A stretch of DNA of 60,848 nt, taken from Singulisphaera sp. GP187 (GTDB lineage: Bacteria; Planctomycetota; Planctomycetia; Gemmatales; Gemmataceae). The stretch lies in the NCBI GenBank assembly GCA_945905925.1, contig CAMDQN010000024.1, positions 1 through 60,848 of the forward strand, read 5' to 3'. Positions 1-60,848 of this stretch are shown here, in pieces. How positions within the stretch are numbered: the stretch's first letter is position 1; each line of letters opens with the position of its first letter. The position numbers were made by a program, and so were the translations under genes. The notes beneath the pieces are model-generated. The model did not search any database and was not told the origin of the DNA. It saw only the letters and a program-made list of their open reading frames with translations.

Positions 1-3
1 TAT

Positions 4-133
4 TGGTTCGAGTTCGATCCCGTTTTTGGTTCACACGGCTCGTGAATTCCGCTGCTTTTCCAGCGAAAAGTTCCGTTCCCCCGGCGAACTGATTCCAGAA
101 CGGGGATGAACCAAAAACACTGTCAACTCGAAC
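4..133. repeat. Imperfect inverted repeat at the left edge
   Basis: Arms at about 4-31 and 107-133 are complementary; the outer parts read GTTCGAGTT and the inner parts GTTTTTGGTTCA in the same orientation after inversion. Between them a second pairing is possible (TTCCGTTCCCC near 69-80 with AGAACGGGG near 96-104). No gene is seen in 1-235 apart from this structure. The GGTTCGAGTTCGATCC string resembles a tRNA T-arm, but no five-base T stem can be drawn around it. Confidence 0.6.
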
Positions 134-235
134 TTCCGATCAGCCTAGTGTAGGGATGTTCGGACCGGCGGTCACGTTCTACCGGGCCGGCGGCGGGGGA
201 CCATGAACGGGGGGACGCCAAAAGTCATCCAGGCA

Positions 236-646
236 TCAGTCCTTCGTTCGTTCCCCTTCGTCTTCAACGCCATCGGCGGCATCGCGGGCGGCTCGGTAAA
301 CCGCCCTTTGAACGTCGTTCTTTGTACTGTTTGGAGCCAAGAAGATGAGCGGGCCGAGTAAGAGGAAGATGAAGCCCACGATAGCAATCACCCAGCACAG
401 CGCGGACGGTTTCACCTGATAGAAGAGCGTCAGGTTCCACTCCCCGTCCTTGCGCCCTTTGGTCAGTTCGCCATCGATGGTGACGTTCGCCAGCGCGGAA
501 TCGAACCGCCCGGCGCGCACCCGGAACCGGCTCCGGCCGGTGAACTTGACGGCCCCCAACCGGTCCAGCGCGTCGGCGACAACGTTTTCCATCTCCTCGC
601 GGGGCAGAGCGGAACGGATGCGCATGGATTCTTCACCGCTGAACAT
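236..646 (-). CDS. Hypothetical protein with one membrane segment
   Basis: A 136-residue protein that I do not recognise. Residues about 1-78 are mixed polar and hydrophobic with a beta-rich look. Residues about 80-105 form one strong hydrophobic stretch (ALCWVIAIVGFIFLLLGPLIFL) that should be a membrane helix, and the tail is acidic (about residues 106-136). The layout suggests a cytoplasmic domain on a single anchor. It starts 33 nt after the prs stop on the same strand, so it may be co-transcribed with prs. A second in-frame Met at 625 is an alternative start. Confidence 0.7.
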   Translation of the reverse strand: MFSGEESMRIRSALPREEMENVVADALDRLGAVKFTGRSRFRVRAGRFDSALANVTIDGELTKGRKDGEWNLTLFYQVKPSALCWVIAIVGFIFLLLGPLIFLAPNSTKNDVQRAVYRAARDAADGVEDEGERTKD

Positions 647-679
647 GCAGCCCCCGTGCTACAGGAATGAACGTCGGCT

Positions 680-1669
680 CTATTTGCCGCCCGGTGGTTC
701 GTCCTTGAACAGGTCGCTGACCGATTCGTTGCCGTGGATGCGCTGGATCGCGTTGGCGATCAGGGCCGAGACCGAAATCACCTTGATGTTCGGCAACTGG
801 TTCTCCGGCGACATCGGGATGCTGTCGGTGATGGCGATCTGGTCGATCGCCGCTGCTTTCAACCGCTCGATGGCCGGGCCGCACAGCACGCCATGCGTGG
901 CGCACACGTACACGTGTTTTGCCCCGTTCTGCCGCGCCACGTTCACCGCACCCACTATGGTTCCCGCGGTCGAGATCATGTCATCGTAGATCACGACCGA
1001 CTTGCCCTCGACCGACGCGCCGATCAGGTGCCCGTGCTTGATCTCGGTCGCGCTGGTTCTTCGCTTGTCGGCCACCGCGATTTTGCCGCCCACGTTCTTT
1101 TGGAAGTCGAGCGCCTTCTTGATGCTCCCCTCGTCTGGGCTGAGAACGACGAGTTCGTCCTGCGAGATGTTCAACCCACGAACGTGCTTGGCGATCTCCT
1201 TGACCGCGTACAGGTGGTCCACCGGAATGTCGAAGAATCCCTGAATTTGTGCCGCGTGCAAGTCGAGCGCGAGGACGCGGTCGGCACCAGCTTTGGTGAT
1301 GAGATTGGCGACCAACTTCGCGGAGATCGGCACCCGGCCCTTGTCCTTGCGGTCTTGGCGTGCGTAACCGTAGTAGGGCAGCACCGCGGTGATGCGCGCC
1401 GGGCTGGCCCGCATGAAAGCGTCGAGGATGATGAGCAGTTCCATCAGGTGGTCGTTCACCGGCGTGCAGGTCGGCTGAACGATGAACACGTCGCGGCCGC
1501 GCACGTCCTCCTCGATGCGGACGCTCGTCTCCTTGTCGGGGAAATCGCCGATCGTCATGTTGCCGAGCGGCACGCCGAGTACCTTGGCGATTCCCTCAGC
1601 CAGCGGCCGGTTGGCACGCCCACTGAAGATTTTTAACTTGTGATTGTTGCCGTTGCCGAACACGGCCAT
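680..1669 (-). CDS. prs: Ribose-phosphate pyrophosphokinase (PRPP synthetase)
   Basis: Makes PRPP from ribose 5-phosphate and ATP in the cytoplasm, feeding purine, pyrimidine, NAD, His and Trp synthesis. The 329-residue product shows the family marks in order: KIFSGRANRPLAEGIA near the N-terminus, DFPDKETSVRI, the PYYGYARQDRK segment, the DLHAAQIQGFFDIPVDHLYA metal-binding stretch, and the PRPP loop VVIYDDMISTAGT near the C-terminus. Usual bacterial length is about 315. The frame stays open upstream to 2233, but that part is low-complexity Arg/Ser-rich and overlaps dprA, so I start at ATG 1669. An AGGAG directly abuts that ATG, which is unusually close, so the exact start is uncertain. rpiA at 29468 makes the substrate from the pentose phosphate pathway. 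Confidence 0.96.
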   Translation of the reverse strand: MAVFGNGNNHKLKIFSGRANRPLAEGIAKVLGVPLGNMTIGDFPDKETSVRIEEDVRGRDVFIVQPTCTPVNDHLMELLIILDAFMRASPARITAVLPYYGYARQDRKDKGRVPISAKLVANLITKAGADRVLALDLHAAQIQGFFDIPVDHLYAVKEIAKHVRGLNISQDELVVLSPDEGSIKKALDFQKNVGGKIAVADKRRTSATEIKHGHLIGASVEGKSVVIYDDMISTAGTIVGAVNVARQNGAKHVYVCATHGVLCGPAIERLKAAAIDQIAITDSIPMSPENQLPNIKVISVSALIANAIQRIHGNESVSDLFKDEPPGGK

Positions 1670-1827
1670 CTCCTGAATTGGTCCGGGGACCGCATTATGT
1701 ACCACGTGAAACACGACCGCCAGCACACAATAAGAATCGGGTGTGTCGGTTGTATCGGCTATCGGGTATCGTGGAACTGAATATTGATGGCGAATTGGCA
1801 ATTCTGCTCCGCGAGACACGAATCGTG

Positions 1828-2982
1828 ATGTCCGACATGAACGATCACCTCGCTCTGGCGCTCGTGCCCGGTCTCGGCCCGAAGTTGACGGCAGCGATCC
1901 TGGAGCGGTTTGGTTCGGCGAGCGCGGCGCTGCGGGCCACAGCAGACGAGTTGCTTCAGATTCAGCACATCGGGGAAAAGCTGGCCGGGTCGCTCGCGGC
2001 AGCGCTCCGCACGGTGAACACCGGCCCCGAACTCGCGCTGCTCGAAAAGCATGGCGTGACACCGGTGCCGCTCGGCTCCGCGGGCTACCCGGCGCCGCTC
2101 GCAGCCGTGGTCGCGCCTCCGCCACTATTGTACTTCCGTGGTGAGTGGGCGGACGCCGACGTGAACGCGATTGGCATTGTCGGCTCGCGCGCCTGCACCG
2201 CTTACGGGCGGAAGATGGCCGAGCAACTTGCACGCGATCTCGTGCGTGCCGGCTTCACGATCATTTCCGGTCTGGCTCGCGGAATCGACGGCGTCGCGCA
2301 CAGGGCGGCGCTAGACGCGGGCGGGCGCACGGTTGCGGTGCTCGCGGGCGGGCTGTCGTCGATCTACCCGCCGGAACACGCGGACCTCGCGGACGCGGTC
2401 GCGAAGCAAGGGTGTTTGGTCACCGAAACACCGATGACTGTCGCGCCGCAACCGGGGATGTTCCCGGCGCGGAACCGCATCATTAGCGGGTTGAGTCGCG
2501 CGATCGTCGTTGTGGAAGCGAACGCGAAGAGCGGCGCGCTGATCACTGCGACACACGCGGGCGAGCAGGGTCGCGAGGTGTTCGCGGTGCCGGGCGCCAC
2601 GGACAGTTCCGCGAGTGCCGGCTGTCTTGAGCTAATTCGCAAAGGTGCCAGACTCATCCGAAACGCCGACGACGTGATAGAAGACCTGAAGGGCATTTCG
2701 ACGGCTGACTTTACGTCCGTGGCGAGCGGGCGTCAGCCATCTGTTCAGGTAACAGAACCAAACAAGCAACAAGACAAACAGGGTGCGACACCAGCTCCGC
2801 CAATGCCCCCACTCGACCCTGTCCAACAGCGCGTCTTCGACGCGCTCGCGACGAAGAGGCACGCGGACGAACTGACGCGCGAATTGAGCTTGGGGGTGGG
2901 CGACCTTACTCGCTCACTCGTGCAGTTGGAAGTCAAGAAGGTCGTCCGCCGGCTGCCCGGCAACTTCTACGAACGGCGGTAG
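1828..2982 (+). CDS. dprA: DNA-processing protein DprA (DNA uptake and recombination mediator)
   Basis: A 384-residue protein (from ATG 1828) that in known bacteria loads RecA onto incoming single-stranded DNA. The N-terminal part has helix-hairpin-helix-like segments (LVPGLGPKLTAAILERFG, IQHIGEKLAGSLAAAL). The central Rossmann core carries GIVGSRACTAYGRKMAEQLA, IISGLARGIDGVAHRAAL, VLAGGLSSIYPPEH, FPARNRIISGLS and SGALITATHAGEQGREVFAVPG. The last 60 residues look like the DprA winged helix. The frame opens at 1678, but the first 50 codons look non-coding; a GTG at 1825 is adjacent. It is divergent from prs with about 160 nt between them. Its stop is three nt before the next gene, so the two probably form one transcript. 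Confidence 0.96.
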   Translation: MSDMNDHLALALVPGLGPKLTAAILERFGSASAALRATADELLQIQHIGEKLAGSLAAALRTVNTGPELALLEKHGVTPVPLGSAGYPAPLAAVVAPPPLLYFRGEWADADVNAIGIVGSRACTAYGRKMAEQLARDLVRAGFTIISGLARGIDGVAHRAALDAGGRTVAVLAGGLSSIYPPEHADLADAVAKQGCLVTETPMTVAPQPGMFPARNRIISGLSRAIVVVEANAKSGALITATHAGEQGREVFAVPGATDSSASAGCLELIRKGARLIRNADDVIEDLKGISTADFTSVASGRQPSVQVTEPNKQQDKQGATPAPPMPPLDPVQQRVFDALATKRHADELTRELSLGVGDLTRSLVQLEVKKVVRRLPGNFYERR

Positions 2983-2985
2983 ACC

Positions 2986-4593
2986 GTGACCGAACGCGGC
3001 GCACCCCTCGCGACCATTCGCGCGACCGGCACTCGCCAACTCCTCGAAATGGTCCTGCTCGCGGTCGCGTTCGCGGCGGCGCACACGCAGTCACCACTGT
3101 TCTACTCGAACCAGAACCAGTACCTGCTACACGGGGCCGCGCTCGCGGGGGAAGGGTACCTCGCGAACGACTGGCTCGCGACAACACGCGACCCGACCCC
3201 GCTGTTCTCTCTTGTTGTCGCCGGTGCGTATTCGGTTCACCCGTGGTTGCTCCAACCGGCGTACTTCGCGCTTCTGATGACCTACTTTGTCGCGGTGCGG
3301 TGGCTGGTCGCGGCGGTCCCGGGTTTCCCCGATACGCGGGCGGCACGGGTTACTTTCGCCACGCTCTTCATTGCGACGCACGCAGCGATTCTCAGGTGGC
3401 TGTCGGTGGAAGCCGCGGGTGTGGATTATCCGTGGTATTTCCAAGTCGGGGTCGCGGCGCAGTACTTACTCGGACCGGGGATCCAGCCGTCGGCGTTCGG
3501 CGTGCTGCTCGTGTTCGCGGTCGGAGCGTTCGCGCACGGGCGCACGACGCTCGCCTGCGCTCTGGCCGCAGGCGCGTGCTGGTTCCACTCCACCTATTTG
3601 TTGCCGGCCGGGTTGCTCGTGGCAGGGTTCGTGTTCGCGCTGAATCGTGACGGGCGAACTCGCACCGGCGTTGTCGCTGGCGCGGTCGCGCTGGTGGTCG
3701 TCGTGCCGGTGATCGCGTACACCGTCTGGCGATTCAGCCCGTTTGAAGAATGTTCGCAAGAGGCGCTGTACCTCCTCGCGAACGTGCGCATTCCGCACCA
3801 CTGCTTGCCGTCGCGGTGGTTCGATCTGATCTCGGGGTTGCAACTCGCGTGGATCGCGCTCGGTTTGTTGCTCGTGAGAGGCACTGGGTTTGGGCGCGCG
3901 CTGGCGTTCGCGGCGCTCGGCAGTGCGCTCCTTACCGGCTTGCAGTTGATCGTTCGCAGTGACTCGCTCGCGCTGGCGTTTCCGTGGCGAATCTCGGTGC
4001 TGCTCGTGCCGGTCGCGACCGCGATCATCGTCGCGAAACTACTCGTGTATGCGCCGCCGGGGAAGTGGGCCGAACTCGCCGCAATCGTGGGATTATTCGC
4101 GACGGTCGCGGGCGGAGTGGTCGTGATCGCGTGCGGACTCGGTTACCGCACCGTTGACGAACGCGAATTCTACGACCACGTTCGCGCGACCGCGAAACCG
4201 GACGACGTGTACCTGATTCCGACCGACTTTCCGAAGGTCGGGAGCGGGCGCGGGGCAGTGTCGAACACCTTCAAGCCGCCGCCGCGCGCGAAGGAAGGAA
4301 CGAACCAGATACCCGTGGATTTACAGCGATTCAGGCTCGCGACCGGTGCGCGCCTGTACGTCGATTTCAAGTCAGTGCCGTACGCCGCGGACGAGGTGAA
4401 GGAGTGGCGCCGGCGGATGACGCTCGCCGTCGATTTCTACGCTAAGAGCGTGCGGGACAACGAGTTCTACGAGGTGCTGAAGCGGGAGGGCATCACGCAC
4501 GTCGTCGCGCCGCAGTCGCGGCCGTTCGTGGCGAGTTTCTTGGAGGAAGAAGTGTATTCCGACCCCGCGTACATCGTGTACCGGGTGAAGTGA
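2986..4593 (+). CDS. Multi-pass integral membrane protein
   Basis: A 535-residue protein starting with GTG, three nt after the dprA stop. It contains about nine or ten hydrophobic helices, including stretches near residues 20-35, 66-110, 160-185, 190-215, 225-245, 280-300, 305-325 and 335-385. A soluble C-terminal part of about 140 residues includes 'DDVYLIPTDFPKVGSGRG' and 'LKREGITHVVAPQ', which resembles the C-terminal domains of planctomycete membrane proteins that look like glycosyltransferase family 39/83 folds. An early Asp-containing loop (NDWLATTRDPTPLFS) is in the position of the catalytic Asp of such GT-C enzymes, but I cannot confirm enzymatic activity. Location is the cytoplasmic membrane; the substrate is unknown. 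Confidence 0.85.
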   Translation: MTERGAPLATIRATGTRQLLEMVLLAVAFAAAHTQSPLFYSNQNQYLLHGAALAGEGYLANDWLATTRDPTPLFSLVVAGAYSVHPWLLQPAYFALLMTYFVAVRWLVAAVPGFPDTRAARVTFATLFIATHAAILRWLSVEAAGVDYPWYFQVGVAAQYLLGPGIQPSAFGVLLVFAVGAFAHGRTTLACALAAGACWFHSTYLLPAGLLVAGFVFALNRDGRTRTGVVAGAVALVVVVPVIAYTVWRFSPFEECSQEALYLLANVRIPHHCLPSRWFDLISGLQLAWIALGLLLVRGTGFGRALAFAALGSALLTGLQLIVRSDSLALAFPWRISVLLVPVATAIIVAKLLVYAPPGKWAELAAIVGLFATVAGGVVVIACGLGYRTVDEREFYDHVRATAKPDDVYLIPTDFPKVGSGRGAVSNTFKPPPRAKEGTNQIPVDLQRFRLATGARLYVDFKSVPYAADEVKEWRRRMTLAVDFYAKSVRDNEFYEVLKREGITHVVAPQSRPFVASFLEEEVYSDPAYIVYRVK

Positions 4594-4595
4594 AA

Positions 4596-5270
4596 TCACT
4601 GGCGCGACTGTCCCCACGCGTACCACGCGAGCAGGCGCGTGAGTGCTTCCTCTTCGTCGCGGCACGTCGCGGCTTGCTCGTAGTCCTCGTCCGCGACGAA
4701 CGCTTCCTTGTTGTCGGTGAGGAGTTGAATGCGCTTGCGCACGACCTGCAGTTGCTCGTCTGAGAGATCCTTCGGCATGGCCTGAACAGCGGACGACGCG
4801 ACCACCGGCTCCGAGGTGGCTTCGGGGCGCGGCGGGCCGTGGCCCAACAGGTTTTTGACCTCCTCGCGCGCGTCGTCGAGATCCAGACCGAGGTTTGTCA
4901 GCACCTGGGCTGCGATGCCTTCGCTCGCGCGCAAAAGGCCGAGCAGCAGGTGTTCCGTGCCGACGAATTGATGATTGAAGTGCTGGGTTTCCTCGATTGC
5001 GTACTCGATTGCCTTGTCCGTGAAAGGCGTGTGCGGGAGTTGCCCCGTGCCCGGTTTGTGGCCCGGTCGGATCGCCTTCTCGACTTCCGCTCGCACTTTG
5101 CGTGGTTCGATGTCGAGGTTCTTGAGTACGTTGGTCGCGACCCCGTAGCCTTCGGCCAGCAGTCGCAACAGCACGTGTTCGGTCCCGACGTACTCGTGAC
5201 TGAATCGCACGGCTTCTTGTTGTGCGAGTTGCAACACCTTCCGCGCCCGGTCCGTGAACCGCTCGTACAT
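4596..5270 (-). CDS. Stand-alone Clp N-domain protein with UVR motif
   Basis: A 224-residue protein (start ATG 5270, MYERFTDRARKVLQLAQQ). It matches the N-terminal double repeat of ClpC: repeats around residues 1-75 and 80-150, each with the (V/I)GTEH(V/L)LL(R/G)LL signature. It also has a C-terminal UVR-type helical pair (about 180-215, KRIQLLTDNKEAFVADEDYEQAATCRDEE). It has no AAA+ module, so it cannot unfold proteins itself. Such proteins (compare ClpS-like adaptors and McsA, which also has UVR motifs) may bind ClpC substrates or regulators. It lies directly downstream of clpC on the same strand but is separated from it by two hairpins. The ORF could start four codons earlier at 5282. Confidence 0.93.
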   Translation of the reverse strand: MYERFTDRARKVLQLAQQEAVRFSHEYVGTEHVLLRLLAEGYGVATNVLKNLDIEPRKVRAEVEKAIRPGHKPGTGQLPHTPFTDKAIEYAIEETQHFNHQFVGTEHLLLGLLRASEGIAAQVLTNLGLDLDDAREEVKNLLGHGPPRPEATSEPVVASSAVQAMPKDLSDEQLQVVRKRIQLLTDNKEAFVADEDYEQAATCRDEEEALTRLLAWYAWGQSRQ

Positions 5271-5320
5271 GACATGACCCATCGCGAAGGCAATGCTGTG
5301 ATGAGGTCACGATAACAGAA

Positions 5321-5349
5321 GAAGGCCACGCGGCAAGCGCGTGGCCTTC
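5321..5349 (-). terminator. Perfect hairpin downstream of clpC
   Basis: A 12-bp perfect stem (GAAGGCCACGCG paired with CGCGTGGCCTTC) around a five-base loop. On the minus strand it is followed by TTCTTCTGTT, a moderately T-rich tract. It lies between clpC and the Clp N-domain gene and is best read as an intrinsic terminator or attenuator for clpC. Confidence 0.75.
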
Positions 5350-5374
5350 TGGAATCGACCGCAAATGATTTTCT

Positions 5375-5421
5375 GAGCCGCTTGTGGCTTCGCGAATCAC
5401 TCGCCAAGCCGCAAGCGGCTC
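5375..5421. repeat. Palindromic intergenic element, family 'GCCGCTTG-CGGCTTCGCGA'
   Basis: Arms 5375-5395 and 5401-5421 pair over 21 nt with two mismatches around a five-base loop. It begins four nt after the clpC stop on the minus strand. A related palindrome is at 46726-46766, and partial copies are near 8241-8258 and 36859-36887. Confidence 0.8.
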
Positions 5422-5425
5422 GAAC

Positions 5426-7954
<2,529 letters not shown>

Positions 7955-8281
7955 CGACGCCGTCTCCCGCGATTGGGGATGAATCTGCTAACGCCGCAAC
8001 GCGGCAGACCGTGTTTGGCTCCTTGCTCATCTTATTCCGTTTGAGAAGGAACGAGCAAAAGGTCTCAAAGAAGGGCTTGTGGCCGTTCGGTGGTGACCCG
8101 TTGCGTTCGACCGTCTCGACGGGACCGGGAGAGGAGCGTTGGAAGCCTGCGGAATTCTAGACACCGGTGTGCAGCGAATCAAGGCAGGCACGAGAAGGGT
8201 GCGAAAGGCTGTTACGCGCTGACCCGAAAGTGGTCGCTGCTTGCGGCTTCGCGGGCGTCGTCAGTTCATTTCAGAGGTGCA
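7955..8281. other. Gap upstream of clpC
   Basis: No convincing gene. This stretch should hold the clpC promoter on the minus strand, but I cannot assign -35/-10 or CIRCE-type (TTAGCACTC-N9-GAGTGCTAA) elements with confidence. A half copy of the GCTTGCGGCTTCGCGG repeat lies at about 8241-8258. Confidence 0.4.
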
Positions 8282-8500
8282 TCAACTCATCCGGTTCGTG
8301 TCAACGTGGTTCGCCTCCTTGTGATGTGTGCCATCCGCGGCGTATGCCAGCATGGCGAGTAGGTCGTCGCGTTCTGGGTCTTCGGGTTGAAACGTGTCGT
8401 CGGCTCGAAGCGAATGTAGGACGTCCGCAAAACTCGCCGGACGCGTCGAAATCCACAGCGAAGTGCAACCCGCCGTGGGTTTGGGTTGTGCATTCCACAT
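8282..8500 (-). CDS. Possible small protein or coding remnant
   Basis: A 72-residue frame whose C-terminal two-thirds (FADVLHSLRADDTFQ, then acidic DPERDDLLAMLAYAADG) has a protein-like composition, with alternating acidic and hydrophobic residues. The first 25 residues look like non-coding translation. No clear ribosome binding site precedes the ATG at 8500. It lies 16 nt downstream of the TerB-like gene on the same strand. It may be a small gene, a decayed 3' end, or chance. Confidence 0.3.
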   Translation of the reverse strand: MWNAQPKPTAGCTSLWISTRPASFADVLHSLRADDTFQPEDPERDDLLAMLAYAADGTHHKEANHVDTNRMS

Positions 8501-8516
8501 TCGGCCCCCGACGCAC

Positions 8517-8915
8517 TCACCACCAGAAGTCGGTTTGGACCGGGCGCATCACGTCGGCGTGCAGGCGCTCGAACTCTTTTCCCACGCTTTTCGCTTCCGA
8601 CTGGAGGCGGGTCATGAACCGCCGTTCCTGTTCTGTCGCCTGACCGTCGGACATCAGCACCTCGCGGAGCCAGAGGGCTTCCGCGTCCGACACGTCGCCG
8701 TCGGCCATCACGACCGAACGGGCGACCTGGAAGAGGAACTCGTCGAAGTCGGGGTGGACGCTGGTCGCCTCCCGCTTCAACAGCATCAGGAACGCGATTT
8801 CGCTGCGATCAACGCGCCCGTTTGTCACGACCGCCCGCCGGAGCATCGCGGTTTCGGCCGCATCGATCCGACCGTCTGCCAGTAGTAACCGCCGAGTAAA
8901 CGCGGGCCAGTCCAT
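8517..8915 (-). CDS. TerB-like tellurite-resistance-family protein
   Basis: A 132-residue helical protein beginning MDWPAFTRRLLLADGRIDAAE. It contains three copies of a short acidic motif, LADGRIDAAE, TNGRVDRSE and MADGDVSDAE (and a fourth-like SDGQATEQE), spaced about 35-40 residues apart. Acidic loop-helix repeats of this kind are the hallmark of TerB/DjlA-type metal-binding helical domains. I start at ATG 8915 because GAGGAGG lies seven nt upstream; the frame extends to 9128, but the extra 71 residues look non-coding. The role is unknown; TerB-like domains are linked to membrane stress and metal sensing. No other ter genes are nearby. Confidence 0.8.
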   Translation of the reverse strand: MDWPAFTRRLLLADGRIDAAETAMLRRAVVTNGRVDRSEIAFLMLLKREATSVHPDFDEFLFQVARSVVMADGDVSDAEALWLREVLMSDGQATEQERRFMTRLQSEAKSVGKEFERLHADVMRPVQTDFWW

Positions 8916-9407
8916 CGAAGAACCCTCCTCGGAATTCGACAACCAGTGCCAAGATCCGAAGGTATGCTCCCACCGACACCAACACAACAACACTTCTGAC
9001 AATCCGTCACGAACAACGTGGCGGTCGTGGTGCCGAACTGACCACTTGCCCTGCCGGACCGTCGAACGGGTCGGTTGCGAATTAGGAGGTACACGACGTG
9101 TGCAGGTCCCGAGCGGGTTGATAATCATCGGCGATCGCGTGGTCGCAACAAGAGCACCGATCGCGTGCCTCCTAACTTCGTAATCGACCCGTTCGACGGC
9201 CCACCCCGGCTGTCATTTTCGCGTCTTGGTGATAACATTCAGACGTGGCAATAATCAAGATCAGGCTCACTCTTCTTGATCCGCCGATTTTTCCGTCTTC
9301 TCCGGTTGTTTTTCTCGCCCCATCCGAATTGCTGTTCTAGAGTCGAAGCACCAGCACCGCGCCTCCCCCAGCGCCGGAACTTGGACCGAGTATACACAAG
9401 GGCTTTC
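8916..9407. other. Divergent intergenic region
   Basis: About 490 nt between the TerB-like gene (minus) and the WD40 gene (plus). Frames in it are short or lack coding character. The WD40 frame is open from 9276, but codons before 9408 are unlike protein (Arg/Pro/His-rich). It must carry the promoters for both genes; I see no confident operator or palindrome. Confidence 0.4.
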
Positions 9408-11261
9408 ATGTCCACACCCACAACTACGCACCCAGAAGATACCACGCCGGTGCGCCCGTCGCCCCTTGTGAATCGCGTGTTCGGCGAACCGCAGTTCCAC
9501 ACAGACGGCGACATCGCGGGCATCGCGTTCGCTACCGACGGCTCGCTGTTCTCTATCGATGAGAGCGGCGTGTTATGGCACTGGGCGTCGGATGGGGAAT
9601 TGCTGGCGCGGCGCTTTCTGAGCGATCTCGAAACTTTGTGGTGCTTCGGACCCCGTGCGAAACTGCTCGCCAGCGGCAACGACGATCTGCTGCTGTGGGA
9701 TGTGAACACCGGGCAACTCGTCAACCGGATCGAACAGCGCGGCGAAGAAGAGGCGTGGGTCACCGCGATCGCATTCAGCGCCGACGGCGGGACGGTCGCG
9801 AGCGGCCACGAAGACGGCAAACTCCGGTTCTGGGACATCGCCGCGAACAAGTCCGTCGGTGAGATCGAGGCGCACCCGCGAATGGGCGTCGCGGCGATTT
9901 CTTTTTCGCCCAACGGTCAGTTCGTCGCAACTGCCGGCGAAGACCTGAGCGTGCGTGTTTGGGACGCCGTCACGCACAAACCGGTCGCCGAACTGAAGAG
10001 CCATACCGACCGCATCCCGGCGCTCGCGTGGAGTCCCGATTCAAAGCTCCTGATCTCCGCGGGTTGGGACACCTCGGCTCGCGTGTGGCGCCCGCCGCAC
10101 CCGGACCCGCTGATGCTGCTGAATAGCCACGCGGACCAAGTGGTAACGGTCGCGTTCAGCCTTGACGGCAAGTACCTCGCGTGCGCCGACTCGGAGTTCG
10201 ACATTCACCTGTGGCTCGACGCGGAAGCCGCCACACGCGGTCCGGTTCTTCGCGGGCACAACGACGAAATCAAGTGCCTCTGCTTCAGCCCCGATGGGCT
10301 GAAACTCGCGAGCGCGGGGGTAGATCGCGTCGTTCACGTGTGGGATGTTCGTGACGGCAAACTGATCGCCGGTCCGAACCCACGTGGTCGGCACGCGATC
10401 GCAGTGATTCCCGGGACGCCGCTCCGTCTCGCCAGTTCTGGCTCCGCGAACGTTCGCGTGTGGGACGTTGATACCGGTGACGAAGTGGCGCCGACGAACC
10501 TCTGCCCGGCGTTCACGGTCGCGGCCAGCCCTAACGGGAAGTGGCTTGGCGTCGGCGGGACGGACCACTTCGCCCAACTTTGGAACGTGACCGTCGGTCA
10601 GCTTGTGGCTTCACTCGAAGCGACCAAGCCGCCGATCGGGTTCGTTACGTTCAGCCCGGACTCGAAGACGCTCGCGCACACCAGCCCAGCCGATGGTCTC
10701 GTTTGGCTCTGGAACTGCGAGACAGGCCAGCCGGATTTCATCATCGTGGAAGCCGCGGATGCCTGCACGCTGGAGTCACTCGCGTTCCACCCGGCCGGGA
10801 AACTGATCGCGTGCGGCGGCGTCGATTACATGGGAACCGGCGAGCGCGACGGCGCGGTGTGTGTGTGGGACGTGGCGACGAGGGAAAAACTCCACACCTA
10901 CGACACCGGTGTGACCTCGCTGGCGTTCGACCCGCAGGGGAAGTATCTCGCGGGCGCCGGACTGGATGACGCGGTGTACGTGTGGCACGCGAAGACGCAA
11001 CACACGGAGTTCGTATTCGGCGGGCACCAACAGAACATCAACGTGGTGGTGTTTGACCCCTCGGGCAGTTATCTGCTGAGCGGCAGCGACGATGGCATTG
11101 TGCGGTGCTGGGACATGTTGAGCGGCCGTCAACTGGTGGCTCGTGCGTTCGACGGCTCAGTGCAATCGCTCGCGTTTAGTCCAGATGGCAAGTTCCTGTT
11201 CTGCGGCAACAGCAACACGACATGCTACCAAGTCGAATTCAAGAAGTTCCTTGATGAGTGA
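9408..11261 (+). CDS. WD40 repeat protein (about 13-14 blades)
   Basis: A 617-residue soluble protein made almost wholly of WD40 repeats from about residue 30 to the end. The recurring signature is 'hAFSPDGKxLASAGxDxxVRVWD', for example IAFSADGGTVASGHEDGKLRFWD, ISFSPNGQFVATAGEDLSVRVWD and LAWSPDSKLLISAGWDTSARVW. With a blade about every 42 residues, two seven-bladed propellers are likely. No signal peptide or kinase domain is present, so it is probably a cytoplasmic scaffold. Start ATG 9408 (MSTPTTTHPEDT) is preferred to the longer frame. The last codons GAT GAG TGA run into a fourfold TGATGAG tandem and the palindrome that follows. Confidence 0.92.
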   Translation: MSTPTTTHPEDTTPVRPSPLVNRVFGEPQFHTDGDIAGIAFATDGSLFSIDESGVLWHWASDGELLARRFLSDLETLWCFGPRAKLLASGNDDLLLWDVNTGQLVNRIEQRGEEEAWVTAIAFSADGGTVASGHEDGKLRFWDIAANKSVGEIEAHPRMGVAAISFSPNGQFVATAGEDLSVRVWDAVTHKPVAELKSHTDRIPALAWSPDSKLLISAGWDTSARVWRPPHPDPLMLLNSHADQVVTVAFSLDGKYLACADSEFDIHLWLDAEAATRGPVLRGHNDEIKCLCFSPDGLKLASAGVDRVVHVWDVRDGKLIAGPNPRGRHAIAVIPGTPLRLASSGSANVRVWDVDTGDEVAPTNLCPAFTVAASPNGKWLGVGGTDHFAQLWNVTVGQLVASLEATKPPIGFVTFSPDSKTLAHTSPADGLVWLWNCETGQPDFIIVEAADACTLESLAFHPAGKLIACGGVDYMGTGERDGAVCVWDVATREKLHTYDTGVTSLAFDPQGKYLAGAGLDDAVYVWHAKTQHTEFVFGGHQQNINVVVFDPSGSYLLSGSDDGIVRCWDMLSGRQLVARAFDGSVQSLAFSPDGKFLFCGNSNTTCYQVEFKKFLDE

Positions 11262-11335
11262 TGAGTGATGAGTGATGAGTAAAAGGCGAAGGCCAGAGGC
11301 ATTTAGGCCTCTGGCCTTCGCCCTTTACTCATCAC
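11252..11335. terminator. Bidirectional terminator-like palindrome with TGATGAG tandem, spanning two stop codons
   Basis: Arms 11272-11300 and 11307-11335 pair over 29 nt with one mismatch around a six-base loop (ATTTAG). The inner part is GGCGAAGGCCAGAGGC and its complement, flanked by AAAA/TTT. Four tandem copies of TGATGAG occupy 11252-11279. The stop codon of the WD40 gene (11259-11261) lies in the tandem, and the stop codon of the converging DUF3472 gene (11332-11334) lies in the right arm. This placement suits a shared terminator for convergent genes. Confidence 0.85.
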
Positions 11336-12186
11336 TCGATCTTGGGCAAGTCCGCGGGCGGCTTCGCGTCGTTCTTTTCCTTGTCGCGCGCGATTAGCTC
11401 CTTCAACTTCGTGGTCTTGTTCTCGATGTCGCCGCCAGTCGAGAGGAAGTAGTGTCCCGCAGTCACGCCCGCGTCGATGTTCAGCACGGGGTTCGCGTCC
11501 GCGGTGAAGCGTGCCTTATCGAGCGGCACCCACGCGCCTTTCGCGGGCTTGATCCAGCCGTTGCCGAAGGTCGCGCGTCGCTCTTTCGTTGTGGACACCT
11601 TGTTTCGGCGGAAGTCTTCGACGAACGAGTAGCAACCCTTCAGTAGATCGCCTTTTGTAATCGTCGAGAACGTGACCAGGTGCTTCCACTCCTTCTTTTC
11701 GGGTACGAAGAAGTGACCGCTGTATGCGGTGCGGGTGTCGCCGTCGGGCTTCGCGGTCACGAGAAACCGGTACATCGTGCCTGGTTTCCACTCGTAATCG
11801 AAGAACGACTGCCCGCCGGTGCCCTCGCCGCCGAACCGCTGTACGCGAACCGCGGTGTCCTTGTGCAGCATCTTCACGCGCTTCGTTTCGTCCACTTTCT
11901 TGGGGTCGTCGCCGCTCGTCGGATCCCACACGGAGAAAAGCACGAGTTTCTTGCCGTTCGCGAGTTCCTGAATTCCGAAGTACCCTTTGCCCCACCCCGC
12001 GGCCATGAAATACGTGCCGTCCGAAGATTTCTCGACCGTCATTTCGTTGTAGAAAGCGACCCCTTCGGGTGCCGGGTAACTGAGGTGTACGGATCGGCAC
12101 GCGATGCCTTTGAGCTTCTCGTCCGCCGGAGCGGAAGCGATGACGAGTGCGGCGAGCGCGAGGGCGGCGATGGTGATGCGTGTCAT
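11332..12186 (-). CDS. Secreted DUF3472-family protein
   Basis: A 284-residue protein with a signal peptide (MTRITIAALALAALVIASAPA, cleavage near residue 21). The body matches the DUF3472 pattern: SVHLSYPAPEGVAFYNEMTV, YFMAAGWGKGYFGIQEL, VLFSVWDP, then a beta-rich region with FGGEGTGGQSFFDYEWKPG, YRFLVTAKPDGD and FSTITKGDLLKGCYSFVEDF. These domains are beta-sandwich modules often found in proteins that act on or bind carbohydrate; no catalytic residues are assigned. The exported product probably sits in the periplasm or at the cell surface. It converges with the WD40 gene and lies downstream of the TIGR03067 gene on the same strand. Confidence 0.88.
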   Translation of the reverse strand: MTRITIAALALAALVIASAPADEKLKGIACRSVHLSYPAPEGVAFYNEMTVEKSSDGTYFMAAGWGKGYFGIQELANGKKLVLFSVWDPTSGDDPKKVDETKRVKMLHKDTAVRVQRFGGEGTGGQSFFDYEWKPGTMYRFLVTAKPDGDTRTAYSGHFFVPEKKEWKHLVTFSTITKGDLLKGCYSFVEDFRRNKVSTTKERRATFGNGWIKPAKGAWVPLDKARFTADANPVLNIDAGVTAGHYFLSTGGDIENKTTKLKELIARDKEKNDAKPPADLPKIE

Positions 12187-12215
12187 GGACGGGCCCTAAC
12201 TTGTGGGGCAGGTTT

Positions 12216-12268
12216 CCGGCGGGCTTCCAGCCTGCCGTTGTGCGGAAGAGGCAGGCTGGAAGCCGGCC
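12216..12268. repeat. Palindrome 'CCGGCGGGCTTCCAGCCTGCC'
   Basis: Arms 12216-12236 and 12250-12268 pair almost fully around a 13-base loop. The element sits between the stop of the TIGR03067 gene and the start of the DUF3472 gene. It could end the first transcript or lie in the leader of the second. Confidence 0.75.
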
Positions 12269-12278
12269 ACGTCAGACC

Positions 12279-12704
12279 TTACTTCGCCTTTTCCTTCTTC
12301 AGTTCAAAGTAGAAGCCGGTTTTGCCGTCGAAGTCTTTCGGCCGATTCTCTTTATCCAGCGAGTAGGCCAGTTTGACCATGTCGCCCTTCACCTCGACGA
12401 TGCCCACGGCCTTCGAGCCTTTCGTTCCGGCCGGTCCTTCGAGGATTTCCATATCGATCGTGACCGGGTTCACCTTCGCATCGATGATCTTGTAACTCAT
12501 CACGAACGTGATCTCACCGCCCTTGATCGTGAACTTGTCGGCGGTCGCGGTGTATTCCGCCTTCTTCGCGGTGTCGTCCACGGCGGCACCGTTCTTCTTG
12601 CCGGTTACCAGAGTGTACTTGCCGGTCAGGTCCGTCTGCTCGTTGGCGCGCGCTACCATTGCCATGCACGCGACCAATCCGACTGCCAGTGCGAACGTCT
12701 TCAT
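12279..12704 (-). CDS. Secreted TIGR03067-type planctomycete protein
   Basis: A 141-residue protein with a signal peptide (MKTFALAVGLVACMAMVARA). The mature part (LTGKYTLVTGKKNGAAV, then ADKFTIKGGEITFVMSYKI, IDMEILEGPAGTKGSKAVGI and LVKLAYSLDKENRPKDF-like text) follows the short beta-barrel pattern of the TIGR03067 family, which is strongly expanded in Gemmata and relatives. Function is unknown; a lipocalin-like binding role is possible. An ATCAGG/GAGGG stretch precedes the ATG. Confidence 0.85.
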   Translation of the reverse strand: MKTFALAVGLVACMAMVARANEQTDLTGKYTLVTGKKNGAAVDDTAKKAEYTATADKFTIKGGEITFVMSYKIIDAKVNPVTIDMEILEGPAGTKGSKAVGIVEVKGDMVKLAYSLDKENRPKDFDGKTGFYFELKKEKAK

Positions 12705-12886
12705 CCTGATCCCTCACCAGTTCCGCCGCTCAACTCCAGACCGTCTGAAGGTGCGGTGCATGTGATTGTAGGTTCATGTTCTCACCGGGGAATGGTACGC
12801 TGAAAGCGGCATGGCACCAGTTACACCGCGTCGGTAGAATCGTCACCACGGGTAGAGCTTCGCCATCTTCCTTAGTGAGGAGCGCC

Positions 12887-14161
12887 ATGGTAACGGCGAG
12901 TGTACGACGAGCGGTTCTGGTGATCGCTGCGTTCGCGTTCGCGGTCCTGATTAATGGGCAGACACGCGCGGCCGACGACGAGAAGAAGGACCCGCTGCGT
13001 GCGGAGCTACTGAAACTCAACTCCGTCACCGGCGACGACGCGCAGCGCACCAAATTGATCGCGTTGACGAAGGACAAGGACAAGGCGAAGAAGTTGGTGA
13101 CCGAGGCCGGCAAGATGCTGAAAGAGTCGAAGGGCAAGGAGAACCCCTTCAACTTCAACGGCGGGATGATGGTCGCGAGGCTCGCTCACTTCAACAAGCA
13201 GTACGAGGTTGCCGAACCGTTCTACGAATTCCTCATCGAGGCCGCGACCAAGCTCAAGAGTGGCACCAAGATGGTTCAGGCCTACGAAGGCCTGATCGAC
13301 ATGTATTGGGACAACAAGAAGTACGCGATGGTATCGGAGACGTGCCAGAAGTTCGTCGATGACATGGGACCGGAAGAGTATGAGAATGCCAAGCCGTTCA
13401 TTCTTGAACGGCTCGTGCAATCGACCGCCAAGGAAGGGAAGTTCCCCGAGGCACTGAAACTCGCCGATTTGCTCATCGAGGCCGACAAGGGCGGCTGGTA
13501 CTTCTTCCAACTCAAGGGCTGGGTTCTGCGCGAACAGGGCAAACTACCAGCCGCGATCCAAGCGTACACCGCGTCGCTCGAGAAGATCGAGGCGAGCAAG
13601 ACCCTGAAGGGCGAGGCGAAGGACCGGTTCACGGACCGGACGCGGTACATCCTCACCGGGCTGCACGTTGATAACAAGGACGTCGAGAATGCCGCGAAGG
13701 AACTCCAGACCCTCATCAAGCGGAACCCAAACAATCCCACGTACAAGAACGACCTCGGGTTCATCTGGTGTGACAACGACATGAAATTAGAGGAGTCCGA
13801 GAAGCTTATCAAAGACGCCATCGACCTCGACAAGAAGGAAAAGGAGAAGTTCAAGAAGGAAGGGAAGATCGACGAGGTGAAGGCGAACGCCGCGTACCTC
13901 GACAGCCTCGGGTGGGTGCTGTTCAAGCAGAAGAAGTACAAGGAGGCGCTCGGGCCGTTGAAGGAAGCTGCGGCCGACGACGAGGACGGTAGCCACCTGG
14001 AAATCTGGGACCACCTCGCCGACTGCCACATGGCGCTGGGCCAGAAGAAGGAGGCCATCGCCGCGTGGGAGAAGGCGCTCAAGCACGAAGACCTGTCGAA
14101 GCGCGACGGCGAGCGCCGCCGCAAGGTGAGCGAGAAACTGAAGAAGGCCCGCACTGAGTAG
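12887..14161 (+). CDS. Secreted tetratricopeptide-repeat protein
   Basis: A 424-residue protein. ATG 12887 is preceded by GAGGAG and followed by a signal peptide (VRRAVLVIAAFAFAVLINGQTRA). The rest is alpha-helical with TPR-like pairs, for example EVAEPFYEFLIEAATKL, AMVSETCQKFVDDMG, LPAAIQAYTASLEKI, DVENAAKELQTLIKRNP, EALGPLKEAAADDEDG and EAIAAWEKALKHED. Lysine content is high. The second half contains the motif NPTYKNDLGFIWCDNDMKLEESEKLIKDAIDLD, followed by AYLDSLGWVLFKQKKYKEAL. This pattern is typical of TPR proteins that count repeats before a final helix. Probably a periplasmic scaffold; partners unknown. The frame opens at 12776, but the extension is not protein-like. Confidence 0.9.
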   Translation: MVTASVRRAVLVIAAFAFAVLINGQTRAADDEKKDPLRAELLKLNSVTGDDAQRTKLIALTKDKDKAKKLVTEAGKMLKESKGKENPFNFNGGMMVARLAHFNKQYEVAEPFYEFLIEAATKLKSGTKMVQAYEGLIDMYWDNKKYAMVSETCQKFVDDMGPEEYENAKPFILERLVQSTAKEGKFPEALKLADLLIEADKGGWYFFQLKGWVLREQGKLPAAIQAYTASLEKIEASKTLKGEAKDRFTDRTRYILTGLHVDNKDVENAAKELQTLIKRNPNNPTYKNDLGFIWCDNDMKLEESEKLIKDAIDLDKKEKEKFKKEGKIDEVKANAAYLDSLGWVLFKQKKYKEALGPLKEAAADDEDGSHLEIWDHLADCHMALGQKKEAIAAWEKALKHEDLSKRDGERRRKVSEKLKKARTE

Positions 14162-14166
14162 GGGAA

Positions 14167-14270
14167 GAAGAGAAGGGGAGAAGGGGTGAGGGGAGAAGGG
14201 GTGACAAGACAGAGCGAAGTGCCTTCGTCTTGTCTCCCCTTCTCCCCTCACCCCTTCTCCCCTTCTCTTC
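14167..14270. repeat. Long near-perfect palindrome, 44-nt purine/pyrimidine arms
   Basis: Arms 14167-14210 and 14227-14270 are complementary at 43 of 44 positions around a 16-base loop. One arm is almost pure purine (repeats of GAGAAGGGG), the other almost pure pyrimidine. It begins six nt after the TPR gene stop and ends 13 nt before the next ATG, so only the AAAAGGAG ribosome binding site separates it from the following gene. Confidence 0.92.
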
Positions 14271-14283
14271 AAAAGGAGTTCCC

Positions 14284-14991
14284 ATGCTCGACGGCTGGAC
14301 GCAAACCACCATCGGCACGAAGTTGGCCGATGTGTTCAACCCGGATAGCTCACTTTCGCTGGGCGTTGTCTACCTCCACTCCCTAAGCGAAGAATCACCC
14401 GCGATCGATGCCACCTTCACAGCGGGGCTGCGACAGCACCGACTGCGGTGTGTCGCGCCGCACGGCGGTCAGTGTTGGTGGGCGGATCGCGTCTGTCCAG
14501 ACTTCGACGCGGAACTCACGCCGGAGCGCTACTTACTTGATGTGGTCGTGCCGTGGGCGGAAGCCGCGTGGCACCTCGGTTCGCGCGCGATCGCCCTCGC
14601 GGGCTTGGAGATGGGCGGGCAGGGTGCGGTGCGGCTCGCGTTCAAGCACCCGGACCGGTTCGCGATCGCGGGGAGCATCTCGGGCGCCTTCGACTGTCAG
14701 GACTGGTACGGTTTGGGGACGCCGCTCGACGAGATGTACGACAACCGCGAGCGCGCCCGTCAGGACTCGGCGGTGCTTCACATCGACGGGCACCGTTGGC
14801 CACCGCACCTGTGGTTCGGCTGCGCGCCGACCGATGCGGCGTGTTACCGCGGCAACGACCGACTGCACGAGAAACTGGCCGCGATGGGTGTTCCGCACAC
14901 CGCGGAGTTGGAGGCACGCGGAGAGATGACGGGATCGATGCTCACGTTCGTCGCGGCGGCGCTGGCGAAGGAGTCGAAGCGGTTGATGTGA
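14284..14991 (+). CDS. Alpha/beta-hydrolase-fold (esterase D-like) protein with Glu at the nucleophile position
   Basis: A 235-residue protein started at ATG 14284 behind AAAAGGAG. The fold is recognisable from the strand VVYLHSLSEES, then the nucleophile-elbow region IALAGLEMGGQGAVRLAFKHPDRFAI and GSISGAFDCQDW. In the esterase D/S-formylglutathione hydrolase family the elbow is G-x-S-x-G-G. Here it is G107-L-E109-M-G-G, so the catalytic Ser is replaced by Glu. The expected His near the C-terminus is also not obvious (ELEARGEMTGSMLTFV). It may be a non-catalytic hydrolase homologue or use other chemistry. A strong palindrome lies just upstream. Confidence 0.85.
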   Translation: MLDGWTQTTIGTKLADVFNPDSSLSLGVVYLHSLSEESPAIDATFTAGLRQHRLRCVAPHGGQCWWADRVCPDFDAELTPERYLLDVVVPWAEAAWHLGSRAIALAGLEMGGQGAVRLAFKHPDRFAIAGSISGAFDCQDWYGLGTPLDEMYDNRERARQDSAVLHIDGHRWPPHLWFGCAPTDAACYRGNDRLHEKLAAMGVPHTAELEARGEMTGSMLTFVAAALAKESKRLM

Positions 14992-15109
14992 TTGGGCAGG
15001 TGTCGTTTGCCGAGCGGCACGCGATACCACACGGGCGAATGTTGCGAACAATCGATTGGCGATATCAGTTGCGTCGCTGTGCCGCCCGGCAGCGGCACCT
15101 ACCAAAACA

Positions 15110-16654
15110 TCAAAACAACGCGCTGGAACCACCACGACTGCGGGGCGCCTCGGGCGGGAGTGCGGACGGCTTCGGCGGGTACGGCGCAGATGGTGCGGGC
15201 GGCACTGGAACGCGGGCGCCGGACATCGCGGAACGCGGCGCGCCCTGTAGACCGGCCATCGGGCCGGGAGTCGGGCGAATTTGATCTGGGTTCGCCCCGT
15301 TCGCCCACAACAGCACACGCCGGGTCACGTCGGCCGCGAGTTTGCTGTTCGTCGGCGGGAACTCGCCTGGCGGCAGCCCCAAGTCCATGCCCAACAAGTT
15401 CTGCAACACACCCGCCACGGACAGCGCCATCTCGCGGTTCGGCTGACGCGCAAGCCCGCGAAGCACGTCTACGCCATCCGATTCGTGCGGGTTGATGCGC
15501 AACATCTGTTCCGCCGCGAACAACCTGATCGGACCGGGCTGATCCAGGTTCGTCAAGCGGTCGAGCAGATCGGCCGACAGCAAGTTGTGATCACGAAGTA
15601 GCGCCGCAAGTTCGACCCGGAGCGCCGGCGCGGAGTTGGTGTCGAGCGTCATCAGAGCGAGTTGGCTCGCGAGTTCGGGCCGGTCACCGTCGGTCAGGTC
15701 GCGGTGGTACTGCTCGACGAGTGTGAGGATCGCGCGAGGCGCGAGCGGGGTGTGTTCTTCCGCCCAGGTAATCAGGTCGGCCATCGCCGCGGCAGGGAGG
15801 CGCCCGGACGTGAACAGCGGACCCTCGGCGGCGAGTTGTGGGTCCGAGAACGCCTCGCGCACGCCCTCGCGGGCGAACGTCCAGCGCGCTTCGGCGTCCC
15901 ACAAGAGCACTTCGGCGGCGGCGATTCGCACCTCAGAGGCTGGGTCGCGGAGGAAACTCGCCAGCACACCGATCAGGTCGGCGGAATCGACAGCGGCCAT
16001 CGCGTAGGTGGCGGCCGCGCGCACCGCCGGTTCGTCGCTCTCGCGGGCGGTTTTCATGACCAACTCAGCTTCCCCGGGCTGCCACCGCGGGCGATACTCC
16101 AACACACCGAGTGCCGCACACTGAACTTCCGGGCGTGGGTCCGAGAGCAGCGCGAGAACCGGGCGGACCTCGTCCAACACCGTACCCCTCAGCGCAACCA
16201 CTTCTGGCAGCGCGCGGCAGTCGGCGAGTAGGCGCGGCCACTGGACACGGGTCGCGATGCGCCCACACCACTTATTCGCCCGGCGCAGCGGTTCCGCCCC
16301 GGTTTGGATGAGATCGTGAACTGCCGCGAGCGCGACAGCCATGAGAAGGAGAACGGACTGGCCGAGGTGAATCGCCCAATCGGACGAACCGCGGGTCGGG
16401 ATCCAGAGCCAGGCGAGCGCGATCAGGTACAGGATGATGAGCGACGCGCTCACCGGCGGACGCCAGACCGGATAGGCGCGCAGGAGCGTCAGCGCGTAAA
16501 TGGCCTGAACCCCTGCCCCCACAGCGAGTGGGAGCAGGTCTGTGCGATAACCGAGGCCACCCAACACAGCGCAAGGCAGCAATAACACCGCGAAGCTCAC
16601 GATTCGGCCGAATAGGTCGAGATCGCGGCGCGGCGCCGGGGTTGACCAAGCCAT
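15110..16654 (-). CDS. Membrane-anchored HEAT-repeat protein
   Basis: A 514-residue protein. Residues about 15-115 contain three or four hydrophobic helices (FGRIVSFAVLLLPCAVLGGLG, LLPLAVGAGVQAIYALTLL, ASLIILYLIALAWLWIP, LGQSVLLLMAVALAAVHDL). Residues about 150-445 are helical repeats with HEAT character (LLSDPRPEVQCAALGVLE, DEPAVRAAATYAMAAVD, RDPASEVRIAAAEVLLWD). The last 60 residues are Pro/Ala-rich and disordered. Likely an inner-membrane scaffold. It converges with the esterase-like gene. An Asp-Pro-Arg/Ala turn before each second helix supports the HEAT assignment. Confidence 0.85.
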   Translation of the reverse strand: MAWSTPAPRRDLDLFGRIVSFAVLLLPCAVLGGLGYRTDLLPLAVGAGVQAIYALTLLRAYPVWRPPVSASLIILYLIALAWLWIPTRGSSDWAIHLGQSVLLLMAVALAAVHDLIQTGAEPLRRANKWCGRIATRVQWPRLLADCRALPEVVALRGTVLDEVRPVLALLSDPRPEVQCAALGVLEYRPRWQPGEAELVMKTARESDEPAVRAAATYAMAAVDSADLIGVLASFLRDPASEVRIAAAEVLLWDAEARWTFAREGVREAFSDPQLAAEGPLFTSGRLPAAAMADLITWAEEHTPLAPRAILTLVEQYHRDLTDGDRPELASQLALMTLDTNSAPALRVELAALLRDHNLLSADLLDRLTNLDQPGPIRLFAAEQMLRINPHESDGVDVLRGLARQPNREMALSVAGVLQNLLGMDLGLPPGEFPPTNSKLAADVTRRVLLWANGANPDQIRPTPGPMAGLQGAPRSAMSGARVPVPPAPSAPYPPKPSALPPEAPRSRGGSSALF

Positions 16655-16790
16655 TCACAACCTGACCCAACCGGAGTCGGGGCTGACGCTTCGCGTTGAG
16701 GGGACGCGCGGCGACCGATCGAACGGGACTTATGGTTCGGTGAGTGAATCTAACTTAACTCGCAATTCAACCCGGGTCAAACTGTCGCGT

Positions 16791-16887
16791 TTGGTAGGGT
16801 GGTGGGTCAAGGTTTTGCGAAGACCACCGGTTTTGACCCTTGGAAATGCCTGGTGGGCCTGCGCGAAGCCCTGACCCACCCTACAAA
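16791..16887. repeat. Family A palindromic element (TTGTAGGGTGGGTC…), copy 1
   Basis: Arms about 16791-16828 and 16852-16887. This is the most diverged of three copies: the left arm has a 2-nt insertion and several mismatches. It ends 22 nt upstream of the kinase start codon. The other copies are at 28245-28331 and 43323-43407. Confidence 0.85.
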
Positions 16888-16908
16888 GAGCGGACCGAGG
16901 AAGAAACC

Positions 16909-18888
16909 ATGTTCGCCATTTTTGAGTGCGTGGCGCTAGCGATTCGCGACAAGGGAATTCGCGGGTTGAGCGAACTCGTCCCCGGTGGGTCGTACGTCGT
17001 CGAAGTCGCGCAACAAGCGTACAAGTTACTGCGCGAGCGCCAGAAGGTTGCGGAACTGCGCGAGGAGATCGCGAAAGTCGCCGCCGCGAGCACCGAGGAG
17101 GCCAAGAAGATCGCCGAACAGGTCGCGCGGCAAGTCTTGAACGAGGGGTCAATTGAGGACCGGCTCACGCTCGAACTGTATCTCACGCAGGTTCCCGGTG
17201 CGGTGCGGCAGTCGCTCAAGCGCGCCGACGACCCGACGGGCAAGACTGTGCCGCCGGACTTCGCGGTGAACGAGGCCGAAGACCTCGCGAAGATGCTCCC
17301 GATGCGTGCGCCGCATTTCCGTCCGGGCGGCGACCTCCCCGGCAGACCCGGTTGGCGGCTCGAAGAACTCCTCGGCGCCGGCGGGTTCGGCGAAGTCTGG
17401 CTCGCGCGTCACTCGTTCCTTCCGCACCTGCGGGCCGTGAAATTCTGCACCGACGAGAAACTGCGCGCGAAACTCACTTCGCACGAGGGCCGCGTGATTA
17501 GTCGCGTTATGGAGCAGGGCACGCACCCGAACGTGGTGCAGTTGCTCGATGCGGTCATGGAAGGCGAGACGCCGTGGCTGATGTACGAGTACGTCGGCGG
17601 AGGTAACCTGACCGACCTCATTCACCGCTGGCAGGCTCTTCCCGAAGCCGAGCGCGAATCGCTGACCGTACTCTCGCTAAAGGAACTCGCGCACGCGGTC
17701 GGTACGTTCCACCGGCTCGCCCCAGCGATCGTTCACCGCGACCTGAAGCCGGCGAACATCCTCCTGCACACCGAAAGTCGTCCGAACGAGGTTCGGCTCC
17801 GCATTACGGATTTCGGGATCGGCGGGGTCGCGGTGGACTACCTGCGCACCAACGCGGTCGGGCAGTCGATGATGACGGGTTGGCTCGAAACGTCTCTTCG
17901 CGGGTCGCACACACCGTTGTACGCGTCGCCGCAGCAGGCACGCGGCGCGAAGCCGGACCCGCGCGACGACGTTCACGCGCTGGGGGTGATCGCGTTTCAG
18001 ATGCTCACGGGCAAACTCACCGAAGCGCCCGGAACTCGGTTCGAGCGCGAGTTGAAACGCTGCAATGTGACGGACGCGCTCATCGACCTCATCGGCGATT
18101 GCGTGGACACCGAACCGAGTGGTCGCCCGAAGGACGCGGCCGAACTCGCCGAGCGACTGGACAAGTTGAAGGAAGTGAAGAAGAACTTCTCCCCCAACCC
18201 CTCCCCTGAAAAGGGAGGGGAGAGGAAGCCGCTCGCGGCTTCGCAAGACGCGCGCGCGGTGCCACCCGCGATGCCGCAAGCGGCGAAGAGTTCTCCCGCG
18301 CTTTCAGAAAAAGGCGCGCTCGACGGTACGACCTCACCCGTAACGATCGTTGCCCAGGCGATCCCGACTGAGCCTGAGAAGTGGCTCGTGCCACTTCGCG
18401 GCACGTGGTTCTCGCGATCCGCGACCGCCGATTCGCCGTGGGTTCTGAGCGGTGTGAATCTGCCTGGAGACGTCATCGCCAAACCCGGAGAAGCGTACCG
18501 GTTCGCGCTCAACCCGGACACGACCGGCGACGCCGAACTCGCCAAACTCAAGTCGCTCTTGGGCTTGCCTGGCCTCGAAGCCATCGACTTGTCCGGTTGC
18601 GTTCGCGTGACCGACGCGGGCGTGATGCACCTCGCGCACCTTCGCGGGCTGAAGGCGGTGGGCTTGGCCGACACGCAGGTAACCGATTCCGGCGTGACGC
18701 TCCTGCTGACGCGGTTCCCCGATCTCGAAGCGGTCGGTTTGGCTGGGACCGCGAACGTCTCGCAATCGGTGGTGCCGTACCTCGCCAAACTGCGCAAACT
18801 GAAGTTGCTCGCGCTGCCGCCGCGCGCCGACACGATCGACGTTCGCGTCGAGTTTACGAAGCGCTGCCCCGCGTGTCAGTTGGTGTGA
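16909..18888 (+). CDS. Hanks-type Ser/Thr protein kinase with C-terminal leucine-rich tail
   Basis: A 659-residue protein (ATG 16909 behind GAGGAAG). Residues 1-110 are helical with a charged coiled coil (about 35-85). The kinase domain runs from about 150 to 415: Gly loop LGAGGFGEVW (155-164), AVK Lys 178, HRDLKPANILL (276-286), DFGIGG (301-306) and an activation-segment end YASPQQARG in place of APE. A linker at about 425-510 holds repeat-derived sequence (NPSPEKGGE). Residues about 555-640 contain LRR-type repeats (LEAIDLSGCVRVTDAGVMHL, LKAVGLADTQVTDSGV). No transmembrane segment is apparent. The LRR tail may select substrates. It lies just upstream of an efflux operon on the same strand. 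Confidence 0.93.
   Translation: MFAIFECVALAIRDKGIRGLSELVPGGSYVVEVAQQAYKLLRERQKVAELREEIAKVAAASTEEAKKIAEQVARQVLNEGSIEDRLTLELYLTQVPGAVRQSLKRADDPTGKTVPPDFAVNEAEDLAKMLPMRAPHFRPGGDLPGRPGWRLEELLGAGGFGEVWLARHSFLPHLRAVKFCTDEKLRAKLTSHEGRVISRVMEQGTHPNVVQLLDAVMEGETPWLMYEYVGGGNLTDLIHRWQALPEAERESLTVLSLKELAHAVGTFHRLAPAIVHRDLKPANILLHTESRPNEVRLRITDFGIGGVAVDYLRTNAVGQSMMTGWLETSLRGSHTPLYASPQQARGAKPDPRDDVHALGVIAFQMLTGKLTEAPGTRFERELKRCNVTDALIDLIGDCVDTEPSGRPKDAAELAERLDKLKEVKKNFSPNPSPEKGGERKPLAASQDARAVPPAMPQAAKSSPALSEKGALDGTTSPVTIVAQAIPTEPEKWLVPLRGTWFSRSATADSPWVLSGVNLPGDVIAKPGEAYRFALNPDTTGDAELAKLKSLLGLPGLEAIDLSGCVRVTDAGVMHLAHLRGLKAVGLADTQVTDSGVTLLLTRFPDLEAVGLAGTANVSQSVVPYLAKLRKLKLLALPPRADTIDVRVEFTKRCPACQLV
18187..18242 (+). 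repeat. Palindromic repeat inside the kinase coding sequence
   Basis: CTCCCCT/AGGGAGGGGA pairing around GAAA (about 18201-18221), followed directly by a second perfect palindrome GAAGCCGCTCGCGGCTTC (18225-18242). In frame they encode NPSPEKGGERKPLAASQ at about residues 430-446. The first part is related to the large element at 54113-54241. It lies in the Pro/Ala-rich linker, where insertion should be tolerated. Confidence 0.75.
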
Positions 18889-18911
18889 GCGAGGGTGGGG
18901 CTTGTGGGTTC

Positions 18912-18948
18912 TGTTGCTTTCCGCTCTCGAAGAGGGCAGAAAGCAACA
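18912..18948 (+). terminator. Stem-loop after the kinase gene
   Basis: TGTTGCTTTCCGCTCTC pairs with GAGGGCAGAAAGCAACA across a three-base GAA loop, 17 bp with two imperfect positions. It lies 23 nt after the kinase stop codon. No T tract follows (AATCCCC), so it may act as a mRNA 3' end or a processing site rather than a classic intrinsic terminator. Confidence 0.6.
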
Positions 18949-19089
18949 AATCCCCTCCGGGGCAAGTTAGGTAACTCGCGCATTTCTCGTTCACTGGGTT
19001 CCCGCTGTTCCCCTCAACTCAAACAAACTGCGCGGTCGATATCACTGGTGCCGGATGTGCCGGAGTTCCGGGTTCCGCACGGGTGCGAC

Positions 19090-22000
19090 ATGCACGGATC
19101 AGTTCGCTGTCTTCCCTTTGTCGCCGGGTTCGCGGTCCTGACGCTCGTCTTCGGGCCTGGGTGTGCGCGATACAACTATCGCGAGCGCGCCGACAAAGAC
19201 GTGACCGGCACCATCACGCAGAAGAACGTGTTCCCGGACTGGCAGGTCAAGAAAGACTGGCACGTCTACCCGGACCCACGTGCGCGGTTTGCCGACCAGA
19301 CCAACCCGGACCGGCCGCCGTACCCGCCCGATGACTACGCGGCCCGGCTTCTCTCGCCCAACCCGCAACGCCCCACGAAGAAGTCCGGCGTCGGTCGCGT
19401 GGACGGCGAAGGCTACATCCCGCTGCTCGAACAATGGAACGCGGAGAACCGTGCCGCCGACCCGGTACGCGCCGCCGCGCCCGGCGCGGCCCCGTTCTCG
19501 TACATCGCCGGTGGGTCTGCACTACCGGTTCCCCTGGCCGAGAAGGGCGAGAAGCCGAAGACCGCGCCGGCCCCGCCGTTCCTTCCCGCCACACCGCCCA
19601 ACGCGCCACAGAAGGCGCTCGCGCCGAAGCCACCGGCACCGACCGGCCCCGCGACGTTGATGCCCGCACCGACGGTGTTGCCGGGCGAACGCCCGGCTGT
19701 GCGCCATAGCGTTCCGAGCGGGTTCCCCGGTGCGAGTCAGCCCGCCGCGACCGCTCAAACGCCGACTGCGATGCCGATCCCGATCACACCGCCCGCGTTC
19801 GGCCCTGCCGGGACCGGTGAGTTTGGGCCGTGGGTAGCGTCGAAGCATGCCCCTCAGTCCCCGGTCGTTATTGGTGATCGCGGCGGTCATCCCACGATTA
19901 CCGAACTGCGCCCGCCGGTCGTGATCGTCGCCAGGGGAGTAACCGAACCTGACTGGAAGATCGTGCCAGCTGGCGTCGTCGTGCCGACGCAACCGCTTCC
20001 CCCGCTCCCACCGACCGACGCAAGGCCACAACCGCCGGTACAACCGTTCCCCGATCCGAAGTCGCTTGATCCGAAGCAACTCGACCCCGGCAAGATGCCG
20101 ACTGATCCGCTTGGAAAGGGACCGCCGCAACTGTATCCGCCGATCCTGATTACCGGTGCGGACCCAGCCGCGGACTACCGGAAGGCACTCGAATCCGCGG
20201 AAACCGGGTACCGTATCAAGCTCGATCAGGCGATCGAGCTTGGTTTGTTCAACGCGCGCGAGTACCAGGACAGGCGCGAAGACCTGTACCTCAGCGCGCT
20301 GCCGGTCACGCTGGAGCGGTTTAACTTCGCGGCTCAAGCGTTCTTCACCGAACAGGTGGTACGCGAATCGACTGGACGCTCGCTCACCGGCGGCGGCGAA
20401 CGCTGGAGCCTCGACACCACCGGTGGCGTGTCGAAGCTGTTTCCCACAGGCGCGATGCTGCTCGTGCGCCTCGCGAATCAGGTGGTGATCGACCTGTCCG
20501 GCGACAAGCCGCAGACGAGCATCAGCAACCTGTCGCTCAGTCTCGCGCAGCCGTTTCTTCAGGGAGGCGGGTACGCGGTCACGCTCGAAGGACTGACGCA
20601 GACCGAGCGCACGCTGCTCTACGCGATGCGGTCGTACACGCGATTCCGCAAAATCTTCTACGTCGCGCTCGCGGCCGGCGGTGGGTACACGAACAACCCC
20701 TACGGACTTCAAGGGTTGTCCCCAAACCTCGGACGCGGCATCGGCGGGAACCTGACCGCACCGAACATCGGCTACCTGCCGCTGCTGACCCAGTCGGCTG
20801 TCATCAATAACCAGCGGAAGAACGTCGCGTCTCTGGAGCGTCTGCTGAAACTCTATCAGGCGTTCCGCGAGGGCGGCCAGCAGTCTGATCTTCAGGTGGG
20901 GCAGGTCGAAGTCAACCTCCTGAACAGCCGCGCGCAACTCCTCGGATCGGCCGGTGGTGGTGTCGGTGGCGTTCGCGGGTTCCTCGACGCGCTGGATAAC
21001 TACAAGTTGCAACTCGGGCTGCCGGTCACGGTCCCGCTGGACCTCGACGACGGCCCGTTGCGCCCGATCCGGCTCCAACTCGGTCGGTTTGAAGAGGTCT
21101 ACGCCCAGGTGCAGCAGGCGGAAGTGGCATCTGCGAAGTTCGACCCGGCGGAACCGGTTGCGCAGTTCCGCGCCCGGTGGCGCGCGCAGTTCACCGACTC
21201 GCCGCTGGTGCGAGGCACGCCGTTCGCGAAGACGATCGGCGAGCGGTGGGACGCGTGGTCCTCGGCCAAACTCACCGACGATCAGGTGCGGGAGCGACTG
21301 AAGCAGTTGCGCACCGAGCGCATCAAGTTGCTCGACGAACGGGCCAAGCGGCAGAACGACAAGAAGCCAGAACCAGAAGACGCTGCCCGCCGACTGGTCG
21401 CGGTGAACGCGGACCTGGACCTCGGCGAGTTCGAGCAGTCGGTTCGCGTGTACGAGGCCCAACCGTGGCTGAAGAAAGACCCCGTCATGAGCCAGCCGGC
21501 GGCGTTCGGCGCGGTCTTTAACGCCTTCTACTTGGTGCTCGTGGAGGGCCGCAACGACCGGTTCGCTGCGGTCCGCAGTCAGTGGCCGGAACTGCCCCCG
21601 CTGCCGGTGGGCGCCAGCGGCACGGACACGCTCGCGGCCCCGCTCGACGACGCATACACGGTCGCGATCCAGACCGCTCTCGCCCAGCGCCTCGATCTGA
21701 TGAACGCACGCGGGCAGGTAGTCGATGCGTGGCGCCAGATCGCGATTCAGGCAAATTCTCTGCAAGGTGTCTTCGACGTCCGGTATGATTTGAGCAGTAA
21801 CACGCCTACCGGTGGGAACAATCCGACCGGGTTTTCCGCCGACCGCAGTAACCACCAGCTAACGTTTCGGGCGGAACTGCCTTTAATTCGCCGGGCCGAG
21901 CGCAATAATTACCGAGCCGCGCTGATCTCTTACCAGAGGCAGCGACGCACGCTGATGGCGTTCGAGGACAACATCGCCAATGACGTGCGTGGCGACCTAC

Positions 22001-22380
22001 GGGATCTGCGAACCCTCGCCCAGTTGTACCGCATCCAACAGCGGGTGGTGGAACTGGGCTACTCGCAGGTGGACAACGCCCAAGCGATCCTGCTCGCCCC
22101 GCCCGCACCCAACGCCGCGACCGACGCCGGCAGCGCTGCGGCCCTGACACAACAGGTATTGGACGCCCAGAGCCGGCTGGTGAGTGCCCAAAACACGCTG
22201 TACCAGATCTGGGTCGCCTACCAAACCGGGCGCATGCAACTGTACCTCGACCTCGAACAGATGAACCTCGATGACCGTGGGGTATGGATCGATGAGTTCT
22301 TCAACCGAACCGATGGCCAAAACCGACCTTCCACCAACGAGCGGCTCCCCTCTCCTCGGCCCGTCGGCCCAGGGCAGTAG
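19090..22380 (+). CDS. Very large TolC-like outer-membrane efflux lipoprotein
   Basis: A 1096-residue protein from ATG 19090, with a lipoprotein signal peptide ending in FGPGC (Cys about residue 22). TolC-type factors are usually about 450-500 residues. Here about the first 340 residues are Pro-rich and look disordered. The TolC-like region follows, starting near ALESAETGYRIKLDQAIELGLFNAREYQDRREDLYLSAL, with long helical coiled coils and beta segments (FLQGGGYAVTLEGLTQTERTLLYAMRSY, LDAQSRLVSAQNTLYQIWVAYQTGR). The frame opens at 18895, but the extension lacks coding character. It overlaps the adaptor gene by about 90 nt, so the two are translationally linked. Likely the outer-membrane exit duct for the downstream ABC transporter. 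Confidence 0.9.
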   Translation: MHGSVRCLPFVAGFAVLTLVFGPGCARYNYRERADKDVTGTITQKNVFPDWQVKKDWHVYPDPRARFADQTNPDRPPYPPDDYAARLLSPNPQRPTKKSGVGRVDGEGYIPLLEQWNAENRAADPVRAAAPGAAPFSYIAGGSALPVPLAEKGEKPKTAPAPPFLPATPPNAPQKALAPKPPAPTGPATLMPAPTVLPGERPAVRHSVPSGFPGASQPAATAQTPTAMPIPITPPAFGPAGTGEFGPWVASKHAPQSPVVIGDRGGHPTITELRPPVVIVARGVTEPDWKIVPAGVVVPTQPLPPLPPTDARPQPPVQPFPDPKSLDPKQLDPGKMPTDPLGKGPPQLYPPILITGADPAADYRKALESAETGYRIKLDQAIELGLFNAREYQDRREDLYLSALPVTLERFNFAAQAFFTEQVVRESTGRSLTGGGERWSLDTTGGVSKLFPTGAMLLVRLANQVVIDLSGDKPQTSISNLSLSLAQPFLQGGGYAVTLEGLTQTERTLLYAMRSYTRFRKIFYVALAAGGGYTNNPYGLQGLSPNLGRGIGGNLTAPNIGYLPLLTQSAVINNQRKNVASLERLLKLYQAFREGGQQSDLQVGQVEVNLLNSRAQLLGSAGGGVGGVRGFLDALDNYKLQLGLPVTVPLDLDDGPLRPIRLQLGRFEEVYAQVQQAEVASAKFDPAEPVAQFRARWRAQFTDSPLVRGTPFAKTIGERWDAWSSAKLTDDQVRERLKQLRTERIKLLDERAKRQNDKKPEPEDAARRLVAVNADLDLGEFEQSVRVYEAQPWLKKDPVMSQPAAFGAVFNAFYLVLVEGRNDRFAAVRSQWPELPPLPVGASGTDTLAAPLDDAYTVAIQTALAQRLDLMNARGQVVDAWRQIAIQANSLQGVFDVRYDLSSNTPTGGNNPTGFSADRSNHQLTFRAELPLIRRAERNNYRAALISYQRQRRTLMAFEDNIANDVRGDLRDLRTLAQLYRIQQRVVELGYSQVDNAQAILLAPPAPNAATDAGSAAALTQQVLDAQSRLVSAQNTLYQIWVAYQTGRMQLYLDLEQMNLDDRGVWIDEFFNRTDGQNRPSTNERLPSPRPVGPGQ

Positions 22381-24352
22381 GCCGCGGAAGCTCCCCGCGC
22401 ACGGTGGCGGGGGCAACTGGGTTGTGCTCCTCATCGTCGGTTCGGTGCTCTTCCTCGCGGTCGCCGCGCTCGGCGGCTGGTATTTCTTCCTTCGCTCTGC
22501 GCCCGTTCGGGCTGACGTACTCCTTCACACCGTCAAGCGGGAGCCGCTCGTCGTCACCGTTGCCGAGAAGGGCACGCTTGAATCGGCCGGGAACCGCGAC
22601 ATTGTCTGCAAGGTGCGGGCCGGCTCGAAGGGCTTCGCCAGCACCATCAACTGGGTTATCGACGACGGCTCCCGCGTTAAACCCGGTCAACTCCTCATGT
22701 TGCTCGACTCCTCGGCCCTCATGGACCAGCGAGACGCCCAACGGATCGCCTACGAAACAGCGCGTGCCAATAAGGTGCGAGCCGAGAAGGACTACGAGAT
22801 CGCGGTCAAGCAGAACCAGAAAGACATCGCCTCCGCCGAGTCCGCGCTCACGGTCGCCAACAGCCTCCTGAAGGACTACACCGGACTGACCTACGATCCG
22901 ACGCGTGCGGCCCTGGCCGCCGTCGGCGGTGGGATGGCGTCGCTGTCCGAGGCCGGTACGTACCGCCAGACCGTCGACGATCAGACCGGGCAGGTGAAAC
23001 TGGCCGAGAGCATCCTCCAACAGTATCGCGAGCGATCCGCGTGGGCTGACCGCATGGTCAAGCTCTCCTACATGAGTTCCGCCCAGGCCCAGGCAGAGCA
23101 GTCCAAGATGGACAGCGCAGTCGAGGATCTCCGCAGTAAGCGCGCCAAACTCACTCAACTGCTCGCCAGCAACCGCGAGCGGGATCTCACCAAACTGACC
23201 CTCGATCGCGATATCGCCCAGATCACGTTGGAGCAGGTCGTCCTCTCGGCCGAGGCCAAGCTCGTTCAGTTCGACACGGATTTGAAGAAATGCATCTTAC
23301 TCTACGATCAGGCCATGAAAACGCTCCGCGAGACCAACGAACAACTGGACGAGTGCAAGATCACCGCCCCGGCTGACATCGAGCCGGACTCGATGGTGGT
23401 GTACTTCAAAAACGAGTCGAACCGGTTCAGCAGCAGCGGCAGTCAGGGATTGATCGAGCAGGGGGCGCAGGTCAAGGAGGGGCAGAAACTGCTCCGCATC
23501 CCCAACCTGCGCCGGATGCAGGTGAACACCAAGGTTCACGAGGCGATGGTCGCCCGCATTCGGGGCGACGTGCGAGTTCCCACCCACATCGCGGAAGATG
23601 TACTCAAACTGAAGTTTCTCAATACCGATCTGTTCGCGCGCGCGGCGGGTCAGATGCCGGAAAGCCTTGATGCGACGCGGGAGAAACTCCGCGACTTCGA
23701 GTACAAGAAAGTGTCCGAGGGACAGAAGGCGAGCATCCGGGTGGACGCGCTGGGGGCACGCCAGTTCGAGGGTCACGTCCGCGTCAAGGCCACCGTCGCC
23801 AGCCAGTCCGACTCCTGGATTTCGGACGTGAAGCTCTACCAGACGCTCGTCACGATCGACCACGAACTGCTCCCCAACGGCACCAAGAAGCCGATCCAGG
23901 GAGAGGAACTAACGCCCGACATGACCGCCGAGGTGACGATCATCGTGGACACCGTGAAGGATCCGGTGCTGACAGTGCCCGTGCAGTCGATCATCGGCGG
24001 CACCGAGATGGGTGGGAAGCGCGAGGTGTTTGTCAAGACCGCGACCGGTTACGAACGCCGCGCAGTCGAACTCGGGCTGTACAACGAGAAGTTCGTCGAG
24101 ATCCGCACCGGGCTAGTTGAGGACGATCAGGTCGTGACCAACCCGAAGGTGCTGCTCGCCCCGGACGACCGCACCCGTACTCGCGATGCCGACACCAAGA
24201 ACGGTGGCACCAAGAGCGGCGGCGAAGGGAAGGGCGACAGCGGCGGATACCCGAAGGGCGACGGGAGCGGCAGCGGCACCCCCGGCAGCAAGACCGGCGG
24301 GGGCGGCAAGAAGAAAGGCGCGGGCGGCGGCCCGCCGGGCGGCGGGCCGTGA
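22292..24352 (+). CDS. HlyD/MacA-like periplasmic adaptor subunit
   Basis: About 686 residues from ATG 22292 (in-frame Mets at 22271 and 22313 are alternatives). One N-terminal membrane anchor (WVVLLIVGSVLFLAVAALGGWYFFL) is followed by a beta/lipoyl segment (VVTVAEKGTLESAGNRDIVCKVRAGSKG…WVIDDGSRVKPGQLLMLLD). A long coiled-coil hairpin (about 150-340) and a barrel-like part follow (DMTAEVTIIVDTVKDPVLTVPVQSII). The last 50 residues are Gly/Lys-rich (GGTKSGGEGKGDSGG…) and probably disordered. Its start overlaps the TolC-like gene, and it precedes a MacB-type ATPase/permease pair. It should bridge the inner-membrane ABC transporter and the outer-membrane channel. Confidence 0.93.
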   Translation: MSSSTEPMAKTDLPPTSGSPLLGPSAQGSRPRKLPAHGGGGNWVVLLIVGSVLFLAVAALGGWYFFLRSAPVRADVLLHTVKREPLVVTVAEKGTLESAGNRDIVCKVRAGSKGFASTINWVIDDGSRVKPGQLLMLLDSSALMDQRDAQRIAYETARANKVRAEKDYEIAVKQNQKDIASAESALTVANSLLKDYTGLTYDPTRAALAAVGGGMASLSEAGTYRQTVDDQTGQVKLAESILQQYRERSAWADRMVKLSYMSSAQAQAEQSKMDSAVEDLRSKRAKLTQLLASNRERDLTKLTLDRDIAQITLEQVVLSAEAKLVQFDTDLKKCILLYDQAMKTLRETNEQLDECKITAPADIEPDSMVVYFKNESNRFSSSGSQGLIEQGAQVKEGQKLLRIPNLRRMQVNTKVHEAMVARIRGDVRVPTHIAEDVLKLKFLNTDLFARAAGQMPESLDATREKLRDFEYKKVSEGQKASIRVDALGARQFEGHVRVKATVASQSDSWISDVKLYQTLVTIDHELLPNGTKKPIQGEELTPDMTAEVTIIVDTVKDPVLTVPVQSIIGGTEMGGKREVFVKTATGYERRAVELGLYNEKFVEIRTGLVEDDQVVTNPKVLLAPDDRTRTRDADTKNGGTKSGGEGKGDSGGYPKGDGSGSGTPGSKTGGGGKKKGAGGGPPGGGP

Positions 24353-24378
24353 CAGCCAGAAGGCACAGGACAGTAGCG

Positions 24379-24468
24379 AGGTTTAGCGTCGGACCCGAAG
24401 GGCGCCTTGAGATACCATACCCCCACCCAGAACGCCTGCTGGCCTCCTACGGGGCCGACGCTAAACGT
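24379..24468. repeat. Palindrome of the 'GTTTAGCGTCGG' family, copy 1
   Basis: Arms 24379-24406 and 24441-24468 pair: GGTTTAGCGTCGGACCCGAAGGG against a complement reading CGTTTAGCGTCGGCCCCGTAGGAG. It lies within the efflux operon, between adaptor and ATPase genes. Half copies are at 33232-33266 and 53385-53416. Confidence 0.8.
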
Positions 24469-24507
24469 CTATTCCCCCTTCGTTTTCTGCCACCTTGAGC
24501 TTCCCTG

Positions 24508-25221
24508 ATGCCTGCCATCGTCAGCGTCGTCGATCTGGTCAAGAACTACTACATGGGGACGCAGACCGTTCACGTCCTCAAGGGCTTAAACCTGTCGTTC
24601 GATGAAGGCGATTTCATTGCGCTGATGGGGCCGTCCGGGTCGGGCAAGTCGACGCTGCTCAACGTACTCGGGTGTCTCGACCGGCTCACCAGCGGGAAGT
24701 ACTACCTCGGCGACGTGGACGTGTCGGAGATGTCCGACGACCAACTCTCGGAGGTCCGCAGTACTTACCTCGGGTTCATCTTCCAGTCGTACAACCTGCT
24801 CCCGCAGTACACGGTGGTCGAGAACATCGAACTGCCGCTGCTTTACCAGGGCATCAAACTCGACGAGAAGACGAAGGCCCGGTGCGTCGCACTGGCGGAA
24901 CTGGTCGGCCTCGGCGACCGCCTCGACCACCGACCGCTGCAACTCTCCGGCGGGCAGCAGCAACGAGTTGCCGTCGCTCGAAGTTTGGTGAACGACCCGC
25001 ACCTGATTCTGGGTGACGAGCCGACCGGGAATCTCGACTCCAAGACGAGCGTCGAGATCATGCAGATGCTTCGCGAACTGAACCGGGCCGGCAAGACGAT
25101 CATCATGGTGACGCACGAGAACGACATCGCGGCATGGGCCAGGCGCGTGGTGCGCCTCCGTGACGGGCGCGTCGAATCGGATGTGCGAAACGACTCCCGC
25201 ACTGTCCTGGAGGTGGGCTGA
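24508..25221 (+). CDS. ABC transporter ATP-binding protein, MacB/LolD type
   Basis: A 237-residue cytoplasmic ATPase. Walker A GPSGSGKST is at about residues 39-47, followed by the Q-loop region LGFIFQSYNLLPQYTVVENIELPL. The signature is LSGGQQQRVAVARSL, Walker B LILGDEPTGNLD, and the switch His is in MVTHENDIA. The sequence around the Walker B and the spacing match the MacB/LolD/FtsE branch that drives mechanotransmission rather than import. Its stop codon overlaps the permease start (TGATG at 25219-25223). It follows the adaptor gene after a 155-nt gap carrying a palindrome. Confidence 0.97.
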   Translation: MPAIVSVVDLVKNYYMGTQTVHVLKGLNLSFDEGDFIALMGPSGSGKSTLLNVLGCLDRLTSGKYYLGDVDVSEMSDDQLSEVRSTYLGFIFQSYNLLPQYTVVENIELPLLYQGIKLDEKTKARCVALAELVGLGDRLDHRPLQLSGGQQQRVAVARSLVNDPHLILGDEPTGNLDSKTSVEIMQMLRELNRAGKTIIMVTHENDIAAWARRVVRLRDGRVESDVRNDSRTVLEVG

Positions 25222-26678
25222 TGTTCGGCGTGTCCGGCGGAACGCTGCTCCTCATCGCGACAGGCGGGGCGGCGCTGTTCGCGGCGCTCGTCGCCATCGT
25301 GTTCGCGACCGGGCTGGCCGCGCACCTGCCGTTCGCGGCCAACACCGCGAAGCTCCAGCGCAGCGTGTCGCTCGCGGTCAAGAGTCTCTGGCTTCACAAA
25401 CTCCGCTCGGTCCTCTCGGTCCTCGGCATCATCATCGGTACCTGCTCCGTCATCGCGCTCATGTCGTTTGGCGAAGGATCGATGCAGGACGCGCTCGACG
25501 ACATCAAGCGTCAGGGCGCGACGAACATCATAGTTCGTAGCGCCAAACCGCCTGATGACTCGGCGACAGCTTCAAAAGGGTTCGTCACCAGTTACGGTCT
25601 CGTCCGCGACGATCTGGAGCGGTTCAGCACGCTCACGACCAACGCCGACGTGTCGCGGATCGTGCCCATGCGCGTGTTTCCGAGTGAGGCCCGCTATCTT
25701 GAGCGGCTCGTTAACGCACGCGTGATCGGCACCGTGCCCGACTACCAAGTGGTGAACAAACTGGAACTGTCTCGCGGCCGGTTCCTGATCGACAACGACG
25801 ACAGCGATTTGGAGAACTATTGCGTGCTCGGCGCGGAGGCGGCCGACAAGCTGTTCCCCTACGAGGACGCGCTCGGGCGGACGGTGGGGATGCGAGGGCA
25901 CTTTTTCGTCGTGGTCGGCGTCCTGAAGGATCGGATGCCGACCGGTGGGACTGGCGGGAGCCAGGCAGCGGAAGACTACAACCGCGACATCTACATCCCG
26001 ATCCGCACCAGCCGGCGCCGGTTTGGCGAAGTGATCTTCGCGCGCTCGGCTGGCTCGCGGAGCGCCGAGAAGGTCGAGTACAGTCAAGTCACGCTCACGG
26101 TGAATGCGGAGGTGGATACGCCCGCGGGCCGCGCGAAGGTGCAGGCTGTCGGCAACGAGATCAAGGCGATGCTCGAGAAGAAACACCCGCGAAAGGACTA
26201 CGCGGTGACCGTGCCGCTGGACAAATTGGAGGAGGCCGAACGCGCGCAGAGCCGGTTTACGATGTTGATGGGGGTGATCGCGTTCATCTCGCTGTTCGTA
26301 GGCGGCATCGGGATTATGAACATCATGCTCGCGACCGTGACCGAGCGGACCCGCGAAATCGGTATCCGCCGCGCGCTGGGCGCCAAGCGGAAGGACATCG
26401 TGATGCAGTTCCTCGTCGAAGCAGTGGTGCAGACCACCGTCGGCGGGTTGTGTGGCGCGGTGATCGGGGTCGCGTCGGTGTACTGTGTGCCGGCCCTCTG
26501 GGACGTGATTCGCTCGACCTCGTGGCTCACATCCGAGATGCGATTGCCAGCCAAATTGCACGTCGGGTCGATCTTCGTCTCCGTGTGCGTGTCCGTTCTG
26601 GTCGGCATGGTCTTCGGGTTGTACCCCGCGTGGCGCGCTGCCAAACTCGATCCCATTGAAGCGCTGCGGCACGAGTAG
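25221..26678 (+). CDS. MacB-like ABC transporter permease (FtsX-type)
   Basis: A 485-residue protein with four main membrane helices. One is near the N-terminus after a first hydrophobic stretch (LLLIATGGAALFAALVAIVFATGL), then LRSVLSVLGIIIGTCSVIALMSFGEG. A large periplasmic domain (about 80-330) follows. Three C-terminal helices are present (FTMLMGVIAFISLFVGGIGIMNIMLATVTERTREIGIRRALGA, TTVGGLCGAVIGVASVY, IFVSVCVSVLVGMVFGLYPAWRAAKLDPIEALRHE). The motifs 'GGIGIMNIMLATVTERTREIGIRRALGA' and 'PAWRAAKLDPIEALR' are classical for MacB. An extra hydrophobic segment at the N-terminus before the usual first helix is unusual. It completes a tripartite efflux system; the substrate cannot be told. Confidence 0.96.
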   Translation: MFGVSGGTLLLIATGGAALFAALVAIVFATGLAAHLPFAANTAKLQRSVSLAVKSLWLHKLRSVLSVLGIIIGTCSVIALMSFGEGSMQDALDDIKRQGATNIIVRSAKPPDDSATASKGFVTSYGLVRDDLERFSTLTTNADVSRIVPMRVFPSEARYLERLVNARVIGTVPDYQVVNKLELSRGRFLIDNDDSDLENYCVLGAEAADKLFPYEDALGRTVGMRGHFFVVVGVLKDRMPTGGTGGSQAAEDYNRDIYIPIRTSRRRFGEVIFARSAGSRSAEKVEYSQVTLTVNAEVDTPAGRAKVQAVGNEIKAMLEKKHPRKDYAVTVPLDKLEEAERAQSRFTMLMGVIAFISLFVGGIGIMNIMLATVTERTREIGIRRALGAKRKDIVMQFLVEAVVQTTVGGLCGAVIGVASVYCVPALWDVIRSTSWLTSEMRLPAKLHVGSIFVSVCVSVLVGMVFGLYPAWRAAKLDPIEALRHE

Positions 26679-26799
26679 CCTGCGCAAGCCACCCACCTTC
26701 TGTCGTTACGAATGTGGGCGGGGTTGTTCCCCGCCCGTTCCGCTGGCGGAGCGCCCGGCGCAGGGGAAACCCGGCCGGGCGTTCCCGTTTCGCTTCAAG

Positions 26800-26926
26800 A
26801 CCTGGGGCTTACGCCCCTGGCTACGAACAGCCGCCTTTCCAGGGCTGAAGAGTAAGAGCACACTTGGTTTTCTGTCTTGAGCCCTGAAAGGGCGGCTGTT
26901 CGTAGCCAGGGGCGTAAGCCCCAGGT
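26800..26926. repeat. Family B palindromic element (CCTGGGGCTTACGCCCC…), copy 1
   Basis: Arms 26800-26846 and 26880-26926 pair at about 45 of 47 positions around a 33-base loop. The arms contain GGGGCTTACGCCCC and GGCTACGAACAGCCGCC. A 13-base imperfect direct repeat (GGGCGTTCC-GTT at 26779-26791 and 26935-26947) flanks it, which might be a target-site duplication. It lies between the permease stop and the CobW gene. A diverged copy is at 55868-55981. Otherwise 26679-27018 holds no gene. Confidence 0.9.
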
Positions 26927-27018
26927 TCTTTGTGGGCGTTCCGGTTCCCGACCTTCGCGCTGGGTTCGCGGCTGGTACAATTCCCCTGCTCACCTATTCA
27001 CGAACAGGAGCCTCACTC

Positions 27019-28242
27019 ATGCCCGCGACCGCGACCGACCGCGTGCCCGTCACCGTGCTGACCGGTTTCCTCGGTGCCGGGAAGACGACGCTGCTCAACC
27101 ATATCCTCACCGCCAACCACGGGAAGCGGATTGCCGTCATCGAGAACGAGTTCGGCGAGATTGGCGTCGATCAAGACCTCGTCATCAACTCGGAAGAAGA
27201 AATCTTCGAGATGAACAACGGTTGCATCTGCTGCACCGTTCGCGGCGACCTGATCCGTATCCTCGGCAACCTGATGAAGCGCCGCGACAAGTTCGACTAC
27301 ATCCTGATCGAAACCACCGGCATGGCCGATCCCGGGCCGGTCGCGCAGACGTTCTTCATGGACGACGAGGTGCAGGCGAAGACCACCATCGATGGTATCG
27401 TCACGCTCGTCGACGCGAAGCACGTTCTGCTACACTGGGATGCGCACGAGGTTCAGGAGCAGATCGCGTTCGCGGACGTGATCTTGCTGAACAAGACTGA
27501 CCTCGTGACGACGCACGAGTTGGAGAAGCTCGAAAAGATGATGCGCAAGATGAACGCGACCGCGAAGATTCACCGCACGAAGAACGCGGAATTGAATCTC
27601 GATCGCGTACTCAACGTGAAGGGCTTCGACCTCGACCGCATCCTCGAACACGAACCCGACTTCCTCAAGGATGGTGGCCACAAACACGACCACCACGAGC
27701 ACGAGCACGCGAAGAAGCACGTCCACGACGAACACGACGGTAAGGACCATTCCAACTGCGATCACGAACACGACCACTGCGAACATGACCACGACCACAA
27801 GCACGACGAGCACGACGGGAAGGATCACTCGAACTGCGACCACGAACACGACCACTGTGAACACGATCACGACCATGACCACCCACACGAACACAAGACC
27901 CACGGGCTGAAGTTGCACGAGGAGGAAGTGCCGGACCACGTTCACGATTCGTCGGTGACGAGCGTGGGCATCACGGTTGCGGGCGAACTCGACGCGAAGA
28001 AGTTGAACAAGTGGATGAGCGAGTTGCTTCAGGTGAAGGGGCCGGACATCTTCCGCATGAAGGGCGTGTTGTCGATCAAGAACGAGCCGAACCGGTTCGT
28101 GTTCCAGGGCGTTCACATGCTGTTCGACGGCAAGTTGGATAAGCCGTGGGGCAAGACGCCGCGCTCGAACAAACTGATCTTCATCGGTCGCAACCTCGAC
28201 CGTGACGCGCTCACGGAGGGCTTCAAGAGTTGCTTGGTGTGA
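27019..28242 (+). CDS. CobW/COG0523 G3E GTPase with histidine-rich metal-binding insert
   Basis: A 407-residue protein from ATG 27019 (CAGGAG upstream). The GTPase core shows Walker A GFLGAGKTTLL (residues about 14-24), ENEFGEIGVDQDL, the metal-binding CxCC motif NNGCICC, ETTGMADPGP and NKTDLV. Between the GTPase core and the CobW C-terminal domain (from about residue 300, 'VTSVGITVAGELDAKKLNKWMSELL') lies a region very rich in His and Asp at about 218-295. COG0523 proteins are metallochaperones, several for zinc; the His cluster fits zinc or another divalent ion. The next gene encodes a WD40 protein on the same strand. A palindromic element precedes and another follows it. Confidence 0.95.
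   Translation: MPATATDRVPVTVLTGFLGAGKTTLLNHILTANHGKRIAVIENEFGEIGVDQDLVINSEEEIFEMNNGCICCTVRGDLIRILGNLMKRRDKFDYILIETTGMADPGPVAQTFFMDDEVQAKTTIDGIVTLVDAKHVLLHWDAHEVQEQIAFADVILLNKTDLVTTHELEKLEKMMRKMNATAKIHRTKNAELNLDRVLNVKGFDLDRILEHEPDFLKDGGHKHDHHEHEHAKKHVHDEHDGKDHSNCDHEHDHCEHDHDHKHDEHDGKDHSNCDHEHDHCEHDHDHDHPHEHKTHGLKLHEEEVPDHVHDSSVTSVGITVAGELDAKKLNKWMSELLQVKGPDIFRMKGVLSIKNEPNRFVFQGVHMLFDGKLDKPWGKTPRSNKLIFIGRNLDRDALTEGFKSCLV
27724..27873 (+). repeat. In-frame tandem repeat of 26 codons within the CobW gene
   Basis: Two units start at 27724 and 27802, 78 nt apart. The first 24 codons of each unit encode the same His/Asp-rich residues (HDEHDGKDHSNCDHEHDHC…), which form the metal-binding insert. The two units differ at nine nucleotide positions, all silent. 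Confidence 0.9.
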
Positions 28243-28244
28243 TC

Positions 28245-28331
28245 TTGTAAGGTGGGTCGAGGCTTTGCGCGGGCCCACCATTCCTTTTATCGCAATAGTG
28301 GGCCTGCGCAAAGCCTCGACCCACCCTACAA
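28245..28331. repeat. Family A palindromic element, copy 2
   Basis: Arms 28245-28278 and 28298-28331 pair at 32 of 34 positions around a 19-base loop. It starts three nt after the CobW stop and ends seven nt before the WD40 start codon, so it fills the whole gap. A message reading through would fold into a hairpin right at the start codon. Confidence 0.92.
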
Positions 28332-28338
28332 AGATATC

Positions 28339-29397
28339 ATGGCTCGAATCAACCTTTTCAGTAAGTCCGAGAACCGGCTCCGCCCGGTGTGGCAGGCGCC
28401 GGTACCGGACCACGTCATCGGCGTGGCGTGGTCGCCGGACGCTTCGCGGCTCGCGGTCGCTGCGGTCAGCGGGCCGATCACCATCTTCGACGCGAACACC
28501 GGCAAGCCGGTCCACCAACTGAAGGGCCACGGCTTCGGCACCGCGGCGCTCGCATGGCAGTCCACCGGTTCGCTCCTCGCGTCGGTGGGGCAAGACAGCA
28601 AGGTCCGCGTCTGGGATGCCGCAACGGGGCAAGAAACAAAGACGTTCGACGCGGGTGCGTCGTGGGCGGAGAAGGTGGTGTGGCACCCGTCCGGGCAGTA
28701 CCTCGCGACCGCTGCTGGGAAGAAGGCGAAGGTGTGGACCGCGGCCGGCGAACTGGTGCGCGAACTTCCGCCGCAGGCCGGCACCGTGATGGATCTAAAG
28801 TGGCGACCGGGCACGAATCACCTTACGCTGCTCGCCTACGGTTCGGCCACGACCTACGACCCGCTCGCGAGCGCGGAACCCACGAAGTTACTCGCGTGGA
28901 AGGGGTCGCCGCTTGCGATGGCGTGGAGTCCCGACGGGAAGATCTTCGCGCACGGCAACCAGGATTCGACGGTTCACTTCTGGTACTACGACGCGTCGCG
29001 CGACCTCCAGATGTGGGGCTACAAGACGAAGGTGCGGGAACTCGCGTGGGACTTCACCTCGCGCTACCTCGCGACCGGCGGCGGCCCGGTGGTGTGCATC
29101 TGGGACTGTCAGTTTAGCGCGAACGGTCCCGAAGGGTCGAAGCCGACAATGCTGGCCGGGCACGATGAGGACGCGAACCTGACCGCTCTCGCGTACCAGC
29201 ATCGCGGGTTCCTGCTCGCTTCGGCGGCGCTCGATGGAAAGGTGCTGCTGTGGCAGCCGACAAACCGCAAGGGCGCGCAGGTGGGCGAGTTCCAGTTCGC
29301 GACCGGAGAGGCGTCGGTGTTGGCGTGGTCCGCGGACGACAAGTCACTCGCAGCCGGCAGCGGAGCGGGAGCCGTCGCGGTGTTCCGCGCGGGGTAA
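28339..29397 (+). CDS. WD40 repeat protein next to the CobW GTPase
   Basis: A 352-residue protein from ATG 28339 (MARINLFSKSENRLRPVW). About seven WD40 blades are seen: VIGVAWSPDASRLAVAAVSGPITIFD, ALAWQSTGSLLASVGQDSKVRVWD, VVWHPSGQYLATAAGKKAKVW, MAWSPDGKIFAHGNQDSTVHFW, LAWDFTSRYLATGGGPVVCIWD, ALAYQHRGFLLASAALDGKVLLW and VLAWSADDKSLAAGSGAGAVAVF. A single seven-bladed propeller is the likely fold, with no signal peptide. Its place directly after a CobW gene suggests a role in metal delivery or insertion, perhaps as a client or scaffold for the chaperone; this is inference from context only. It lacks a clear Shine-Dalgarno sequence because a palindrome occupies that space. Confidence 0.93.
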   Translation: MARINLFSKSENRLRPVWQAPVPDHVIGVAWSPDASRLAVAAVSGPITIFDANTGKPVHQLKGHGFGTAALAWQSTGSLLASVGQDSKVRVWDAATGQETKTFDAGASWAEKVVWHPSGQYLATAAGKKAKVWTAAGELVRELPPQAGTVMDLKWRPGTNHLTLLAYGSATTYDPLASAEPTKLLAWKGSPLAMAWSPDGKIFAHGNQDSTVHFWYYDASRDLQMWGYKTKVRELAWDFTSRYLATGGGPVVCIWDCQFSANGPEGSKPTMLAGHDEDANLTALAYQHRGFLLASAALDGKVLLWQPTNRKGAQVGEFQFATGEASVLAWSADDKSLAAGSGAGAVAVFRAG

Positions 29398-29399
29398 TC

Positions 29400-29456
29400 G
29401 GAGCCGTAACCGTCAGGGAACGCGGCGGTACCCGCTCCCAGACGGTCGCGGCTCCG
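29400..29456. terminator. Palindrome between convergent genes ('GGAGCCG-ACCGTC' family)
   Basis: CGGAGCCG-ACCGTC at 29400-29415 pairs with GACGGT-CGGCTCCG at 29440-29456; inner bases also pair partly (AGGGAACG with CGCTCCC). It starts two nt after the WD40 stop and ends 12 nt before the rpiA stop, so it is positioned as a shared terminator. Confidence 0.75.
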
Positions 29457-29467
29457 AAAGCAAGACT

Positions 29468-30160
29468 TCACCCCGCGCTGCCCTGGCGCACTTCGACGCT
29501 GCCGTCTTCCGCTTGAATCATGATTATGTGGGCCATCTTCGCGAACAACCCGGTGCCGACGACGCCGGGGATCGCGAGCATCTTCGTGTCCGTCTCGGCC
29601 GGGTTCGTGATCGCGGTCGTGACGCAATCGAGAATGTAGTTTCCGTTGTCGGTCACGATGATTTGCCCGTCCTTCATGCGCGGTTGCGACGGGAACCCCA
29701 TCCGTTCGAGGTGCTTGCGGCACGGTGTCAGCGCGAACGATACCACTTCCACCGGCAGTTTGCCGCGTGCGCCCAACACCGACACAACCTTCTCCGCGCC
29801 CGCGAGTACCACGAACTTGCGTGCGTACGCAGCCACGATCTTCTCACGCACGAGCGCGCCGCCGTAGCCTTTGACGAGGTCGCCGTTCGGGTCGATCTCG
29901 TCGGCTCCGTCCACACACACGTCGAGGTAATCGACATCGTCGAACGTCACGAGCGGGATGCCGAGTTTCGTCGCGAGCGCTGCTGACACTTCCGATGTCG
30001 GCAACCCGCGAATGCGGAGACCGGCTTGCACTTTCGCGCCGAGCGCTTCAATGAACGCGGTCGCGGCTTTGCCGGTGCCGAGTCCGACGACCATACCGGC
30101 GCTAATGAGTTCGACGGCTTTCGCGGCAATGGCGTCGGTGTCGGGCGTGTTCGCGGGCAT
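29468..30160 (-). CDS. rpiA: Ribose-5-phosphate isomerase A
   Basis: A 230-residue cytoplasmic enzyme that interconverts ribose 5-phosphate and ribulose 5-phosphate. Diagnostic motifs are present: the phosphate-binding GLGTGKAATAFIEAL at about residues 26-40, GLPTSEVSAALA, the active-site DGADEIDPNGDLVKGYGGALVREK, and KLPVEVVSF. The length fits RpiA (about 220-235). It starts at ATG 30160 and is transcribed towards the WD40 gene. It can supply ribose 5-phosphate to prs at 680. Confidence 0.97.
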   Translation of the reverse strand: MPANTPDTDAIAAKAVELISAGMVVGLGTGKAATAFIEALGAKVQAGLRIRGLPTSEVSAALATKLGIPLVTFDDVDYLDVCVDGADEIDPNGDLVKGYGGALVREKIVAAYARKFVVLAGAEKVVSVLGARGKLPVEVVSFALTPCRKHLERMGFPSQPRMKDGQIIVTDNGNYILDCVTTAITNPAETDTKMLAIPGVVGTGLFAKMAHIIMIQAEDGSVEVRQGSAG

Positions 30161-30227
30161 GGATTGTCCTGGCAGCGTGTGGGGATGTCATTAATAGACG
30201 CCGAAGTGCGGTCCGGCATTCGCGCCG

Positions 30228-30899
30228 TTACGCTTTCCCCAGCACGAGATCGACCACCCAACACCCGCGAACGTGAACCTGCTGCGGATCGCGACAGTGG
30301 TTCAGCACATCGTCGTTATCGCAACCGGCGTCTTGAAGCGAGTCCGCGAGAATGGGCATCGCGCTGAATTCACGCGATTCGTACATCCCGCGAGCGAGTG
30401 ACACTGCGGTGTCCGTGCGCCACGAAGGGGAGAAGGTAACCGGGCGGAACGGATTCCCGAAGATGTCGCGGACGATCGCGAGTTGGGCTGCCATTTCCGT
30501 AACGCCGGGTGTGAGTTGCTGGCCACGGAGCGCGAGAGGCGCAAATGTGAAAATCCCCGAGACGTGAGAGGCTTTGCCGTGCGCCGCGTACTCAACGGCC
30601 ATAACCGCGTAGTGTCGGCGATATCCCGGCTCTTGGAGAGCCTCTATCGCGAGCGACACCAGCGCACGGCGAGCGGCAAGTAACTCCTTCCAGAGATTGG
30701 GAGCGTCCCGTTTGGTACCGTCGGCGTGGCGCTCGCACGCCTCGATGAGTACCCGCGCTCGTGTGTCGTTCCACAGAAACGGGAGCAACCGTCGAGCGCA
30801 TGCACACGCGACTAGCCGCCGCTTGCGATCGCCTTGAACTGGCTTGTGTTTCCACAGGTTCTCTGGATTTCGTGCCGCACGCCACTGCTTTTCGTTCAT
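30228..30899 (-). CDS. Gemmata-type uncharacterised paralogue-family protein
   Basis: A 223-residue helical protein. It starts MNEKQWRAARNPENLW and continues DRKRRLVACACARRLLPFLW. The C-terminus has the pattern DIFGNPFRPVTFSPSW, then VSLARGMYESREFSAMPILADSLQDAGCDNDDVLNHCRD and HVRGCWVVDLVLGK. This layout is a hallmark of a large paralogue family in Gemmata and relatives, frequently seen as a C-terminal segment of repeat-containing proteins. No catalytic motif is recognised. It starts just upstream of rpiA on the same strand with a 68-nt gap. Confidence 0.88.
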   Translation of the reverse strand: MNEKQWRAARNPENLWKHKPVQGDRKRRLVACACARRLLPFLWNDTRARVLIEACERHADGTKRDAPNLWKELLAARRALVSLAIEALQEPGYRRHYAVMAVEYAAHGKASHVSGIFTFAPLALRGQQLTPGVTEMAAQLAIVRDIFGNPFRPVTFSPSWRTDTAVSLARGMYESREFSAMPILADSLQDAGCDNDDVLNHCRDPQQVHVRGCWVVDLVLGKA

Positions 30900-30934
30900 G
30901 GGCTTTCCTCCCGTCGGCAGCAGACCAAACGAGC

Positions 30935-30993
30935 GCGGCTGGGTGTCACCCCAGCCGCCTGCGTGCCGCGCTCGCCTTCGGCTTGCGGCTAAA
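30935..30993 (-). terminator. Hairpin downstream of the peptidase gene plus a TTAGCCGCAAG repeat
   Basis: GCGGCTGGGTG and CACCCCAGCCGC (30935-30958) form a compact stem downstream of the prolyl oligopeptidase gene on the minus strand. Next to it, 30971-30993 reads on the minus strand TTAGCCGCAAGCCGAAGGCGAG; a related copy is at 45838-45863. Confidence 0.65.
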
Positions 30994-31009
30994 CGTTACT
31001 GCTGTTCTC

Positions 31010-33175
31010 TCACTTCCCAATCTCAGGCTTGAAGTCGAGCGTCTTCACGAGGAACGCCCACTGGTCGGCGATTTCCTCGATCACCTTCGTCGTCGGCTTG
31101 CCGGCCCCGTGACCGGCCTTCGTCTCGATGCGGATTAGCACTGGATTCGGGCCGGTGTGGTTCGCTTGTAACGCTGCCGCGAACTTGAAACTGTGACCCG
31201 GGACTACGCGGTCGTCTGTGTCCGCCGTCGTCACCATTGTGGGCGGATACGCCTTCAGCCCGTTCTTCAGCAGCACATGGTATGGGCTGAACTTGATCTG
31301 TGACTCGAAGTCGTCCTTGTTGTCGCTCGAACCGTAGTCGTCCACCCAGAACCGGCCCGCGGTGAACTTCTGGAAGCGGAGCATGTCCATCACGCCAACC
31401 GCCGGCAAGCACGCGCCGTAGAGGTCCGGGCGCTGCGTCATGCACGCGCCGACCAGCAACCCGCCGTTGCTCCCGCCCTGAATCGCGAGTTTCTTCGGCG
31501 AGGTGTACTTCTCCTTCACCAAGTATTCGCCGGCCGCGATGAAGTCGTCGAACACGTTCTGCTTCTGGAGTTTCGTGCCGGCGCGGTGCCACGCGTCGCC
31601 GTACTCGCCGCCACCCCGAAGGTTCGCCACAGCGTACACGCCGCCCATTTCCATCCACTGCAACCGCGAGACCGAGAAACCGGGCGTCAGCGAGATGTTG
31701 AACCCGCCGTAGCCGTACAGCAGTGTTGGGTTCGTGCCGTCTAACTTGATGCCCTTCTTGTGAGCAATGAACATCGGCACCTTCGTACCGTCCTTGCTCG
31801 AATAGAAGACCTGCTTCACTTCATACATCGCGGGGTCAAATTTTACCTTCGCCTGGCGGATCAGTTTGCTCTCGCCGGTTGCGGGGTCGTAGCGGTAAAT
31901 GCTCGTCGGCGTGGCGAAACTGCTGAACGTGTAGAACGTCTCCGTGTCGGTGCGCTTACCGTTGAAGCCGCTCGCGGTGCCAATCCCAGGAAGAGCCACG
32001 TCGCGCACGAACTTGCCGTCCACCTCGTGGACTTTCACCGCGGTCTTCGCGTCCTTCAGGTAGCTGCAAATGAAGCGGTTACCGACCAGATCCACGCTAT
32101 CGAGCGGTTCGTTTGCCTGCCCGATGATCGTCTTCCAGTTCTTCTTGTCGGGGTTCTTGGTGTCGATCGCGATGACCTGATACTTCGGCGCGTTGTAGTC
32201 CGTCTGGAAGTAGAACACGCCGCCGTCGTTGCCCAGGAAGTTGAACTTGCCCTCGTGGTTGTCGATCAGGTCTACGATCTTGGTTGTCGGGTCACTCAGG
32301 TCTTGGTAACTGATGCGGACCTTGCGGCTGGTGGTGCCGTCGCCGATGGAGATGAGGAGGTACTTGCCGTCCTCGGTCACGCCGCCACCGACGGTCCACT
32401 TCGGGTTATCCTTCCGCTCGTAGATCAATTTGTCGTCGCTTTGCGGTGTGCCCAACTTGTGGTAATAGAGCTTCATGTCCACGTTCAGATTCTGGAACGC
32501 GGCGCCCGCTTGTGGTTCCGGGAAGCGGCTGTAGTAGAAGCCCTTGTTGTCTTTCGTCCACGAGGTGTTGCTGAACTTCACCCACTTGAGTTCGTCGCTC
32601 AGAACTTTCCCGGTGGCCACGTCGAGCACCTTCCACACGTTCCAGTCGCTGCCGGACTCGGCGGTCCCGTAGGCGATCAACTTGGCGTCGTCGCTCACTT
32701 CCAGACCGCTCAGCGCGACCGTGCCGTCCTTGGTCCACGCGTTCGGATCGATCAGCATCTTGGCTTCGCCGTCGAGCGTGTCCTGCACGTACAGCACGTT
32801 CTGATTCTGGAGGCCGTCGTTCTTGAAGAAGAAGTACCGGTTGTTGATCTTGAACGGCGCGCTGATCTTCTCGTAGTTGAAGATGTCGGTGATGCGTTTC
32901 TTGATCGCCTCGCGCTCCGGGATGCTTTCCAGGAACGCGTTCGTGACCTTGTTCTCGGCTTCGACCCAGTCGGCCACGTCCTTGGACTTGCGCACGTCGT
33001 CTTCGAGCCACCGGTACGGGTCCGCGACCTTCGTCCCATGGTAGTCTTCAACGACATCGCCCTTCTTTGTGTCGGGGTACTTCAACTTCTTCGGCTCCTC
33101 GGCTTGGGTGTTCGAAACGAGTAGTGCCACAATCGCGGCGATGGTTGTCGCCATTGCCCAGCGTGTCAGGCGCAT
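31010..33175 (-). CDS. Secreted prolyl oligopeptidase (S9A family)
   Basis: A 721-residue protein with a signal peptide (MRLTRWAMATTIAAIVALLVSNTQA). The N-terminal and C-terminal parts form the alpha/beta hydrolase (VEDYHGTKVADPYRWLEDD…), with a beta-propeller in the middle (about 80-430). The nucleophile Ser is in QGGSNGGLLVGACMTQRPDLYG (about residue 569), Asp in TADTDDRVVPGHSFKF (about 654) and His in ETKAGHGAG (about 689). These match the catalytic triad of family S9A, which cuts after proline in peptides shorter than about 30 residues. Secretion to the periplasm is predicted. The length fits the family (about 700). Confidence 0.97.
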   Translation of the reverse strand: MRLTRWAMATTIAAIVALLVSNTQAEEPKKLKYPDTKKGDVVEDYHGTKVADPYRWLEDDVRKSKDVADWVEAENKVTNAFLESIPEREAIKKRITDIFNYEKISAPFKINNRYFFFKNDGLQNQNVLYVQDTLDGEAKMLIDPNAWTKDGTVALSGLEVSDDAKLIAYGTAESGSDWNVWKVLDVATGKVLSDELKWVKFSNTSWTKDNKGFYYSRFPEPQAGAAFQNLNVDMKLYYHKLGTPQSDDKLIYERKDNPKWTVGGGVTEDGKYLLISIGDGTTSRKVRISYQDLSDPTTKIVDLIDNHEGKFNFLGNDGGVFYFQTDYNAPKYQVIAIDTKNPDKKNWKTIIGQANEPLDSVDLVGNRFICSYLKDAKTAVKVHEVDGKFVRDVALPGIGTASGFNGKRTDTETFYTFSSFATPTSIYRYDPATGESKLIRQAKVKFDPAMYEVKQVFYSSKDGTKVPMFIAHKKGIKLDGTNPTLLYGYGGFNISLTPGFSVSRLQWMEMGGVYAVANLRGGGEYGDAWHRAGTKLQKQNVFDDFIAAGEYLVKEKYTSPKKLAIQGGSNGGLLVGACMTQRPDLYGACLPAVGVMDMLRFQKFTAGRFWVDDYGSSDNKDDFESQIKFSPYHVLLKNGLKAYPPTMVTTADTDDRVVPGHSFKFAAALQANHTGPNPVLIRIETKAGHGAGKPTTKVIEEIADQWAFLVKTLDFKPEIGK

Positions 33176-33231
33176 GAGGTTCGCTCCTGGAACGAGTGGA
33201 GGGAGAGGGGAAGGCGTTAGAAGGAGATTAT

Positions 33232-33266
33232 AGAGGCGTTTAGCGGCGAACCCGAAGGGGTCGCTG
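33232..33266. repeat. Half copy of the 'GTTTAGCG' family
   Basis: GAGGCGTTTAGCGGCGAACC at about 33234-33253 followed by a short internal GCGAACCC/GGGGTCGC pairing. It resembles 24379-24406 and lies between the peptidase and the frameshifted gene. Confidence 0.6.
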
Positions 33267-33277
33267 ATTCGTATCGT

Positions 33278-34109
33278 TTACTCTTCGGCGCCGAGTAACT
33301 CGTCGAACGCCTCGCGCATGATCCACGCCTGGCGGGTCGGGTTGCCGTTCCGTTCCGCGTCCGCGAGCGCGGCGCACATCCTTCACCGCCTCCGGCGCGT
33401 TGCCGTCCACCAGCGAGCGGGCGGTGCCCGCGTAGGTCTCGTAGCAACTGCGGTGGTCGCCCGCGTTGAATACCGGTGCGCCGATCGAAATCGCCACCGA
33501 GAGCAGATCGCGCACCTCGTGCGGCACTGCGCTGTTGACTGTGGACATCTGAAGTACGTCGTCGAAGCCGTAACGCATGGCCCAGGCTTGCGAGTCCGGG
33601 TCGTCCATTTCGAGGCACTCCGCGAGTGCGGCGCGGAGCCGGTCCGCGGCCGGGTCCGGGAGCACCGCGAGCGTCGCCAGGATCACTCGCGCGGTGCAGG
33701 AGTAGACGTCGTAACAGCCCTGGTGGTCGCCGGCGTTGTACGCCGGGGCGCCGATGGAGATGGCGCGGTTGATGAGCGATTTCGACGCGGTGAGCGGTGC
33801 GATTGGGTCTTCGTCGTCCGGTTCGCCGTGCCCGAGCAACTGCTCGATCCCTTCCCGTAGCGTATCGGCCTGATCCTCCGGTTCGCCCGTTCCCTCGCTT
33901 TCGGCCCGCATCAGCGCGCGTTCGAGGTGAAAGTCAGCGCCATCATCAAGCCCGGGGATCATGCGCGCGTACCGGACCGCGCAGGCGAGCAGGGCATAGG
34001 TTCCCGCGTGATCTGTGGTTCCCGTGGCGCGCCCGCCGAGACGCAGCGCGTCGGTCAGAATCTCACTCGCGGTGCTGAGTGGGTCGAAGCCGTCGTCACA
34101 TCGTGCCAT
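33278..34109 (-). pseudogene. Duplicated-domain protein with a probable 2-nt frameshift
   Basis: The frame from ATG 34109 is normal to about codon 244 and then loses coding character. Two copies of an 80-residue unit are seen: copy 1 from 'INRAISIGAPAYNAGDHQGCYDVYSCTARV' to 'LRAALAECLEMDDPDSQAWAMRYGFDDVL', copy 2 from 'LLSVAISIGAPVFNAGDHRSCYETYAGTARS' onward. In the frame as read, copy 2 degrades after 'NAPEAVKDVRR'. Two bases inserted near 33371-33378 restore 'DVRAALADAERNGNPTRQAW', followed by 'IMREAFDELLGAEE' and a stop at 33278, matching copy 1. I therefore treat it as one protein of about 276 residues with either an assembly error or a real mutation. I do not know the family; the cytoplasmic repeat may be a tandem bundle. 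Confidence 0.75.
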
Positions 34110-34191
34110 GACGCCCTCGCGCGGGAGTACGAATAGTCGTCGCGTGGTGCATCTTACCTGTGGCGCGGACCCTGCGACAGTACGGTCGGCA

Positions 34192-34629
34192 TCAGGCGGT
34201 GCCGAACGCGGCGTGAACCAATTCGAGCAAGAACGCCACCGTGAATGGTTTCTCCAGAAGTGGTGTGTCGGGTGGGAGCGGTTCTGGCGTGAGGCCGGGA
34301 CCCGGGAACGCGGACATGAACAGGACCGGCAGTTCCGGGCGCAAGGCGTGAACCCGCGCGGCCAACTCCACCCCAGTGGCGAACGGCATGACGATGTCGG
34401 TCAGCACAAGGTCGAACGCGGAGGGGTCGGACGCGAACAGGTCGCCAGCGTCGCGCCCATTCGGGGCGGTGGTGACCGCGAAGCCAGTTTGTTCGAACAC
34501 GATGCGGACGAACTCGCGCACCACGTCGTCGTCCTCGGCCACGAGGATCGACCGCCGGCGCGCGAGCGGTTGCGGCGCGGGGGTCGCGCGGTTCTTCCTG
34601 GGCGGTTGTAGGGTTGGATCGACCGGCAT
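34192..34629 (-). CDS. Single-domain response regulator (receiver)
   Basis: A 145-residue protein. After a 25-residue disordered start, residues about 26-140 form a receiver: ILVAEDDDVVREFVRIVFEQ (acidic pocket), the phosphorylation Asp in LVLTDIVMPFATGVELAA, the switch region LFMSAFPG and the conserved Lys in LLEKPFTVAFLLELV. No output domain is present. Such lone receivers act by protein-protein contact. It lies downstream of the HDOD-kinase gene on the same strand (about 160 nt after it). Confidence 0.95.
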   Translation of the reverse strand: MPVDPTLQPPRKNRATPAPQPLARRRSILVAEDDDVVREFVRIVFEQTGFAVTTAPNGRDAGDLFASDPSAFDLVLTDIVMPFATGVELAARVHALRPELPVLFMSAFPGPGLTPEPLPPDTPLLEKPFTVAFLLELVHAAFGTA

Positions 34630-34788
34630 CGCACACCCGAGCTACGTTGTGATGTAGGGTCGGCGTCGCGAGTCAAGAGGCAAACCGTGCTTTGTATTCG
34701 TAGGAGAAGTGGGTGAGCAATGGCAACGGTGAGAACGTAATTTCACCGGATTCGCCCGAATCGCAAAACCAGTGCCGGGCGCGGATCG

Positions 34789-36756
34789 TTAGCAATACTC
34801 GCTGAGGATCGCGGCGACGGACGCGGCGTCCGGGTAGCGGGAGGCTGGATCCTTGTGCAGCAGTCGGATGATCATCTCGTCGATCCAGTTCGGGAGGTTC
34901 GCGCGCAACTGGCCGGGCGGGACTGGCTCCTTCGAACACACGGCGTTAAGCACCGCCACCAAGGTTTGGCCCGGAAACGGGACGCGGCCCGTAACCGCGT
35001 GGTAGAAGACCCCGCCGAGGCTGAACAGGTCGGACCGCGTGTCGGCTCTTTCACCCTGAATGGCTTCGGGTGCCATGAAGAATGGGGTGCCGATCAGGGT
35101 GCCATCGACGGTCATTTTCGCGTCATCGACCACACGCGCCAGCCCGAAGTCGGTGATCTTCACCCGCCCGGTGTCTTCCTCGATCAAAATGTTCGCCGGC
35201 TTGATGTCGCGGTGGACGATGCCCTTCGCGTGCGCGGCGGCCAGCCCCGCCGCGATCTGTTGCGAGGCACTGACGGCCAGGAGCACCGGCATCGGCCCCC
35301 GCTGTTCGATCTGCGCCTCCAGGCAGTTCCCGCGGACGTACTCCATCGCGATGTAGGTCACGCCGGCGGCCTCGCAAACCGCGTGAATCCCCACCACGTT
35401 CTCGTGCTGGATCGAGGCCGCGACCCGGGCCTCGCGCGCGAACCGCTGGCGCGCGACCGGCGACGCGGCCACTTCCGGTGCGAGCATCTTGATCGCCACG
35501 AACCGGTTCAAACTCGGCTCGAACGCTTTGAATACCACGCCCATCGCGCCCCGACCGAGGAGACTTTGGAGTTCGTAACTCCCCAACTGGCACCCGTTCT
35601 CGGGCAGATTTTCAGCGAATTCGGGTCGGAACGCGGGAAGATTGTCGGTGGAGTCGTGGGCCGATCGCGGGACCGAGGCGGGGGGAGCGAGACTGGGTTT
35701 CGTTGCCGCTCGCTCAGGTTTGACCGGGCGCACGGTCACGCCAGTGGAAACGGGTCCGTTCATGCGATTGCGGCTGCTCTCCACGGTCAGGTTCACGAGT
35801 TCCGCCGCGCCTGCGGCGAGGATCGCCGTGTAGTCCGGGCACTGACCGATGTCCTGATTGAGAACGGTCGCGAACGCTGTGATCTTGTGCGCGACGGTCT
35901 GTAGAAACGCTACGAGCGCCGGGCGCGGCAGGTGAAACCGGTCCTTCGCGGTGTTCAGGACGCGATCGAGGAGTGCCGGGTTCTGAGCGACGTGGTCCAG
36001 TTGAATAAGGTAACTCGCGAACTGGAGCAACTCGGCGCGGTTCTGCTGCGCCATTCCGCCGGCCGCGAGCAGTGTCGGCTGGTGGTGGTACCGGATTGGT
36101 TCCACGATGTCGGCGGGCAATTTCCATTGTTTGAGGATCTCGGCTGTGACATCGGCGTGATCGATTCCGAACGACGCGATCTCCGCACCACACGGGTCTT
36201 CGAGCAATCCGACGCCGTAATACGCGACGTGTTTGAGCCAGGCGTCGGGGTAAATCTGGCGTAGGAGCAACTCGCCGAGGTCGCGGAGCAACCCCGCGAC
36301 GAGGTCGTCGTCCGGGTTCGGGCGGCGCGTGAGGACGGCCAGTTCGCGGGCGATAATGGCTCCGCCGACCGACGACATCCAGTAGTCTCGCGTGGTCTGG
36401 TCCGCGCCGCGCCCAATCTTCATGGACGGGAGCGATAACCCCAGCGCGAGCGATCGCACCGTGTTCAGACCCAGCACGTGAACCGCCCGCGCGACCGAAG
36501 CGATCGGCTGCTTAAGTCCGTAGATGCACGAGTTCACGGCCCGGAGGAGCTTTGCACACAGGGCCGAATCGAGCGTGAGGAGCGCGACGATTTCGGTCGG
36601 TTTGCAATCCGGTTGGGATGCCGCGTTCACCACTTGGAGCGCCACTGCGGGCGCCGTCGGGAGCCGCGTCGGGTCGAGAATGGCCGCCAGCACCTCCGTA
36701 CGCTCGGCGCGTTGCCGGGGCGGGATTGTGGGTGGAGTGTTGATTGTTGCCGGCAC
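34789..36756 (-). CDS. HDOD domain fused to a Ser/Thr protein kinase
   Basis: A 655-residue protein. I start at GTG 36756, which has AAGGA seven nt upstream; the longer frame to 36927 adds non-coding-like residues. Residues about 20-220 are an HDOD domain (LPTAPAVALQVVNAASQPD, LLTLDSALCAKLLRAVNS, AVHVLGLNTVRSLALGLSL, LLRDLGELLLRQIYPDAW, HADVTAEILKQWKLPADIVEPIRYHHQP). A linker (about 300-390) leads to a Hanks-type kinase: Gly loop LGRGAMGVV (about 400-408), AIK Lys 423, HRDIKPANIL (515-524), DFGLAR (536-541) and APEAIQGE. HDOD domains often respond to signalling states, so this could couple a signal to phosphorylation. Downstream partner may be the lone receiver. Confidence 0.93.
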   Translation of the reverse strand: MPATINTPPTIPPRQRAERTEVLAAILDPTRLPTAPAVALQVVNAASQPDCKPTEIVALLTLDSALCAKLLRAVNSCIYGLKQPIASVARAVHVLGLNTVRSLALGLSLPSMKIGRGADQTTRDYWMSSVGGAIIARELAVLTRRPNPDDDLVAGLLRDLGELLLRQIYPDAWLKHVAYYGVGLLEDPCGAEIASFGIDHADVTAEILKQWKLPADIVEPIRYHHQPTLLAAGGMAQQNRAELLQFASYLIQLDHVAQNPALLDRVLNTAKDRFHLPRPALVAFLQTVAHKITAFATVLNQDIGQCPDYTAILAAGAAELVNLTVESSRNRMNGPVSTGVTVRPVKPERAATKPSLAPPASVPRSAHDSTDNLPAFRPEFAENLPENGCQLGSYELQSLLGRGAMGVVFKAFEPSLNRFVAIKMLAPEVAASPVARQRFAREARVAASIQHENVVGIHAVCEAAGVTYIAMEYVRGNCLEAQIEQRGPMPVLLAVSASQQIAAGLAAAHAKGIVHRDIKPANILIEEDTGRVKITDFGLARVVDDAKMTVDGTLIGTPFFMAPEAIQGERADTRSDLFSLGGVFYHAVTGRVPFPGQTLVAVLNAVCSKEPVPPGQLRANLPNWIDEMIIRLLHKDPASRYPDAASVAAILSEYC

Positions 36757-36858
36757 CTGATTATCCTTGTGAATTTTCGCCCGCGAGGAGGATTTGCGAA
36801 CTGAAGGATAGCACCGGAGTCTGGGTCGCGAACGAGAGCCAGTCAAGTGCGGGTAAGT

Positions 36859-36887
36859 CGCTTGCGGCTTCGCGGGTCTGCGAAGCC
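36859..36887. repeat. Decayed copy of the 'GCTTGCGGCTTCGCG' family
   Basis: CGGCTTCGC at about 36865-36873 pairs with GCGAAGCC at 36880-36887. The full outer arm present at 5375 and 46726 is lost. It lies in the gap between the HDOD-kinase and the next gene. Confidence 0.5.
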
Positions 36888-36948
36888 CCTCCGACAGACA
36901 CCCGCGTAACCGCGAGCAGTTCCCCACGGTCGGGGCGTCGCCGCTCCC

Positions 36949-37974
36949 TCACTTCTTCGCGGGTGCATAGGGCGTGCCGTCGGCGTTCGTCTTGATGACC
37001 TCTTCGTAGCTCTTACTCCGCTCTGCCGCCAGCAGGGCGCGCTTACTCCCGTCCGGCCGGATCAGGTACTCGTCCTGTTTCTCGCCGTCTTTGTACACGA
37101 CGACGTGGCTCGACACCGGTGACTTTGGGGCGAACGCATCGGCTGCGAACGTGGGCGCGAAGTCGAGTTTCTTAACCTCGGCCTTCACGGTGTATTGCAA
37201 CGCGCCTTTTCCGTTCAGGCTGGTGTACTGCCAACCGGTCGGCACCCACTGCCCGGCGGCGTCCTTGCGGTACTCCCAGTCCAAGTCGTAGCCGTCGCCG
37301 TACCGCTGTCGGGCGCGAACCGGAAGGAACCCGCGCTCTGGGTCGCACCATAGCCAGTGCCCGTGATCGGGATTTGCGGGCGGATTCTTGCGGGCGATCT
37401 CAATGCACGTCGCGCCGCGAATCTTCTCGGTGCGCCCGGACGGCTTGAACTGCTCGAAAGGAAAATCCGAGAACGCGCCCCCGCCAAGTGGTCGGTAGAG
37501 GCGTAGAATCGGGTCGTTGATGTACGAATTGAGGCCAGTACCGAGCGGGAGCTTTCCCGTTCCAATGCTCACCTGTGCCCAACCTGGGAAGATGAGCGGA
37601 TCGACACGCACGCAGCTGTTGCCGTCGAAGTAGATGGCTTCGGCGGCCGGGTGCCACGTCTTCGTCGTCATCCGATAGATCGAACCCTCGATTGAAGCTG
37701 CGGCCTTATCGCCGTTGGAAGCGAAACTGCACGCGGCCTTGTACTCGGTGTCTTTGGGTGGGTGCGGGCCGGGGTTGTTGAGGTCCGGTACATAATCGAG
37801 AGCGCCGGCCTTTATGGTCACGGTCGCGACCCACTCGACGCGGAACGACTTGTGCGCGTCCTGGCTCGCCTTCCAAGCCTTCTTCACGTCGTCGATGGTC
37901 GGCTTCTCGTCGGCGCGTGCCGCGGTGGTGAACACCAGCAGTGCGACGACCAGTCTGCTCGCGTTCCGCGTCAT
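36949..37974 (-). CDS. Secreted hypothetical protein
   Basis: A 341-residue protein with a signal peptide (MTRNASRLVVALLVFTTAARA). The body is beta-rich and includes SFRVEWVATVTIKAG, a region typical of a LolA/DUF-type beta sheet (IYRMTTKTWHPAAEAIYFDGNSCVRVDPL), and WLWCDPERGFLPVRARQRYGDGYDLDWEYR. Planctomycete outer-membrane-lipoprotein-carrier-like proteins share this layout, but I cannot name a family. The product is probably periplasmic. It is divergent from glgX; the 134-nt gap between them should carry both promoters. Confidence 0.85.
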   Translation of the reverse strand: MTRNASRLVVALLVFTTAARADEKPTIDDVKKAWKASQDAHKSFRVEWVATVTIKAGALDYVPDLNNPGPHPPKDTEYKAACSFASNGDKAAASIEGSIYRMTTKTWHPAAEAIYFDGNSCVRVDPLIFPGWAQVSIGTGKLPLGTGLNSYINDPILRLYRPLGGGAFSDFPFEQFKPSGRTEKIRGATCIEIARKNPPANPDHGHWLWCDPERGFLPVRARQRYGDGYDLDWEYRKDAAGQWVPTGWQYTSLNGKGALQYTVKAEVKKLDFAPTFAADAFAPKSPVSSHVVVYKDGEKQDEYLIRPDGSKRALLAAERSKSYEEVIKTNADGTPYAPAKK

Positions 37975-38108
37975 CTGTGTTGCTCTGTGGACTGCGAATG
38001 GTGTAATTGTACCACCGCCGCGAGGCGCGCGACAGCCGAAACCGGCTTGCCACGAACCCCCGGAACCGTACCCGTAATCGCGTTGCGATTCCTCTCTGGG
38101 GTCCGTTC

Positions 38109-40394
38109 ATGACGCCTTTCCGCACCAGTCGCGGTCGCCCGCTCCCGCTCGGCCCGTCGCTCACGCCCGATGGCGCGAACTTCGCGCTGCTGTGCCGGCA
38201 CGGTCATAGCGTCACGCTCGTCATTTTGCCGGCTGAGGGCGGAAACACGCCGCTTGCGGAACTGCCGCTCGACGCGCGCAAGAACCGCACCGGCGACCAC
38301 TGGCACATCCGCGTTCACGATCTCCCAGAAGCGTTCTGCTACGGCTGGCGTGTGGACGGCCCGCACGGTCCGCGGACTCGGTTCGACCCGTCCCGGCTGC
38401 TGCTCGACCCGTCCGCGGCGATGCTCTCGGCCGGTGCGGAGTGGGCCGGGACGTGCGAAACGGACCCGCAGCGCACCAGTCGCCGCAGCCTGTTCCGTCG
38501 CGGCACGCGCTACGACTGGGAAGACGACGCACCGCCACTGACGGAGTACGAAGACTCCGTCATCTACGAGGTCCACGTGCGAGGCTTCACGTGCGACCCG
38601 TCCAGTGGCGTCGCGGACAAGGGCACGTTCCGCGGACTGGTGGAGAAGATTCCGTACCTGAAGTGGCTCGGCGTGACGGCCGTCGAACTGATGCCCGTCT
38701 TTGAGTGGGACGAGTGCGACTGCCCGTTCTTCAACCCGGAGACGGGCGAGAAGATGACGAACTTCTGGGGCTACAACCCGGTCGCGTTCGCGGCGCCGAA
38801 GGCCGCGTTCGCGGCCAGCGCCAAGCAGTACGGTCAGACTCACGAGTTCCGCGACATGGTGAAGGCCATGCACGCGGCCGGCATCGAGGTCATTTTGGAT
38901 GTCGTGTTCAATCACACGGGCGAGGGCAACGATGGCGGGCGTACATACTCCTTTAGGGGTCTCGATAACGAGCTGTACTACTTGATGGACGCTCAAGGGA
39001 AGTACCTGAACTATTCCGGGTGTGGCAACACCGTGAACTGCAACCACCCGATCGTTCGCGACCTCATCATGACGTGTCTGCGATACTGGGTCGGCGACAT
39101 GCACGTCGATGGCTTCCGTTTCGACCTTGCGAGCATCCTCGGGCGCGACCGCAAGGGCAACGTGATGGTGGAACCGCCGGTGATCGAGAGCATCACCGAG
39201 GATGGCGTCCTCGCGGACACGAAGTTGATTGCCGAACCGTGGGACGCTGGCGGGTTGTATCAAGTGGGGCGATTCCCGTTCGGGCGCCGGTGGAGCGAGT
39301 GGAACGGCAAGTACCGCGACGACGTGCGCCGGTTCTGGAAGGGCGAACAAGGCATGACACCTGCGCTCGCGGACCGCATTTGTGGCAGCGCCGACCTCTA
39401 TCAGTGGAGCGGCCGGTTGCCGAGACACTCGCTGAACTTCCTCACCGCGCACGACGGGTTCACGCTCAACGATCTCGTGAGCTACAACGAAAAACACAAC
39501 GACGCGAACGGCGAACAGAGCCGCGACGGCGAGAACCACAACAACTCGTGGAACTGTGGCGCGGAGGGTGAAACCGACGACCCCACAATTCTTGCCTTGC
39601 GCCAGCGCCAAGCAAAGAACATGATGACGACCCTCATGCTGAGTCAAGGCGTGCCAATGCTATTGGCTGGTGACGAGTTTTTGAGAACTCAGAACGGGAA
39701 CAACAACGCGTGGTGTCAGGACAACGAAATCTCCTGGGTGAACTGGGAGCTTGCGCAGAAGAACAAGGACTTCCTGCGGTTCGTACGGGAACTGATTCAC
39801 TTACGGAGGCGGCACCCGGCGTTGCGGCGCCGGCGGTTCTTCGTCGGCGAGTTCCTGCGCGGCGACGTGGCTCGAGAGCTCCCCGCGTTCCCTTTGACCA
39901 AGCCGTCGGTTGTGGTCGGTGAAAGTGCGGAAGCGTTCCCGTCGGCCGGACCGGTGCGCCCGGGCGATGCGGGCTTGCCTCCCGGAAGCGATCCGTCGCA
40001 GGCGTTTACCGACTTCGCGCGTACCGGGCGCGAGACGGGATCGAATGCGCCGTCGCTGTTAGCGGATATCCACTGGCACGGCACGGAACCGTATCAGCCG
40101 GACTGGGGTTTTACGTCGCGGACGCTGGCGTTCGCGCTGGACGGCCGGTTCACCGGGCGCGAGAACGATCACGACTACCACATCGACAACGACTTCTACG
40201 TCGCGATGAACGCGTGGAGCGAACCGGTGACATTTCGCATTCCTCTCGCGCCGACTCGTCGCCGCTGGCGACGTCAAATCGACACCGGGTTGCCAAGTCC
40301 GGACGACATCACCGAAACCGGCCCCGTGATCGCGGAGGGCACCGTGTACACGCTTGCCCCGTTCTCGACACTGGTGCTGATTTCGGAGACGTGA
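38109..40394 (+). CDS. glgX: Glycogen debranching enzyme (isoamylase type, GlgX)
   Basis: A 761-residue protein of the GH13 isoamylase subfamily that removes alpha-1,6 branches from glycogen. After the CBM48 N-terminal region (SLTPDGANFALLCRHGHSVTLVIL), the catalytic barrel shows VHVRGFT, LPIMPV-like 'AVELMPVFEWDE', and the three catalytic regions: DVVFNHTGEG, the nucleophile DGFRFDLASIL and the acid/base KLIAEPWDAGG. HDGFTLNDLVSYNEKHND carries the transition-state His/Asp. Length is near the usual (about 660-760). The frame opens at 38007; ATG 38109 fits better. A strong GC palindrome after the stop should end the transcript. Confidence 0.96.
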   Translation: MTPFRTSRGRPLPLGPSLTPDGANFALLCRHGHSVTLVILPAEGGNTPLAELPLDARKNRTGDHWHIRVHDLPEAFCYGWRVDGPHGPRTRFDPSRLLLDPSAAMLSAGAEWAGTCETDPQRTSRRSLFRRGTRYDWEDDAPPLTEYEDSVIYEVHVRGFTCDPSSGVADKGTFRGLVEKIPYLKWLGVTAVELMPVFEWDECDCPFFNPETGEKMTNFWGYNPVAFAAPKAAFAASAKQYGQTHEFRDMVKAMHAAGIEVILDVVFNHTGEGNDGGRTYSFRGLDNELYYLMDAQGKYLNYSGCGNTVNCNHPIVRDLIMTCLRYWVGDMHVDGFRFDLASILGRDRKGNVMVEPPVIESITEDGVLADTKLIAEPWDAGGLYQVGRFPFGRRWSEWNGKYRDDVRRFWKGEQGMTPALADRICGSADLYQWSGRLPRHSLNFLTAHDGFTLNDLVSYNEKHNDANGEQSRDGENHNNSWNCGAEGETDDPTILALRQRQAKNMMTTLMLSQGVPMLLAGDEFLRTQNGNNNAWCQDNEISWVNWELAQKNKDFLRFVRELIHLRRRHPALRRRRFFVGEFLRGDVARELPAFPLTKPSVVVGESAEAFPSAGPVRPGDAGLPPGSDPSQAFTDFARTGRETGSNAPSLLADIHWHGTEPYQPDWGFTSRTLAFALDGRFTGRENDHDYHIDNDFYVAMNAWSEPVTFRIPLAPTRRRWRRQIDTGLPSPDDITETGPVIAEGTVYTLAPFSTLVLISET

Positions 40395-40398
40395 CCCT

Positions 40399-40429
40399 TG
40401 GGACCGCGGGCGGGCCGCCCGCGGTCCCA
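40399..40429 (+). terminator. GC-rich palindrome after glgX
   Basis: GGGACCGCGGGC pairs with GCCCGCGGTCCC at 40400-40428, five nt after the glgX stop. There is no T tract, but the stem is very stable. Confidence 0.6.
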
Positions 40430-40511
40430 GGAAGGCGGCGCTTGCTTCGCGTCCCCTCGTGGGTTATCACTATGCCCATGTCGCTCGCAACATGTTAACC
40501 GGAGTTCACCC

Positions 40512-40982
40512 GTGGCCAGCACCCCAGAGAAGCGCGTTCAGGAACTGCACCTCACCCTGCCGCCGGCACCGAAGCCGGTCGCGGTGTACAAGACCGCGGT
40601 CAAGATCGGCAACCTGCTGTACGTGTCTGGGCACGGCCCGCTCAAGGCTGACAAGACCATGATCACCGGGCGTGTCGGCAAGGACGGGTTCACGCTGGAA
40701 CAGGGAAAGGAAGCCGCGCGCCAGACCGGCCTCGCCATCCTCGCAACCATCAAGGAAACACTCGGCTCGCTCGACAAGGTCAAGCGGCTCATCAAGACCT
40801 ACGGCATGGTGAACTGCACTGACGACTTCCTCGAACAGCCGAAGGTGATTAACGGGTTCTCGGAACTGATGAAGGACGTGTTCGGAGAGGACGGCGTTGG
40901 CGCCCGCAGCGCGGTCGGTCACAACTCGCTGCCAGGGAACATCGCGGTCGAGATCGAATGCATCTTTGAAGTGGGGGAGTAG
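40512..40982 (+). CDS. RidA/YjgF/YER057c family protein
   Basis: A 156-residue protein beginning with GTG 40512 behind GGAG; the frame extends to 40398 with non-coding-like codons. It matches the family: YVSGHGPLKADKTMITGRVG near the middle, then AARQTGLAILATIKETLGSLDKV and RSAVGHNSLPGNIAVEIECIFEV. Canonical RidA proteins remove reactive enamines/imines and have an Arg in the active site; here the corresponding C-terminal motif reads ARSAVGHNSLP, which puts it in a distinct subgroup. It is a cytoplasmic homotrimer by homology. It converges with the receiver-like gene, and a palindrome spans its stop. Confidence 0.93.
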   Translation: MASTPEKRVQELHLTLPPAPKPVAVYKTAVKIGNLLYVSGHGPLKADKTMITGRVGKDGFTLEQGKEAARQTGLAILATIKETLGSLDKVKRLIKTYGMVNCTDDFLEQPKVINGFSELMKDVFGEDGVGARSAVGHNSLPGNIAVEIECIFEVGE

Positions 40983-41056
40983 TTTTCAGTGTTCTGTTTT
41001 CAGAGAAGTGGGCAGCAACGCCGATTGGCTTCACTGAAAACTGAACACTGAAAACT
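40981..41056. repeat. Palindrome spanning the RidA stop codon
   Basis: Arms 40981-41008 and 41029-41056 pair at about 25 of 28 positions. Each arm is a near-repeat of GTTTTCAGTGTTC. The RidA stop (40980-40982) overlaps its left edge, and the stop of the converging receiver-like gene lies five nt beyond its right edge. Confidence 0.85.
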
Positions 41057-41061
41057 GGCGG

Positions 41062-41463
41062 TCAGCAGACCGCCGCGACCAACCCGTTGACGCCGTCAGA
41101 TTCGGTCACGAACTCCGCGCCCACGAACTCCGCGAACCGTTCGCGGCGCGCGGTGCGCTCAGTTCCAATAACCACGACCTTCAGGTCCGGTTGCGTGCGG
41201 AGGAGCTTCACGCATGCGAGGTAGCCGCTCTCGCCCGCGAGTTCTGGAATCAGGATTGCGTGAGGCTCGGTTTCCGCAGCGACCGCGTGAACGTCGTGGT
41301 CCGCGGCGACCGTGTGGACCTCCCAGCCGAGTTTGCGGAACTGATCGGCCACCACTGTGCTCAAAGCGAAGCGGCCAGCCAGGACCACGCGCTTCGCGGA
41401 ACGCGGGGGCGTGCGAGTTGCGGTCGTCTTGCGAATCTTACCGATGGTGTTCATAGTTCTCAT
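41062..41463 (-). CDS. Receiver-like (REC-fold) protein
   Basis: A 133-residue protein. I start at ATG 41463 behind AGGAAAAGG; another Met lies three codons later. The basic N-terminal 25 residues precede a fold resembling a receiver: VVLAGRFALSTVVADQFRKLGWEVHTVAADHDV, then ILIPELAGESGYLACVKLLRTQPDLKVVVIGT and a final AEFVTESDGVNGLVAAV. The acidic pocket (EDD) and the phosphorylatable Asp of true receivers are not clear: the 'ILIPE' strand ends in Glu. It may be a pseudo-receiver. It is divergent from the gene at 41855. Confidence 0.75.
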   Translation of the reverse strand: MRTMNTIGKIRKTTATRTPPRSAKRVVLAGRFALSTVVADQFRKLGWEVHTVAADHDVHAVAAETEPHAILIPELAGESGYLACVKLLRTQPDLKVVVIGTERTARRERFAEFVGAEFVTESDGVNGLVAAVC

Positions 41464-41854
41464 TTTCCTTTTCCTGCCGACTCCAACCAGACACGACCTG
41501 TTTCCCAGTAGTTCGCGTTTGGGAGGATTAACTTGCGCCCGACAGCCGAGAATTGACATTTCGTCAGGTGGAATGACGGCGGGCAGGCGCGTGGGCGTGA
41601 AATCGGCGTGTGGTCTCCAAATACTGCTTGTCAGCGCCGAAAGTCAGGGCTAGAACCGAACTCCCGGTGTTCCATCCTGTCGCGTTAGTTTGTTGAATGC
41701 GTCAGCATCGAGCAAACCGACCCGCGATGGGGAAAAGAGGAACATAGTGGGTGCAACGGACCGAGTCGAGGTCGGATGGTTGGAGTGACGCTCGCTATAA
41801 TCACTTGCACCCGATAACCGCTTCGCTTCTCCCAACGTTAACAGAGGTTCCGTC
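41464..41854. other. Divergent intergenic region
   Basis: About 390 nt between the receiver-like gene (minus) and the isomerase gene (plus). No frame has convincing coding character and no strong palindrome was seen. It should hold both promoters. Confidence 0.4.
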
Positions 41855-42793
41855 ATGGCCAAGGCTCGCATCTCGATCGGCACCTGGGCGTATTTATTTA
41901 ACCAGGAGCAGCCCACGAACGACTTCCACGTCATCTTGCACAAGTTGCAAGATCTGGGCTACGACGGCGTGGAACTGGGGAGCTTCGGGCCGCATCCCAG
42001 CCCAGTGTCGCACCCGACAAAGGCCAGCCGCCAGAAGCTCCGCAAGACCATCGCGGATCACGGGTTGGCGTTGTCTGGCATCGCGGTCGATCTGTGGGCC
42101 TTCAAGAACCCGGGTACCTCTATTGTTGACGAGAACCCCAACGCCTACCTAACCGCGTTTCTCGGCTGGTGCGCGTTCGCCGCGGACCTCGATGTGAAGA
42201 CGATTCGCGTCGATAGCGTGATTGCCCCGGATTACTTCGAGAAGGACGGCAAGGAACTCGGTGCTGCGAAGGGCCTGGAGCGGATCGCGTCCGTGTGGGA
42301 CAAAGCGAGCAAGATGGCCGCGGACTACGGCATGAACATCTGCTGGGAGTTCGAGCCTGGCTTCGCGTTCAACAAGCCGTCCGAGATCGTTCAGATGGTG
42401 GACGCGGTGCGCGCGAAGGGGAACAACAACTTCGGCGTGCTGTACGACACCTGTCACGCGCACATGTGCGCCGTGGTCGGCGCGAACCAGACCGGCACGA
42501 AGGAGACGTTGCCCGGCGGCGAACTCGAACTGTTGGAGCAACTCAAGGGGAAGATTACTCACGTCCACGTGATCGACAGCGACGGCAGTTTGAACGAGCA
42601 CAACACCTCAACGCACAACCCGTTCGGCACCGGCAAACTGGACTTCGACAAGCTCGCGCCTGCGCTGTTGAAGGCCGGCGTGCCACATGACTGGTGGTGT
42701 GTGGATCTGTGCTTCTGGCCGCACGCCTGGGACGTGACCGCACAGAGCAAGAAGTACCTCGACAAACTCCGCGAGAAGCACGCCGCGGTGTAG
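41855..42793 (+). CDS. Sugar phosphate isomerase/epimerase (TIM barrel)
   Basis: A 312-residue protein of the xylose-isomerase-like TIM-barrel (AP endonuclease 2) superfamily. Strand-end motifs that bind metal are visible: YDGVELGSFGPHP near residue 30, ICWEFEPGFAFNKPSEIVQM, VLYDTCHAH, and HVHVIDSDGSLN near 230. RBS AGAGG lies about eight nt upstream of the ATG. Members act on sugars, inositols or keto acids; the substrate cannot be told here. A palindrome follows the stop. Confidence 0.92.
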   Translation: MAKARISIGTWAYLFNQEQPTNDFHVILHKLQDLGYDGVELGSFGPHPSPVSHPTKASRQKLRKTIADHGLALSGIAVDLWAFKNPGTSIVDENPNAYLTAFLGWCAFAADLDVKTIRVDSVIAPDYFEKDGKELGAAKGLERIASVWDKASKMAADYGMNICWEFEPGFAFNKPSEIVQMVDAVRAKGNNNFGVLYDTCHAHMCAVVGANQTGTKETLPGGELELLEQLKGKITHVHVIDSDGSLNEHNTSTHNPFGTGKLDFDKLAPALLKAGVPHDWWCVDLCFWPHAWDVTAQSKKYLDKLREKHAAV

Positions 42794-42800
42794 GGAGGTT

Positions 42801-42867
42801 CACCCCATCGCTGGCGCACCGGGTTCGCCAAGCGATTGGGCGAATCCGGTGCGCCAGCGATGGGGTG
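42801..42867 (+). terminator. Long hairpin after the isomerase gene
   Basis: Arms 42801-42829 and 42838-42867 pair over about 29 nt with one mismatch around an eight-base loop (AAGCGATT). It begins seven nt after the stop codon and is a strong candidate terminator or 3' stabilising stem. Confidence 0.85.
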
Positions 42868-43052
42868 GGCGAAGGGATGTCGTGGACGTTGAAAGCATTG
42901 GTCGTGTGCAGGCTCCCTAGTCGCTGACGTTCCGGTTCGCCCGCCCCCACCTTTTCCCAGCCCGCGCCCGCGCGGTGCACCTGCGTTTGCGATGCCGTCG
43001 GGCGCGTGCATTTGCGTGCTCGCTCGGAACAGCCTCTCTTCACAACGCGATA

Positions 43053-43304
43053 ATGGCCCTCCTGCACAGTGCGTATCACCGTTGGTGGAGTCTGTCCCTT
43101 CACCGTTGCCTCGGCCGCCTGCGCGAGCAGAGCGTCATCCTCGCGGTCGGGCGTGAAGACTGTCTGTTGCACCAGAACCGCGAGTTATCGGGTACACTGT
43201 GGTGCAAGGGCATCGGCAACGCGTTACGCGAATGGGACGAGATGGCACACGACTGGCCCGTCTGGTACGACATGGTGAACCGGTACATTGGCGGGCACGA
43301 TTGA
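43053..43304 (+). CDS. Possible small protein in a long gap
   Basis: An 83-residue frame from ATG 43053 (MALLHSAYHRWWSLSLHRCL). The second half (ALREWDEMAHDWPVWYDMVNRYIGGHD) is protein-like with aromatic and acidic residues, while the first third is less convincing. No Shine-Dalgarno sequence is evident. Otherwise 42868-43322 holds no gene. It could be a small gene or chance. Confidence 0.3.
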   Translation: MALLHSAYHRWWSLSLHRCLGRLREQSVILAVGREDCLLHQNRELSGTLWCKGIGNALREWDEMAHDWPVWYDMVNRYIGGHD

Positions 43305-43322
43305 TTAGTCGGGTGGGTGATT

Positions 43323-43407
43323 TTGTAGGGTGGGTCCAGGCTTTGCGCAGGCCCACCATGCTTCGCGAAAGACGGTGGGCTGCGCAAAGCCTGGACCCAC
43401 CCTACAA
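43323..43407. repeat. Family A palindromic element, copy 3
   Basis: Arms 43323-43357 and 43374-43407 pair at about 34 of 35 positions (one gap) around a 16-base loop. It ends ten nt before the ATP-grasp start codon; the AAGAGG at its right edge could serve as the ribosome binding site. Confidence 0.92.
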
Positions 43408-43416
43408 GAGGCATCC

Positions 43417-44334
43417 ATGAAACGTGTTGGCGTGATCGTCGGTCGTGAGTGGTCGTTCCCGCCACGGTTCATCGACGAGGTGAACGGGCGCAACGCGGGC
43501 GTCGTCGCGGAGTTCGTCAAACTCGGCGGCACCAAGATGGACGAGAAGGTGCCGTATTCGGTCATCGTGGATCGCATCTCGCACGAGGTGCCGTACTACC
43601 GGAGTTACCTGAAGCACGCGGTTCTCGAAGGCGTGAGCGTCATCAACAACCCGTTCATGTGGACAGCCGATGACAAGTTTTTCGGCGCGTCGCTGTGCAA
43701 GAAGTTGGGCCTCGCGCACCCCAAGACGATGGCGCTGCCGAACAAGGACTACGTCCCCGGCATCGTGAAGACCGAGAGCCTTCGCAACCTCGAATACCCG
43801 CTGAGCTGGCAAGCGGTGGTCGATTACGTCGGGCTACCGTGCATCCTCAAAGATGCGCACGGCGGCGGATGGCGCAGCGTGTACGTGTGCCACAGCGTCG
43901 AGGAACTGATCCGCTATTTCGACGGCTCTGGGCTGCTCACGATGATCGCGCAGGAGTTCATCCATTGGGACCAGTACGTACGGTGCATGTGTCTGAGCCG
44001 CAACCTCGTGCTGCCGATGCCCTACGACACGAACAACCGCAAGTACATCCCCGACGAGAACTACCTCTCCCCGGCACTGAAGAGGTGTGTGATCGACGAC
44101 TCCCTGAAACTCGTGGACGCGCTCGGGTACGACATGAACACCGTGGAGTGGGCCATCAAGGACGGCGTGCCCTACGCGATCGACTTCATGAACCCCGCGC
44201 CCGATATGGACGCGAACTCGCTCACGCCTGAATACTTCGAGTGGGTCGTAAAACACATGGCCGACTTGGTCATCGACCGTGCGCTGAACCCCAAGCCGCA
44301 GTTGACCGAAATGAAATGGAGTAAGCTGTTCTAG
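43417..44334 (+). CDS. ATP-grasp family ligase-like protein (RimK-like)
   Basis: A 305-residue protein from ATG 43417. The N-terminal half has a pre-ATP-grasp fold (VGVIVGREWSFPPRFIDEVN, VDRISHEVPYYRSYLKHAV). The ATP-grasp part shows the phosphate-binding strand CILKDAHGGGWRSVYV, then MIAQEFIHWDQYVRCMCL, and the metal site VEWAIKDGVPYAIDFMNPAPDMD (E…D-x-N). Such proteins join a carboxylate to an amine or thiol through an acylphosphate. The next gene is a second ATP-grasp, 107 nt downstream on the same strand, followed by the remnant of a third ligase. Together they look like a small amide-bond-forming locus; the product is not known. Confidence 0.9.
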   Translation: MKRVGVIVGREWSFPPRFIDEVNGRNAGVVAEFVKLGGTKMDEKVPYSVIVDRISHEVPYYRSYLKHAVLEGVSVINNPFMWTADDKFFGASLCKKLGLAHPKTMALPNKDYVPGIVKTESLRNLEYPLSWQAVVDYVGLPCILKDAHGGGWRSVYVCHSVEELIRYFDGSGLLTMIAQEFIHWDQYVRCMCLSRNLVLPMPYDTNNRKYIPDENYLSPALKRCVIDDSLKLVDALGYDMNTVEWAIKDGVPYAIDFMNPAPDMDANSLTPEYFEWVVKHMADLVIDRALNPKPQLTEMKWSKLF

Positions 44335-44336
44335 CA

Positions 44337-44426
44337 CTTGGCGAGCGGCGGGCGTAAGCCCCCTGATTCTTTGCTCGTGCTCCGCGATTGTGTCGCAATC
44401 AGGCGGCTAACGCCCCGCTCGCCAAG
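44337..44426. repeat. Palindromic element 'CTTGGCGAGCGG' family
   Basis: Arms 44337-44368 and 44397-44426 pair with a 2-nt gap: CTTGGCGAGCGG then GGGCGTAAGCC/GGGCGTTAGCC. It begins three nt after the first ATP-grasp stop and ends 15 nt before the second ATP-grasp start codon (AGGAG lies in between). The inner GGCGTAAGCC recalls family B. Confidence 0.85.
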
Positions 44427-44441
44427 AGCCAGGAGCGCATC

Positions 44442-45797
44442 ATGTCCGACGCGATCTCTTGCTATCACGACATACTCGCCTCCGGTGCGGCGCTGGCGTC
44501 CGATTCGCAGACCGCACTGGAGAAGGCGCAGCAACTTCGCGGACTGCACTTCGGAACGCGACCGGTCTGCACCGTGCTGCGCCCGCGGTTCCTCACCCCG
44601 GCGCAGTATCGGTTGCTCCACGACACGGTTGCCACACTGCTCCCCGCGTTCCAGGCGATGTATCACCGCGCCCTCGCGGACCCGAACTTCCGCCAACAGT
44701 TCCGACTGCTCGACTGGGAAGAACAACTGTTGGACATCGACCCCGGCTTCCCCGACCCCAGCCCGACGAGCCGGTTCGACACGTTCTTCGCGTCCGACGA
44801 CGAGTTGATGTTTACCGAGTTCAATACGGAGACGCCCGCAGGTGCGGGTTACTCGGACGCACTCACGAAACTGTTCTACGCGCTGCCGGTGTTTCAGGAG
44901 TTCCAACGCCGGTTCCTCGTGAACCCGATCCCCGCGAAGCCCGGCGTGCTGCACGCCCTCACGGACTCCTTCAAGCGATGGCAGGGGAACACGTCTGACG
45001 CTCCACGAATCGCGATCCTCGACTGGCGTGAGGTGCCCACGTTTAGCGAGTTCGTCCTCTTCTACGACTACTTCAAGGCGATGGGCATTGAAGCGCGCAT
45101 TGTCGATCCGCGCGAAGTGGAGTACCGCGACGGCAAGCTCATGGCTGGTGACTACCACATCACGCTCATCTACAAGCGTGTGCTCATCAGCGAGTTGATC
45201 GAGCGCGGTGGCATCGACCACCCCGTCGTGCAGGCGGTTCGCGACCACGCGGTGTGCATGGTGAACACGTTCCGGTGCAAGATTCTTTTCAAGAAGGCGT
45301 CGCTGGCGGTGCTGTCCGACGAGCGGAACGCGGGGCTGTTCACTCCCGCACAGCTCGCGGCTATCGCGAAGCACATTCCCTGGACGCGCGTGATGGAACC
45401 GCGGAAGACGGTGAGCCCCGACGGCGCGGGAATCGACCTGGTGCCGTGGGCTTCGCACAACAAGGACCGGCTCGTGCTGAAGCCGAACGACGACTACGGC
45501 GGGAAGGGCATCGTACTCGGCTGGACGGCCGATCAGCGCGCCTGGGACGACGCGATTCAGACCGCGATCGCGCTGCCCTATGTCGTGCAACAGAAGGTCA
45601 AATTGCCGTTCGAGGCGTATCCGAGTTTCGAGAGCAACTCGCTACAGGTGATTGATCGAATGTTGGACACGAACCCGTATGTGGCGTTCGGGGCGTTCAT
45701 GCACGGGTGCCTGACTCGCATCTCGACAGACACACTCGTGAACGTGACTGCGGGCGGCGGTTCGACTGTGCCCACGTTCCTGGTTGAGCCGCGCTAG
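44442..45797 (+). CDS. ATP-grasp-like protein, second copy in locus
   Basis: A 451-residue protein from ATG 44442 (AGGAG seven nt upstream). The C-terminal half has the ATP-grasp signature LVLKPNDDYGGKGIVLGW and YVVQQKVKLPFEAYPSF; the N-terminal half carries FASDDELMFTEFNTETPAGAGYSDAL and FSEFVLFYDYFKAMGIEARIVDPREVEYRDGKLMAGDY. This layout resembles circularly permuted or glutathionylspermidine-synthase-like ATP-grasp ligases. The catalytic metal residues at the end are less clear. It follows the RimK-like gene and precedes a decayed ligase, so a role in peptide or amide bond formation is inferred. Confidence 0.88.
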   Translation: MSDAISCYHDILASGAALASDSQTALEKAQQLRGLHFGTRPVCTVLRPRFLTPAQYRLLHDTVATLLPAFQAMYHRALADPNFRQQFRLLDWEEQLLDIDPGFPDPSPTSRFDTFFASDDELMFTEFNTETPAGAGYSDALTKLFYALPVFQEFQRRFLVNPIPAKPGVLHALTDSFKRWQGNTSDAPRIAILDWREVPTFSEFVLFYDYFKAMGIEARIVDPREVEYRDGKLMAGDYHITLIYKRVLISELIERGGIDHPVVQAVRDHAVCMVNTFRCKILFKKASLAVLSDERNAGLFTPAQLAAIAKHIPWTRVMEPRKTVSPDGAGIDLVPWASHNKDRLVLKPNDDYGGKGIVLGWTADQRAWDDAIQTAIALPYVVQQKVKLPFEAYPSFESNSLQVIDRMLDTNPYVAFGAFMHGCLTRISTDTLVNVTAGGGSTVPTFLVEPR

Positions 45798-45837
45798 CAG
45801 GGTTTGGTGTTTGGCGCTTACTATTTGAAGCTGCCTG

Positions 45838-45863
45838 GTTAGCCGCAAGTCGGAGGCGAGCGT
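45838..45863. repeat. Repeat 'GGTTAGCCGCAAG' at a gene breakpoint
   Basis: GGTTAGCCGCAAGTCGGAGG then CGAGCG at 45838-45863. It resembles the minus-strand sequence at 30971-30993 (TTAGCCGCAAGCCGAAGGCGAG). The conserved part of the ligase remnant begins directly after it. Confidence 0.65.
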
Positions 45864-46245
45864 GTGCCTCTGGACGAGGCGGGGTGTATCGCGGCACTGT
45901 TCCAAGCGGTGATAGCGAAGTTGTGGAAACTCCGCCGCGACAACATGACGTTCCGTGTGTACCCCACGGAACTGATCGAGGAGAATAAGTGGCGCGGTGC
46001 GCTACGGTTTGGACGGCAAGCTCCTGGACTTGGGCAAGGACAAGGAGGTGCCGGTTCGCGAACTCATTCACGAGATGATCGACTGGTTCCTGCGCGACGT
46101 GATCGACGAACTGGGCACGCGCAACGAGATCGAACACACGTATAAGATTCTGGAGGGCGGCTCCAGCACTGACCGTCAACTGAGAACGTTCAACAACACC
46201 GGCACGACACGGAGTGTGGTTGACCAGTTGGTACGGGAGACATAG
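45864..46245 (+). pseudogene. C-terminal remnant of a carboxylate-amine ligase (GCS2/YbdK type)
   Basis: Two adjoining frames together encode about 127 residues matching the C-terminal end of the glutamate-cysteine ligase-like YbdK family: [20 protein letters not shown] and [11 protein letters not shown] in one frame, then [37 protein letters not shown] and LEGGSSTDRQLRTFNNTGTT in the next. Intact members have about 370 residues. The 5' two-thirds is missing and the frame upstream is closed by a stop at 45840-45842. Two bases inserted in the GCGCGG run at 45992-45997 restore the consensus [12 protein letters not shown]. It is both truncated and frameshifted, so probably non-functional. A repeat lies at the truncation point. 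Confidence 0.8.
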
Positions 46246-46282
46246 GAGGGGGTTGCCTGAATTGGCGAACCCGGAGACGAGC

Positions 46283-46714
46283 ATGAACACCTTCGAACGC
46301 GACCGAATCGCGATCCGTTACCCGACGAACTGGACCGTCGAGACGCGGGACGACCCCGAAGGCGGCGGTTGGACCGTGGCCGTGTCCAGCCCAGACACCG
46401 CGTTCTTCATGTTGTCGCTGCAACCGGAGGCACGCGACCCCGGCGAACTCGCGGACCAATCCCTCGATGCCCTCAAGGGCGAGTACAAGGAACTGGACTG
46501 GGAAGACGTGATGGAGACGATTTGCGGTCAGCCCGCGATTGGCTACAACGCGGACTTCCTCACCGTGGACACGGCCACAAACTGCCGCGTGCGCTGTCTG
46601 GACACGTTCGCCGGTCCGTTGCTACTGCTATCGCAGGTGAGCGACTTCGATCGCGAGCAAAACGAACCTGTACTGCGTGGCATCATCCAGTCGTTGAATG
46701 TGGAAGTGGATTGA
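46283..46714 (+). CDS. Small protein with PsbP/DcrB-like beginning
   Basis: A 143-residue protein from ATG 46283. It begins ERDRIAIRYPTNWTVETRDD, the entry motif common in PsbP/DUF1795-type domains, and continues FFMLSLQPEARDPGELADQSLDAL and GFAGPLLLLSQVSDFDRE-like text at the end. No signal peptide is present, so unlike many family members it should stay in the cytoplasm. Function unknown. It is followed by a palindrome and then the nicotinate phosphoribosyltransferase gene. Confidence 0.8.
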   Translation: MNTFERDRIAIRYPTNWTVETRDDPEGGGWTVAVSSPDTAFFMLSLQPEARDPGELADQSLDALKGEYKELDWEDVMETICGQPAIGYNADFLTVDTATNCRVRCLDTFAGPLLLLSQVSDFDREQNEPVLRGIIQSLNVEVD

Positions 46715-46725
46715 GTTTTGTGTTC

Positions 46726-46766
46726 GCCGCTTGTGGGTTCGCGAGACTCGCGAAGCCGCAAGCGGC
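46726..46766. repeat. Palindromic element 'GCCGCTTG-GGTTCGCGA', second copy
   Basis: Arms 46726-46744 and 46748-46766 pair at about 17 of 19 positions around a three-base loop. The sequence matches the element at 5375-5421. It lies 12 nt after the small gene stop and 19 nt before the next start codon. Confidence 0.8.
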
Positions 46767-46785
46767 CAGGCGTTGAGAGTGCCCC

Positions 46786-48264
46786 ATGCTTACCGACCCG
46801 TTCGCTGTGAAGCGCCGGGAAATGCGCGACGAATTTTACGCCAAGCTGTTCCTGCTCGGCGGGTGGCTCGGCGGCACCGACACCTACAAGCGCACCATGT
46901 GGTCCGCGGTGCCGGATATCGCGCTCCAACATGCCGCGTACACGCTCACGCTCCGCAAGGGACTTCCCGAAGCGGGGGCGAACTCCAGACTCGTCATGGC
47001 CGGGCACGAAGCCATGCTCAGCCAGTGGTTTCAGCGCCCGCTGAAACGCAGTGACATCACGTTGTCACAGCAGTGGTACGCTACCCACTCCAACACGAAA
47101 GCGTTCCCCGCGGAAGTGTGGGACGCAGTGCTCGCGCAGCCGGGCGACGCTCTCGCACTGCCCATTGATGTATGGGGTTTCGCTGGCGGTCAGACGTTCC
47201 TCGCGGGCGTGCCGTGTCTCACGTTCGAAGGGCCGGGCGGGCTGATTTCCTACACCGAATCCGCCATGTGCCGATACTTCGCACCGGTCATTCAGGCGAC
47301 CAAAGCCCGCCTGATGTCCGAGGCCACGCCGCGCGACGCGGAGTTCGGTTTGCGCTCCGCACCGGTCGAAGTGTGCAACCTCATTCTCCTGCTCGCACGC
47401 TTCGTCGGCGGGGCCGGAACGGAAGGCACGCCGCAACTCACGTCCAACGACACCGCGGAGTTCCTGTACCCGGAGTTGTTCAGATCAATTGGGACCATTG
47501 GTCACGAGATGATGTGCGCGGCGCAGTCGTTCGACAAGACGCTCGCGGCGGCCGAGTTCGAGATGATGGACCGGTTCGTGTCGAAGATGGGCACTGCGTC
47601 ACTGCTCTGCGATCTCGTGGACGCCGAAACCGTCGGTCTGGAGAACGCCCTCCGCGTCATTCGCGCGCACCCGGAAACGGATCGCGTCGGTGTCAGGGTC
47701 GATAGCGGGGACATCGCGGCCCAGTGCGTGCTGTACTTCAACGAGATGTTGAAGCTCGGTATCCCGCCGCGCGTGATCGTGTTCGAGGACGAAGTCACGC
47801 CGGACGGTGTGCGCCGCGTGTACGATCTGTTTCGCACGCAGACGGGACTCGAACCGACGATGCTGTTCCCCGGTGCGGGCGGCTACTGGTGGAAACTGGT
47901 TCACCGCGACACCGTGAGCGCCGCGTTCAAGCGGACCGCGACCGAGAACCGCCCGAACGTGAAGTTCTCCAACTCGCCCGGCAAGGAGACGATCCCCGGT
48001 TACGTTCGCGTGTATGCGCGCGGCGACACGCTCGTCATCGCGGACAAGTCGGAGAGCATCGACGGCGAACCGCTGTTCGTGAAACTGGTGGAGCAGGGCC
48101 GCCTCGTGTACGCCGAAGACTTCCGCGAACAGGCCGCACGCGCGGAACGCACCTGGGGGCGCTACGCTAAGTGGGAACCGTCGCCGCTGGTCGCGGAACA
48201 CCTGACCCGCTTCAACGCGATGCGGCAGGCCGAAGTCGCGGAAGCACGGGCGCGGCTGGGGTAG
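46786..48264 (+). CDS. pncB: Nicotinate phosphoribosyltransferase (divergent)
   Basis: A 492-residue enzyme of NAD salvage that makes nicotinate mononucleotide from nicotinate and PRPP. Recognisable parts are DTYKRTMW near the N-terminus, the cluster SIGTIGHEMMCAAQSFDKT (His equals the phosphorylated residue of the family), and the PRPP/phosphate-binding GVRVDSGDIAAQC. The length fits (about 400-490). The family normally has a Ser after the His (GT-AHS), which is Glu here, so the assignment to a divergent subgroup is deliberate. It can feed nadE at 49883, and prs at 680 makes its PRPP. Confidence 0.88.
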   Translation: MLTDPFAVKRREMRDEFYAKLFLLGGWLGGTDTYKRTMWSAVPDIALQHAAYTLTLRKGLPEAGANSRLVMAGHEAMLSQWFQRPLKRSDITLSQQWYATHSNTKAFPAEVWDAVLAQPGDALALPIDVWGFAGGQTFLAGVPCLTFEGPGGLISYTESAMCRYFAPVIQATKARLMSEATPRDAEFGLRSAPVEVCNLILLLARFVGGAGTEGTPQLTSNDTAEFLYPELFRSIGTIGHEMMCAAQSFDKTLAAAEFEMMDRFVSKMGTASLLCDLVDAETVGLENALRVIRAHPETDRVGVRVDSGDIAAQCVLYFNEMLKLGIPPRVIVFEDEVTPDGVRRVYDLFRTQTGLEPTMLFPGAGGYWWKLVHRDTVSAAFKRTATENRPNVKFSNSPGKETIPGYVRVYARGDTLVIADKSESIDGEPLFVKLVEQGRLVYAEDFREQAARAERTWGRYAKWEPSPLVAEHLTRFNAMRQAEVAEARARLG

Positions 48265-48451
48265 ATAGCAGCGGAGGGAACGCCATGACGAACCGCTGCT
48301 GGTGGGGTAAGATGCGGGCTGGGAGTAGTTCGTGCGGTCGGAACGGTGAAGATTTCGCTAGGGGCGCCGAGCGGCGCAGGGTTACAGTTCACTCTGACGA
48401 ATGGGAAATGCCCATCTCGACCGTTCTTTATCCCTCTTGCGTTGGAGATCC

Positions 48452-49408
<957 letters not shown>

Positions 49409-49423
49409 CCACAGAGCAAACAG

Positions 49424-49816
49424 ATGCGAAGCAGTTTTCCGGCCGCCGCCACACTGACGGCGGTCATTTTTCTGTTCGGTTCGGGCTGCGGCGCCAAGCC
49501 CGCCGAGGTCAGCGGCACGGTCACATTCGACGGCCATCCCCTCGTCGATGGCGACATCATCTTCGAGTCCCCGGACGGGAGCGTCACCCCAGCCGCTGGG
49601 AAAATCGTCAACGGGCACTATTTGGTCACGATCACCGCGGGACCGAAGAAGGTCCGAATCAACGCCTCGAAGCCGGCCACAAAACCGGACCCCGTGATGG
49701 GGATGATGCCGATCGAGTCGCTGATCCCCACTGAGTACAACCTCGAAACGAAGCTCACGGCCGACCTGAAACCGGGGAAGCAAGAGGCGAACTTCGATCT
49801 GAAATCGAAGCCCTGA
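49424..49816 (+). CDS. Lipoprotein with carboxypeptidase-regulatory-like domain
   Basis: A 130-residue protein. The lipobox FGSGC is at about residues 18-22. The mature part begins VSGTVTFDGHPLVDGDIIFESPDG and is beta-rich, ending in TKLTADLKPGKQEANFDL, which matches the carboxypeptidase regulatory-like (CarboxypepD_reg) domain type. It follows the DUF1559 gene at 15 nt, so they should be co-expressed and may act together at the cell envelope. Confidence 0.9.
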   Translation: MRSSFPAAATLTAVIFLFGSGCGAKPAEVSGTVTFDGHPLVDGDIIFESPDGSVTPAAGKIVNGHYLVTITAGPKKVRINASKPATKPDPVMGMMPIESLIPTEYNLETKLTADLKPGKQEANFDLKSKP

Positions 49817-49882
49817 CGGTCCGTTCGATCATTTCGGGCCGCACGACTGCCGCTCCGCGTGGTCGTCGGCTACACTTCCAAG

Positions 49883-51895
49883 ATGAACACACACGGCTTC
49901 CTTCGCGTCGCGGCGGCCTGCCCGGAATTACGCGTCGCCGACTGCCCATTCAACGCCGATCGTACTCTCGCGCTCATGGCACAGGCCGAGCGTCAGGGCG
50001 TCAACCTCCTCGTCTTCCCCGAATGCGGGCTGACCGGTTACACGTGTCACGACCTCTTTCACCTGTCGTCGCTTCAACGCGCCTCCGAAGAAGCGCTCGC
50101 GAAGGTGATCGAGAAAGGCGCGGCCGTTTACCGCGGCGTGGCGATCGTGGGCTTGCCACTGGCGATCGAGGGACAGCTCTTCAACTGCGCCGCTGTCGTT
50201 CACGCGGGGAAGGTGCTCGGCATCGTTCCGAAAACGTATCTGCCCAACTACAAAGAGTTCTACGACGCTAGGTACTTCTGCCCGGCCGACAACGCGAACT
50301 TCTCCGTCGCGTCGTGCGCCGGGCAGAGCGTGCCGTTCGGCACCAACTTGCTGTTCGACTGCCGCACGATGAACGGCTTTACGCTCGGCGTCGAAATTTG
50401 CGAAGACCTGTGGATGCCGGTCGCGCCGAGTTCGCTGCAAGCGATCATGGGCGCGACCATCCTCGCGAACCTGTCCGCGAGCAACGAGGTCATCGGCAAG
50501 GCCAGTTACCGGCGACAATTGGTGAGTTCGCAGTCGGCCCGGTGTATCGCGGGGTACGTGTATGCGTCGTGCGGGGAAGGGGAGTCCACTACCGACATCG
50601 TGTTCGGCGGGCACTGCCTCGTCGCGGAGAACGGCGTGGTGGTCGCGGAGTCGGACCGGTTCCGCCGTGGGCAGCAACTGCTCGTCACCGACCTCGACCT
50701 CGACCGGCTCTTACACGACCGCATCCAGACGAACACGTTCCACGACGCGAACCGCGTCGCCGATTTGGGGATGAGCAAGTACCGCACGCTGTCATTCGAC
50801 CTGGAGGTAACGGCACGCGAACCGAAGTTGATGCGGGCGGTGGACGCGAACCCGTTCGTGCCGTCTGACCCGGCCACGCTTGACGACCGCTGCCGTGACA
50901 TCTTTCAAACGCAGATCGCGGCACTGGGCCGTCGGTTGTCGCACGTCGGCGAACCGCCGGTGTCCATCGGCGTGTCGGGCGGGTTGGATTCGACGCTCGC
51001 GCTGATCGTCGTGTGCAAGACGATGGACGAACTCGGGGTGCCGCGCGACGGCGTTCGCGCGCTCACGATGCCCGGCTTTGGCACGACTGCTGGCACGAAG
51101 ACGAACGCGCACGACCTCGCCCGCGCGCTGAACATCAAGATGCGCGAAATCGATATCCGCTCCATGTGTCTGGAGCAAATGAAGGCGCTCGGCCACGCAC
51201 CGTTTGGCATCAAGCTCGACCACGAAACGGTCGATTCGCTGTCGGAGAAACTGCTGCACCTGGCGAAAGACAACCGCAACGATCTCATCTTCGAGAACAC
51301 GCAGGCTCGCGTGCGTACCTCGCTGCTGATGAACGCGGGGTTCGTGATTGGCACCGGCGACTTGTCCGAACTCGCGCTCGGCTGGTGTACGTACAACGCC
51401 GACCACATGAGCATGTACAACCCGAACGTGAGCATCCCGAAGACGCTGGTGAAATTCCTGGTCGAGTGGGCCGCGAAGAACGAGTTCGACGGCCCCGCGC
51501 GGGCCACCTTACTCGCGATCGCGGAGACGCCGATTTCGCCGGAACTGCTGCCGACCGACGCGAGTGGTGGCATCACGCAATCGACCGAATCGACGGTCGG
51601 GCCTTACGAACTGGTGGACTTCTTCCTGTACCACTTCCTGCGGTTCGGCGCGGAACCGGACAAGATTCTGTTCCTGGCGCGGCACGCGAAGTTCAAGAAG
51701 GAGTACACGCCGGACGACGTGCGGCACTGGCTCCGCGTGTTCCTGCGGCGGTTCTTCGCGAACCAGTTCAAGCGCTCGTGCCTGCCGGACGGCCCGAAGG
51801 TCGGTTCGGTGAGCGTGTCGCCGCGCGGCGACTGGCGCATGCCGAGTGACGCTGCGGCCCGCGTCTGGCTCGACGCGGTGGAAGGCGGGGAGTGA
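49883..51895 (+). CDS. nadE: Glutamine-dependent NAD(+) synthetase
   Basis: A 670-residue enzyme that amidates nicotinate adenine dinucleotide. The nitrilase-type glutaminase domain (1-about 320) shows LVFPECGLTGYTCHDLF, PKTYLPNYKEFYDARYF and VEICEDLWMP (Glu, Lys and Cys of the triad). The synthetase domain has the P-loop SIGVSGGLDSTLALIV, then MPGFGTTAGTKTNA and ENTQARVRTSLLMN. The C-terminal arm is DVRHWLRVFLRRFFANQFKRSC. ATG 49883 is preferred over the ORF start at 49859. It lies downstream of pncB, separated by the DUF1559/lipoprotein pair. Confidence 0.97.
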   Translation: MNTHGFLRVAAACPELRVADCPFNADRTLALMAQAERQGVNLLVFPECGLTGYTCHDLFHLSSLQRASEEALAKVIEKGAAVYRGVAIVGLPLAIEGQLFNCAAVVHAGKVLGIVPKTYLPNYKEFYDARYFCPADNANFSVASCAGQSVPFGTNLLFDCRTMNGFTLGVEICEDLWMPVAPSSLQAIMGATILANLSASNEVIGKASYRRQLVSSQSARCIAGYVYASCGEGESTTDIVFGGHCLVAENGVVVAESDRFRRGQQLLVTDLDLDRLLHDRIQTNTFHDANRVADLGMSKYRTLSFDLEVTAREPKLMRAVDANPFVPSDPATLDDRCRDIFQTQIAALGRRLSHVGEPPVSIGVSGGLDSTLALIVVCKTMDELGVPRDGVRALTMPGFGTTAGTKTNAHDLARALNIKMREIDIRSMCLEQMKALGHAPFGIKLDHETVDSLSEKLLHLAKDNRNDLIFENTQARVRTSLLMNAGFVIGTGDLSELALGWCTYNADHMSMYNPNVSIPKTLVKFLVEWAAKNEFDGPARATLLAIAETPISPELLPTDASGGITQSTESTVGPYELVDFFLYHFLRFGAEPDKILFLARHAKFKKEYTPDDVRHWLRVFLRRFFANQFKRSCLPDGPKVGSVSVSPRGDWRMPSDAAARVWLDAVEGGE

Positions 51896-51910
51896 GCTGC
51901 GAGCCGCGCT

Positions 51911-53347
51911 TCAACTCAAGAGTTCCTTCACGACCTTACCGTGAACGTCGGTGAGCCGGTAGTCGCGGCCCTGGAACCGGTACGTCAGCTTCGTGTGATC
52001 CATTCCCATCTGGTTGAGGATCGTTGCTTGTAGGTCGTGAACGTGAACCTGATCTTCGACCACGTTGTAACCGATCTCGTCGGACTTGCCGTACATCGCA
52101 CCGGGCTTGAACCCGCCGCCTGCGAGCCACATCGTGTAGGCGTCGATGTGGTGGTCGCGGCCAATCGTCTCGCGACTCTCGCCCATCGGGGTGCGCCCGA
52201 ACTCACCGCCCCACACCACGATCGTGCTATCGAGCATCCCGAGTTGCTTCAGGTCTTTAATCAGCGCGGCGCACGGCTGGTCGATTTCCTTACAGATGTT
52301 GTCGAGCGGCTTGGTCAGGTCGATCGCGCCGCCGTGCATGTCCCAGTCGGTGTGGTAGAGTTGGATGAATCGCACGCCGCGTTGCACTAACCGGCGCGCG
52401 AGGATACAGTTCGCCGCGAAACTCGGCTTGCCCTGAACCGCCCCGTACATGTCCAGTGTCTTCTTGGCTTCTCTCGAAAGGTCCATGAGTTCGGGTGCGC
52501 TGGTCTGCATGCGGTAGGCCATTTCGTAGGCCGCGATGCGCGTTTGAATCTCGGGGTCGCCGGTCGCGTCGTGGCGGAGCTTGTTCAGGTCGTTCACCGC
52601 GTCTACGAACTCGCCTTGCTTCTTCGTGTCCACGCCGGGCGGCGGTGCGAGGTCGAGGATCGGGTTCGCGCCTTTGAGGAACGGCACGCCTTGGTACACG
52701 CTCGGCAGGAATCCGGAGCCGTAGAGTGACGCACCGCCTCGCGGGCCGCGCGGACCCGATTGCAACACCACGAACCCCGGCAGGCTATCGCTCTCCGCGC
52801 CCAGCCCGTAGGTGAGCCACGCGCCCATGCTCGGGCGCCCGAACTGCGGCGAGCCGGTGTTGATGAAGCACTTCGCGGGGCCGTGGTTGAACACGTCCGT
52901 TTTCATCCCGCGAACCCAGCAGATCTCGTCCGCGACTTCTTTGTGGTGCGGAAGCAGTTCGCTGAGGTCCATGCCGCACTTGCCGGCCTTCTCAAACGTG
53001 CGCTTGCTACCGAGTAACTTCGCGTCGCCCTTGATGAACGCGAATCGTTTGCCCTTCGTGAAGGACTCCGGCACCTTCTGCCCGTGGAGTTTGTTCAACT
53101 CCGGCTTCGGCTCGAAGAGTTCGAGTTGGCTCGGCGCACCGGCCATGAACAGGTAGATGACGGCTTTCGCCTTTGCGGGGAAGTGCGGCTTCTTGGGCGA
53201 GAGTGGGTTGTGCCGCTCCTTCGCCAGTGTGTCGCGACTGAGCATGGAGCCGAGCGCCATCGCGCCAACGCCCACGCCGCAATCGCGGAAAAAGTGTCGC
53301 CGCGTGCGGGCCAGAGTGAGGGCGCTGTCAATTTCGTGTGGTTGCAT
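51911..53347 (-). CDS. DUF1501 family secreted protein
   Basis: A 478-residue protein. The N-terminus (TRRHFFRDCGVGVGAMALGSML) looks like a Tat-type signal. The body has the family marks AKAVIYLFMAGAPSQLELFEPKPEL, KCGMDLSELLPHHKEVADEIC, INTGSPQFGRPSMGAWLTYGLG, LARRLVQRGVRFIQLYHTDWDMHGG and WGGEFGRTPMGESRETIGRDHH. These proteins resemble sulfatase/alkaline phosphatase-like folds and pair with DUF1549/DUF1553 cytochromes in Planctomycetes. It is downstream of such a gene on the same strand (97 nt), consistent with an operon. Confidence 0.96.
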   Translation of the reverse strand: MQPHEIDSALTLARTRRHFFRDCGVGVGAMALGSMLSRDTLAKERHNPLSPKKPHFPAKAKAVIYLFMAGAPSQLELFEPKPELNKLHGQKVPESFTKGKRFAFIKGDAKLLGSKRTFEKAGKCGMDLSELLPHHKEVADEICWVRGMKTDVFNHGPAKCFINTGSPQFGRPSMGAWLTYGLGAESDSLPGFVVLQSGPRGPRGGASLYGSGFLPSVYQGVPFLKGANPILDLAPPPGVDTKKQGEFVDAVNDLNKLRHDATGDPEIQTRIAAYEMAYRMQTSAPELMDLSREAKKTLDMYGAVQGKPSFAANCILARRLVQRGVRFIQLYHTDWDMHGGAIDLTKPLDNICKEIDQPCAALIKDLKQLGMLDSTIVVWGGEFGRTPMGESRETIGRDHHIDAYTMWLAGGGFKPGAMYGKSDEIGYNVVEDQVHVHDLQATILNQMGMDHTKLTYRFQGRDYRLTDVHGKVVKELLS

Positions 53348-53384
53348 GGTTAGTCACGGAAGACCGCGCCGTTGTAAGGGAAAC

Positions 53385-53416
53385 CGCGAGGCCCCTCCGG
53401 GGCCGACGCTAAACAC
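53385..53416. repeat. Half copy of the 'GTTTAGCGTCGG' family
   Basis: GGCCCCTCCGGGGCCGACG then CTAAAC at 53390-53414, the reverse complement of the family core with a compact GGCCCC/GGGGCC stem. It sits in the 96-nt gap between the DUF1553 gene and the DUF1501 gene. Confidence 0.6.
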
Positions 53417-53443
53417 GTTCTGAACACGCACCAAAGCAGTCGC

Positions 53444-55768
53444 TCATTCGCGCGTAATGAACTCGTCGAGGTTCATCAGCACGCGGGCCACCGCGATCCA
53501 CGCGGTCTTGGGGTCGGCCTTGCGCTTCGCGTCGAGGTAGGCTTGCACGCGCTGGGCTTCGGCGCTCGTCGGCGTGCGCGCGAAACACACGCGGTACGCG
53601 AAGCTAATCTTACCCGCGTCATCGGGCGGCCCTTCCGCTTCGATGCGCCCGCCGAGCGAGTTCGCGAACTCCACGAATACCGGGTCGTTCGCCATGTGCA
53701 GCGCTTGCAGCGGCGTGTTGCTACGGGTCCGCTTCGTGCAGGTGACCTGCGCGTCGGCCGCGTCGAACGTGGTCAGCAGTGGGTGCTGCGACTGCCGCCA
53801 GATGTACGTGTACATCCCGCGACGGTAGCGGTCCGGCCCCTTGCTCTCCACCCACGGGTGATTGCTCTGCGTGAACGCGAACACTTCCTTCGGCTGCGGC
53901 GGGAACACGCCCGGACCGCCGAGCTTCGGATTCAGCATCCCGCTCGCCGAGAGAGAGGCGTCGCGGATGATTTCCGCTTCGAGACGCAGGCGCGTTTGCC
54001 GACCCAGAAGGAGGTTGCGAGGATCACGCTCGGTGAGGTCTTTGCGCATCGAAGAAGATTGCTTGTAGGTGGACGACGTAACGATCAGTTTGTGGAGGCG
54101 CTTGAGGCTCCAAGAACCTCTCCCCCCAACCCCCTCCCCTAAGAAGGGAGGGGGAGTCGGAAAGAAGACAGAGCCACGAAGCGGCGCGTCTTTGGTTTTA
54201 AGCCCCTCCCTTTTTAGGGGAGGGGTTGGGGAGGGGTTCTGAAACTCACTCGCCAACCAGTCGAGCAGTTCAGGGTGAGTAGGGAAGTTACCCTGAAGAC
54301 CGAAGTCGTTCTCCGTTTCGACCAGGCCGCGCCCGAAGAACTTCTGCCACTCGCGGTTTACCGTCACGCGCGCCGTCAGCGGGTTCGCGGTGCTCGTGAG
54401 CCACTTCGCGAGATCGAGGCGCGTCAGGCGCTTGCCCGCGCTTGCCGCGCTGATCGCGGTGGGGTACGCGGGCTGAACCTCGTCGCCTTTGCGCAGGAAG
54501 TCGCCGCGAATCTGCACGAACGTCTGGCGCTGCTTCGGCCGCTCGCGCAGCACGAGCGTCGTCGGCGCCTGGCTCTGAACCTTCTTGAGTTCCGCGATGA
54601 GCTTCTTGGCTTCCTCGTCGTTGCCCGAGAGCCGTGCGGCGGCCAGTCTTGTCTGAACGTCCGCGATCTGCTTTTCGAGGTCCGGCGGGCCGCCAAGCGG
54701 GAGCGTCGGCTCGTCGCAGTTGTCGAAGAACGCGTACAGCCGGTAATAGTCCTTTTGCGAGAAGGGGTCGTACTTGTGATCGTGGCACTGCGCGCAGCCG
54801 GCGGTGAGGCCGAGCCACACGGCCGCGGTGGTGTTCGCGCGGTCCACCGTGCGCTCGACGCGGAACTGCTCCGCGTCCGTGCCGCCTTCCTCGTTGAACG
54901 ATGTGTTACGGTGGAACCCGGTCGCGACCTTCTGTTGAAGCGTCGCGTTCGGCAGCAGATCGCCAGCCAGTTGTTCGGTAGTGAACTGATCGAACGGCAT
55001 GTCCGCGTTCAGGGCGTTGATGACCCATTCGCGGTAAGCCCAGATTTGTCGCGGGCCGTCGATGGTGTAGCCGTTGCTGTCGGCGTAGCGCGCGAGGTCG
55101 AGCCAGTGGCGCGCCTGGCGCTCGCCGTAGTGCGGGGACGCGAGCAACCGGTCCACGACCTTTACGTATGCGTTGGGCGACTCGTCTTTCAGGAAGTCTT
55201 CGACTTCTTTCGGCGAAGGCAGAAGCCCGGTGAGGTCGAGCGCCACACGCCGAATCAGCGTTGCCCGGTCCGCCTGTGCCGATGGCTTCAGCCTTTCCTG
55301 TGCCAGTCGCGCGTGAATAAAGGCGTCGATGGGGTGCGACGGATCGCTCCCCTTCGGGTCGCGACTAACCGGAATTGAGGGACGTCTGGGCGCCACGAAC
55401 GCCCAGTGTGGGGGGTACTCCGCGCCCTGGTCGATCCACGCTTTCAGCTTCGTGACCTGATCCGGCGTGAGCCGGTCCGCGACGCCCACCGGCGGCATCC
55501 GGCCCTTGTCGTCGTCCGCGAGCAGCACGCGAACGATGAGTTCGCTGTTCGTATGCTTGCCCGGCGCGATCGCGTCCTTCTTGATGGCCGCGTCCCGGTC
55601 GTCGAGGCGGAGCTTCGACTTTTGAACTGCGGGGCCGTGGCACTTGAAGCACTTGTCGGAAAGGATCGGTCGGATGTCGCGCCCGAAATCGACCTTCTCC
55701 GCGCTTTCAGCGGAGCGGGAAACAGCGACGAGCGCGATGGCAGCGCACGCGAGGCGGGTCAACGGCAT
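53444..55768 (-). CDS. Planctomycete cytochrome c (DUF1549/DUF1553) with a repeat-derived insertion
   Basis: A 774-residue secreted protein (ATG 55768; signal peptide RLACAAIALVAVSRSA). The N-terminal cytochrome domain has the heme motif CFKCH (residues 40-44). A DUF1549 domain follows (RRVALDLTGLLPSPKEVEDFL, YADSNGYTIDGPRQIWAYREWVI), then GCAQCHDHKYDPFSQKDYY, and a DUF1553 domain (ANPLTARVTVNREWQKFFGRGLVETENDFG, THPELLDWLASEF, SLKRLHKLIVTSSTYKQSS). Between SEF (509) and WSLKRL (553), residues 510-552 are a Pro/Gly-rich stretch that the family lacks; it is encoded by a palindromic element. It is upstream of the DUF1501 gene. Confidence 0.95.
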   Translation of the reverse strand: MPLTRLACAAIALVAVSRSAESAEKVDFGRDIRPILSDKCFKCHGPAVQKSKLRLDDRDAAIKKDAIAPGKHTNSELIVRVLLADDDKGRMPPVGVADRLTPDQVTKLKAWIDQGAEYPPHWAFVAPRRPSIPVSRDPKGSDPSHPIDAFIHARLAQERLKPSAQADRATLIRRVALDLTGLLPSPKEVEDFLKDESPNAYVKVVDRLLASPHYGERQARHWLDLARYADSNGYTIDGPRQIWAYREWVINALNADMPFDQFTTEQLAGDLLPNATLQQKVATGFHRNTSFNEEGGTDAEQFRVERTVDRANTTAAVWLGLTAGCAQCHDHKYDPFSQKDYYRLYAFFDNCDEPTLPLGGPPDLEKQIADVQTRLAAARLSGNDEEAKKLIAELKKVQSQAPTTLVLRERPKQRQTFVQIRGDFLRKGDEVQPAYPTAISAASAGKRLTRLDLAKWLTSTANPLTARVTVNREWQKFFGRGLVETENDFGLQGNFPTHPELLDWLASEFQNPSPTPPLKREGLKTKDAPLRGSVFFPTPPPFLGEGVGGRGSWSLKRLHKLIVTSSTYKQSSSMRKDLTERDPRNLLLGRQTRLRLEAEIIRDASLSASGMLNPKLGGPGVFPPQPKEVFAFTQSNHPWVESKGPDRYRRGMYTYIWRQSQHPLLTTFDAADAQVTCTKRTRSNTPLQALHMANDPVFVEFANSLGGRIEAEGPPDDAGKISFAYRVCFARTPTSAEAQRVQAYLDAKRKADPKTAWIAVARVLMNLDEFITRE
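54113..54241 (-). repeat. C-rich palindromic element in frame inside the DUF1553 gene
   Basis: Arms about 54113-54154 and 54201-54240 pair with a few mismatches; each arm also contains CCCCTCCC-like C tracts with internal complements. The element is 129 nt, exactly 43 codons, and encodes Q-NPSPTPPLKREG…PPFLGEGVGGRGS. Removing it would join SEF to WSLKRLHKLI, the usual sequence in this family. No stop codon is created in the reading frame. Confidence 0.88.
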
Positions 55769-55867
55769 GGCGGCTCCGGTGGCAGCCGAAGCTGGGAGAG
55801 CTTCGAGGAGGGTTAAGGTAATTGTCGCGGATGGGACCGCGGAGGGCAAGCAAAAGCGGCGCGAGCG

Positions 55868-55981
55868 CCTGGGTCTTACGCCCACAGGCTACGAACAGCC
55901 GCCCCATCCGGGGCTAAAGCAAGACACCGATTCTTAGCCCGGGAAGGGCGGCTGTTCGTAGCCAGAGTCGTGAGTCCCAGG
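55868..55981. repeat. Family B palindromic element, copy 2
   Basis: Arms about 55868-55917 and 55934-55981 pair with several mismatches around a 16-base loop. Both arms share GGCTACGAACAGCCGCC and CCTGGG with the copy at 26800-26926. It lies in the promoter region between divergent genes, upstream of the DUF1553 gene and of the radical SAM gene. Confidence 0.85.
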
Positions 55982-56029
55982 TCTTGGCGCGATACACTAG
56001 CGGTACCGCGTTACTCATTCGGAGCTGCC

Positions 56030-57295
56030 GTGACACTGCTCGCTTCGTTCAAACTCGCCAAGCGCGTACTGCTGGAGACCGACAAACGGCTCCTGTGGAA
56101 ACTCGCTTACAACATGGGATTCAAGGGCGCGCTGTCGGTTCACCGGCACAAACTTCGGCTGAAGATGGGGCAGGTGTTCCCGCCGTTCCTCTACGTGAGC
56201 ATCATCAACACGTGCAACCTGCGGTGCCAGGGGTGTTGGGTCGATGTGTCGATGAAGCAGGAGACGATCAAGCCGGAAGCGTTCCACCAGCTCATTCGCG
56301 AAGCGAAGGCGATGGGGAACGTGTTCTTCGGGATCGTCGGCGGCGAGCCGTTCATGCACCCGCATTTGCTCGACATGCTCGCGGAACACCCGGATTGCTA
56401 CTTCCAGATCTTCACGAACGGCCACTTCATCACGCCGGAGCGCGCGAAGCAGATGTGGCGGCTCGGTAACGTGACGCCGCTCATCTCGGTCGAAGGAACG
56501 GAGATCATTTCCGACGAGCGCCGCGGGCGCGCAGGTGTGTTGAGCAAGACGATGCAGGGGCTTCACACCGCACTCGACGCGGGCGTGTTCACGGGCGTCT
56601 GCACGAGCCTTGCGCGAACGAACATCGACGACTTACTGCGCGAAGAGTGGATCGACCGGCTCGTCGAAATGGGCGTGCTGTACACGTGGTTCCACGTCTA
56701 CCGGCCGATGGGGCCGAACCCGAACTCGGCACTGTGCCTCACGCCGGAACAGGCGCTGCGGGCGCGGAAGTTCGTGGTCGATATGCGCGCGAAGAAGCCG
56801 ATCGTGATCATCGACGCGTACCACGACGGCGAGGGGAAAGCGCTGTGTCCGGCCGCGACCGGCATCAGCCACCACATCAACCCGTGGGGCGACATCGAGC
56901 CGTGCCCGATCGTGCAGTTCAGCACGGAGTCCATTCACAAAACGACCGATGCGCGCCCGCTCCGCGACAAGTTTTTGAAGTCCGCGTTCTTGGCAGACTT
57001 CCGCAAACTCGCGGCCGAAACGACGCGGGGGTGCATCGTGCTGGAGCGCCCTGACCTGCTGAAGAAGTTAGTCGAAGCGCACGGGGCGAAGGACGCGACC
57101 GCGCGGCAGACGGCGCTGGCGGAGTTGGACGCGATGACAGTCCGCACGTCGCAGTACAACCCGGAAGCGGAAGTGCCGGAGAAGAACGTGTTCTACCGGT
57201 TGGCGAAGCGGCTGTTCTTCAACGACTTCGGCGCGTACACCGGGCACGACGCGAAGCATGCGCAGAACTCCGCGCCCGCGGTGCTGGCGAAGTGA
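56030..57295 (+). CDS. Radical SAM protein
   Basis: A 421-residue protein from GTG 56030 (GGAG upstream; the frame starts at 55970). The 4Fe-4S cluster motif CNLRCQGC (Cx3Cx2C) follows FLYVSIINT. Then come GGEPFMHPHLLDML, IFTNGHFITPERAKQM, VEGTEIISDERRGRAGVL and a second Cys-rich area, ALCPAATGISHHINPWGDIEPCPIVQFS, which fits a SPASM/Twitch-type auxiliary cluster. The C-terminal part is basic and helical. The reaction is unknown. A palindrome precedes the gene. Confidence 0.93.
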   Translation: MTLLASFKLAKRVLLETDKRLLWKLAYNMGFKGALSVHRHKLRLKMGQVFPPFLYVSIINTCNLRCQGCWVDVSMKQETIKPEAFHQLIREAKAMGNVFFGIVGGEPFMHPHLLDMLAEHPDCYFQIFTNGHFITPERAKQMWRLGNVTPLISVEGTEIISDERRGRAGVLSKTMQGLHTALDAGVFTGVCTSLARTNIDDLLREEWIDRLVEMGVLYTWFHVYRPMGPNPNSALCLTPEQALRARKFVVDMRAKKPIVIIDAYHDGEGKALCPAATGISHHINPWGDIEPCPIVQFSTESIHKTTDARPLRDKFLKSAFLADFRKLAAETTRGCIVLERPDLLKKLVEAHGAKDATARQTALAELDAMTVRTSQYNPEAEVPEKNVFYRLAKRLFFNDFGAYTGHDAKHAQNSAPAVLAK

Positions 57296-57298
57296 CGG

Positions 57299-57440
57299 TC
57301 AGGGAATCGCGGTAATGTCCACCACACCGCCGGGTACGAACTCCACGAACATCTCATCTCGTGTCCGGCGAGCAAGCGAGTGCCGATGAGAGCAGCGATT
57401 ACGGCTTCCGTTGCCTCAACTGTGAGCCACCCCCATCCCG
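57299..57440 (-). pseudogene. Possible 3' coding remnant broken by a 5-nt duplication
   Basis: Reading the minus strand, one frame gives LTVEATEAVIAALIGTRLLAGHEM and another gives EMFVEFVPGGVVDITAIP followed by a stop at 57299-57301. The join coincides with a tandem ATCTCATCTC at 57351-57360 (GAGAT twice on the minus strand). Deleting one copy gives a continuous 'LLAGHEMFVEFVPGG'. The upstream frame is closed within about 60 nt, so this would be only the end of a gene. No family is recognised. Confidence 0.35.
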
Positions 57441-57494
57441 CTCAACCTCCGCGTCGGTTCGTGAGTCCAGTTTACTGCGCGGCGCACGCCTGCG

Positions 57495-57893
57495 TCACTT
57501 GCCCTTCTTCACGTCGTAATCGAAGGTCTGCTTCTGGGACGGGAACTCTTTCGTGAACTGGTGTTCGGGGAACAGTCCCTTGCCGAACGGCGACTCGGGG
57601 GCTTCCTTCCCGTCGAACGCGAGGATACGGACCGAGTACGTGCCGCCGCGGATGCCCTTCCCTTTGCCAGGAAGCGCGGTGTCGAAGTGCCCGCCCTCGA
57701 TGTTCGCGAACCCTTGCAGACCGGTCGTTCCCTTTGCCGCATCGGGATCGAAGAAGATCAACCCCTTCGGGATCGGTTTGCCGTCGTGGGTGATCGTTCC
57801 CGAAACGTCGTGGAGTTGTTCGTCCGTTGTACAACCGGTGAACAACACCGCGCCAGCGAACAGCGACGCGGCCAAGCCGAGCGAGCGGATCAT
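57495..57893 (-). CDS. Lipoprotein with regulatory-like beta domain
   Basis: A 132-residue protein. The lipobox FTGC is at about residues 18-21 (MIRSLGLAASLFAGAVLFTGC). The mature part begins VSGTITHDGKPIPKGLIFFDPD and has further beta strands (GGTYSVRILAFDG, EFPSQKQTFDYDV). It resembles the lipoprotein at 49424. It lies 12 nt downstream of a DUF1559 gene on the same strand, so the DUF1559/lipoprotein pairing occurs twice in the window. Confidence 0.88.
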   Translation of the reverse strand: MIRSLGLAASLFAGAVLFTGCTTDEQLHDVSGTITHDGKPIPKGLIFFDPDAAKGTTGLQGFANIEGGHFDTALPGKGKGIRGGTYSVRILAFDGKEAPESPFGKGLFPEHQFTKEFPSQKQTFDYDVKKGK

Positions 57894-57905
57894 GGTTCCC
57901 CCAGG

Positions 57906-58883
57906 TCAGTAGTTCGCGGAAAGGACTTCGCCGCCGTTCCTGCTGGCCAGAGAGCGGTACGTCGGCATGTCGATAGACTGGCGGAGGAAGCGGACGGACC
58001 CGTCGCCGAACGCGGCGTTCATTCCGCCGCTGTGCATGCTCCCGAACGGGATGTCGTTGTACGGTACGATCAGGTTGGCCGTGAAGATCGAGTTGATCGC
58101 GTTCGTGACGTTCCGGCCGCTGACCACGAACGACGGCCGCCCGGCCACGACCCCGGCGTACTCCTCGCCGCCGCGCACCCACGTCCGGTAGCGCGTCCCG
58201 TACTGCGCCGACACCCATGACATCTCGGCGATCATCAGCGTGTTCGACGTGCCGTCTGTCACGTCGATCAGCTTGTTGTTGCCGTCGCGCTGGAGCATCC
58301 CGCTGGTGGCGACGGGAACGTTCTCGTGCAACGTGGTGCCGACTGGGTACAGCGCGCCGGTCGTCGGGTGCGTGCCGCGCGGGCCGTTGACACCGTAGTA
58401 GTGCGGGATCGCGGCCGGACTACCGGCGGCCGTTCCCGGGATTCGGTCGGTGTCTCCGTTCGTGTTGTTTGGCGCACCGAACGCCTGTTCGGTGAGCGGA
58501 CAAGACGGACACAGATACGTGGCCAGTTTGACCAGCCCGTTCGGGTCGTTGCGATTCGCGCTCGTGTGCGCGGGGTTCGCGGTCGTCGTGTCGAACCGCT
58601 TGTATAGGTTTTCTTGCTCAATCTGCGGCAGGATCAGGACGTGCCAACTCAACCCCGTGCCGGCGTCGTAAGCGTTCGGGATCTTTCCCGTCGCGTCGTG
58701 GTAGTTATGAAAGGCGACACCGATCTGTTTGAGGTTGTTTTGGCACTTCATGCGTGCGGCGGCTTCGCGCACTTTCTGCACCGCTGGCAACAGCAGGCCG
58801 ATCAGGATCGCGATTATCGCGATGACGACCAGCAACTCGATCAGTGTGAACCCGCGGCGTGCGCGGAGAACGGGAGAGAACAC
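57906..58883 (-). CDS. DUF1559 prepilin-like protein
   Basis: About 325 residues if GTG 58883 (AGAGG upstream) is the start; ATG 58955 is an alternative that adds 24 Ser/Arg-rich residues. The prepilin signature FTLIELLVVIAIIAILIGLLLPAVQKVREAAARM is followed by the DUF1559 domain with CPSCPLTEQAF, a Cys-rich stretch, and the closing FGDGSVRFLRQSI and SRNGGEVL. It is paralogous to the protein at 48452 and paired with the lipoprotein at 57495. Confidence 0.94.
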   Translation of the reverse strand: MFSPVLRARRGFTLIELLVVIAIIAILIGLLLPAVQKVREAAARMKCQNNLKQIGVAFHNYHDATGKIPNAYDAGTGLSWHVLILPQIEQENLYKRFDTTTANPAHTSANRNDPNGLVKLATYLCPSCPLTEQAFGAPNNTNGDTDRIPGTAAGSPAAIPHYYGVNGPRGTHPTTGALYPVGTTLHENVPVATSGMLQRDGNNKLIDVTDGTSNTLMIAEMSWVSAQYGTRYRTWVRGGEEYAGVVAGRPSFVVSGRNVTNAINSIFTANLIVPYNDIPFGSMHSGGMNAAFGDGSVRFLRQSIDMPTYRSLASRNGGEVLSANY

Positions 58884-59089
58884 CGAATGCCTCTGGGAAG
58901 ATTGGGAGATTGAAGGCGAAAGAAACCGTGCCGATTTGCGAGTCGCTTGGCGCAATTCCCACGTCCAATCCTACCGGAGGCGAGCGACCGTCCCAACGGT
59001 CAGCGCCACTCGCGTAAAGGTGTTGCTTGTTCTACAGAAGTGGTCAATCGCTGTACGGGTCGCGTCTCGTTTTCGCCGCTCGCGGTGCG

Positions 59090-60472
59090 TTACACGCCTT
59101 CGCCCATGCCGACATCGGCGATGTAGTTCTCGTAGCGGTTGTACTCTTTCCGCCACGTGAGCGTGATCTCACCAGTGGGACCGTTGCGCTGCTTAGCGAT
59201 GATGATTTCGAGGATATTGTCGTCCTGCGTGCCGTCGAACTTGCCTGGCCGGTGGAGCATCATGCACGTGTCCGCGTCCTGCTCGATCGAGCCTGACTCG
59301 CGGAGGTCGGAGAGCCGCGGTTTGTGGTCCTGGCGGTCTTCGGATGCGCGGTTCACCTGTGCGAGCGCGATCACCGGGATGAGCAATTCGCGCGCGAGGA
59401 ACTTCAACCGGCGGCTGATTTGCGCGACCTGCTCCTGTCGCGGGTCACGGCGGTTCTCCGGCTCAATAAGTTGGAGGTAGTCGATCACGACGAGCTTCAA
59501 CCCGCCGTCTTTCTCGTGTTTCTTGTGGAGCCGGCGGGCGCTCGCCGCGATCTGGATCATGGTGCGGCTCGGCGTGTCGTCGATGTAGAGTCGGGCTTTC
59601 TTGAGCACGTCGCCGGCGTCCATCAGTTTCTGGATGTCGTCCGAGTTAAGGTGCCCCTTGCGCACCTTGTGGCTGTCGACGCGTGACTGGCAGCAGAGCA
59701 GACGTTCGGCCAGCTCGATGCGGGCCATTTCGAGGCTGAAGAACAGCACCACCGGCGAGTTCCCGTTCGCGACCCCGTCAGTCACGAGGTTGCGGACCAC
59801 ATTGAGCGCAAAGGCCGTTTTCCCGACACTTGGTCGCGCGGCGATGATGACGAGTTCGGAGTTCTGTAGCCCGGCGGTGATGTTGTCGAGGTCCACGTAG
59901 CCGCTCGCGAGGCCGCTGATCGACAGGTTGTCTTTCCCGATCCGCGAGTCCAGACGCGTGAACGCCTCGCCTACGATCTCGGTCAACGACTTCGTCTCGC
60001 CGACCATGCCCTGCTTCGCGACCTCCATGATCTTGCGCTCGGCCGACGACACGAGTTCGTCGGCCGATTGCGTGCGGTCGAAGGAGTCTCGCAGGATCTC
60101 GTTGCTCGCATGGATCAGCCCACGAACCATTGCGGTGTCTTTCACGAGCTTCGCGTGGTACTCCGCGTTTGCCCCGGTCGGCACCGCTTCCCACAACTCG
60201 ACGAGGTACGCCTGACCGCCCACGTCTTCGAGCTGTTTGTTCTTGCGCAACTTGTCGTAGAGGAGCACCAGATCGATGGGCTGACCCTCGGTCGCGAGGT
60301 CGCACTGCGCCTGATAGATTTTCTGGTGTGCGTCGAAGTAGAAGTTGTCCGCGACGATGTGTTGCTGCACGGTGTACAGCGTTTCCGGGTCACGCAGGAT
60401 GCCGCCGATGACGCCGCGCTCGGCGTCGCGGTTTTGGGGCGGAAGGCGGTCGGTCAGCGGGTCGTTGGACAT
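59090..60472 (-). CDS. dnaB: Replicative DNA helicase DnaB
   Basis: A 460-residue hexameric helicase that unwinds DNA ahead of the replication fork. The N-terminal domain (about 1-150) shows PPQNRDAERGVIGGIL, and the RecA-like domain carries Walker A AARPSVGKTAFALN, FFSLEMARIELAERLLC (H1a region), LVVIDYLQLIEPENRRDPRQEQV and LRESGSIEQDADTCMMLHRP. The length fits DnaB (about 440-470). No intein is seen. It is the last gene on the right side of the window. Confidence 0.98.
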   Translation of the reverse strand: MSNDPLTDRLPPQNRDAERGVIGGILRDPETLYTVQQHIVADNFYFDAHQKIYQAQCDLATEGQPIDLVLLYDKLRKNKQLEDVGGQAYLVELWEAVPTGANAEYHAKLVKDTAMVRGLIHASNEILRDSFDRTQSADELVSSAERKIMEVAKQGMVGETKSLTEIVGEAFTRLDSRIGKDNLSISGLASGYVDLDNITAGLQNSELVIIAARPSVGKTAFALNVVRNLVTDGVANGNSPVVLFFSLEMARIELAERLLCCQSRVDSHKVRKGHLNSDDIQKLMDAGDVLKKARLYIDDTPSRTMIQIAASARRLHKKHEKDGGLKLVVIDYLQLIEPENRRDPRQEQVAQISRRLKFLARELLIPVIALAQVNRASEDRQDHKPRLSDLRESGSIEQDADTCMMLHRPGKFDGTQDDNILEIIIAKQRNGPTGEITLTWRKEYNRYENYIADVGMGEGV

Positions 60473-60848
60473 GCGAGTTTGCTCACCGCGAGTCTTGTAT
60501 ACATGTTTATACTACAGCGTGGTCCGTTCGGCGCGTGATTGATACCGACGGACGCGGCGAAATGGAAGCCCACCGGCGCGCGGTTGGGGAAGTGTGGGGC
60601 GAGAAGTGGAACGGGTTAATTAGGTGGTGACGGAAATTGCGCGAATTGCGTTTTTGCGGGCGCGGTTATTCCGCGCCAAGTGCCTCGATCCGTGCCCACA
60701 ACGTAGTTGAATATTCTCTGCGCAGCGTGGAACGGCCCGAGGTCGCCTCAGGTTGACGTGGTTGCCGGAAGAAGAGGACTGGGAGACCGGCAGACGCACG
60801 GCCATTAGCCGCTCGGATGGGGCAGCACCCGTTCGAGAACGGATTCCT
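60473..60848. other. Gap at the right edge
   Basis: No convincing gene in 376 nt. It should include the dnaB promoter; TTGTATACATG at about 60494-60504 is a short AT-rich palindrome-like stretch in otherwise GC-rich DNA, but I cannot assign it a role. The small minus-strand frame at 60620-60805 looks non-coding. Confidence 0.4.

Follow-up and report, generated by a model that had tools for sequence, protein, structure and literature searches.

The window, i.e., the whole stretch of DNA that was analyzed, comprises 60,848 nucleotides of Singulisphaera sp. GP187 and carries, on its forward strand, a gene for a homologue of the PF00756 esterases (Table 1). Its open reading frame starts with ATG, AGGAG is located just 5' of the start, and the translation of 235 residues includes ALAGLEMGGQGAVRL. 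Directly upstream on the same strand lies a gene encoding a TPR-repeat protein, and both genes are separated by an inverted repeat for which an RNA hairpin of -101.5 kcal/mol (z -11.5) is predicted. The arm motif of this repeat, GGGGAGAAGGGGTGA, is present in 27 copies in the genome (reversed control 0), with facing copies on five contigs, and the pattern of its inner stem was found in the genome only at this site. On the far side of the TPR gene an ORF of 141 residues adjoins, for which Pfam gave no match at E 0.01 and relatives were found at 15 of the other neighbourhoods. It is followed by a gene for a DUF3472 protein (E 3.6e-92), the second in this direction, and a DUF3472 gene is also nearby in three close relatives.

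Table 1. Coordinates of the genes, residues and further features at the locus (positions in the window).
Feature	Position	Strand	Details and basis
DUF3472 protein gene	11332..12186	-	second gene beyond the TPR gene
141-aa ORF	12279..12704	-	adjoins the TPR gene
TPR-repeat protein gene	12776..14161	+	directly upstream of the esterase homologue, same strand; apparent signal peptide, by eye
Inverted repeat	14167..14270	.	between TPR gene and esterase homologue; 44-nt arms, 98% complementary, 16-nt spacer
AGGAG	14274..14278		just 5' of the ATG start
Glu-type esterase homologue (PF00756)	14284..14991	+	235 aa; ORF translation and Pfam match
Cys64	14473..14475	+	usually Ser among Ser-type relatives, whereas 36/39 Glu rows have Cys; alignment
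Glu109	14608..14610	+	codon GAG, nucleophile position within GLEMGGQG; translation and alignment, Glu in 14/14 clade rows
Asp184 (PTD)	14833..14835	+	aligned with the triad acid, kept; alignments with Ser relatives and solved esterases
Cys187	14842..14844	+	Trp in 107/113 Ser rows, Cys in 29/39 Glu rows; alignment
Shortened stretch, about residues 205-215	14896..14928	+	Ser relatives have the catalytic His loop (GGHxW) here; alignment

The protein belongs to PF00756 (Esterase), with a score of 32.5 bits over residues 81-167, above the gathering threshold of 22. In NCBIfam no model scored above its own cut-off, and the equivalog model of S-formylglutathione hydrolase, TIGR02821, gave 16.7 bits against a cut-off of 281.7. 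Among solved structures the best match is the esterase 4rgy (phmmer 9.7e-7; family profile 5.5e-14), and the family profile additionally matches 4rot, 2uz0, esterase D and antigen 85. An α/β-hydrolase fold may be expected from sequence homology to these solved folds; an AlphaFold2 model built from three sequences (the window protein and two relatives) reached a mean pLDDT of 43 and was unusable. In the phmmer alignment E109 falls on the nucleophilic serine of the solved esterases (GLSMGG of 4rgy), and the reading of the earlier note, that Glu replaces the nucleophile Ser within the elbow GLEMGGQG, is thus borne out by translation and alignment. Its further statement that all other fold features remain holds for Asp184 and fails for the catalytic histidine: the loop carrying it is shortened, no counterpart of the His is present, and it is absent from all 14 Glu-bearing sequences of the window's clade. 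Compared with an active serine hydrolase, the window protein lacks both Ser and His and retains the acid Asp184, a position that is Asp in 13 and Glu in one of the 14 clade members. Without the serine no acyl-serine can form, and without the histidine an acyl-glutamate would lack the usual route of turnover, which suggests that the Glu form is not an ordinary ester hydrolase. The possibility that the gene is a recent paralogue of an active esterase was rejected, as the next match in its own genome reaches only E 0.001 at 31% identity, and no second close copy is encoded in this genome.

In the family to which the window belongs, 95 genomes were searched, one per species, which yielded homologues in 70 of them; the top match per genome went into an alignment of translated sequences. 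The nucleophile position in these 70 rows is occupied by Ser (31), Gly (21), Glu (14), Ala (2), Asp (1) and Asn (1). All Glu rows stem from the genus of the window, for which 19 genomes were covered (14 Glu, 3 Gly, 2 without a match). In a tree of 69 rows, from which the nucleophile and His columns were removed and the fragment L077 was excluded, the 14 Glu rows form exactly one clade (support 99/94), nested in a clade of 21 rows (100/98) whose remaining seven members carry Gly and lack the His; some long-branched Gly rows change their place from tree to tree. The alignment of homologues, proposed earlier as a check, thus shows the Glu to be conserved in every member of the window's clade. A single-strain mutation or a sequencing error among homologues having Ser, which the earlier note had named as the refuting case, is rejected: Ser homologues do exist, but Glu is fixed across 14 genomes of the clade and also arose independently elsewhere.

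Pairwise identities inside the Glu clade range from 54 to 93%, its Glu codons are GAG (8) and GAA (6), and 73 of 235 columns are invariant despite identities down to 54%. The invariant columns near the elbow and the WW loop encompass H32, W65, W66, R69, G107, M110, G111, G112 and R117, which, as read from the alignment, may line the pocket. The median dN/dS (NG86) is 0.22 in the Glu clade (80 of 91 pairs with dS < 2) and 0.25 for the Ser forms (343 pairs), and the window gene compared with the 13 other Glu rows gives 0.10-0.44 (0.19-0.26 for the three nearest). The Glu clade is under purifying selection, with dS being high in many pairs and the constraint by dN/dS not tighter than in the Ser forms. 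The three Glu pairs closest by dS show dN/dS of 0.19-0.69 and the closest two Ser pairs 0.07-0.10, and considering these high single-pair values and the high dS a partial relaxation in some members of the Glu clade is possible. The window's clade thereby corresponds to a pseudoenzyme in the sense that catalytic residues are lost while the gene is maintained. The alternatives of the earlier note, a pseudoenzyme or a new reaction using the Glu, are partly supported, in that the protein is no longer a serine hydrolase and is nevertheless maintained; it may be non-catalytic or may carry out a new reaction. As a whole the observation of a Glu-for-Ser esterase homologue is partly confirmed.

A class-wide profile search covered 248 genomes and found the gene in 150 of these, nearly always with one match per genome at E 1e-20. 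From outside the family 100 of the 101 matching genomes were fetched and read, and the last one came from a search of a second family (170 genomes, 143 with a match), which also added 34 further sequences; 15 of 30 second-family loci were skipped as duplicates of rows in the set, and only part of the remaining matches was read. Row L290, a distant generic esterase, was dropped, leaving 204 rows that do not constitute a full census: 113 Ser, 45 Gly, 39 Glu, 3 Ala, 2 Asp, 1 Asn and 1 unreadable. All 113 Ser rows possess both the His and the Asp, and the commonest form of this mostly single-copy Planctomycetia family, within which the window gene descends, is an intact Ser-Asp-His enzyme. The His is absent from all 39 Glu rows and kept in 7 of 45 Gly rows, one of three Ala rows, one of two Asp rows and the single Asn row. 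As Gly rows with His exist and Glu rows with His do not, the Ser seems to have been lost first and the His later. Asp184 is missing in six of the 39 Glu rows, one of these having Glu instead. The Ser codon is AGC in 28 of the 31 Ser rows of the window's family, the Gly codons are GGC, GGG or GGT, and the Glu codons outside the family are GAG (10) and GAA (7), which fits a route AGC>GGC>GGG>GAG with one base changed per step, a path that the codons would allow. The family thus offers a natural series from enzyme to non-enzyme, comprising intact Ser forms, some Gly forms with His and Asp, and Glu forms without His, and its intact and altered orthologues lend themselves to side-by-side comparison in standard assays.

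The replacement by Glu is not restricted to the window's genus. A second large Glu clade of 19 rows was found in another planctomycete family (L223-L230, L232, L233, L235, L236, L238 and six second-family loci), in which the His loop is kept and the His itself is replaced by Tyr (9) or Phe (10). In a tree of 168 rows Glu must have been gained or lost at least five times and the Ser/non-Ser state must have switched at least 11 times; in an earlier tree of 109 rows these numbers were 2 and 12, respectively. A tree constrained to unite the two main Glu clades is worse by 121 lnL and is rejected (p-AU 1.2e-30) in an AU test on 41 hand-picked rows with columns 64, 109, 187 and the His removed. A third Glu group consists of four rows of one genus and is marked by Thr193 and by Lys135 (4 of 4 rows); it may be part of the second clade, in which Lys135 is present in 19 of 19 rows, and this Lys does not occur in the window's clade. 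L215 and L234 appear to be additional single origins, their placement in the tree being weakly supported. Glu therefore replaced Ser at least twice independently, perhaps three or four times. The same swap in other planctomycetes points to a conserved, repurposed protein and away from a mutation or an error, and its recurrence argues that the replacement is useful, beyond being merely tolerated.

Taken together, the window protein is probably a former esterase whose Ser-His site was dismantled and that now acts as a repurposed pocket protein binding a ligand. According to this proposal the ancestor would have been an α/β-hydrolase esterase with Ser-His machinery, whose Ser was presumably lost via Gly, followed by Glu in the window's lineage, and whose His may have disappeared afterwards. 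The vacated site would have been refilled by a fixed carboxylate, Glu109, together with Cys64 and often Cys187, and the pocket would have Glu109 close to the oxyanion hole and bind a small molecule akin to the substrate of the ancestral enzyme. That the pocket is maintained is argued from the purifying selection and the conserved columns at the elbow and the WW loop, and the binding role itself is favoured by analogy only. Ligand binding is ranked before new chemistry involving Glu, Cys and Asp, and this before a scaffold function.

New catalysis, with an active site newly formed from Glu109 and Cys64 and/or Asp184, is considered unlikely; it could take the form of a Cys nucleophile with the Glu as base, of two carboxylates acting as acid and base, or of a Glu-Cys metal site. 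It draws on two companion cysteines. Cys64 is present in 36 of 39 Glu rows (13/14 and 19/19 in the two main clades) and in both Asp rows, compared with 6 of 113 Ser and 6 of 45 Gly rows, and Cys187 in 29 of 39 Glu rows (7/14 and 18/19), compared with 2 of 113 Ser and none of 45 Gly rows. In the tree of 41 rows Glu, Cys64 and Cys187 need two changes each, i.e., two unrelated Glu clades acquired the same changes. Asp184 is retained in 13/14 and 19/19 rows of these clades, and a conserved Asp184 beside newly fixed Cys residues could equally mean a new reaction; the Lys135 of the second clade also speaks for it. However, the parallel was spotted post hoc and is suggestive but statistically marginal: the number of conserved columns that changed in both clades, Glu109 included, gives hypergeometric p 0.03, 0.09 and 0.05 at 80%, 85% and 90%, column 64 lies outside the conserved set at the 85% and 90% thresholds, and the shared changes include one that is only Val88 to Leu. 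Changes to Cys at position 64 are also seen elsewhere. Furthermore, seven of the 14 rows of the window's clade lack Cys187, L215 and L234 have Glu and neither Cys, Asp184 is not universal among the Glu rows, and Lys135 is a feature the window's clade does not share. That two lineages rebuilt a dead serine-esterase site alike, via Gly, with a Glu elbow, Cys64 and often Cys187 beside Asp184, and that these residues act together, appears quite improbable; if true, it would constitute a new active or metal-binding site on the α/β-hydrolase fold in which the positions of nucleophile and base are exchanged, with Glu at the elbow and Cys on a loop.

A pure scaffold, with an irrelevant pocket plugged structurally by the Glu and a function that resides on the surface, e.g., together with the TPR gene product, is judged decidedly unlikely as well. 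The gene order speaks for it: within the family a TPR gene immediately precedes 27 of the 35 non-Ser forms, compared with one of the 31 Ser forms (66 of 70 rows with a readable upstream region; Fisher 2.5e-10). The inactive relatives DPP6 and DPP10 are precedents with a protein-modulating role (PMC4350108). However, this linkage rests on about two phylogenetically independent pairs (among 6 pairs, on average 1.7 agree with it and 0.0 contradict it), and three of 13 testable Glu rows lack it. The TPR protein seems to be exported, judging by eye from its signal-like N-terminus, the esterase homologue has no such N-terminus, and the strong hairpin lies between the two genes. The high conservation of the columns at the elbow and the WW loop likewise speaks against an irrelevant pocket. 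TPR matches are present in 94 of the 95 family genomes at E 1e-15, some of them distant. A causal role of the linkage in the loss of Ser was dropped, considering the few independent pairs and the absence of a TPR neighbour from all 13 non-Ser rows among 40 loci checked outside the family. A decaying gene or a sequencing or assembly error is extremely improbable: long-branched Gly and Ala rows suggest real decay in some lineages, but here the frame is open and preceded by a ribosome-binding site, dN/dS is well under 1 for most pairs, and the 14 of 14 clade genomes with Glu refute an error.

The reading as a repurposed binding protein can be set against known systems. The esterase D, antigen 85 and feruloyl esterase group of PF00756 belongs to the same sequence family, with the window protein scoring above the gathering threshold, and its active esterases possess the Ser and the His that are both absent from the window's clade. 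MPT51, a secreted, non-catalytic mycobacterial protein, is a relative of antigen 85 from the same superfamily that was matched in the PDB searches, its direct sequence relation to the window protein being weak. The inactive S9B α/β-hydrolase peptidases DPP6 and DPP10 carry Asp712 and Gly651, respectively, in place of the catalytic Ser, DPP10 keeps the elbow conformation, and the roles of both are described as unrelated to catalysis (PMC4350108). In analogy, an acidic residue or Gly also dominates among the planctomycete non-Ser forms. In contrast to the Glu form, which is bacterial, recurrent and has Glu, not Asp, these are animal membrane proteins of another family, and DPP10 retains the His and the Asp, of which the His is lost in the window's clade. 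The gibberellin receptor GID1 is a hydrolase turned ligand receptor that lost its catalytic His (PMC3531792, PMC11294565); it differs in being a plant protein related to hormone-sensitive lipases that retains Ser and Asp. In dienelactone hydrolase Cys123 and Glu36 both act in an α/β-hydrolase active site (PMC4108320); there, the Cys is part of a Cys-Asp-His triad, whereas the window protein has the Glu at the elbow and no His. It is thus already known that proteins of this fold can be inactive and that Gly or an acidic residue can occupy the nucleophile position, and a bacterial family with recurrent replacement of Ser by Glu was not found among the open-licence literature matches listed. The Glu-for-Ser feature described here is real, conserved and evolutionarily repeated.

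The neighbourhoods of the intact forms may give a hint on the ancestral substrate. In 110 neighbourhoods, lutA (CCG domain) is located directly downstream of 16 Ser forms and two Gly forms with His, in several loci followed by lutB (LUD domain; TIGR00273 for L057). These 18 loci belong to Gemmataceae and Gemmatales, including L057:5045-8096 and L107:6105-10284, and a lut neighbour was found in none of the 35 loci of the neighbourhood set from outside the order. At the threshold used, a LutB homologue was found in none of the 14 Glu genomes and in 26 of the 95 family genomes, i.e., 21 with the Ser form, two with Gly and His, one with Gly without His (a distant LutB, 44%) and two without the esterase. 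Ten Ser-form genomes lack LutB as well, and 59 of the 95 genomes have LutA-like matches at E 1e-30, with an identity of only about 30% in many cases. From the lutA and lutB neighbours, the intact enzyme could have a role linked to lactate or a different 2-hydroxy acid; given the Ser genomes without LutB and the loci outside the order, lactate would be no more than a candidate for the ancestral substrate. A weak lutA match at L076 (25%, other strand) was excluded from the count, and in one more Ser form, L040, lutA lies about 1 kb off.
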